Of a DNA stretch of 43,518 nucleotides, positions 1 to 43,518 are shown one piece after another. Location of the stretch: contig JAHDHC010000010.1 in NCBI GenBank assembly GCA_020631485.1, positions 1 through 43,518 of the forward strand. The letters run 5' to 3'. The notes beneath the pieces are model-generated. The model worked only from the letters and a program-made list of their open reading frames with translations. It did no database searches and had not been told where the DNA came from. Source of the DNA: Candidatus Altimarinota bacterium (GTDB lineage: Bacteria > Patescibacteriota > Gracilibacteria > BD1-5 > UBA6164). Position numbers and translations under genes: made by a program. How positions within the stretch are numbered: position 1 is the stretch's first letter; each line of letters opens with the position of its first letter.

Positions 1-28
1 TTGACTCTCGACTAAAAAAACATATACT
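1..28 (+). promoter_or_regulatory. Putative promoter of the secE-nusG operon
   Basis: A TTGACT hexamer (1-6) is followed after 16 bases by TATACT (23-28). This is close to a sigma-70 type -35/-10 pair and lies about 65 bases upstream of the secE start. A second TTGACT at 35-40 has no equally good -10. Inferred from consensus only. Confidence 0.45.
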
Positions 29-92
29 CAGTATTGACTAATTGCTACAAGATATATCTGTAGTAATTTTTATTTATTTTTAATTTTTTTAT

Positions 93-509
93 ATGAACTT
101 TATAAAAAATGCTTTGAGAGAATTTAAGCATGTGGTATGGCCAACAAGAGAAGAAACGAAGAAATATTTTCTTATCGTTTTGAGTGTATTGTGTGCATTT
201 GGTCTCTACCTATTTGTAGTATGAAACATATTCTCTGAAGTGCTTTTTGGCTTGAAAAACATGGTTAATCCAGCAAGTACCACTCCTGCTGACATACAAC
301 TTCCAGCATGACTTGAAGGTCTTCAAATCCAAACTGGTTCGGTTGATACTACTCCAATCATTCCTGATGTGACATGAGAAGACTTAGTGGAAGTTCCTGC
401 AGAAACAGTAGTTGAAACAGAAGAGGTTGCCGCTGATCCAGATCTCAGTGGAGAAGCTATAGTAGAAGAAACTCCTGCATGAGACACAACTAATACAGAA
501 GCTGAATAA
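93..509 (+). CDS. secE: SecE, preprotein translocase subunit
   Basis: SecE clamps the SecY channel in the inner membrane. The 138-residue product has the typical short cytoplasmic amphipathic helix, with FKHVVWPTREE at about residues 11-21, then one hydrophobic segment at about 25-48. UGA glycines appear, for example, right after the membrane segment. Unusually, about 75 residues follow the membrane helix and are rich in Glu, Asp, Thr and Pro. Bacterial SecE normally ends soon after its helix. nusG follows 24 bases downstream, the classical pairing. The start is the first ATG after the promoter. No strong ribosome binding site is visible. The identification is firm; the acidic tail has no known role. 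Confidence 0.93.
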
Positions 510-533
510 TTTTATCACATAAAAAAACAAATA

Positions 534-1073
534 ATGTCAGAAAAAAAAGCTGAATGGTACGTGATACAAGTTATATCAGGTACAGAAGAAAATGTAAAAC
601 AATCACTCTTTCAGAGGAGAGAAAGTTTTAGTCTTGAGGATCATATCTGTGACGTATTTGTCCCAACTCATGATGTCATCTCAACAAGAGCTTCATGAGA
701 GGAAGTAAAAAAGAAAAAAAATATACTTCCATGATATATCTTAGTAGAAATGGTAGTTACAAACGAAAGTTGGTATATTGTCAGAAATACTCCAAATGTA
801 ACAGGGTTTCTCTGAGCATGAAATATCCCAGTCCCTGTGAGTGGGGAAGAGCTTGAGAAACTCAAAGGAAAACTTGAAAAGAACAAGGAGACATACTCTA
901 ATAAGTTTAGAGAGTGAGATACTGCTATTGTTATGAAAGGACCATTTGAATCAAATGAATGAACAATTATAGAAATCAATGAAGCAAAAGGGCTTCTGAA
1001 ACTTAATCTCAACATACTTGGGAGGGATACTCCAGTTGAATTCGAATTTTCACAAGTAAAGTCTAAAACCTAA
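534..1073 (+). CDS. nusG: NusG, transcription termination/antitermination factor
   Basis: NusG binds the RNA polymerase clamp and links transcription to translation or Rho. The 179 residues comprise an N-terminal NGN domain (about 7-110, with WYVIQVISGTEENV near the start) and a C-terminal KOW domain (about 125-178). The KOW core, with REGDTAIVMKGPF and a glycine encoded by UGA in SNEGTI, is clear. Length matches the family. It sits in the secE operon, but the genes that usually follow (rplK-rplA) are absent; an anchored orphan and greA come next instead. Confidence 0.96.
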
Positions 1074-1081
1074 ACTTTTTT

Positions 1082-1864
1082 ATGAGGAATCTAATCTACG
1101 TTTTTCTTGTATTTGTACTTGTTTTTTTCCTAAATTTGCTATTATATATATATGTAGATGGGTACAGAGACTTTATTAAGTCTCTCAAATACTGAGATGA
1201 GCAGCCTGAGTATAGCGCTCGTGTAGATGATAGTTACAATGTAAATTCTATCGAAGAAAAACTTAACTCAACTGAAGTAAGTGATTTTGAAAAATGACTA
1301 CTTCTTGATTTATGAATAGACTCAGCTGAACCCTCAACTGATACCCTACAAGATGACAAAGAAATACTCCTCGAAGAAAAAAAAGAAACAATTGCCGAAA
1401 AGATACTGAGGATAAAAGAGAAACAAGAAGATAGTTCAAGTGAAACGGAAGAACTTCCAAGTATATGAAGAGAAGCGAAACTTACACAAACTTCGGAGTA
1501 TATTATCTCAAGTTTTATATCCTGAGGGCTTGAGATACAGGAAAGAGAAGAAAAAGATGATCTCTTAGATATCGCACAGGAATATCCTGATGAATATATA
1601 CAGTATGGAAATGATTATTTTGACCTATATATTCTCTCTACGAGGACCTACAAAGAAGTAGATGACATATTTTCAGTTTTAGCTCCAGATATGCCATTTA
1701 GTCTCAATAAGTTGAATAATTTCTGAGCAAGATCCTTTTACATAAACTTGGATAGACCTGATGAAAAAGTAAGATTCATATTTGAGTACAACAGAGAAGT
1801 CTTTGGGGTAAAGGTAAAAAAACCACAATTCAGTGAAATAAAAAATATTATTATAAATTTATAA
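1082..1864 (+). CDS. Hypothetical single-pass membrane protein
   Basis: I do not recognise this 260-residue protein. It begins with a hydrophobic segment (residues about 4-22, rich in Leu, Val and Phe) that looks like an N-terminal signal anchor. A long acidic, probably extended region follows (about 40-150, Glu/Asp/Ser rich), then a more globular C-terminal part (about 160-260). That arrangement suggests an anchored stalk with an extracytoplasmic domain. It lies 8 bases after nusG and 7 bases before greA, so it is very probably co-transcribed with both. In-frame UGA codons read as glycine throughout. Confidence 0.75.
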
Positions 1865-1871
1865 AAAGAAA

Positions 1872-2351
1872 ATGGCACCACAAGTAATATATGTAACAAG
1901 TGAAGGTCTTGTAAAACTACAGGATGAACTCAAACATTTAAAAGAAGTAAAAAGAATAGAAATAGCCGAAAAACTCAAAGAGGCTATAAGTTTTTGAGAT
2001 CTTAGTGAAAATGCTGAATACGAAGAAGCGAGAAATGAACAAGCACAAGTTGAGAAGAAAATACTTGATCTGGAGGAACAGCTCAAGCATGTAGAAATAA
2101 TTACTGAAGAATCTCATAGTTGAGGAGCTGTATGAATGTGAGCAGAAGTAGAGATCAAGCTCGTAGACGGAAAAGATAAAGAAGTTTATGTTATAGTCTG
2201 AACTACAGAAGCAGACATACTCGCAAATCCACCAAGAATCTCAAATGATTCTCCAATAGGGAAGGGACTTATGGGAAAGAAAAAAGGACAAAAAATAAAA
2301 GTAAGAGCTCCATCCGGAGAAGTACAATATGAAATCACCAACGTAAAATAA
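1872..2351 (+). CDS. greA: GreA, transcript cleavage factor
   Basis: GreA inserts a coiled coil into the RNA polymerase secondary channel and rescues backtracked complexes by stimulating transcript cleavage. The 159 residues match the usual length (158 in E. coli). The N-terminal coiled coil (1-75) has the tip motif GDLSENAEYEEA carrying the acidic residues that position Mg2+; its glycine is a UGA codon. The C-terminal FKBP-like domain includes SPIGKGLMGKKKGQ. Grouping with nusG makes an elongation-factor operon. Confidence 0.96.
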
Positions 2352-2357
2352 TTGTTT

Positions 2358-2780
2358 ATGCAAGATAATCTCAACATCTTTTACAATACTATACTTTCTG
2401 TTCCGATTGTGACATTTTTCGTGGCTGTATTTTTAAAGTGAGCTATATTGCGTATTATTAGCTGAAAATTTTCTCTAGATAAAGCCCTTGGAAGTGGTTG
2501 AATGCCATCAGTTCATTCAGCAATAGTTGTATCACTAGCCACTGCTATAGCACTGAAATATGGAGTGAGTTCTGATTATTTTGCACTCGCTATGACTTTT
2601 ACGGTTATCATTATCTACGATGCGATCAATATTCGTTTTGAAGCATGACTTCATGCAGGTGCCATAAATGAAAGACTCTGAGAAAAAAAATATAAGGAAT
2701 CTCTTGGTCATCTTCCAAGTGAAGCATTTGCAGGAAGCATACTCTGAATAATAGTTTCTGTTGTTTTGTTTTACATCTAG
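2358..2780 (+). CDS. Divergent PAP2-family membrane protein (DUF212/YuiD-like)
   Basis: The 140-residue membrane protein has about four hydrophobic segments and two conserved blocks of the divergent PAP2 family: GGMPSVHSA at residues 47-55 and GHLPSEAFAGS near the C-terminus. The family is related to acid phosphatases that use a histidine nucleophile, but substrates of YuiD-like members are not well established. A lipid or isoprenoid phosphate is only a guess. It starts 6 bases after greA and is followed by a strong terminator, so it closes the secE operon. Confidence 0.85.
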
Positions 2781-2793
2781 CATATCGAAGTAT

Positions 2794-2824
2794 AAAAAAG
2801 CTCCCGAAAATCAGGGAGTTTTTT
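2794..2824 (+). terminator. Rho-independent terminator of the secE operon
   Basis: An A-run, then CTCCC (2801-2805), an 8-base loop, GGGAG (2814-2818) and six T residues. It lies 14 bases after the stop of the PAP2-like gene. The flanking A- and T-runs also pair, so it may work in both directions. Confidence 0.85.
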
Positions 2825-2875
2825 GTGTATTTTTAATAATATGTTATGCTAGATATATAATCTAAAAAAAGGAAT

Positions 2876-3916
2876 ATGAATATTTGAAAAATACTCAAAC
2901 AATCACTTGCAGACAAGGCATCAGATATATTGCTCTCAAGTGGCTCACTCCCGTCTTTTAAAGTAGATGGAGATGTTGTATACCTCGAAGAATATGAAAA
3001 ATATACAGATGAAATATTGAGGGAAGAGCTGTATTCTATAATGACACCTGCACAAAAAGAAGAGTTTATCGAGCTTTTAGAGTTAGATTTCTCTATAGAA
3101 TTAAAATGATTTTCTCGTTTCAGAGTGAACTGTTTTGTACAAAAAGAATGAATTTCTGCAGTATTTAGACCTATTCCAACAAAAATTCCACTTTTTGAAG
3201 ACCTGAGACTTCCAAAACAAATAAAAGAGTTTGCTCATAAAAGAGGAGGACTTGTTCTTGTGACATGAACGGTATGAAGTGGGAAATCAACCACACTTGC
3301 GTCTCTTATAAATGAGATCAATCTCACTCAAAAAAGACATATCATAACAGTCGAAGATCCTATAGAGTATTCTTATACTAGTGAACTTTCTCTTATAGAA
3401 CAAAGGGAAGTATGAGAAAATACACTGAGCTTTGATAATGGTTTAAAATATGCTCTGAGACAAGCTCCAGATGTTATTATGGTTTGAGAGATGAGAGACC
3501 TAGCGACCTTTAGGCTTGCTCTGAGAGCCGCAGAGACTGGAAGTTTGGTCTTTGCAACTCTTCATACTTCTGGAGCCGCAAGAACTGTTGCGCGTATCAT
3601 AGATATGTTTCCAGGGGATGAAAAAGAAATCGTGAGGCAACAAGTAAGTGACTCTTTGCTCTGAGTAGTATGGCAAGCTCTACTCAAGAAAAAAGGCTGA
3701 AAAGGAAGAGTTCCAGCTATAGAAATGATGATTAATAATAAAGGTATTTCAAACCTTATAAGAAAGTGACTCGTTCATCAAATCGATGCCTCTATCGAAA
3801 TAGGAAGAGGAGAGGGGATGGTAACTATGAAAGACTCACTTGATGATCTCATAAAAAGCGATCTCATAAGTCAAGAGGATTATGATTTTTATGTAAGCCA
3901 AGACGAGGAAATATAA
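2876..3916 (+). CDS. PilT/PilU-like type IV pilus retraction ATPase
   Basis: Secretion ATPases of the PilT class form hexamers that drive disassembly of type IV pili and twitching or DNA uptake. The 346 residues give an N-terminal PAS-like domain (about 1-105) and a RecA-like domain. Walker A is TGTVGSGKST at 130-139, where Gly131 and Gly134 are UGA codons. Also visible are the Asp box (ITVEDPIEY), the Walker B region (APDVIMVGEMRD) and the His box (FATLHTSGA). AAGGA precedes the start by 3 bases. It is monocistronic, between two terminators. No other pilus gene is in the window. PilT against PilU cannot be settled here. Confidence 0.9.
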
Positions 3917-3936
3917 ACTCTTAAAATATACGTAAC

Positions 3937-3968
3937 AAAAACACTTAATATTATGTTAAGTGCTTTTT
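3937..3968. terminator. Bidirectional terminator between the PilT-like gene and the phosphoesterase
   Basis: The perfect stem CACTTAA/TTAAGTG (3942-3948 and 3956-3962) is flanked by AAAAA on the left and CTTTTT on the right. It separates two convergent genes and can serve both. Confidence 0.8.
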
Positions 3969-3972
3969 ATTT

Positions 3973-4542
3973 CTATAATGCTGGATTAGATAAAAATCAT
4001 AAATTTTTTCTGTATTCTTGGTTTTCTTTTGAGTATATATTTTTAGCATTTTTGAGTGCATGGATTTCAGCAGTGTTAGAATCAGTATCATAAACTGCAT
4101 AAGTTGCTGTATGTGTCTTATGTGCTGAAACTTCTCAAGGATTGAGGAGAAGGCAATCTCAAACAACTTCCATATTTTTTATATGATCATGTCCATAAAA
4201 AACTGCATCATAATCTCCAGATTTAGCCATAGATTTAGCTATATTGTCATAATGTGTGAGAAAAATTTTTCTTCATCAGAACTCTACAATGTCAAATAAT
4301 GTATCAGAAACAGTGTTTCAACTTGACAAAAATGTTTTTGTAATCGCAACTTTTGTTCAATCATTGTTTCACCAGATGAGATGAACTGGGATACCATGTT
4401 GGACAATGAGTTTTGCTATACCATTGTTCATAAGATCTCAGAGGCAGCAGATTTGATCAATCTGTTTTTCTGAAATATCTTTAAAAACTCAAATAAGGTT
4501 ATCAAAGTTTTCATGTATGTCTGAGATGATGAGTATTTTCAT
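3973..4542 (-). CDS. YfcE/MJ0936-type metallophosphoesterase
   Basis: The 189-residue calcineurin-like phosphoesterase belongs to the small YfcE/MJ0936 group. The metal-binding motifs are in order: SDIHEN at the N-terminus, CLGDLMNNG, WGNNDG, FLTHYDN and YGHDH, then LLNPGEVS. The glycines of GDL and NND-G are UGA codons. Known members hydrolyse phosphodiesters in vitro; the physiological substrate is unknown. It lies downstream of murD, separated by about 300 bases that contain its own possible promoter and a long inverted repeat. Confidence 0.88.
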
Positions 4543-4633
4543 AATTATTTTTTTAGTAAACATAATAACAGTAGAGCAAATAAGCAAAAAATCAAGTTTT
4601 AGAGCTGTTGAAGGAGGATATCTTTATAGCAAA

Positions 4634-4639
4634 ATTATA
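4634..4639 (-). promoter_or_regulatory. Possible -10 box of the phosphoesterase gene
   Basis: The minus strand reads TATAAT, 92 bases upstream of the start. The -35 region is weak and would fall inside the inverted repeat at 4647-4678, so a protein binding the repeat could block this promoter. Inferred. Confidence 0.35.
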
Positions 4640-4646
4640 CTACGTA

Positions 4647-4678
4647 ATACTTAACATAAGTTATATTATGTTAAGTAT
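4647..4678. repeat. Perfect 13-base inverted repeat
   Basis: ATACTTAACATAA (4647-4659), a 6-base spacer, then TTATGTTAAGTAT (4666-4678). There is no T-run on either side, so it is a poor terminator. Its position over the presumed -35 region of the minus-strand phosphoesterase gene suggests an operator or an RNA hairpin. Confidence 0.75.
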
Positions 4679-4845
4679 AGATAATCTGTATTTTGGATAA
4701 TCTACTCCTCTCCTATTTTGAATATGATGAACTTTTTTCACACATAAGCCATTTTTTTGTTTGCTCAGCAAATTCATTTTTATCAATTATGCATTTAATT
4801 GAACTATTTTTGTTATATTATCTGTCATATTATCAAATTATGAGA

Positions 4846-6153
4846 TTACATAGTTTTTACAAACGCTTCTATTTCTGATTTGAAATCTTTTCACTGTGCT
4901 TCGAAATTCTCCCATAAGGAATAGCTTGGCGAAGCTGTTGATAAGAGACATATTTCTCAAGCTTGAGTATGAGAAAAGGCAAACTCAACTGCAGTTCTCA
5001 TAGAATCTGTTTCTATAAAGTTATATGATGTATCTAGAAGTTTTGCAATTTTATTTCCACTATCAGGAAATAAAACAATATTACGAATTGTGTATTTTTC
5101 GAGAGAAGCAATGAGTGAGTCAAACGAGTATCATCTGTCACTGCCTCATAAGAAAATTGTTCATATACTATCCTTATAGGTTCTTATAGCTTCGATAGTA
5201 CTTTCTGGAGTCGTTGATATAGCATCATCGATGAATCTGATATTATTATAGCTTCACAGGTCTTGAAGTCTGTGTGGGAGTGCACAAAAGTTAGTAAGTA
5301 TTTTTTTTATGTCATGGACATCTATTCAGAGAGTTCTTAATATACTCAAGACGCAAGTAATATTTTCCATATTATGCTCTCATTCGAGATGGATTCATTC
5401 ATGTGTAAAAATAGCATGATCTCCGATGTAAAAGCTCCCTTCATGAAAATTTATATCTCTATCTCGCTCATTGTAATGTAGGGCTCACGAAAAACTTTCA
5501 TGATCAAATTCTTGGCACAGGCGATGGTTTATGATTCTTTTTTTCGCATTCTCGAGGATGCGTATTTTAGCAGACTTATATTTTTCAAAATCACCGTTAT
5601 ACCAATCAAGATGATCTACAAATATATTGATCAAAACTCATATCTCAAGCTCTGGGGAGAAGTCTTCGAGCATATAGCTTGAAAGCTCGTAGATGACATA
5701 ATCGTACTTTTTTCCTATATGGTCAAGTGCTGGTGTTCATATATTTCAGAGTAATGCGACTTTGTGTCACAAAGACTGTAAGACATGATAACAAAGTGAA
5801 GAAGTGGTACTCTTCCCTTTTGTTCCTGTAATCCCTATAACTTTTCCTCCATAATTTGAAAAAAATATCTCTGTTGCCGTTGTGATCTCTCCGGTGAAAC
5901 GCTGTAGTTCAGAAGTTGTATATGGTGAGATTCAGACTGATTTTATTATCAGATCATATCTTTCAATATCTCTGAGGTAATTTTCTCAAAAGAAGCACTG
6001 AACAGAACTCTCAATGTCATTGATTGGCTTTTTATCAAGAATACTTATATTGCTACATCAAAGTGATTGCAAAAATTTTAGACTTGTTTTTCCTTCTTTT
6101 CAAAATCACAATATCGCTATATTTTTTTTCTTCTGTATATCTTCTATTTTCAT
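4846..6153 (-). CDS. murD: MurD, UDP-N-acetylmuramoyl-L-alanine:D-glutamate ligase
   Basis: MurD adds D-glutamate to UDP-MurNAc-L-Ala in cytoplasmic peptidoglycan synthesis. The 435 residues show a Rossmann-like N-terminus (AILGFGKEG), the Mur ligase P-loop [12 protein letters not shown] (107-118, Lys114), the central domain with ELSSYMLED and [11 protein letters not shown], and the C-terminal domain with LPHRLQ and [14 protein letters not shown]. The terminal [17 protein letters not shown] block is the MurD signature and separates it from MurC, MurE and MurF. Length fits. Its start overlaps the end of the upstream phosphatase gene by 10 bases, so the two are translationally linked. Confidence 0.93.
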
Positions 6154-6827
6154 AATTTGAATTGTATCTTTTTTAGAAAATACTGGTAAGTTCCCTTTTT
6201 GAAAGGATTTTTATATATTTTGAGTGCTCGTTGTTGGAATATCTGTCAAGTTTCCAAAACATAAGCTGTGAGACTTCCTCAATAGACACATCCACTATCG
6301 AGTCATATAGTGTTTTTTCGTATTTGTAATCAGTCTTGCGCCCAGTGTCAGTATATAAGTTTTTTATCTCAGCTATAATAGCAATACCAAGGATTATTCT
6401 TGTATTCTCTCAAGTAACAGAGATCTCTTGTTTCTTGATTTTTCATCTCAATTCCTGGTATTATTCAGGCATGAAACAAGATAAAATTATCTTCTTCCCT
6501 ATAGTATGGGATATTTTTGAGATAATCTATGAGCTCTGGATATTTCTTTTTTAGTTTTAGTGCTATTTTTTTTTCTTCTTTGTTTTCGTATATTCCGGTT
6601 TCTAGGGCTTTAAGTATCTCATATTCTTTATTGCCTTTTACCCATAAAAATCAGTTTTTTCGTATATGTTTGAGTGTTTTAATAGATTTTGGTCATTTTA
6701 AAATGACATCTCCTGTGAGGTAGACGCTATCTTCTGAGCTTATTTCTAGCTGTTTGAGTAAGAGTATAAACTCCTTGTAGCAGCCATGTATATCTCATAT
6801 AAATATAGTTCTAGATACTTTCTTCAT
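6144..6827 (-). CDS. PPP-type serine/threonine or ApaH-like phosphatase
   Basis: The 227-residue metallophosphatase has the PPP/ApaH motif order: IFIGDIHGCYKE, YLTGDVILKGPKS, VKGNKEYE and FHAGIIP, and later IYGHWAQDG and IGLDSGCVYGG. The family hydrolyses phosphoproteins or diadenosine tetraphosphate; the substrate here cannot be read. Odd point: the usual GNHE/GNHD motif reads GNKE, so a histidine that normally supports catalysis is lysine. Several glycines are UGA codons, including that of GDIHG. It overlaps murD by 10 bases downstream and the DedA-Nudix gene by 17 bases upstream. Confidence 0.83.
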
Positions 6828-7890
6828 CCTTGATCCTCTGAAGTTCCTTTGCTCTTTCTATACTCACTTTTTCCCTTACTTTTGTTATAATTTTTTGAAG
6901 TTTTTCTTGTGCTTTTTCTTGGAGATAAAATCCTTCGGTTTTCGCTATATCTGATATTTGTATAAACTGAGAATTTCTCTTTGATAGATGTTGCGCTTCA
7001 ATAGTCTCAGTTCCACTATGTATATAGTAAAATGATCTTTTTACTATAGTGTGTCTCTCTGGGAGTTTTTCTTTTATATATCATGCATATTTTACTGTAT
7101 CAGTAATATCTAGGCCAAGTTTTTCCTTGATCTCACGTATAACAGTCTTCTTTGGTTTCTCTCCATATGCATGTATTCAACCAAATAGTGCCCAATTATT
7201 TCAGTGCTCAGAAACATCTCTAATGTCATCAATCAGGATTTTATTGTCTTTATCAAGATATATAAGCGAAGAAGTTTTTATCTTTATAGGATATTTCCTT
7301 CTTTGGAAATAGAGGTATCAAGAAAATCATACTATAGCGAGACTGATGATAAGAGCTACAAACGAGTATTGTGCGATAAGTTCTTTGTTTTCTCCTGCTA
7401 TGTATCAGATCACCATAAGGACGAGGTTCCAGAGTCATGCTCATACTCATGTATAGAAGAGAAACTTTCAAAAATTCATCTTGAATACTCCAGCAGGAAG
7501 ACTGATGATTTGCCTGATTCATGTTACAAGTCTTCAGAGGAAAGTTGCAGCTGATCCATGATCGAGAAAATAATACTCAGTCTTGTTGTAGTGCTCAAGT
7601 GTGAGAAATACATATTTTCCATATTTTTCTATAATCTTTTTAAGAAGAGGTCATCAAAGCTTCAGTCATATGAGATAGTTTATACATGCTCAAGTTATAG
7701 CTCAGAATGTCCCAGCTGCAAATGCTATAGCAAAGTTCATCTCTCACTGACTTGAGAGATAACCAGCTGGAACCATTGCTATTTCTGATGGAAATGGAAA
7801 GAAACTCGATTCTAAAACCATCATAAAATATATCCCCGCATAGCCCATATCAGCTACGAGATTTGTAATAAAATTTATAAAATTTCCCAT
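6811..7890 (-). CDS. DedA membrane protein fused to a C-terminal Nudix domain
   Basis: One uninterrupted 359-residue frame under code 25. Residues 1 to about 190 are a DedA/SNARE-associated membrane protein, with [14 protein letters not shown] near residue 32, [18 protein letters not shown] about 120-137 and several membrane helices. After a last helix and a basic KYPIKIK linker, residues about 205-340 are a Nudix domain: WALFGGIHAYGE and the box G238-x5-E244-x7-R252 E253 I254 x E256 K257 x G259. The box deviates at 257, where Lys replaces the second Glu. DedA proteins are implicated in undecaprenyl phosphate flipping; Nudix enzymes hydrolyse nucleoside diphosphate derivatives. It begins 4 bases after the S41 protease gene and overlaps the next gene by 17 bases. 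Confidence 0.87.
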
Positions 7891-7894
7891 AAGA

Positions 7895-9409
7895 TTATCT
7901 TAGTTGTATTGCAGCCTCGACCTGGTTATCTCTCTGGCTTGTTTCATATAAATTAGTATCGTATATAACTTCAAGGTCAGGACTAAGTCAGACTTTATCG
8001 ATACCATTCTGGCTTTTTCAAGTATACCATTTTGCTATTGTGTATTTGAGTGCAGATCCATCCTTGTAATACCTTTGAGTTTGAACAGATCCTTTTCCAA
8101 AACTTTTTGTTCCTACAAGAGTAACTCTGTCTGGGAAATAGTCTTTGAGTGTTCCTGCCATGATTTCTGACGCTGACGCTGTTCATTCATTTATCAAAAT
8201 CACTATTTCTTTGTCAGAAAAATCATAGAGATCATATCAGTAAGAATAATATTCCTGTTCTGAGTTTTTGTACTTTACCGTCGCAACCGTATCTCACTGA
8301 TCTATAAAGTGTCAGAGTATATCTATAACTTGGTCTAGATATCCTCATGGGTTATTTCTTAGGTCGATTATGATTTTTTCTATTCCCTGCTCTTGGTTGA
8401 GTTTTTCGAGTTCTGTAGTAAATTGGCTTGCTATATTCCCAGTAAACATCTTCATTGCAATATAATAAGTACTAGCATTTGCCTTTTCTCCTATAACATC
8501 ACGCAAGAGTATTTTTCCACGAGTAACAGTATATACTTTTTTCTTTCCATCTCTCAGGATTCATAAGTCTACATCTGTCCCAGAGGGTCACTTTATACGA
8601 GAAGTGACTTGGCTGAGAGACTCTGTATCACTCACAACTGTACCATCTACAGAATATATTATATCTCCTCATCTCAAACCTGCAGCTTCTGCAGGGCTTC
8701 CCATAATCGGCGAGACAATTACAACTACTCCTGGTTCAGGCATATCTACATAAGCTCATATCCCTTCGTACTCACCTTGGAGTCAATCTTGGAAGCCTTG
8801 ATTTTCTGTAGGAGGAAAATAAGAGGTATAATCATCCTTTGTCCCACTCGCGAGTCACTGTATGGCAGAATTGAGAAGTGTATCACTATCAAAGTTTTCA
8901 CTATCATAGTGATTTTCGTTGAGTGTATTGTAGACGTCCTCAAGAATTTGGAGTTTTGTAGAATCAAGATTCGTACTTGGAGCAGACTGAACAGTGATAG
9001 TTTCTTTTTCTCCGTAGAGAGCTTGGAGTATTTGTAGATCAGATTCCTCAACAAATCATTCTGATGATTTGAGATAATCAGTGAGAAATAAGTTTTTATC
9101 AGCTGTTGCTTGCAGGAGTTTATAAAGCTCAGTTTTTGTCATAGCTTTTTCTGGAAAAACTCTGGCTGATTTGTTTTTAAGTTTTCATGAATATACGAGT
9201 TTTTGGAGTCCCGTAAATCCTTGTTCATTTGCTTCTATGTCAGAGTATAGTAGTTGTATGTATTGGTATGAGTCAGGAGTCTCTATAGAGTTTCAGATTC
9301 TCTCGTATACTGTTTTTCTCTGTATATCATTTGCAAAAGTTGCTTGGAAACTCAGTCATGATATAAGACAGATTATCAAGGCGATTTTTTGTATATTTTT
9401 TAGCTTCAT
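7895..9409 (-). CDS. C-terminal processing peptidase, S41 family
   Basis: A 504-residue exported protease of the CtpA/Prc class, which trims C-termini of extracytoplasmic proteins. The first 26 residues form a signal peptide ending near ATFA. Residues about 30-130 are a less conserved region, possibly a wall-binding module. A PDZ domain follows ([12 protein letters not shown] to GILRDGKK). The S41 core has the Ser/Lys dyad blocks [14 protein letters not shown] and [13 protein letters not shown], and [15 protein letters not shown]. It is four bases from the DedA-Nudix gene, likely one operon. Confidence 0.93.
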
Positions 9410-9483
9410 GTTGTTTTAAAGTAATCTATTATGAGTAATGTTTCCTAGTCTATATAAAATAATTTTAAAAGGAAATAAAAAAA

Positions 9484-9720
9484 CTATTTTATTTGTCTCG
9501 AGTTTTGGAAAAAATCCTGAGCTCAAAAAGGCCAGAGAAATCATGTGATGACAAATGCTGATCAAATGAGTATGATAACCAGATAGGTGGAGCCTCTTCA
9601 CAGATAATGCTCTATAAAACCTATGGCTCATATCCACATTTTTATTTCTCTGCGGAATTTTATGATAGCAAGTCCTATGCAAGCTATAATAATCCCGTTT
9701 ATGACACTGAGTAAAAACAT
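9484..9720 (-). CDS. Small membrane protein, two helices
   Basis: A 78-residue hypothetical protein with a hydrophobic segment at about residues 2-21, a basic turn (KFRREIK), a middle segment with WIGAIGFIEHYLGRG, and a second helix at about 46-66. Six glycines are UGA codons. It starts 6 bases after the upstream small gene's stop codon, in the order ftsJ, anchored protein, this gene, S41 protease. Function unknown. Confidence 0.65.
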
Positions 9721-9726
9721 AGTGTT

Positions 9727-10068
9727 TTAGTATTTTATATTATGTGTTGTACCTTTTTCTTGGGAAGTTTGTTTTTCTTCTTCAGATACAAAGTCAGAAA
9801 ATCTACTTTTTATAGTATTGAGAACGTCAGAGTTAGAAATTGACTCAACGTCAAATGTAGGGACTTCAGGAGTGATACTATCTACTATCTCATCTTTCAG
9901 AACAGGAAGCTTCACAAAGAAAAAATATAAAAGGGATAGTACAAGAAACAGACGTGTTCCCCACTTGAGAATCGTTCAAACAAGCTCGAGTTTTTGCTGT
10001 TTTTTCATACGAGCGTAGATGTAATCTATCTTCTCCTCAAGAGATATTTCTGATTTATTTTCACTCAT
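9727..10068 (-). CDS. Small anchored hypothetical protein
   Basis: A 113-residue protein of unknown function. It starts with a charged cytoplasmic segment ([23 protein letters not shown] cut short), has one hydrophobic helix at about 39-53 (rich in Leu, Phe and Tyr), and ends in a Ser/Glu-rich soluble tail. The architecture suggests a bitopic membrane protein. Its start overlaps the last 14 bases of the rRNA methyltransferase gene, so it is probably coupled to it. Confidence 0.72.
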
Positions 10069-10735
10069 CAAATTTATTTTTAGCGATTATATATACTTCA
10101 AAGCTCCTATCACGAACAGCCTTTGGTTTGAACTCATACATATTTTTAAAATGCTTTTTTATCCAGAAACTGAGATCAGAGAAATCTTCTCATTTAAAGA
10201 CTTTCATCACGAGGTTTCAACCTGGCTTGAGGAACTCAGAAGCGAACTTTACGATTTCTATATTGAGTTCTACAGAAGCATACTGATCTATGTCTTTTCT
10301 TCAAGTTGTATTTGGAGCAATATCGCTCACTACAAGGTCAAAATTTTTGTCACTTCCGAGGAAATCATCTACTTCTCCACGTACATCCGTGTAGTTAAAT
10401 ATGTCACACTCAATAGTTTGTATATTGGGCTGAGAGTATTTATCTATCTTTTTTATATCTATCCCTAGGAGTTTACCATCTTCTCCGATAATGCGCTTGG
10501 TATACTGCATCCAGCTTCAAGGGGCAGCACCAATATCACAGACATGCATGTGTGGTTCTATAAGCTCATATTTTTCCTGGATCTCTATCAATTTATAGAC
10601 ACTTCTGGCTCTATATCATTCTTTTTTTGCACGCTTAAAATACTCATCATGCATCTGATACGGAGCTGGTTTTTTCTTCTTCCCTGTTCCTTTCTTCTGA
10701 GCAGTATAGTTATTTTTCTTGAGTCTTGGTTTCAT
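10055..10735 (-). CDS. rlmE: FtsJ/RlmE-type ribosomal RNA 2'-O-methyltransferase
   Basis: RlmE methylates U2552 in the A-loop of 23S rRNA using SAM. The 226 residues include a Lys-rich N-terminal extension (about 1-25), then the catalytic set: [14 protein letters not shown] motif CDIGAAPGSWMQY, acidic GIDIKKI, catalytic [11 protein letters not shown], and the later [13 protein letters not shown] and [11 protein letters not shown]. These supply the K-D-K-E tetrad of the family. The glycine of APGSW is UGA. It is the first gene of a minus-strand run. The exact rRNA position is inferred from the family. Confidence 0.92.
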
Positions 10736-10806
10736 GCTTTGCAGTATACTGCTATATCTTCTATTTCAAATTCTTCTTAAATATATTATCTATGAAAATC
10801 TCATTA

Positions 10807-10838
10807 TTGACAGTATAAAAAAATACTATACTTATACT
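10807..10838 (+). promoter_or_regulatory. Possible promoter of the 83-residue orphan
   Basis: TTGACA (10807-10812) is followed by two tandem TATACT boxes at 10827-10832 and 10833-10838, giving spacers of 14 and 20 bases. Neither spacing is ideal. The gene starts 25 bases later. Confidence 0.35.
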
Positions 10839-10862
10839 AAAAATATAAATCATAAATATGCA

Positions 10863-11114
10863 ATGATTAAAATAAAATGAACAATTACGTCTCAAGACTC
10901 ATCTGTTCAACACAGTTTTGAGTTTCAAACTTCTAAAGTTCCTTTTCCTATGGAAGTACTTTTATTTACAGATCATCCATTGGTTGATGAACACTCAAGA
11001 GAAATAAACGAAGCTTTAGCCCCAATCATTTTAGAGCATACAAAATCATTTAGAGAGAGACACGAAGGTATAGTTTTTAAAATATGAATTCAGGTTTGAA
11101 GGCAGATACACTAG
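10863..11114 (+). CDS. Hypothetical protein, 83 residues
   Basis: An unrecognised small protein, soluble by composition, with two UGA glycines (IKIKGTI and VFKIGIQVGR). The frame is closed upstream by stops and ends in TAG. No ribosome binding site is evident. It is convergent with the RelE-like toxin gene, 28 bases away. A phosphocarrier-like or heat-shock-like fold cannot be judged by eye. Confidence 0.5.
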
Positions 11115-11142
11115 TATTCTTGCCCATAATAACTTCTATGAT

Positions 11143-11493
11143 CTATATAATTCTTGAATTATCATGATTTTCTCTGTCGTTTTTATGGTAAATTTCTACA
11201 AAAGTTATTTCTTCAAATTCTATTTTTCAATCATTATCATACTTATAGATTATTCTTATTCCGCTATTAGAAGAGTTACGACTGATACTCTTACATACGA
11301 ATTTTCTTACTTTGTAATAACTACCAGAATCTTTTATAGTTATTCTCTCAATTATATTACTCAGTATAGTTCTTCATGTTGGATCAGATGAAATTTCTGC
11401 TAAAAAATCTTCGAAATCTTCTCATAAACTCTTGTATTTTTTACATAATTTTTTGAATTCCTTTTTAAATATGTTTCAGTAAATATATTTCAT
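11143..11493 (-). CDS. RelE/ParE-superfamily toxin of a type II toxin-antitoxin pair
   Basis: The 116-residue basic protein resembles RelE/HigB-like ribonuclease toxins. Features are an N-terminal helical half with KKEFKKLCKKYKSL, then the beta-rich block YYKVRKFVCKSISR, SGIRIIYKYDN and EITFVEIYHKNDREN, which is characteristic of one RelE subgroup. Members usually cleave ribosome-bound mRNA. Its ATG overlaps the antitoxin stop as TAATG, so translation is coupled, antitoxin first. The partner carries a Panacea domain, which fits PanA-type pairs with varied toxins. Several glycines are UGA, so a standard-code host could not make it full length. Confidence 0.82.
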
Positions 11494-12278
11494 TATTCAT
11501 CAAGATTATGATGATTTACTATGAAAGGTAAGGTTCTATAAAATACGTGAGAGGGCTTAATAGTGTCTCAATATGATTTAGTTACAAGATAGGGTGTGTC
11601 TTCGTGTGAAAGATCACTTATTTTACTTGCATTCCAGTTCCCATACTTTTCTATGACATCATCTACAATCTTCTTGCTTTGTGGCAAGTCATCATATGGT
11701 GTATAGTTATAGTCAGATTTTCTATTCTGTATATCAGTATTTCTAAATAGATTTAGGCTGATTTGTTCTCTATTGTCTCTCAGTGCTACAATTTTTTGTT
11801 TTGTATATCCATGATAGTTCTCTTCCAATATTGCAATTTCTCAGTCTAAAACCATTTCCTCAAGTGTAGAACTGATATCACTTGGCACGGGTCAATATGG
11901 AAGTTTTTTATATGTTGTATTTGTTATAAGTGATCAAGTCCACTCATAATAATTAAAATCACTAAAATACAGAAGCTTGTTGAGAGTTGTTTTTCAAAAA
12001 GCTTCACTGTCTTTCAGCTTATTTGCGATATAGAGTATCAGGTCCTTTAAAGGCCTTTGATTCTCATATGTGTTTATTTTTTCTTTAAAGAAGCTAAGTG
12101 GTAGTTCGAAAAAGTCACAGATTTGTTGCATCTCAGAATCTTTCACCTTTCTTTTTCCTGTTTCAATATTCCCTACAGCAATTCTACTAATTCCGAGATA
12201 TCAGCCTAATTCCTCTTGGGATATATTTAGCTCTTCCCTTTTTCATCTAATTTTCTTTCAAATATCTAAATTATTCAT
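11493..12278 (-). CDS. HTH plus Panacea (DUF4065/SocA-like) antitoxin
   Basis: The 261-residue protein has an N-terminal Xre-type helix-turn-helix (about 1-60: ISQEELGGYLGISRIAVGN, typical of Cro/C1 regulators) and a Panacea domain (about 85-230). The latter shows KTTLNKLLYFSDFNYYEWTG, then YKKLPYGPVPSDI, the diagnostic blocks of DUF4065/SocA proteins. Panacea antitoxins neutralise unrelated toxins through direct binding; the HTH would autoregulate the operon. The RelE-like toxin follows with TAATG overlap. A TATAAT box (12298-12303, minus strand) lies 20 bases upstream of the start. Confidence 0.88.
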
Positions 12279-12297
12279 ATGAATTCTATTTAGTTAT

Positions 12298-12303
12298 ATT
12301 ATA
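12298..12303 (-). promoter_or_regulatory. Possible -10 box of the toxin-antitoxin operon
   Basis: The minus strand reads TATAAT just upstream of the antitoxin start, leaving a very short leader. The matching -35 is weak. A second TATAAT further upstream (12413-12418) sits next to an inverted repeat. Confidence 0.35.
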
Positions 12304-12412
12304 TAAAAAGTATATATAAAAAATCATTAAAATCAAATATTTGAATAGTTTTACACGAATTTTTAACATAAATTATATTTTCTGTGTTTTATTTTTCTGA
12401 ATAATAAATACA

Positions 12413-12436
12413 ATTATACTGTCTTTTTGTAAGACA
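12413..12436 (-). promoter_or_regulatory. Upstream -10 box with adjacent inverted repeat, candidate operator
   Basis: TATAAT on the minus strand (12413-12418) is followed upstream by the inverted repeat TGTCTT/AAGACA (12420-12425 and 12431-12436). An HTH antitoxin commonly binds such a site at its own promoter. Inferred from position only. Confidence 0.35.
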
Positions 12437-12506
12437 AAAAAAAGTCTCGCGAATATTTACGAAACTTTTAACCCTTTCGACAGGTCTTAAAAGATAACAA
12501 AAATGT

Positions 12507-12526
12507 AAATATTTGCAAGCAAATAT
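12507..12526. repeat. Inverted repeat with 10-base arms
   Basis: AAATATTTGC and GCAAATATTT are separated by AA, followed on the plus strand by TAT and a T-run (12529-12535). It lies 23 bases before the Cys-rich small gene. It could be a regulatory site for that gene or a terminator of an uncalled RNA. The surrounding 12279-12548 holds no other gene that I can support. Confidence 0.55.
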
Positions 12527-12548
12527 TTATTTTTTAATATAATTTTAT

Positions 12549-12758
12549 ATGTTGTATTGTGTTAATAAAAATCCCCAGTCTCCATGACGAGAGCATGAAG
12601 TGCATAATGTTTCTACCTGCATTCGTTTACCAGATCCGATAAATAGGCAGTCATTATGATATCATCTCAGTTGCTGACCTGCTAAAACTGAGGCAAAAAA
12701 GTATTTTGATAATGTAGATTGATGTTATTGGTGTTGTAAGCCTTGTCATACAAGATAA
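12549..12758 (+). CDS. Small Cys-rich protein, probable zinc-binding fold
   Basis: A 69-residue protein with Cys at 4, 24, 42, 59, 62, 63 and 66 and His at 16, 19, 39 and 67. The pattern NKNPQ, HEVHNVSTC, GYHLSC, A-x-x-x-Y and DGCYWCCKPCHT resembles a conserved family of short bacterial proteins I have seen only as hypothetical. The cysteine layout suggests a treble-clef or Ada-like metal site, but that is inference. Under the standard code it would be broken at residue 13. A strong terminator begins at its stop codon. It sits between the toxin-antitoxin pair and the restriction enzyme, in an accessory region. Confidence 0.75.
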
Positions 12759-12786
12759 AGAAAATCCCCTTATGGGGATTTTCTTT
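12757..12786. terminator. Bidirectional terminator
   Basis: A perfect 13-base stem, AAAGAAAATCCCC (12757-12769) and GGGGATTTTCTTT (12774-12786), with a TTAT loop. It serves the Cys-rich gene on the plus strand and the restriction enzyme gene on the minus strand. Confidence 0.88.
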
Positions 12787-12797
12787 AATATATTTCC

Positions 12798-15700
12798 CTA
12801 GCTATTAATAACAATCTGTCTTTCTTCCTGACTCAATCCATACAGATCAAACACCATCTCATCAATTTCTCTATCACAAGCATCAATCTTTGTTTTGATT
12901 TCTACTATTTCTGCCTTATAACTATCAAAATATTCCTCCCACTCATCTTGATTTTTTAAAGAAAGTACTACTTTTTTCTTTTTCAACTCTTTTATGAACT
13001 CTTCAAAGCTCAACTCATAAAAAGCTTCAAGTTTCTTACTCAATTTTTCCAGCTCAAAAGTTCCTTGTACTCGTTTCAAAAACTTCTGAACCTTTTCTCA
13101 CATAGTCTTGTTATTCTCCAGCATAAAGTCTGCCTTTTCAATGAAAGGAGTTTGGTCTGAAAGAGGGATATCTTTAATTGGAATAGAAAGTAGAGGTCAT
13201 TTATCAACTTGAAGTAGATTTCATAAAACCTTTCACTTATTTCTGAGCCAAAAATTTGTTAAGTTAGAATTAAAAATAGCACTTAAATATTTAAGATTGA
13301 TTCTGTCTGTTTTAATAAAATTTAATGCCCTACTTCAGTAAAAATTTTCTTCAGTGTAAAAACATGACATTTTATCCACTCTTGTTCAACATACTACTTT
13401 TACCCCCTTCTTAAAAAACTTCTCATCTCTTTGTCTATGTAAAAAATAGTATGGTTTATTTGGAGTTTTTAATTTTATTCTTGATTCTTTAAGACCTATT
13501 TTAAATGGCTCAAAATGTGTAAAAATATTTGGGTAGTCTTCTATTTTTTTTTCAGAAAAATTATTTTCAGTTAAATAGAAAATAAAATTTTCAGAAAATC
13601 AGCAATTATATTTTCAGACGTTTGTGTAAAAAATTTTTATGAACTCTTTTTCTTGACTGTTAAATTTATTATAATCATTTGTTAAGTAGGCTTTATCTGG
13701 TGCTCATACAATTCATTGAGCTATTTCTTTATCATTAAGTTTAAAATTGCTTTGTTTTTCAATTTTATCAAGAATTTTTCATACGTTATCATCTAAAAAT
13801 GATATATTTTTATTTTTTAATTTTATCGTATCAATTAACGCTTCTTTTACTATGATTCAATCAAAAGTAATTCATCAAGTAAGGTATGTTGCAATATCTC
13901 AAGTATTTCAGTAATTTAGATTCACATATTTAGAATTATATGGATTTTGATCTATATTTTTTTGTATGATAAAAATCATAGTTTGAATTCAAGCGTCTTT
14001 AAAAACTTTAAAGTCTCAAAAATCTACATATTTCTCAATCCTTCAGTCTTCAAGTATCTTATTTCTCATAATTGATGCACCAGCATTGTTTACCCAATTA
14101 TTTGGAGCAATATAACTTAAATACCCATCATTTTTTAACCAATCTAATCACATGCATGCAAAAAATTGCCATAAGTCCATTTTTCACTGATAAAATTTGT
14201 TGTTATGTAATCAATTAAAGGCATTTTTATTTACAAATTCTTTTATGTACGGAGGATTTCAGACAATTACATCGAAACCTCAGTTTTGGAATATTTGGGG
14301 GAACTCAGATTCCCAAGAAAAAGCCTTGTCTCAGGCAATTTCTGGATCATCTATGAGACTATTTCAGCACTTGATATTACTATCTAGATTTGCGAGTTTT
14401 TTTCATTTTATAGCTGTTTTGAGCCAGAGTGAAAGCTTAGTTATTTCTACTGATTCCTCATTAAGGTCAACTCAATAAATATTATTTTTGAGTATAGATT
14501 TGAAATGAGACTCTGTTGAAAAAAGCCCTTGATTTACTCAGAGATCTTCGAGAGTTTTTGATATTTCTTTGTTTTTTGCGAGGAGAAAATCAAATACATT
14601 TACAAGGAAAGCTCACGATCCACAAGCAGGGTCGAGAACAGTGATACTTTGCAGTTTTTCCTGAAGTTCACTATATACGAGTATGGCTCTTTTTGTATAG
14701 TTCTGATCATTGATATCTTCTTTGAGCTTATGTTTTTCTCTGAGTTCTAGCTCCCAATCCTCAATCTTTTTTCCAACACTATTTTTCACTATGTAGTCTA
14801 CGATATACTCAGGAGTGTAGAATACTCCGTCTTTCTTGCGTTTCGAAAGTGCTACTTCTTGATTTTTTTGTATTTTATCCTTGAGTTCTTCTATATCCGA
14901 GATCGATTGCTCGAAAATATGTCCCAAAATATTTACAGAAAGATCGTCTTCAAAGTCGTATTCTCATAAATTCACAAATTTTTTACATATTTCGTCTCAT
15001 ACTTTGAGAGCTTCTAACTCTTCATCCTTATGAAATAGTCCTCAGTTATACCCATCGGGTATACCAAGCGTCTCACTTCAGCTATTCACAAATTCAAAGA
15101 ATTTCTTTAGCATTTCCCAAGGAGTGAACCCAATTTCTTCTGCTCTGAGAAGATTTACTTTGAGTTTTCAGTTTGGAAGTAAATTTTTATCTTCACAAAA
15201 ATGTATAAATATAATTCTATCAATAATTTTCTGAGTCTTTGAAAGAATCATGTCAAGCTCTGACTGCTTATATGTTTTTCCTGCTTTCTTTGCTTGAACA
15301 ATAATATCCTTAAAGAGTTCTTTTCTGAGAAGAGAGTATTCTTTGTAGAATTTCTTGGTTATCTCTTTTTGGTCAGACTGAATAAAAGAAATAAGACTCT
15401 TTGTCGTACTTTCTCATCTTTTTGCTATGAGGTTTGACTCAGTCAGGAGAAAAATAAATTTTCTCAGTTCAAAATAATCGTTTTTAGGATTTATGAGAGT
15501 ATCAAGAGTCCACACCTCATAGTCGAGATAGTTATCATAGTAGAGACGTGTTTCAAAAAAGTTTGATACTATGACGAAACTACTGTCTCTCAAATTTCCT
15601 TTATATTTAAAGGCTTGTTGTACAGGAGTCACACTTCATTCTCTCTTTTGTGGAGCATCAAGAGAAGTTTTTGCATCTTTGAGTTCTCAAATGACATATC

Positions 15701-15992
15701 ATTTTTGTGTGCTTCAAAAATGTGCTAAAACAAAATCAGGACGTTGTCCTGCAACCGTATATTCTGTATCATAACTGTGATTTTCATTTGGCTTACGTGT
15801 ATACCCAAGTATTTCTCATAAAAAATCTTGTGTCCAACCTGGTGCTCTTGATATCTCTTTATCATGTTTTAAACTTCCTTTATGGTAGTCATTTTGCCAT
15901 TTTTTAACTACCTCTAGCTTTTGTTCAAAGTTTTCAATCTGAAACGTTTCAAGCTTTTGCTTTATTATCTTATCTTTAAAGAGTTTTGTCAT
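12798..15992 (-). CDS. Type IIG (Eco57I-like) restriction-modification enzyme
   Basis: A single 1064-residue chain combining nuclease, N6-adenine methyltransferase and target recognition. N-terminus: a PD-(D/E)xK nuclease core with RPDF near residue 85 and GELK at 102-105; Gly102 is UGA. Methyltransferase: motif I LDPACGSGAF, with Gly460 encoded by UGA, acidic NIYGVDLNEESVEI, and motif IV NPPY at 579-582, the gamma-class order. C-terminus: a TaqI-like recognition domain and a charged coiled coil (about 960-1064). The frame is intact from ATG to TAG. GGGAAGG precedes the start by 0-1 bases. No separate methylase, specificity or controller gene is adjacent. The recognition sequence cannot be read from the protein. 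Confidence 0.9.
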
Positions 15993-16061
15993 CCTTCCCG
16001 ATTTATTATATATACCAATACTATACTCACGAATTTTAATAAGCCAAAAAGCCTTTCAGTA

Positions 16062-16078
16062 GAGTGAGTCACTTACTC
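16062..16078. promoter_or_regulatory. Near-palindromic site upstream of the restriction enzyme gene
   Basis: GAGTGAGT, a central C, and ACTTACTC form a 17-base symmetric site with one mismatch. It lies 70 bases upstream of the restriction enzyme start, in the divergent interval with the ABC-F gene (15993-16243), which otherwise shows no gene. It may be an operator. Confidence 0.35.
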
Positions 16079-16243
16079 AGATTAAGTAAAATATGAAGCT
16101 CTTTATGTTCTATGAGATGATTATAGATCCATGATTTACTTTGATTATAGATTTTTCATAAAGCATTCTATTTTTTCTTCTTTTGAATTGATGAAAAATA
16201 AAAATTGTTTAAAATCTCTGCAAAATAATAAACTAATAAAAAA

Positions 16244-17956
16244 GTGAAACACCTACGCGTAAAGATAGATAAGTTTGAGATTCATGATCATGAGATATTG
16301 AGATGAATAGATTTTGTGCTCAATGAAAAAGATAGAGTCTCTATAGTAGGGTGAAATGGAGTATGAAAGACAACTTTACTGAAGATCCTTACCTGAGAAA
16401 TAAGAGATTTTGATGGTGCGATTGAAAATATATGAAATGTAAAACTTGGTTATTTGAGTCAGGTATATAGTGATGATGAGAGCAAAACTGTGAGAGAAGA
16501 GCTTAGAGATGGTTTGTGTGAGATCTTTGCACTCGATGCAGAGATACGAGAGCTTGAGAAAAAAATGGAGCAAGATAGTTCTGATATGGATCTGATAGAT
16601 ACATATACTTCCCTACTTGAGAGATTTCATAATATATGAGGAAATAACTCAGAATCGATGATTCATGGAGTTGCAAATGGGATGTGAATACTTGATCTCC
16701 TCGATAACAAACTCAAAGAAGTAAGTGGAGGACAGCGTACCAAGGTGGCTCTGGCAAAGATCTTGCTTGAGAAACCTGATATACTCTTTTTAGATGAACC
16801 AACAAACTTTATAGACATGGCAAGTGTTGAGTGGCTTGAGTCATACCTGAACAACAAATGGCCCTGAGGATATGTGATCATTTCCCATGATAGAGAGTTT
16901 CTTGATAAGACTTGTAACAAAACATATGAATTGCAACCACTGAGAAATATAAATTTTTATAATAGTGATTATTCTGGCTATGTCATAGAGCGTGAGAAGA
17001 TAGAAGCTATAAAACTCGCAGACTACAAGCGTCAATCTGAGTGGCTTGAGTCACAAGAAAAACTTGTAAATAGGTTTAGAGCAGGAAGTCGTGCAGGTTG
17101 GGCAAAGTCACGAGAAAAAATGCTTGAAAAAGTAGAGAAACTCGAAGCTCCATACATCCCGAAAAAGCCAAAATTCTTCTTTGAATATACTGGAGAATCT
17201 CCCGAAAAAGTTCTTGATTTCAAAGAAGTTTTTATAGGGAGAAAAGATCCATTATTTTACATACCTGAACTGACACTTACAAAGTGACAGAGAGTCGGAA
17301 TTGTCGGAGAAAACGGAGTTGGAAAATCGACACTTTTCAAGACGATTATAGGCCAAATCGATCCACTAGATGGTCATATAAGCCGTGGAAAATGAATCAA
17401 GTATGTGTATTACTCTCAAATGCATGAAGAGCTTGATCCAGAAAAAACACTCAGGCAAAACTTCGAAAAGCATGGCTTACACTACGAAGAACAGATGCTC
17501 ATAGGATTTCTCGCACATTACCTCTTTGAAAGAACGGATATAGATAAAAAAGTAAAGCACTTATCTGGATGACAGACCTCTAAGCTCTTGTTTGCGATAC
17601 TCTGACAAAAACAGTCTACGGTTTTGATACTTGATGAACCTACAAATCATCTTGATTATGATACCCGTGAGGAGCTCGAAAGATCACTCAAAAAATACCC
17701 CTGAGCGATACTTTTTATATCGCATGATAGATATTTTGTAAATAAGCTCGCAGATCAAATCTGGTTGATCGAAGATGGAGAGCTACAAGTGAGTTACGGG
17801 AACTATGAAGATTATAAGTTCAAAAAACAGCGTGGACTTGATTTCTCAGAAAGTCTCTATGATGAATCTGCACAGATGAATCTCGTACTCGAAGAAAAAC
17901 TCTGAAGCCGTGAAGCTCAGAGGATCAAGAAAAAGTTCGGAAGAAAAAAAAGATAG
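16244..17956 (+). CDS. ABC-F family ATPase (Uup/EttA-like)
   Basis: The 570-residue soluble ATPase has two ABC cassettes and no membrane domain, as in ABC-F translation factors that act at the ribosomal E site. Cassette 1: Walker A VGGNGVGKTT, with two UGA glycines, signature [14 protein letters not shown], Walker [14 protein letters not shown] linker with [18 protein letters not shown] (about 265-290) fits the P-site tRNA interaction motif. Cassette 2: [23 protein letters not shown] and [14 protein letters not shown]. The start is GTG; no ATG lies near and the frame is closed 13 bases upstream. The ABC-F subfamily cannot be fixed by eye. Confidence 0.9.
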
Positions 17957-17980
17957 AGTATTTTATTCTCTATCTTTTTT
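17946..17980. terminator. Bidirectional terminator overlapping two gene ends
   Basis: A 13-base perfect stem, AAAAAAGATAGAG (17946-17958) and CTCTATCTTTTTT (17968-17980). It contains the ABC-F stop codon (17954-17956) and, on the minus strand, the last codons of the convergent orphan (stop 17963-17965). Compact and shared by both. Confidence 0.88.
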
Positions 17981-18409
17981 AGTTGTTGAGGATCTAGTCA
18001 GCTCTTGTTGTCTCGTCCGATGGTCAAGCTTACTTTGCTTTGAGTCTAGTATCATTGATGTATTACGACTTACTGGTAGTTGTCATCTTAAATCTGAGAT
18101 GATTTTTTTCTCATTGTTTCTTACCAGTCGTATAACTGTATATCTAAAACTCTCTAACTGTGCCTTATTTGCATCTGGATCTTCGAGCATAAGTGCTACA
18201 GTACGGAGTCTTTTAGCGACTCATTCAGGAAATGTTGATGCATCCTCATGATAATTAATCTGATTTTGTAAATCAAAAAGTGTAGAAGTATGTGTCCCAT
18301 ATAAAAATCATCCAAATACCTGTTCTATAGCTTTAATGCAATTTGATTTGCCCTCTTTTAATACATTATTCGCATCAGGAATAAGTACTAAATTATTGAG
18401 TCTGCTCAT
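17963..18409 (-). CDS. Hypothetical protein, 148 residues
   Basis: An unrecognised soluble protein. The C-terminal 40 residues are polar and basic (RTRQQELTR, STTKKDRE). Two UGA glycines lie mid-protein. Its start overlaps the end of a 49-codon gene by 17 bases, so the pair is likely coupled. It ends inside the terminator shared with the ABC-F gene. Confidence 0.68.
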
Positions 18410-18542
18410 CGTTTGGTTCAAATTGATCTAAAATATTGCGAACTTGTTCATCTGCTTCCCCCGCTGAGGGTGTACTACAGTTAGTTCATTGAGGTCCTTC
18501 TAACATGTTCATCCAATCTTGCTCTTCAGGAGTCGTTATCAT
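18393..18542 (-). CDS. Small acidic hypothetical protein, 49 residues
   Basis: A short acidic protein (MITTPEEQDWMNMLEGPQG at the N-terminus, then Ser/Glu/Asp/Gln-rich), with one UGA glycine. Function unknown. It overlaps the downstream 148-residue gene by 17 bases and has no homologue I recognise. Its reality rests on the overlap and on codon use like its neighbours. Confidence 0.55.
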
Positions 18543-18583
18543 ATTTTATAATTAATAGTAATATTGTATATAATAAATAAAAA

Positions 18584-20653
18584 TTACATTTGTCAATAAA
18601 ATTGTTCGAGATTGAGTATCTGTACTCAGAGATCTTGGGCTTTTTGGAGTTTGGATCAGGATTTTTCTCCTGCGAGGAGAAAGTCAGTCTTTTTACTCAC
18701 AGAGCTAGTGAACTTCCCTCATAGTGATTCAAGTTGTTCTACTAGTGTATCTCGAGAAACCTTTTCTCAGTTATGTTCGAAGCTCCCAGTGATACATACT
18801 GTTTTTCCAGAAAAAATGCTTGAACTACTTTGCACTGGTAGAACATAGTACTCTATCTCTAAGAGTTCACTCAGTTTTTGGCATAGTGAGATATTTTTTG
18901 GGTCAGAGAAATACTCTTGGAGATTCTTTGCAACTTCTGGTCCTATATCTGGGATTTGTTCGATCGTCTCAAGTGTATGATCAAACTTGAGGAGATCTGA
19001 CTCTGACTGAAAGAGCACTGAGAGATTTTTAGCTGTCTTCTTCCCTACTCCTTCGATCCCTAAAGAACGTAGTACTATATCTATCTTTGTCTTTTTGACT
19101 TTTTCTATTCCTTTGAGGAGATTCTCTACTGACTTTTCCTTGAAACCTTCAAGCTCTAAAATAGCTTCTGTTTTTTCACTAAGTAAAAAAATACTCGGCA
19201 AGTCATAAATAATTCACTCTTCTAAAAATATTTCTATCTGACGTACTCAGAGCCCATCGATATTAAAACCACTTTTTCCTACGGCATATATAAGCTGTTC
19301 TGATATCTGTTTGGGGCAAGATATCCTATTTGGACAATAATAGCGTACTTTTTCTCCATCTTTTACAATAGCAGTATCACAATATGGACAGTTTGGTGGT
19401 ACGCTGATCTTCTCATAATCTTCTCTCTGAGAATTGTCAGGGTCTGCTACTGCTATGACTTTTGGGATTACCTCACCTGCACGCTTTATAAATATTCTAT
19501 CACCAATTCTCACATCAAGCTTTTGAACTTCTTCATAGTTGTGAAGCGTAGCACGTCTGATGTTTGCTCCACCAATATTTACTGTTTCAAGGTTTGCAGC
19601 TGGAGTTATGGTTCCAGTTCTTCCTACTTGATGATCTACACTGAGTATAGATGTTGTAAATATTTCAGCTGGGAATTTATAGGCAATAGCATATTTTGGA
19701 TGATGTTCTGTGAATCATATCTGTTTCCACAGTCAAATATCCTTTACTTTTACAACTAAACCATCTACTTCAAAATCAATTTTTGATTTATAATCTCAAA
19801 AATTTTCTATTTTTTGAGAGAGTGTGTGTATGTTTTTAAAACTTTCAAAATAGCTCGATATCTCAAAACCTATTTTTTCTAAGTTATATATGACACCTGT
19901 ATATGAGTGAGGTCTCGTATTTTCTACATACGCATCAAAATTCCCTATATCATAGGCAAAGAATTTCAGGTTTCTCTGAGCTGTAATAGTATTATCCTTC
20001 ATACGGACGCTTCCACTCGCTGCATTACGAGGGTTTGAAAAAATTTTCATTCCATCTTCCTTACCTTTTTGATTGAGTTTGTTAAACTCAGAAATAGGCA
20101 TAACTACTTCGCCACGTACTTCTAAATACTCAGTATAACTAATACTTTTAGGGATATTTGAAATAGTTCTTATATTTTCAGTAACATCTTCTCACTCGAG
20201 TCAGTTTCCTCGTGTGATTGCTTGAGTAAATACTCAGTTTTTATATATGAGTTCTATCCCAAGTCAGTCAAATTTGTACTCAAGACAGTATTCTATATCA
20301 GATATATCTTCATCTAAATGCTTTTTTACACGTGTATCAAAGTCATGTAGGTCTTCTGAGTTGTAGGTATTTCATAAACTGATCATAGGACGACTATGAG
20401 CTACTTTTTCGAAGCTTGATTCTTTTATATCATCTCCTACCTTTTCAGAATATTTTTGAGTGATACCATATCTTTCTTCGAGTGATTCTAGTAGTTTTAG
20501 GAGCGTGTCATACTCTATATCAGAGATTATTGGTGCTTCATGGTTGTAGTACAAGTCTGCATGATACTCGAGTATTTTCGCGAGTTTACCGATATCAGAT
20601 TTTTGTAAATCTTTTGCTTTTATTTTGAGATAATATTGGGTTTCTTGAAGCAT
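18584..20653 (-). CDS. ligA: LigA, NAD-dependent DNA ligase
   Basis: LigA seals nicks using NAD in replication and repair. The 689 residues match the family (about 670). Domain Ia and the adenylation domain: YYNHEAPIISDIEYD, then KFDG at 127-130, with Lys127 as the adenylated residue and Gly130 encoded by UGA. OB fold: HQVGRTGTITPAANLE and VRIGDRIFIKRAGEVIP. Zinc finger with four Cys (CPYCDTA and CPNRISCPK). Helix-hairpin-helix region (about 530-600) and a C-terminal BRCT domain starting GKTVCITGSF. No truncation. Confidence 0.97.
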
Positions 20654-20714
20654 AAAAATAGTCAGGAATATTTCTGACTATTTTATATATTTTCATTATT
20701 TTTCAAAGTGTATT

Positions 20715-21683
20715 TTACATTATATCACTTCCAGCTATAAGCTTGTCTTCCCTACTCTTTGAAGTTTTTCCCTCTAAGTCTTCGTTGAGGTAGATGAGTT
20801 TAGAGTTTTCTTGATTTCCGATGTTTCCGAGTGTTTCTATCCTACTCGAGTCAAGAAGGAATTGTAGTACTTTTTCTGCGTTAAGAGAACCATCAGCTTC
20901 TTTTATCATATCTACTGATTCTTTGAATCATTCTGCTATCTTGAGTCTTTGCCCAGCCATACCTTCTCACAGAAGTATTTTAGACTCTTTTTCTGCTTCT
21001 GCTTCTTTTACTTGCATGATCTTTTTTGCTTCTGCTTCATTAAGAGCTGCTTCTTTGAACTTTTGTGTTTCTACTACTTTGTTCATGGCAGACATAACTG
21101 TGTTATCAAGCTTTACATCACGAACTTGAATCGAGTCGAGTTTGTATCCAAAAGTTGAGAGTTTTTCTCTGAGTCTTTCTTCTATAGCATTCCCAAGTTC
21201 TTCTCTTTTTGAAAATATTTGTTTGTGTGTAAATGAGACAATCATTCATCTGAGTTGTTCATCGATAGTAGATCTCATCATTGTCCTAGGATCATCGATT
21301 GAATAAATCGATCTAAATATAGCTCCATTTTTTGAGCTATCGTTGTCATCATCAACGTAGTATATAACATTGAGTCAGATAAATGCTGTTACATTGTCTG
21401 ATGTAACTCCCTCCACTTCAACTGGAAAATTTCTCCTGTAGAGTACTTGATTTCTCGTAACTTCGATTATCGGAATGATCAAATGAAACCCAGGTCTGAG
21501 GATTCTTGAGTATTTTCATAAGCGCTCAACAACCTTTACGGTGTTAGGCTTCACTATCCTTACTGATAGCGAGAGAACAATGATGTCAAATATTATCGCA
21601 AATGGTATGAGATAATAATACCCAAGTGCGAAAGGAACCAATATAGCCATTATCAGTGCTATTGCCATAAAACCAAATACCAT
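20715..21683 (-). CDS. SPFH/band 7 (stomatin-like) membrane protein
   Basis: The 322-residue protein has two short N-terminal hydrophobic segments (about 1-45) and then an SPFH domain: VVERLGKYSRILRPGFHLI, VDDDNDSSKNGAIFRSIY, TIDEQLRGMI. A Lys/Glu/Ala-rich coiled coil follows (about 195-250, NEAEAKKIMQVKEAEAEKE). This is the bacterial stomatin/paraslipin layout, usually found in membrane microdomains and often encoded next to NfeD. No NfeD gene is nearby. Its role here is inferred from the family only. Confidence 0.9.
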
Positions 21684-21777
21684 GTTTTTATAATTATTAA
21701 AATAACAGTATTATTATATATATTTGAGGGATAATTGAAAGATATTTTACTCATTGTTTTTTAGTATATATAAAGAC

Positions 21778-21802
21778 AAAAGACCACATCATGTGGTCTT
21801 TT
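21778..21802. terminator. Bidirectional terminator
   Basis: AAAAGACCAC and GTGGTCTTTT form a perfect stem around ATCAT. On the minus strand it would end transcripts coming from ruvC and the structured region at 21803-21905. Confidence 0.82.
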
Positions 21803-21905
21803 ATTGTAGTAAAGCCAATATTAATCACATAGTCATATCAACGAGCTCTCCGAGCTATTACGTAGAGACTACGGCAGGCTTATTCGCTTGTTGTAGGTGA
21901 ACAAA
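21803..21905 (-). ncRNA. Candidate structured RNA after ruvC
   Basis: A 103-base stretch with no credible ORF and locally higher G+C. It contains two tight hairpins: AGCTC-TCC-GAGCT (21844-21856) and CGTAG-AGA-CTACG (21861-21873). An enclosing AAGCC/GGCTT helix (21812-21816 with 21877-21881) is possible, as is an alternative TAGTC/GACTA pairing. On the minus strand it ends at the terminator at 21778-21802. It matches no RNA I know: no TPsiC arm for tRNA or tmRNA and no SRP tetraloop. The strand is inferred from the terminator and ruvC direction. Confidence 0.35.
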
Positions 21906-21949
21906 CATAAAAAATTATAAGAATCTAATTTTATTTACAAGTGTTTTAT

Positions 21950-22432
21950 CTAAAATTCTAAAGATCTTTTATTGAGATAGCCCATGTATGCAAGTCAGAT
22001 AGCATCAGCGGCATCGTCTGGCTTAGGGAGTTCGCGAAGTTTGAATAGTAACTGAATAGCATTTTGCAGCTGTTTTTTATCTGCTTTTCCATATCCAGTG
22101 ATTGCTGACTTTACTTCCAAAGGAGTGTATTCAAATATGTGAGCATGAGAGAGTATTGACTCGTAGAGTACTACTCCTCTTGCATGTGCTACATCGATTC
22201 AGGTCTTGAGATTATTTTGAAAAAAGAGCTTTTCAATAACGATTATTTCAGGTTTATACTCTGCAATAAGCTCTTTCATGTCCGATCATATATCTCTGAG
22301 TTTATTTTTAAGCTCGTCTTTTGGAACCGTTTCAATCACTCAAAAATTCACAATCTCTGCCTTTCCTCATTTATCAGAGACTATCGCAAAACCTACCGTT
22401 GTAGTTCCTGGATCTATACCTAAAATATTCAT
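21950..22432 (-). CDS. ruvC: RuvC, Holliday junction resolvase
   Basis: RuvC cuts Holliday junctions together with RuvAB. The 160 residues (family about 160-180) begin MNILGIDPGTTTVGFAIV, with the first catalytic Asp at residue 7. They continue with IVIEKLFFQNNLKTGIDVAHARG, carrying the catalytic Glu, then ITGYGKADKKQLQ, and end with LPKPDDAADAIGLAYMG, which supplies the last two Asp. Some glycines are UGA. ruvA and ruvB are not in the window. Confidence 0.95.
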
Positions 22433-22499
22433 ATTTATTTTTTATTTTTATTAGTATATAGCATTTTTGTATTCTCCAAATGATCTTTTCTTGAGATAC

Positions 22500-22536
22500 A
22501 AAAAAAGAACTTCTACCTGGGGTAAAAGTTCTTTTT
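22500..22536. terminator. Bidirectional terminator
   Basis: AAAAAGAACTT (22502-22512) pairs with AAGTTCTTTTT (22526-22536), extended by TACC/GGTA inside. An A-run on the left gives T-run on the minus strand, ending the channel gene upstream of ruvC. Confidence 0.85.
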
Positions 22537-22555
22537 GTTTGTGATTTTAAAAATA

Positions 22556-24007
22556 TTATTTCATATTTTTAAGCCAGTTATCTAGGTGTTTCCCAGCAAC
22601 GTCTCTTGATCATAGACCAAATGCGAGAGCAGCTGCAACAGCGATAGAACCGAGCATAAGTCCGAATGCAAGATTGATGATATCATCAGCAATTCCCATT
22701 TGTTTAAGTCACATAGCGATTGCGAGAGTGAGTACTGCACCTCTTGCGAGTTTTGGAGCGAATTTTGACTTAGAGCTTGCTTTTACTACGTCTCCAACAA
22801 TGTTTGCAACATATGCACCAACTCCAATTACTATAGCTCAAGCAAGTATTTGTCATCCAAATTCTACAAATTGTGCTACGATGTTTGAAAGCATATCAAA
22901 TCCAAGAGTATTTGTTGCTTCGATTGTTGCAAAGAGCATTATGAAAGAGAGTACAAGAGATCCTGCTAGCTTAGATGGAGATGTTTTTGTTTCCATTTTA
23001 AGTCCAAGCTTTTTTGGAACAGAGTTGAACCCTGCACTTTTCAAAAGATCAGTTACAATTTCACAAACTAGTTTTCATACAACGTATGAAACTCCAAGGA
23101 TAATCACAGCAAGAAGAAGGTTTGGAAGTGCTGCAAGAATTGTATTGAGTATGTTTGTAGCAGGTCCACTAATAGCTTCGATTTCTAGAGCTGTAAGTGC
23201 TTGTGTAATAATTGGGAATAATACCATTATAAACACGATAGTTCATGCTATTTTTGATACTCCTTTCATCCCTACTTTTTCTCCGATCTTATCAGCACCA
23301 GCTGCGCTTAGAAGATTTGTAACAACTTTTCTGATTATTTTTGCGATAAAAAGTCAGATAACAAACAACACACCTGCAGTTAATAATTTTGGAAAGTATC
23401 CAATTATTGTGTCAGTTATATCGTTTATAGGAGTCATCATGTCTCCAAATCCAAGTGGTTCGAGAATTCTTGGAAGGAAAAATAAGAAGATAAACCAGTA
23501 TGCAGCGTTTGCGAGAGTGTCTCCGATTGCCATACTTTTTGAGTCTCCTTCTTCTGAAAGTTCTTTATTAAGCTTTTCGTCTATGTGAGCAGCTTTAAAT
23601 CCTTTTGAGATAAAGAGTTTTGCAACTGTTGCTATAACCCAAGCAAGTACAAGAGCTGAAACAGATGCGAGCAAAGCAGGAAGATATTCTCCTCTGAGAC
23701 CTTCAAGTGAAGACTTGATCGAGTCGAGTCCAAGTATTTCTAATACTGCTATAATTACAGCAAACAATATGAAGTAATACAAGATAATTCCTAATACTCT
23801 TATGAGTTTTTGAGAATTTACATTTACTTCGAGTAATTCAAAAAATCTATCAAGAAATGTAGCTTTTGATAATACTTTTACAAAAATCTTTGAGATAATT
23901 TTTGCAACTATGTACCCTATAATAAGTACAGCTAAAGCTTTTACGATATTCAATACGGCATCACTCGTAAAGAAAGCCATAACAGCTTCTATATTCAAAT
24001 TTTCCAT
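22556..24007 (-). CDS. TM-helix-repeat membrane protein, MscS-like channel
   Basis: The 483-residue membrane protein is made of repeated hydrophobic units with small polar linkers (VLIIGYIVAKIISKIF, TAGVLFVIGLFIAKIIRKVV, LLLAVIILGVSYVVGKLV, GAIVIGVGAYVANIVGDVV). This is the conserved TM-helix repeat found in and around mechanosensitive MscS-type channels. The repeat core (hydrophobic stretch, G-Y/F-x-V/I-A-K/N-I-x-x-x-V/F) occurs at least four times, which suggests internal duplication. It lacks an obvious MscS beta domain. A role in osmotic response is inferred from the family. The region also carries a long antisense ORF, which is a shadow. Confidence 0.83.
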
Positions 24008-24088
24008 AAAATACCATGTACGATTAAAAAATATATATGTGCACGCAGTCGTATTATATATTTTTTCTTGAATATAACAAAATTATTC

Positions 24089-25540
24089 CTAGTTGTGAGT
24101 GTTTTTTAGGTTGACAATTACTTCGATATGATGTGTATGTGGAAACATATCTACTGGGACAATATTTGCTATTGTGTAATCAGAATTTTTGAGAATAAAG
24201 TCAAGGTCACGTGTGAGTGTTGCAGGATTACAACTCACATATATGATTTGCTCTGTTCAAAACTTGAGGATATTTGGAAGAGCTTTTGGATGCATTCCAG
24301 CTCTTGGAGGATCAACTATGAGAAGATCAGCAGTATGTCCATTTTCGAGATAGTCTCAGAGAAAATCTTCTACCTTTGCACAGACAAAGTCTATATTTTG
24401 AAGATCATTTTTGAGAGCATTTGCTTGTCCATCTTTACTTGCTGATTGCACGAGTTCCACACTGGTGACCTGTTTTGCTCATGCTCAGGCAAAGATCATC
24501 CCTATTGTTCATGTCCCTCCGTACAAATCTAAAACTTTCTGTTTTTTTAGATTTTTCGTCTCTGCAAGTTCTAGGACTTTTGTATAAAGCTTTTCAGCTC
24601 AGTAGCTATTTGTTTGAAAAAAACTCGTTGGTGATATTTCAAAGTCCAGTCATAAAAGACGTTCAGTGATCGTCTCTTTTCCGTATATATGTTCTAGATC
24701 ACCAATAGCGATATCGGCCTTATTGGCATTGTGTGAAAGGTATATCGATTGTATAATCTCATATTTTGTTGCAAGTGTGAGAAAAAACTCTTTTATGAGT
24801 GGTATTTTATCTGAGAGGTGCTCTTTTTCAGTCAAGTACTCGTGATTAAAACTAAAAATTATCATGAGCTCATCTGTAAAAAATGCACGACGTATAAGAA
24901 TGTGTCTAAAAAATCACTTTTGGATTTTTTGATCGTAAACTGGAAGTCCAAGAGTCTTGGTGTAGTCTTTTATTTCTTTGTATATATCATTTTGTATTTG
25001 ATCTATGAGGATGCAGCCATCAAAATCTTCTATTTTTGAAAACTCTCATTGTTTGTGAAATCCAACGTTAAAGTGCTGCTCGATTCCATATTTTGCAGAG
25101 AGATATTTTCCATAGGAAAACTCTACTTTGTTTCTGTATCCATCAATAAGTGGAGATGGAATAATTTCTGAAACACAAATATTTTCTTGTAGCTTTTTTA
25201 TATGAAATAATGACTCTTCAACTTGTTGTTGTTTGATTTTAAGTTGTTCTTCATATGGTATATTGGCCCACTTCGCTCAGGCAGTATCGCCATATGGATT
25301 GTTTGGATGTTGTTTTTCTAGTGCTGATTTTTCTACAATATTTACGATTTGTGTATCGTAATAATCTCTTCTTTTTTTTATGATTTTTAGATCAACAACT
25401 GATCAAGGTATCGCTCAGCCACTTATAAAAAGTGTTCTTCCATCTATATCAGGATTATCTGACTTGAGCTTTGCAAATCATTTTCCACCAAAAACGAGTT
25501 TTTCTACTTTTATATTGTGTATTATACTTCCACGTTTCAT
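24089..25540 (-). CDS. TrmA/RlmD-type RNA 5-methyluridine methyltransferase
   Basis: A SAM-dependent enzyme that methylates C5 of uridine in rRNA or tRNA. The 483 residues include an N-terminal TRAM-like domain (VEKLVFGGKGFAKL), a central domain, SAM motif KVLDLYGGTGTIGMIFA, LLIVDPPRAGMHP and the catalytic YVSCNPATLTRDL, with the nucleophilic Cys. The last two blocks are diagnostic. Cys residues in the iron-sulfur positions of RlmD are not evident, so the exact target (RlmD, RlmCD or TrmA) stays open. Its start lies 1 base after the upstream gene's stop. Confidence 0.9.
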
Positions 25541-25541
25541 G

Positions 25542-26189
25542 TTATTCGGTTAGTTCTTCTTGCTCTTCTTGTTCTTTTTTAAGTCTACGAATTTCACGCT
25601 CTTCTTCTCGAAGTTTACTGATTCTGCCTATAAAGTAGATAAGTGCAATAAAGATAAATTTAAAAACAAACTTATATGCCAAAAGTGCTAAAAGTAAAAA
25701 GAAAATATAGGCGGAATACTCTGAGAGGAGATTGAGGATCTTACTCGCTGCGATTCCTGCTATAAAGTTTTCTAAAACAGTGCTTTTTGATATCCCAAGT
25801 GATTCAACAATTGCGTACATTCCAAGAGCGATAGGAAGAAGTAAGAGTCACATAGCGATATTTCAGATAGAACCTCAGAGTCATCACTCTGAATCATTTT
25901 CCTGGATTATGAAGCTCCTATTGAGGAGAAATAAAAAGCCCATAAGAGGAATCGCAAAAAGAGAAAAAGAAGAAATAATTTGTTCGTTCCCAAGTAAAAA
26001 TTTTTCAAATCCATTGCTTGCGACTCAGCTACTTGATAAATCATTGAGCTTGAGATTTACCAGTATACATATGAGAAGTCATATCATGAGTCATATATAA
26101 AACTTTATGAGTTTAGAAATCCCAAGTATCAAAAAAACTACTACAAAGAATAATGCAGCTCATACGAGTATAGAATCTAGAAGTATCAT
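25542..26189 (-). CDS. Multi-pass membrane protein of unknown function
   Basis: The 215-residue protein has about five hydrophobic segments and a C-terminal charged tail (Arg/Lys/Glu-rich, from about residue 187), likely cytoplasmic and helical. UGA glycines occur in a loop with SEGGLGGSIG. The topology recalls CvpA-like proteins, but no motif confirms this. Its ATG overlaps the polA stop as TAATG, and its own stop is followed after 1 base by the RNA methyltransferase start, so the three genes are probably one transcript. Confidence 0.72.
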
Positions 26190-27646
26190 TATTTACATTC
26201 TTTCCAGGTCTTTCCCCTACCTGTATCTACTTTCAGTTTTATTATATCTGTTTCTAGAATGGATTCCATAATTTTTGGAATATTTTCTTCAAGAATTTTT
26301 TCTTCTCATGGTATTACATCAAAGACGAGTTCATCATGTACTTGCATGATGAGATGAGACTGTATATTATTTTCTTTCAGCCAGTCAGAGACCTTGATCA
26401 TTGCAAGCTTTATGATGTCAGCACTCGTTCACTGTATCGGCATATTGATAGCTTCTCTTTCTGATGCTGACTTGATCATTTTGTTACGATCATTAATCCC
26501 TGAAATATATCTTCTCCTTCAAAAGTGTGTCTCTACATAGGTTTTTCTCTCGCAGTTTTTGATAACTGTATCAAAATAACTACGAACTTTTGGATAGCTT
26601 GTATAAAAGGCATCGATATAATTGCGAGCATCAGGTATAGGGATATCTATGTTTTTACTCAGTCCAAAAGCACTGATTCCATAAATAACTCAGAAATTTA
26701 CAGCTTTTGCGATCTTTCTTTGGTCTCAGCTAATACTTTCTGATCAGAAGATGAACTTCCCTGTTTCAGCATGTATATCTCTTTCGTTTTGAAATACTCA
26801 AAGGAGATTTTCATCTCATGATAAAAAGGCAAGTATACGAACTTCTACTTGCGAATAGTCAAATGCCATCATAGATCATCCTTCAAATCGTGATACAAAG
26901 GCAGAGCGTATCTCCCCTGCTATTCCATCACTTGCAGGGATATTTTGGAGATTTGGGTTCGTACTACTCAGTCTCCCCGTTGAAGTAACTGACTGGTTAT
27001 AGTTTGTATGCACAAGACTATTTTTATCGAGCAGATCAGAAATACCAACTACGTAGGTTGAGAGTATTTTCGAATAATGTCTAAATAAGACTATATCTTT
27101 TGCTATTGGATAGTCGCTTGCAAGATTTTCCAGTACATCTGCTGAAACACTCCATCAGGTTTTTGTTTTTTTTCACTTTGGGAGCTCTAGTTTTCCAAAA
27201 AGTATTTCTCATACTTGTTTGGGCGAATTTATGTTGAACTCTTCTCCAGCCGTCTCATGTATCTTTGTTTGCAGGTCAAGCGCTTCTTTTTTCAGTTTTT
27301 TTCATATCTCTATAAGCTTTTCTTTATCTACTGTAACTCCAGTTATTTCCATATCTTTGAGTACCTGCATCACAGGTATTTCCATATCAAAAAGCAAATC
27401 CAGACTCTGTGTCTGACTATCCTGTTGTTTTTTCAATTGTGCTGTCATGTAGACATCTTCTCATGAATATTTTGCTGCAAGATCTAGATCTACATCTTTG
27501 AAATCTAGCTTTTTTTTATTTGTAACAGTATCGTATGACATCATCTCATAATCAAGCTCTTGTTTTGCCAGATTATCAAGACCAAGTCATCGTGTTCAGG
27601 GATGTTTTACATACTCAGCGAGCAGTGTATCGTAAAATTTTGCCAT
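26189..27646 (-). CDS. polA: DNA polymerase I, polymerase domain with truncated exonuclease
   Basis: Family A polymerase for repair and gap filling. The 485 residues carry motif A (MAFDYSQVEVRILAFLSGD), motif B (RKIAKAVNFGVIYGISAFG) and motif C (LIMQVHDELVFDV). The N-terminus begins inside the 3'-5' exonuclease fold: LGLDNLAKQELDYE and the ExoIII-like YSGEDVYMTAQL remain, but the ExoI and ExoII blocks and the whole 5'-3' nuclease are missing (E. coli Pol I has 928 residues). An in-frame TAA lies four codons before the start, so no longer product is possible on this strand. It follows pyk closely. Confidence 0.94.
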
Positions 27647-27659
27647 TTTGATATCTTAG

Positions 27660-29084
27660 TTATTTTATTTCAATCAATTCTACTACTGGGACTTCTTCTC
27701 CATCTTTTTCTATGTCGTTAACCACTATGATTTTATCTCAATTCTTCAATACTTTTTCATGCTTTGCAATAGTGATTGCTGTATCCCTATTGAGTGAGAA
27801 ATCCTCATTCCAATTATTGATCATATAGGGATGAACTCCATAGAGTGTGTTCATATAAGCAACAGATTCTAGTCTCATGGTAAATGCAAAAACAGACACA
27901 TTCGGTCGAAAGCTAGATGCGAGTCTTGCAAGCTTTCACGATTTTGTAAAAATAAAGAGTCATTGTACTTTGAGTTCTTCTGCTGCATATATAGCAGACT
28001 TTATAAGTGTCTTTTTTTCTTTATCTCTTTCTGTCAATCATCAATCTGAGAACTCTCTATGTATGGGAATCAAATTTGCTTCAGCTTCTTTAATAGTTGC
28101 AGTCATAACTTTTACAGATTCTAAAGGATATTTTCCAGCAGCTGTTTCTCATGAAAGCATAACACAATCACTTCGTTGCATGACAGCATTGTAAATGTCA
28201 CTCACCTCTGCCCTTGTGGGGAAAGGGTTGTCAATCATAGATTCAAGCATATGTGTTGCTACTATACTAAACTTTCAGGCTTCGAGAGTTTCTTGTATCA
28301 TATTTGCTTGATATGTCGGAAGTTTTTCTATCGCTACTTCTATTCCTAAATCTCATCTTGCAACCATGATACCATCACTTACTTCTATTATATCTTGTAG
28401 ATTTTCTATTCACTCCTGATTTTCTATTTTTGAAATTATTTTCAGATGCTCTCCTCATAAATCTTTAAGATATACTAAGAGCTCTTCTATATTTTCTTTG
28501 TTTCTCACAAAACTTAGTGCTATAAAGTCCATTGATTCTTCTACAGCAAATTGTATATCTTGCTTATCTTTTTCAGTGATTCAAGGCATTTTGAGACGAA
28601 TTCATGGAAGATTTACATGACGACGTGATCCAATGTTTGCATCATTTTGTGCTTCTACTTTGAGGTAATTATCATGTATTTCTATCACTTTTATGCGAAA
28701 TAATCAGCTATCTACATCGATAATCTGATCAATAAAAGCATCATCTCAGATATGTGGATAATCACAAAATAGTGATGAGCCATCTTCTACGAAGTCTTCT
28801 TTTTTTATGTAAAACTTAAATACATCTCATTTTTTGTAGACTTGTAAATCTGATAAATCTCAGGTTCTTATCTCAGGTCATTTCGTATCAAGTAACATAG
28901 AAAGAGCTGTTCTCCCATTACGATTATTTTTTCTCATAATTTCTAGTACTTCCCTGACACTTTCATGTTGTGCATGAGAAAAATTAAATCTGATAATATT
29001 TACTCCAGCATCATATAATCTAAGTAAATCTCTTTCTCACTTAATAGCAGGTCCATATGTTGCAATGATCTTTGTTTTTTTCAT
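27660..29084 (-). CDS. pyk: Pyruvate kinase
   Basis: Pyruvate kinase converts phosphoenolpyruvate and ADP to pyruvate and ATP, the last step of glycolysis. The 474 residues match the family. Visible are the start [46 protein letters not shown], the active-site [13 protein letters not shown] and MVARGDLGIE, then [22 protein letters not shown] and [12 protein letters not shown]. The G of TKGPEIR is UGA. In a lineage with sparse metabolism it indicates at least a lower glycolytic segment. Confidence 0.96.
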
Positions 29085-29095
29085 AGTGGTTTAAT

Positions 29096-30349
29096 TTAGC
29101 TGTTGAGCTTATTGAAAGACTCCTGTACACTTGGGCTATTCTTTGTGAGTCTTTTTATGGAGAGATCATTTGCTTTGTTGTTTGCAAGTCTGAGGTTGTT
29201 GTCAGACTTGAGGAGATTTTCTTTTACCTTATTGAGGTGATCAATCGTCTTATCGATTTCATCTATTGCTGTTTGGAACTGTTTAGACGCAAGACCATAG
29301 TTTCTTCAAAATGCTTCTTTAAATTCGTTCATAGAACTTTCGAAGTTTGTTATGTCAAGATTCTGATTATTGAGTCTGGTGATTTCTTGTCTGAGATCTT
29401 GAGACTTGATACAGGCTTCTCTGAGGAATCCTATAATCGTTATGAAGTGCTGAGGACGTATGACATACATTTTTTTGTATTCGTGTACCTGGACTATATC
29501 GTCATAATAATCGTTGTCTTTTTCCAGTAAACTTACAAGTATCGCATATTCACAATTTTTAGCTGTTCTATCGCTATCAAGCTTCTTAAAAAAGTCACTA
29601 TTTTTTTTCTTTGTTGCCGTAGTTTCGTCTTCATTTTTCATCTCAAACATGATTGAGAGAATCTCATGGTCGTCTTGATCATTTTCTCTGTAGATGTAGT
29701 CTCACTTTGTTCAAGATTTTGATATATCATTGTCCTTTCAAAAGTAGGCATTCGGGAATGCCATTGCACGTATTCTATTGAATTCGTTTTCACAGTGAAG
29801 CTCGAGGGATTCTCCGATCATTTTTGTGCTCATCTTGGTTCTCATTTCTTTGAGGGAGATAAGAGCTGTTTCACTAGATTGTAGTTGTTGTTTGAGTTTC
29901 GACTCGTTGAGCTCTTTTTCGTGTTTAATATCTTTTATCTCTGTTTCTTTTTGCTTCAGTTCTTCTCTAAAACTCTCTTCCATCTTTTGCTTTTCCTTCA
30001 TTGCTTCTAGCTCTGCCTGAGACTTGTATTTTGTCTCAGCATTTTTGATTTCTGATTGGAGCTCAATAATCTCTTTTTCTTTTTTTGAGATATCGTCTTT
30101 TGCTCTGTCAGCATACTCTCTTTCACGAAGCTGAAGTTCTCTTTTGAAGTCATTTTCTATCCTCAGAGACTCTTCTTTGAGCTTCGCATTGAACTGATCC
30201 ATTTTGATTGACTTTACTACTTGCTCAATGGAGCTTTTATCTATGTCCAAGTCATGCAGTGACTTGAGATCGACTATATCTCATTCCTGAGCGTTTTCAA
30301 GCAAGACCAGAGTATTCTCATCCTTGATAGATACTTTTACTTTTTTCAT
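29096..30349 (-). CDS. DUF2130 domain protein with long coiled coil
   Basis: The 417-residue protein starts with a short beta segment (KKVKVSIKDENTLV) and then a long Glu/Lys-rich coiled coil at about 40-170. A globular DUF2130 block follows (about 170-310): MIGESLELHCENEFNRIR, GDYIYRE, MFEMKNEDE, KKLDSDRTAKNCEYAILVS and MYVIRPQHFITIIGFL. A second helical tail ends it. DUF2130 proteins carry a restriction-endonuclease-like core in sequence analyses, but no function is proven. Located between dnaA and pyk, probably the downstream partner of dnaA's run. Confidence 0.88.
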
Positions 30350-30448
30350 ATATTTTTCTGTTTATATCAGATACAATATATCAAAAAAATGAGATATTTC
30401 CAGACTATTATAAAAAATAAACTGAAGCTTAAAAATGTACTTTTACTT

Positions 30449-30484
30449 CCCTCTCTTAATGTAAGAGAGGGGCTAGGGGTGAGT
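30449..30484. repeat. Palindromic intergenic repeat
   Basis: A perfect 10-base stem CCCTCTCTTA / TAAGAGAGGG with an ATG loop, followed by GCTAGGGGTGAGTT. It resembles the short CCCTCTCC...GAGAGGG-CTAGGGGTGAG intergenic palindromes seen in many bacteria. It lies in the dnaA-DUF2130 gap, with no gene of its own. Confidence 0.65.
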
Positions 30485-30505
30485 TATATATTTTAAACTT
30501 ACTAC

Positions 30506-30530
30506 AAAAAAACTAGCAAAAGCTAGTTTT
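30506..30530 (-). terminator. Terminator of dnaA
   Basis: AAAACTAGC and GCTAGTTTT pair around AAAA; the A-run to the left becomes a T-run on the minus strand. It begins 6 bases past the dnaA stop. Confidence 0.82.
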
Positions 30531-30535
30531 AAATT

Positions 30536-31948
30536 TTATAACCCTATCTCTTCTCTGAGAGCGTTAACTTCATACATAAGCGTTTGATCTTTTTTTATGA
30601 GCTTTTGGAGCTTATTACAGCTGTAGAGTACTGCTGCGTGATTACGTCCATCAAAGATGTTTCCGATTCTCTCGTATGTATAGTTGAGCATGTTTTTTAG
30701 CAGATACATAGCTACTTGTCTTGGAATCATGAATTCTTTTTTTCTGTTTTGTCCTAGGATTCCTTCCTTTTCTATCCCAAAATGCGCTGATACAACGTCA
30801 ATTATGTCTTCATAGCTTTTGATTGTTTTCTTTTGTGGACGTTTTACACTTCAGAGTATTTCTGTGGTGAAGCTGAGTTTTTTGAGTTTTTGAGCTACTT
30901 GCGTGAGAGTTGGGACAACTCCTGTGAGCTCGTATTCTGCTATTATCTGGTTGAGGATTCATTCGAGTTCACGGACGTTTTCGACTACATTTGCTGCGAT
31001 AAATTCTGCTATCTCATTTGGGAGGAGGAATTCTCTCTCATGCGCTTTTTCCTGAAGTATTGCAAGTCTCGTCTCAAAGTCTGGTTTTCCTATATCGATA
31101 GTTATTCCCCATCCAAATCTACTTCTGAGTCTTGGTTCGAGCTCAGTGAGTTCATTAGGAGCTCTATCTCCACTCAAAACAATCTGTTTTGAAGAATCAT
31201 ACAAGAGGTTAAATATATTGTAGAGCTCGTTTTGTGTTTGTTCTTTTTTTGCGAGAAATTGTACATCATCGATGATTAGTACATCTATATCTCTGTATTT
31301 TGATCTCATTTTATCTACTCCTCTCTTTTTTACTGACTCTACATATTCTGTAATAAACTTATCTGCTGTAGTGTAGGCTATTTTTTTTCATTTGTATTTT
31401 TTAAGTACTGCATTTCAAATAGCTTGAAGGAGATGAGTCTTCCCAAGTCATACTTCTCCGTATATATATAAAGGATTGTAAGCATTACCAGGATTTTTAA
31501 TAACAGCTTCAGCTGCAGAATATGCAAGCTGGCTATCTGATCAGACGATAAACTTCTCAAGGGTATACCTGTCGTTTATGGTCTTGTTTTTTTCTTTATG
31601 AACAATATCTTTTTCAGTGAGAGAAGGTTTTTTGGTTTTTCAGAGATTTTTTTTGTAAAAGTCTACACAATCTATCACATTGGTATTAGATGGATTATCG
31701 ATATCTTTATCAACCTTGAACTGGATATCTTCCATGCCAGGAAACTCTATATCAACGGCTTTTCTGATTTGTGTATCAAACTTTGCTTCGAGATTATCCT
31801 TCATGAAGTTAGATACAACTCAAAATGTTATTTTACTACTTGTAATCTCGAGAATCGAAATCTTTCTAAAATAAACAAGAAAATCTTGTTTTTTAAGATC
31901 CTGTCAGAGTGTGAGGAGGATTGATTTGAGCTTGTAGTATTTGTCCAT
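30536..31948 (-). CDS. dnaA: DnaA, chromosomal replication initiator
   Basis: DnaA binds and melts the origin as an ATP-bound filament. The 470 residues give a domain I (1-85), a variable linker and the AAA+ domain: YGEVGLGKTHLLQAIG with Walker A Gly167 encoded by UGA, Walker B DVLIIDDVQFLAKKEQTQ, and sensor SGDRAPNEL. Domain IV carries the DnaA-box-binding GNIFDGRNHAAVLYSCNKL near the C-terminus. The start ATG opens a region where transcription diverges. dnaN is not adjacent. Confidence 0.96.
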
Positions 31949-32169
31949 TTCTTAAAATATTTTAGATCTCGAATTGATAAAATAATGTTTCTTAAATGTA
32001 CTTTTTTTCGCTAGAGCGTCAAAGCTTTTTTTTCCTTTGACAGCAATTCCTGTACTCTATTTTTGTACACAATTCCAGAGACTTGAATACTAGCCTAGAG
32101 CAATGATTTTGCTAAAATTAACAAAAAGATTATACTTTATTTCATAGAGATTACAATTTTTTAGAAACC
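31949..32169. other. Divergent intergenic region at dnaA, candidate origin
   Basis: 221 bases, AT-rich, with a 7-base hairpin GTCAAAG/CTTTGAC (32018-32041) and one near-match to the DnaA box TTATNCACA (TTGTACACA, 32063-32071). Genes to the left run minus and genes to the right run plus. No cluster of perfect DnaA boxes is visible, so the origin assignment is tentative. Confidence 0.3.
32109..32136 (+). promoter_or_regulatory. Putative promoter of the lytic transglycosylase gene
   Basis: TTGCTA (32109-32114) and TATACT (32131-32136) are separated by 16 bases and end 33 bases before the ATG at 32170. Confidence 0.45.
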
Positions 32170-32796
32170 ATGAAAAAAAGGTTCGCAAACTCATCTATAT
32201 TTTTGCTCACTTCCCTCATAGCATATATGACTTTGTTTTTTGTATACGGCAATATAAAACTCTATGATCTTGAGTTTGCCTGAGAAAAAGTTCCTGAGGC
32301 TGTGTATCCTATAGTAGAGAGAAAAATCGTAGCTCAGAATAAAAATTTTCTCAAAAGACTCTATATAAAAAATAAAGAGGATGTTTATATAGATTATATT
32401 GATACACAAGTAGCAAGTGTATGAGTTCCGTATGATATACGATATATTCCATATGTTGAAAGCTCACTCAATGCAAATGCAATTTCAGAAACTGGAGCTG
32501 TAGGACTCTGGCAACTTATGCCAGAAACTGGGAGATTGTTTGCTATGAGGATTGATGAAAACTTTGATGCGCGTTATGATTATGAGGTCTCAACTGGTGT
32601 AGCACTAGAATATATGATATCTCTAAGAGATCAGTTCCCCTCCCGGACACTCGCAGTTGCAGCTTACAATAGAGGTCCAAACTGACTTAGGAGAGATATC
32701 CAGGCTTCACAAGCCAGAGACTTTTATGAACTAGAAACAGCCGATGAAACCAAAAACTATATCTACAAGATCCTCGCCTATAAGTATGGAAGATAG
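32170..32796 (+). CDS. Membrane-anchored lytic transglycosylase (SLT domain)
   Basis: The 208-residue protein has an N-terminal signal anchor (about 9-28) and a soluble lytic transglycosylase domain that cleaves peptidoglycan between MurNAc and GlcNAc. The catalytic Glu lies in YVESSLNANAISETGAVGLW, followed by QLMPETGRLFA and the AAYNRGP block, whose next glycine is UGA. A short MltD-like or MltE-like enzyme by layout. It is transcribed away from dnaA from its own promoter. Confidence 0.9.
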
Positions 32797-32940
32797 CTTA
32801 TAAACTATAAAACTGGTTTGTGATGTGTGTCGAAAGTAGCTTTTTTTAGCTCAATGTAAGTTTTTGTGTTATTATTAATTTATTATTAATTTCTATTTGT
32901 GTTATGTTTATGCACTTAGTAGAGACTGATATATTCATGT
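32797..32940. other. Intergenic gap without gene
   Basis: 144 bases between the lytic transglycosylase and the DUF1704 protein. AT-rich, with no clear terminator, small gene or ribosome binding site seen. Confidence 0.6.
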
Positions 32941-34485
32941 ATGGAAAATAAAAAAATAAAAAAATCAGATTTTGAAAAGATTCTTCAGTCTATTAATGAT
33001 GAGATTTTTAATGGTCAACTCACTGATATCATAGAAGTTACATATGCATACAAAAAAATGTCTTGTGGCAATTATTGGAATGAAACACTATTTTGATATT
33101 TTGCTGGTTTCAGATTTGATTATTCTCACGATTTAGAACAAGTCTCAAAAATAACATCACAAAAACTCAAAAAGAAAATTGCAGCAATTGATAAGTTTCT
33201 GAAAAAACTACAAAAAATAACGTATAAATCAAAACAAGAATCTATAAAATCAAAAATCTTGATATGAAGTCTTAAGTATTCCAGAAACTGTCTAGAGATT
33301 GCTCTTTTGTGATTGCCTTTTGAGCTTTCAAAGGCTTGATTTGATCATGGATATACTCAAAAAGAAGCACAAACTATTGTGAAGCAGATTGAAAAACTAG
33401 AAAAGAAAAACTTCTGATGAAAGATATCTCATAACCAGGATGAGTTAGTTCTTGCTTATAATTATATCTTAAAAGTTTTTAAAGATTGAAAATGACTTTT
33501 AAATTCTGATGAACAAAAAGAGTTCAAAAACACATATATAAAAGCCATAAAAAACTTATTGGATCCAACAAAAGAACTTTATAGAGTAAAATACTATGCT
33601 ACAAATAAGCTTTCAAAAGAAGCAGAAGAAAAATTAGCAGCGAATGTAACGAGATGAAACTATACAAAGATATTTAAAACTGTTCTTAATGATATCTTGT
33701 GACTTGATTTTGAAGTAGTTCATGAAGAGCGTTCGAGTATCTATGATGGCCCTTGATTTCTATCATTTCCTAGTTCAAAAACATATGACTCAATGACGCT
33801 CAGGAGAGTTATCGAACTTATTGGACATGAGATAGAAGTGCATTGTTTCAACTATAGGATGAACCAAAGACTCCTTTGAAACTTCCGTTGAGCTTGAAAT
33901 CTCGAAAAAGAAGAAGGTTTTGCTATGACTGTAGAAGAATTTCTAAAATGAAAAAAACTTGAAGACATTACAGTTACACGACATTTCGTTATAGTTTTAG
34001 CATCTGAAGTATTTGAACTTGAAGAATTAAAATGATTTATGAGACTGTACTCTAAAATGACCTGAAAAAAATACATGTTTCAGCACATTCTCCGTCAAAA
34101 GAGAAACTATCCACTAGAGTGTAAATGAGGACAACACAAAGATGTGACCTATGGAAGATGAATACAAAAAGTTCTTGATTTTTTGAAAAATGGATGAGAC
34201 ATGAGAGAGCTCTATCTCTGAAAGATCTCACTCGACGACATCCCAAAGGCGAAAAAGCTTTTAAAATACTCAGGGAGACATATGTCTGATCTCAATATTC
34301 CTATTTTCTTTGGAGAGCTTATACTTTATCTTGCTATCACTCCACCAGAAAAATCTAACTGTGATCATTTTCTAAAAATGCTCAAGAAAAAATATCACTT
34401 CATAAACTTTGATAAGCTTGATCTGCTTATAGTAAAAGAGTTTGTAAAAGTAAAAGTTAGTTTTGATAGATTGAAATTGGTCTAG
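32941..34485 (+). CDS. DUF1704-type putative metallopeptidase (MATCAP-like)
   Basis: The 514-residue protein has a HExxxH site in LIGHEIEVHCFNYRMNQ (His296, Glu297, His301), followed by the Glu-containing block NLEKEEGFAMTVEEF. This spacing characterises DUF1704 (tyrosine/MATCAP-like carboxypeptidases); bacterial members are little studied. Residues 1-290 are helical and Lys-rich; residues 310-514 form further helices with LRQKRNYPLEC and VTYGRGIQKVLDFLKNGGDMRELY (cut). Numerous UGA glycines. It is monocistronic; the substrate is unknown. A peptidase role is inferred from the metal site. Confidence 0.82.
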
Positions 34486-34612
34486 ATTTGTAAATTAGTT
34501 TCCAACTATATCAGAAACTCGAGAATTTTTTTCTCAATTCGCAGCATTAATAAATGAATCTAATTCATCTCATTTTCATCAATATATAATTTGAACTAAT
34601 CCTCAAAATAAT

Positions 34613-34638
34613 TTGACAATCAAAATATTTATTATAAT
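34613..34638 (+). promoter_or_regulatory. Possible promoter of the 137-residue orphan
   Basis: TTGACA (34613-34618) and TATAAT (34633-34638), spacer 14 bases, ending 32 bases before the ATG. Both hexamers are perfect but the spacing is short. Confidence 0.4.
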
Positions 34639-34670
34639 TTACAGGTGATATTTAATATGTAAATTATTAT

Positions 34671-35084
34671 ATGAATCAATTAGCTGAAAGCCTATGAGTT
34701 GTAGATAATGTAAATGAATTAGAATTAGGTATTACTTTTACTTTTGAAAAGTGATTTTTAGATCCTATAGATAAATTTTCCGAAATAAAAGATCAACTCT
34801 GAAAGAGGAGATGAAGTAAAATAAAGATCAAAAATGGTTCAGATATATTATTTTCAATTACAGGGTTGCTCTCAGAAGGTGTCGAACTTACATTCTACAG
34901 AGACTGAGTAGACTGACCTAAAAAGATTGAAGATGATCTCAATGTACAACTCGCATATGAATGAATCACTGAAGAAGATATTCTCGATGCTCTCAAGATC
35001 AATCTTACAGAGCCGTTTTTTGTGAGAGAAGGAGAGTTTAGTACTGATCAACAGGTAAACGAGATACTAAAAGAAGAGAAATAA
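34671..35084 (+). CDS. Hypothetical protein, 137 residues
   Basis: An unrecognised soluble protein with mixed beta and charged helical parts (ELGITFTFEKGFLDP, then KIKIKNGSDILFSITGLL and a C-terminal acidic helix). Many UGA glycines, for example in LGKRRGSK. It follows a TTGACA/TATAAT pair and is followed by a terminator, so it is a single-gene transcript just upstream of rnpB. Confidence 0.7.
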
Positions 35085-35116
35085 AAAATTGTATTAGTCT
35101 TGAAGAATATGATGAG

Positions 35117-35142
35117 AAAGGGGCTATAAGTGCCCTTTTTTT
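35117..35142 (+). terminator. Terminator of the 137-residue orphan
   Basis: AAAGGGGC, a 7-base loop and GCCC followed by seven T residues, 32 bases after the stop codon. Confidence 0.82.
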
Positions 35143-35236
35143 AGAGAGCTTAGATGTTTTGGAGCTTTTGCATTTATAGATATGAAATAAAATCATGCTA
35201 ATTGTTGCGAAACTCTAAAAATCAATATAATTACGA

Positions 35237-35700
35237 GGCAAAAGCAGGTATCTATCGCGCAGTATTGCGGGAAGGAAAGTCTGGACACCGTGGAAACAGC
35301 CTAGAAGATAACGACTTCGCATGGAGGTAAATACATAAGCCTTCATGACAGCAAGTGCCGCAGAGACTATACTAGTTTATTGTCATTCTGATCTTGACAC
35401 AGAATCTTTATGAGATCCTGAATCGAGTTCAGGATGACAGTTGACGAAAGGTGAAAAGTCATTGGGTGTTGCACGGATTGATTATACAACTTGTTTGTAT
35501 GTAAATCTCTGTAGCGACTGATGATCCCTTACAGTGATGTAAGTGTGGTGGTAAACCTTAGGTGGTGCAATGGGAATGGTCCCGCAATAGGTTATTGTTT
35601 CCTATCGCCTAGAAGCGGGATACTCAGCTTGAATCTATAAGTGATTATAGATCTAGATAGATTGATATCGAGGTACAGAATCCGGCTTATTACTTTTGTA
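35237..35700 (+). ncRNA. rnpB: RNase P RNA
   Basis: The catalytic RNA that removes 5' leaders from pre-tRNA. Conserved blocks appear in order: GGAAGGAAAGTCTGGACACCG, cut here as GGAAAGTCTGGACACC (P4 5' side), then ACAGCAAGTGCCGCAGAGAC, GGTGGTAAACCTTAGG and ACAGAATCCGGCTTAT (P4 3' side). The ends pair through CAAAAG (35239-35244) and CTTTTG (35693-35698), giving P1. About 460 bases, longer than the usual 350-400 because of a palindromic insert (35381-35439). The precise ends are estimated. Confidence 0.93.
35381..35439. repeat. Palindromic repeat inserted in the RNase P RNA
   Basis: TGTCATTCTGA (35381-35391) and TCAGGATGACA (35429-35439) pair with one mismatch, and the middle adds CAGAATCT/AGATCCTG. 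It resembles the GTCATTCTGA...TCAGGATGAC palindromes found scattered between genes in many bacteria. Here it lies in a variable arm of rnpB, between conserved blocks. Confidence 0.7.
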
Positions 35701-35703
35701 ATT

Positions 35704-35743
35704 AAAAATTGTCTTATAACTTGATTAGTTGGCAATTTTTTTT
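35704..35743 (+). terminator. Terminator of rnpB
   Basis: AAAAATTGTC and GGCAATTTTT (with one G-T pair) and a T-run, just after the last paired base of RNase P RNA. Confidence 0.72.
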
Positions 35744-35832
35744 ATTATTCACACATTATTTATTTTCCCTCTTTTCTCGTCTAGATACATAATTGCAAGT
35801 AAAGAGTGTGAAAAAACTAATTTAAAAGAAAT

Positions 35833-36450
35833 ATGATATTGGTAACAACATGAATCCAGTGATGTGGAAAAGGAACGCAAGCAAGACTGCTTGTTGAAAA
35901 TCATGGATTTAAACTTGTAGAGATGGGAGTAGAGTTTAGAAAAGTCGTAGCGTCATGATCAGATCTCTGAAATGAGATCTGAGAAATTATAAATAAAGGA
36001 TATCTCGTCCCAGACGAATTAGGTATCCAAGTTATGGAAGCTGTGCTTGAAAAATACAAAAACGAAAAAAATGTGATTTTCGATGCATTTATACGACTCC
36101 CGTGGAATAAAACAACTTTTGAGAAGATTATTCCAGACTATACAGTAGTATACTTTCATCTTGATGAAGACATAGCAAAGTCTCGCCTTCTATGAAGAAT
36201 GTATGACAAAGAAACTGGAGAGACATTTCAATCAGGTACAGAAGTGAATCCAAAAAATGGAAATATCCTCGTAAAAAGAGATGATGATAAAGATGAAGCT
36301 CCAATACTTAAAAGATTTGAAGAGTTTAAAAATCAGACACTCCCAATAGTTGCTGAGCAGAGAAAGGAAGGAAAGATCATAGATATCGATGCCAATCAAA
36401 CAATTGATGAAGTATATAAAGAACTGACGGAGAAACTATGAATGAAGTAG
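35833..36450 (+). CDS. adk: Adenylate kinase
   Basis: Adenylate kinase interconverts ATP, ADP and AMP. The 205 residues show the P-loop GIQGCGKGTQARLL (two UGA glycines), VEMGVEFRKV in the AMP site, DEL-GIQV, VIFDAFIRLPWNKT (FDGFPR in most homologues), and the lid region with GRMYDKETGE. The usual lid zinc Cys are absent. The FDAFIRLP block replaces the FDGFPR consensus. AAAAGAA precedes the start. It overlaps the next small gene. Confidence 0.9.
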
Positions 36451-36653
36451 TGCAAATCTGAAACGTATATTATACAAACTGAGAATACTTTGAAAGATGA
36501 TCTCATAAAAATAAATGATCCTATAATAGTGAAATAATTGGAGATGTAAGAGCGTATAAAAAGAAAAAGAATGCAGAAAAACTTTTAGATTTTGTCAATA
36601 AAACAAGCAAAGAGATTTTAAATGCTAATTACAGATGAAATAATGAATTTTAA
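36438..36653 (+). CDS. Small hypothetical protein, 71 residues
   Basis: A basic 71-residue protein between adk and ispH, overlapping each (13 and 11 bases). It has four UGA glycines in the first 32 residues (VQIGNVYY, NGEYFERGSH) and a Lys-rich C-terminal half. No family recognised. The overlaps on both sides support it as a translated gene. Confidence 0.66.
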
Positions 36654-37569
36654 AATAATACTTGCTTCTCCTCGTTGATACTGTGCTGGAGTTGATAGAG
36701 CTATTGGTATGCTGGACGATATATTGGAAAAATATGGAGCACCAATCTTTGTGAACCACGAGATTGTCCACAATAAGTTCATAGTGTCTGAGTTCGAGAA
36801 GAAATGAGTTGTATTTACAGATAACCTCGATGATGTTGAAAAATGACAAATCATGGTATTTTCAGCTCATGGAGTGGCACCAAGTTACGTACAAGCTGTA
36901 GCTGATAAGTGAATCAGATATATAGATGCAAGTTGCCCACTGGTTATAAAAGTCCACAAAGAAGCAAAGAAATTCATAGCTTCGGAATATGAAGTCATCT
37001 ACATTGGCCAACACAATCACCAAGAAGCCATATGAGTGTCAGATAATGATCCAGAAAAGATCCATGTTATCGCAAATGAAGCTGATCTAGAAAAGCTCCA
37101 GTTCTCTCCTACTCAGAAACTTGTCCTTCTCAATCAAACGACTCTCTCTGTAGATGATACAAAGGCACTTATAAGCAAAGCCCAAGAAAAATTTCCGCAA
37201 CTTGAGCTTCCATCTTTTTCAGACATTTGCTACGCTACGACAAATAGACAAGAAGCTGTAAAGAATATTCTCCCAGAAATAGATAAGCTCATCATTGTTG
37301 GTTCAAAAAACTCAAGCAATAGTGTGAAACTCAAGCTTTTGGGACAGAAGTTTTGAAAAGAATCTATACTCATAGACTCTCCTAATGAGATTGCTAGTGA
37401 TTTCTTAGAGTGAGCAAAAAGTATCTGAATCTCCTCATGAGCATCAGTATCAGAAGATCTTGTGCAAAGTGTCCAGAAGTTTCTTGAGTCTCAAGGTGGT
37501 CTGTTCGAAAAAGAAATAGTCCTCACCAAAGAAAAAATGATTTTTCCCTATAGTTTAGAGTTGAAGTAA
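36643..37569 (+). CDS. ispH: IspH, 4-hydroxy-3-methylbut-2-enyl diphosphate reductase
   Basis: IspH makes IPP and DMAPP in the last step of the MEP isoprenoid pathway, using a [4Fe-4S] cluster. The 308 residues include the first ligand in [14 protein letters not shown] (Cys14; Gly12 is UGA), [21 protein letters not shown], the second ligand in [20 protein letters not shown], and the third ligand in [13 protein letters not shown]. The C-terminus has [12 protein letters not shown] and [12 protein letters not shown]. All three Cys are present. No other MEP gene is in the window. Confidence 0.95.
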
Positions 37570-37572
37570 CAC

Positions 37573-38616
37573 TTAAAGGTTAACTCAAAAATCCTTGTCG
37601 AATTTATATGACAAGTTAGAGACTATCCATCAATTAATCCAAATATTGTGAATAATATTACGATAATCGCTGAGTCTTGCAATATACTCTTTATCATGAG
37701 AATGTAGTGTTTCGTCAAATAAACAATTTAAGCGTATTTTTTGTCATGTTTTCAACTCTAAGGTCATAATGTCAGCTCAAGTATCATGATAATTTTCGGG
37801 ATTAAAGAACTTTTCTAATGCATCTATATGTCTTTCAAGATGAGATAGATCTAGGGTCACACAAGAAATTTCTAGTGTGAGCTTGAGTATATCTTGAGCA
37901 CCTAATTTAGCATAGAGAGGATTTTTAAGAATCTTGTCATGGAAAATTGCAAGTGCTAATTGTTCTCAAAAAAAATTTATATCTACATCAAGGTATCTGT
38001 CGATTTCGTGTAAAAAAGTTATTTCCTGTTGTAGTTTACTTCCTTCCCATTTTCCAGGATCATCCATCCATAAGTTTGATCTATAAGCATCGTTTAGCTT
38101 CTCTAAATCATATCATCTTTCATAAATAATTATAAAAAGTCTTCTATCATCTATTTTATTAAACTCAGCTGCTTCTGTATTATTTTCTTTTATAGGTTCT
38201 CCAAAAGGTATTTGAGGATACATATTACCAGATAATGAAAATGTAATATCTTGTTCCTCTTGATTTATTATCCATGAATCACCAAAAATTCCCCACATCT
38301 CTCTATAATTTCAGTCTTCTCATGAGACGCTCTCTACTACATTAATCTGATCTCCTATCATTCAGATAGAATAATCTTGATGATTTCATTCTCAACTATT
38401 ATTGTTCTCAAGTGAATCTATAGCTTGTGTAAGATTAATTCAGTATTTTTGAAACTTTTTTTTGGTTTTTTTCTCTGATGAACTAAGTCAGTACATGAGA
38501 AGATTCATCGCCAGTTTTTTAATTTCATCTAAGTGAGATATTAGTCAAACTGGCCCCATTTTTATAGCTGATTTATATTCTGCGATTAACTCTGATTCTT
38601 GTAATTTTTTTGTCAT
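37573..38616 (-). CDS. Hypothetical protein, 347 residues
   Basis: An unrecognised soluble protein. The N-terminal 70 residues are helical and Lys/Gln rich, a central part holds SLSGNMYPQIPFGEP and a long acidic stretch, and the C-terminal half is helical with LSDYRNIIHNIWINGW. UGA glycines occur regularly. It is convergent with ispH, only 3 bases apart, and has no close partner on its own strand. Confidence 0.7.
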
Positions 38617-38750
38617 ATAACAGTTCTAGAAATTGTTTATTGTAATTAAAAATACATTTTTTTCTAATTTTGTCAATCTATTGTTTGGTAAGAGCTTGTT
38701 TTTTTGTGTAATATAGATATCTTTGTGGTCTTAGTTATATATAGATTACT

Positions 38751-39899
38751 ATGCTTTTATTTCAGCTTGGGCGCGAATATAAGTTGTCAGTTTGAGAATT
38801 GATGCAGCTTTTTCAGTGTGAAGAAATTGTTTATCTTGATCAGTCAGTATTGGTAGTTGCATGACTCAATGAAACTGATGTTTTACAAAAAGCTGGAGCT
38901 TTGGGAGGGACGATAAAAATAGGAAAAATAAGTGACTATTCTATAGTAGAACTGTGAAAAGATTATCAGTGAAAGTTTCAGTATTGAGTCAGCAGCTTTT
39001 CAAAGAAAATCAATCTTAAAAAATACCTTTTAGCTCTCAAAAAAGAGCTAAAACTAGCTTGAGTAAGTTCTAGATTTGTAAATAAGGATTTCGGGAACCT
39101 CAACTCAGCACAGATTATCTCTGAGAAGCTTGTAAAGAAATGAACTGATTACTCAATTGTAGATATAGATGGAGTTAAAACTGTATTTCAGACGATCTGG
39201 GTCCAGGATATCGATGCCTATTCTCAGCGTGATTATGGAAAATCAAGAGATATGCAGGTCTGAATGCTTCCTCCAAAACTTTGCCAGATCATGATCAATA
39301 TATCTTGATGAAAGAAAATATACGATCCATTTGTGGGACTCTGAACAGTTTTGATAGAGTCTGTATATATGTGAAATACAGAAGTATATGGCTCAGATCT
39401 TTCAGATAGTATGGTTTTTGCTTCTACTCAGAATCTTCAGAGTTTGAAGCCAGAGTTTGATTTTATTTCTCAAATAGAAAAACTCAACGCAAAGTTTATC
39501 TGAGAATTTCCCCAGTTACATAAAACAGATGCAATCGTAACAGAATGATACCTCTGAGAAGTTATGACGCAGAAAAATATATCTCTTGAGAGAATAGAAA
39601 AACAAAAACAATCTTTAGAAAAGATATACAAATGATTTTTCTCCTCATTGAAAAAATCATGATATAGTTGAACTATAGTACTTTGCTTCCCTTTTTGGGA
39701 AATACATAAAAAATATATATATGCAGACAATCTCTATAGTATTCTCGAATCATATGCAAAAATAGAACAGATAATTCCTCAAGAAAATATACTCGAAAAA
39801 TATCAAACTTTTACACAACATACAAAGTCATGAAGTCTTCTCTACAAGAGGAAGAATCAACTTGTCTGAAGAGAAATATGTAAATTGACAATTTTATAA
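38751..39899 (+). CDS. Trm11-like RNA guanine-N2 methyltransferase
   Basis: The 382-residue protein resembles the Trm11/TRMT11 group that methylates N2 of tRNA guanosine (G10). The N-terminus (FQLGREYKLSVGELMQLF) is the usual start of the group, residues about 60-160 hold a THUMP-like region, and the SAM domain starts with RDYGKSRDMQVGMLPPKL, then IYDPFVGLGTVLIES. Motif IV reads VTEGYLGEV where DPPY or TEPYLG is expected, with both glycines encoded by UGA. Target RNA not proven. Confidence 0.83.
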
Positions 39900-39913
39900 T
39901 TATAAAGTATTAT
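39885..39913 (+). promoter_or_regulatory. Putative promoter of the unknown gene at 40 kb
   Basis: TTGACA (39885-39890), a 17-base spacer, TATTAT (39908-39913). It overlaps the last codons of the Trm11-like gene. Start of transcription would fall near 39920. Confidence 0.55.
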
Positions 39914-40055
39914 ATTATAAATATTCTATTAAGAGTATATTATAACAAGTACAAATCATACATTTTGAGAACCAGAATTCTGAGCAATAAATTTTTCAGA
40001 AGAGGGTTCGTATATTCTCAATGAAAAACTGTGAAATGTCTTTCGTCTCTTTAAT

Positions 40056-41348
40056 ATGTGAGGCTTGAGTGATGAGGAGCTCAGAAGTCAGATATCACAA
40101 GAACTATGAATGGATATAGGAAAATCTGAGACTCTTGATTATATCAATGACCTCTATACTAGAGCAGTAGAGATGTACTCTGAAACTTTTGCTATAGATC
40201 TCAGAGCACCTTTTAATAATATGCATTTTTCTAAAACGAGTGATGTGCTTGATTTCTTAAAAAAGACTGCAACTTCAACTTACAAAGAAAGAAGGCAGAT
40301 TTATTGTGATCTTGTCAAGCTTACTTTTTGATTTCATCTGATAGAAAAGACCCCTCAGATGAAAAATGCAGAGAGTGATATGAATATACTTATCTGAGAA
40401 AATTTTTTGAGAGATAATATGTCTGAAGTTTGAAGCTTTAATTTAGATATAGCTAAAACTATGGATAAGGTTCCGTGAAAAGAGTACAGAGAAACGGACT
40501 GAATATATCATAAAAAAATGGCAAATGGGAAAACAAAACAAATACCATGTATACTTAGATTTCGTTGAAAAACTCATCAAAAAATGCTTATAAAGATCCT
40601 CTGAAGTGAAAAGTGAAATATGAAGCTTACAGATCTTATAAATGACTCTATGGGACTTGAGCTAGAACCAAAAAATGACTGAGATGAAATATATCTTTTT
40701 GAGTCTATATATTTTTTATTTAAGAAACTTGGGGACGTGTGAAAAACTGATTTTCGCCAAAAACCTGGTTTTTTTAGTAACGAAGAACTCAAACATTTTT
40801 CACAAAACGAAAATCTTCATCCAGAATTTCGTGATTTTCTGACAGAAAATATCGCTTCAAAAGTAAAAAAACACGGGAGTTCAAAATATAAAGATTGCAA
40901 GTGACAATGATCGGTTGAGGTAGAGCCAGGAAGGATAAATGGTCTAGAAGCAAGAGTTGTGAAAAAATGAAACAAAAATCAAAGTTGATTTTCTGCTTCA
41001 GAAATAATCGATGGTGGAAAGGTATTAGACGCACTTATTGGATTACGTGGTTGGGTTCAGGACAGTTATATAAAAAAAATCGCGCAATCAGTTGCAAAAA
41101 AAGACACAATATTGAAAGATGCCGAAAAGATCCAAGAACTCTACCTTTCTAAGCTTATAAAGGTCCAGATACCAAAGAAAAATAAAAAAATATATTCAAA
41201 TCAGTTTCGTCTTCTTGAGATTATAAAAGATGCATATGAATATCCTGAGTTTATTGTAAATGCTATTCGAAAACATATCTGATCAAAGCAGAGTATAGAA
41301 GAAATTATTAATCAGACAAAAAATGGTACTCTTACAATTGCAGCATAA
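40056..41348 (+). CDS. Hypothetical protein, 430 residues or more
   Basis: A soluble protein of unknown family. The first usual start codon is ATG 40056, but the same frame is open from 39933 and its extra 41 codons read like coding sequence (for example EPEFGAINFSEEG). A start at ATT 39939 or ATA 39942 would lie about 20 bases after the predicted transcription start. Visible parts: acidic GGLSDEELRSQI, YKERRQIYCDLV, IPCILRFRGKTHQKMLIKIL and a helical C-terminus. UGA glycines are frequent. Function cannot be assigned. Confidence 0.7.
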
Positions 41349-41375
41349 TGCTAAACTTATTCTTGATATACTTTA

Positions 41376-41825
41376 TTAGTATTTCCACGCATCAATCCCT
41401 CACTCTAGATCTTTTACTGACTGAAAGCCTTGCTCTTTCATAAATTCTCTGGCTATAGCTGACCTTTGTCAGTGCCAACAGTAGATGAGGTAGTCTTTGT
41501 CTTTGTCGAGCTTTTGGATATTTTCAGCAAAATCTTCTTCTCAAAATACTATATGGAGCTGATCTTGTGAGATCACTCAGTACTGAAGCTGCTCTTCTTT
41601 TCTGCGTATGTCTATGAGTATAGACTCTCCTCTATCGAGTTCTTTTTTAAAATCATTTGCAGAAATTTGCTGAAAATTTTGTGTATTTTGATGCTGCATT
41701 GTTTCTTTTGTCTTTTTTAGTGAAGTATTTGGATTATCTGAGTGAGAAATATGAAGATAACTCATATAGATGAGTATGAGAAATATGGGGGAAAAGATGA
41801 ATCCATACAAGAGTTTATAGTCCAT
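41376..41825 (-). CDS. Membrane-anchored rhodanese-like protein
   Basis: The 149 residues include an N-terminal signal anchor (about 5-24) and a rhodanese domain with DIRRKEEQLQYG, LDKDKDYLIYCWHGQRSAIA, whose Cys is the catalytic persulfide position, and the GGIDAW end block. It would handle sulfane sulfur or act as a thiol phosphatase-like domain outside the cell. It starts 2 bases after miaB stops, so the two are probably transcribed together; whether sulfur supply links them is speculative. Confidence 0.88.
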
Positions 41826-41827
41826 AT

Positions 41828-43270
41828 TTATACGGTTTTACCATGTAAGACATATCTATCAAGATCTGTTATCTCTACTGCTACTATATCTCAGATTTTG
41901 TTTTTTGTGTTTCTTTCAAAAAATACTTCTTTGAAGTTACGAGTCCTTCAAAAAAAATAATCATCTTTTACTCATGCTATGAGGACATCCTCTTTTCTCC
42001 CGAGCATGAGAGTGTTTCTTTTTGTTATATTCTCAAGAAGCTGATCATTGAGTGTATGCCATCTTTGTGCTTTGACTTCATCAGGGATATCATCAGGGTA
42101 TATCTTTGCAGCAAGTGTATCTTTTCTTACTGAATAGCGTGCGGTAAAACAAAAGTCAAACTCACATTCTTGAAATGCGCGTACTGTTTCCTGAAACATC
42201 TCTTCTGTTTCTCAGCTAAATCATACGATAATATCAGTAGAGATAGAAAAAAGTGGATCTTTTTTGCGTAGATAACGTACTTTTTCTAGGAAATCAGAAT
42301 AGCTATGTTTTCTATTCATTTTTTTGAGCATAGCATCACTTCCCGACTGGAGCGCGAAGTGAAGATAGTTACACGTATGTCTGAGATCGATATGCGCGTC
42401 AAGAATATCTTGTGTCATGTCATGAGGATTACTTGAGGTAAATCGTATACGATCAATTCACTCAATTAGATCTATGTCATTGAGAAGCTTACGAAATGGA
42501 GATTGTCACTCATAGTTGTTCCAGCTTGATTTTTCTTTGTTCCACATCTTCTTGTCAACAAACTGTTTTCCGTATGAGTTTACATTTTGTCATATAAGCG
42601 TGATCTCTTTTGCTCAGTTTTGTGCTGCTTCCCTGCACTCTTGTACAATTTCTTCACACTTGCGAGATATCTCCGCTCAGCGCGTATAAGGAACGATACA
42701 AAAACTACAATAGTTGTCACATCCACTTTGGATAATAACCTGAGCTGATGCTGGATTTTCCCTGAGTTGTCTTGATTTGAGATAATCATCAAACTTATCA
42801 TCATTTCCTATTTTATTGCCAGTTATGTGAGAGAGTATGTGCGTTATGTATTTTATCTCCTCAATACGCACGGTAAAATCGAGTTTGTTGTTTGAGCGTG
42901 GGAATAATCTATCATCATTGTTAAAGATAGCATTTTCAGAATCTATATATTCTATTTTTTTTGCTGCTTCCCTCTTTGTTTCTTGTGGAAGATATTTTTG
43001 AGCGAGTCAGGTTTTTCTGACCATACATCATGTAAGACCACATATGATGTTTTGCGAATTTTTGACATTGTGTTTGTGGATTTCCTGTATCATTCAAAAT
43101 ACTCTATCTTCTCACTTTTGTCTCACACTACAAGTATTAAAAATCACGAGATCTGCATCTTGCCATTTTTGTACTCTTTTAAGTCATGACTGCAAAAATA
43201 ACATGTGAATTTTTTCACTGTCAGCCTGGTTCATCGAGCAACCAAAGGTTTGAATAAAATATGTTTTCAC
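41828..43270 (-). CDS. miaB: MiaB, tRNA 2-methylthio-N6-dimethylallyladenosine synthase
   Basis: A radical-SAM enzyme that adds a methylthio group to A37 of tRNA. The 480 residues have the three N-terminal cluster ligands (TFGCSMNQADSE, FNTCSVRQKGEDR, LTGCMVRKTG) and the radical-SAM triad SGCDNYCSFCIVPYTRG. ALQSGSDAMLKKMNRKHS and the C-terminal TRAM domain follow. The start is GTG; the frame extends 21 codons further upstream to a TAA but offers no ATG. RimO is less likely because the block IPYTRG/IVPYTRG and QSGSD context favour MiaB. It precedes the rhodanese gene by 2 bases. Confidence 0.93.
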
Positions 43271-43326
43271 AAGAACGGTGTTAGAATATTTTGAGATTAT
43301 AGAGAGTTTCCTGAGAACATCAATTT

Positions 43327-43518
43327 TTATATTTTAGATCTTTCATGAAAATAGTTTCACTGTCATAGATTGATTCATAACTTTTCCATAATAACTAGAT
43401 GCTCAGTGTGTTTTACTCATTCTACTATAACTTCCTGTGCACTTTTTTGAAAAATATCAGTATATCTTTTTATTGCATACATATTTGCCCTAAAAAAATC
43501 TTTGTCTATCTTTACATA
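43327..43518 (-). CDS. C-terminal part of an EAL-domain protein (cut by the window)
   Basis: Only the last 63 residues are visible. VIVEGVKHTEHLVIMEKLG followed by INLGQGNYFHERSKI matches the end of EAL domains (EGVE...L...G....QGY.F), which hydrolyse cyclic di-GMP. The catalytic EAL motif itself lies outside the window, so activity cannot be judged. UGA glycines occur three times. It lies upstream of miaB on the same strand, 56 bases away. Confidence 0.75.

Follow-up and report, generated by a model that had tools for sequence, protein, structure and literature searches.

A dispersed palindromic repeat within the P12 arm of rnpB, the gene for RNase P RNA, in a Gracilibacteria genome

The window analysed here, a stretch of 43,518 nucleotides from a Candidatus Altimarinota bacterium (Gracilibacteria), carries a long palindrome within the gene for an essential RNA, which raises the question of whether this is a normal helix of that RNA or a repeat that has been inserted into it and, if the latter, how the RNA could have accommodated such an insert.

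The rnpB gene and its extended P12 arm

The gene, rnpB, is located at 35236-35705 on the forward strand and encodes a class A RNase P RNA; the Rfam model RF00010 is matched over its full extent (positions 1-367 of 367) with 146.7 bits and an E value of 2.3e-45, against a gathering threshold of 100. It is present as a single copy in this 1.21-Mb genome, a draft of 27 contigs, and at 470 nt is longer than the corresponding genes of 53 members of the same order (336-448 nt).

Within rnpB, the imperfect palindrome TGTCATTCTGATCTTGACACAGAATCTTTATGAGATCCTGAATCGAGTTCAGGATGACA occupies exactly 59 nt at 35381-35439 (no strand assigned) and, in an Infernal alignment to the RF00010 consensus, appears as additional sequence at the P12 tip. 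It is comprised of an inverted pair of half units: the left (26 nt, 35381-35406, reverse strand), made up of an 8-bp hairpin and a foot, was given 39.1 bits by the repeat model R1 and the right, GATCCTGAATCGAGTTCAGGATGACA (35414-35439, forward strand), 44.7 bits, both having been in the training set of R1 so that these scores arise partly by construction. A DNA search that made no use of R1 also matched the right half unit to copies in a relative, G044, at 97% over 29 nt. Beneath the insert there remains a basal P12 stem, in which GUUUAU (35375-35380, forward strand) is paired in the fold with GUUGAC (35440-35445, forward strand) with one U-U mismatch, and the arm as a whole is predicted to fold into a single extended helix with interruptions (-32.8 kcal/mol, z -5.75), a stability equalled by none of 200 shuffles. 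No target duplication is visible at the insert in rnpB.

P12 is described as variable, and as dispensable in some bacteria (PMC2858038). When measured between the conserved J11/12 strand and GTGAAA, the P12 spacer is 77 nt long in this genome, compared with a median of 20 nt and a maximum of 49 nt in the rnpB genes of the 53 order-mates, the minimum of 5 nt (L079) being a motif artefact; removal of the 59 nt leaves 18 nt, a normal length. A pattern consisting of the conserved strand followed by TGTCAT matched just one of 77 genomes of the order, namely this one. As the 53 relatives have a short P12 free of the palindrome, insertion is the better reading of the arm. The initial annotation had described a 59-base imperfect palindrome in a variable arm of rnpB which lengthened the RNA and spared its core; each of these points was borne out at the level of sequence. 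An arm common to every relative, which it had named as the sign of a normal helix, was not seen among the 53.

The repeated unit and its copies

The element can be described as two 26-nt REP-like units in inverted orientation, each an 8-bp hairpin accompanied by an unpaired TGACA foot, with the consensus GATYCTGAAnCAAGTTCAGRATGACA. Among 17 distinct units from this genome and its relatives, changes on both sides were found in four of the eight stem pairs, 97.8% of the cells were paired and the covariation score was reached by none of 500 shuffles; this supports the predicted hairpin of the unit, although most of the 17 were chosen with a hairpin-like search pattern, which itself favours pairing.

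A second full copy of the palindrome is present in the same genome (81% over 58 nt, E 2.8e-9), and its recurrence both here and in relatives shows that it is not a product of chance and is of the repeat type, as had been claimed. The count of genomic copies which had been proposed as a check gave seven confident units at four loci: two each in rnpB, in cysS and in the gap between rplJ and rplL, and one in htpG. A weaker additional unit lies at C16:9105-9154. The rplJ-rplL gap (L005:1427-1529, contig C14) holds two half units in inverted orientation, 50 nt apart.

Relatives carry from none to dozens of copies, the best match being that of 97% over 29 nt, and the repeat is thus dispersed among and within genomes. 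Counts of the half-unit pattern were above those of a reversed-pattern control in many relatives, for example 57 versus 0 in G044 and 65 versus 0 in G066, and the DNA search gave more than 20 copies in one relative. The genome of G044 also contains dense mosaics of several types of palindromic repeat (L092, L093), including GTCATTCCTGC...GCAGGAAT and TTCGCTCGCGATGACGG forms. No Rfam family was found for the repeat, matches to FtrB being weak and far below the gathering score.

Copies in protein genes and the reading of TGA

Copies of this family are found in frame in conserved protein genes. The copy in cysS (C14:62955-63009) lies within a stretch of 65 residues, compared with 40-41 in insert-free relatives; the CysS of G036 has a unit of the palindrome family at the matching site, and those of G012 and G045 have other inserts there. 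The loop between DFALWKA and GRPGWHIEC is an insertion hot spot; in several genera (L169, L172, L175, L176) it holds differing repeat-like inserts, giving 54-81 residues against 40-41 without. The CysS of this genome (L003 885-2471, contig C14) seemingly has, near KPLTPLSGGTASSPDKGNGGVSSE and after the KMSKS region, another insert which keeps the frame and belongs to a different, CCCCT-rich type of repeat. The unit in htpG is likewise in frame and is a likely insertion, less sharply shown than that in cysS because it lies in a linker of variable length. Among the reading frames of relatives that run across a unit and show matches to conserved families are ileS (twice), thrS, queA and mfd, in addition to cysS. 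The ileS frame of G006 (L045:3-2927) has an apparent histidine-phosphatase-like domain inside the synthetase at residues 264-401, and a palindromic unit near residue 500.

TGA encodes glycine in this genome, and the frames of both CysS and HtpG are open only when it is read through. No stop interrupts any of the six frames of the half unit when code 25 is applied; with the standard code, three of the six are open. We hypothesise that TGA-as-glycine eases in-frame insertion by removing stops from most frames of the element. A broader proposal, that in TGA=Gly bacteria reassignment opens most frames of a widespread palindrome, so that repeats which are ordinarily intergenic come to be carried within genes for proteins and RNAs and land preferentially at sites such as the P12 arm of rnpB and a single CysS loop, is put forward tentatively and we regard it as rather doubtful.

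Origin of the insert and comparison with known systems

The explanation which we consider very probable is that a non-autonomous palindromic mobile element, the inverted pair of 26-nt REP-like units, was inserted, in an ancestor of this genome, into the loop of what was then a short P12 hairpin in rnpB, and that it is a passive and tolerated passenger. A copy would have landed in that loop and have turned P12, formerly a helix of only a few base pairs, into an interrupted one of about 29 which leads away from the core. As the element is self-complementary, P12 would simply be extended, and as this extension points away from the core, RNase P should still fold and work; an insert which only lengthens a peripheral helix could thus be tolerated. 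The element would be part of the mature RNA and probably neutral for RNase P, and it may be either selfish or neutral in general, the same family entering protein genes in frame, probably helped by the reading of TGA as glycine. Mobility by transposition is the presumed source of the copies. The copy number in this genome is low (four confident loci) and does not by itself point to recent activity.

It is improbable that the inserted hairpin is instead excised or processed from the precursor to give a two-piece or shortened RNase P RNA, as happens with intervening sequences of rRNA. RNase III could act on so long a helix, and candidate-phyla bacteria often have inserts in their rRNA genes; however, the element joins P12 without strain, there is nothing in the sequence that calls for processing, and the frame-keeping copies in cysS, htpG, ileS and queA argue that the family is normally retained. 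Lineage-specific growth of a normal helix, selected for RNase P function and resembling the repeat by coincidence, is highly improbable: the length of P12 does vary among bacteria, and three relatives have arms of other sequence that are longer than usual (33, 43 and 49 nt), but the insert here is a repeat found at other loci of this genome and in many relatives, both of its 26-nt units match the family, foot included, and the reading is largely refuted by these matches, since no ordinary helix would have a 29-nt stretch 97% identical to repeats scattered through a different bacterial family. An error in which the assembler placed a repeat in rnpB has next to no probability, for whilst the genome is a draft of 27 contigs, the rnpB copy has no identical counterpart among those found in it (best 81%), lies inside a contig with complete rnpB on both sides, and leaves a P12 of normal length when removed.

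To return to insertion of a mobile element, a Y1 transposase was considered as the mobiliser and rejected; the Y1 genes are few, present here and absent from the copy-rich G044 and G036, and do not track copy number. The four Y1 loci inspected had no unit in their vicinity.

When the genome_contigs collection (84,980 species) was searched for TCAGRATGACA lying a short way upstream of the P12 3' strand, 64 stretches were returned. By sequence signature and according to cmscan, only two of these are rnpB, one from a member of the Flavobacteriaceae (L122) and one from a member of the Terriglobales (L132). Both have a CAGGATGACA-type hairpin in P12, and the respective genomes contain 4 and 38 occurrences of the end motif, against none in the control; model R1 gave no score to the L122 repeat and a weak score to that of L132. 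These two would be insertions in P12, as judged from the repeat itself. In the remaining stretches, the second half of the pattern was taken to be matched by chance, next to either the repeat or something unrelated.

The view in the initial annotation that insertion into an essential RNA is unusual needs to be softened, as there are precedents in the RNase P RNA and tmRNA of Rickettsia and in cyanobacterial rnpB. Rickettsia palindromic elements (RPE; Ogata 2000, 2002) are alphaproteobacterial, are 105-146 bp long and occur in tmRNA and M1 RNA, the RNase P RNA, both of which are reported in PMC2229807 with reference to Ogata 2002. The element described here resembles RPE in its features, being palindromic, non-autonomous, dispersed in the genome and present both within conserved protein genes, where it keeps the frame, and in rnpB, but differs in being 59 nt long, comprised of two 26-nt units and from a TGA=Gly bacterium. 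Tandem repeats inside cyanobacterial rnpB are also on record (Vioque 1997, cited in PMC2858038). Such STRR of heterocyst-forming cyanobacteria are, like our element, genomic repeats within rnpB, but they are short tandem repeats whereas the latter is an inverted repeat. Their site in rnpB is reportedly P12. The REP/BIME of gammaproteobacteria are as a rule extragenic and are mobilised by cognate RAYT transposases. Like our element, they are built of a short hairpin unit which has a conserved foot left unpaired and which occurs singly or as inverted pairs; copies here, however, also lie inside genes, and no RAYT is linked to them, none of the four Y1 (TnpA-REP) loci examined being flanked by the repeat. 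In the literature, nothing was found that bears directly on the rnpB palindrome, the motif itself, repetitive elements in P12 or palindromes of Gracilibacteria.

Palindromes in RNase P RNA are thus already known, and the interest here lies in a lineage new for them, in its use of code 25, in which conserved genes are struck and in P12 as a recurrent landing site. Intragenic palindromes, familiar chiefly from Rickettsia and Wolbachia, are thereby extended to a lineage with code 25. This points to a link, open to testing, between the reassignment of a stop codon and the tolerance of intragenic repeats. The P12 tip appears to have taken up repeats in several phyla and may be a naturally safe place for inserts within an essential ribozyme.
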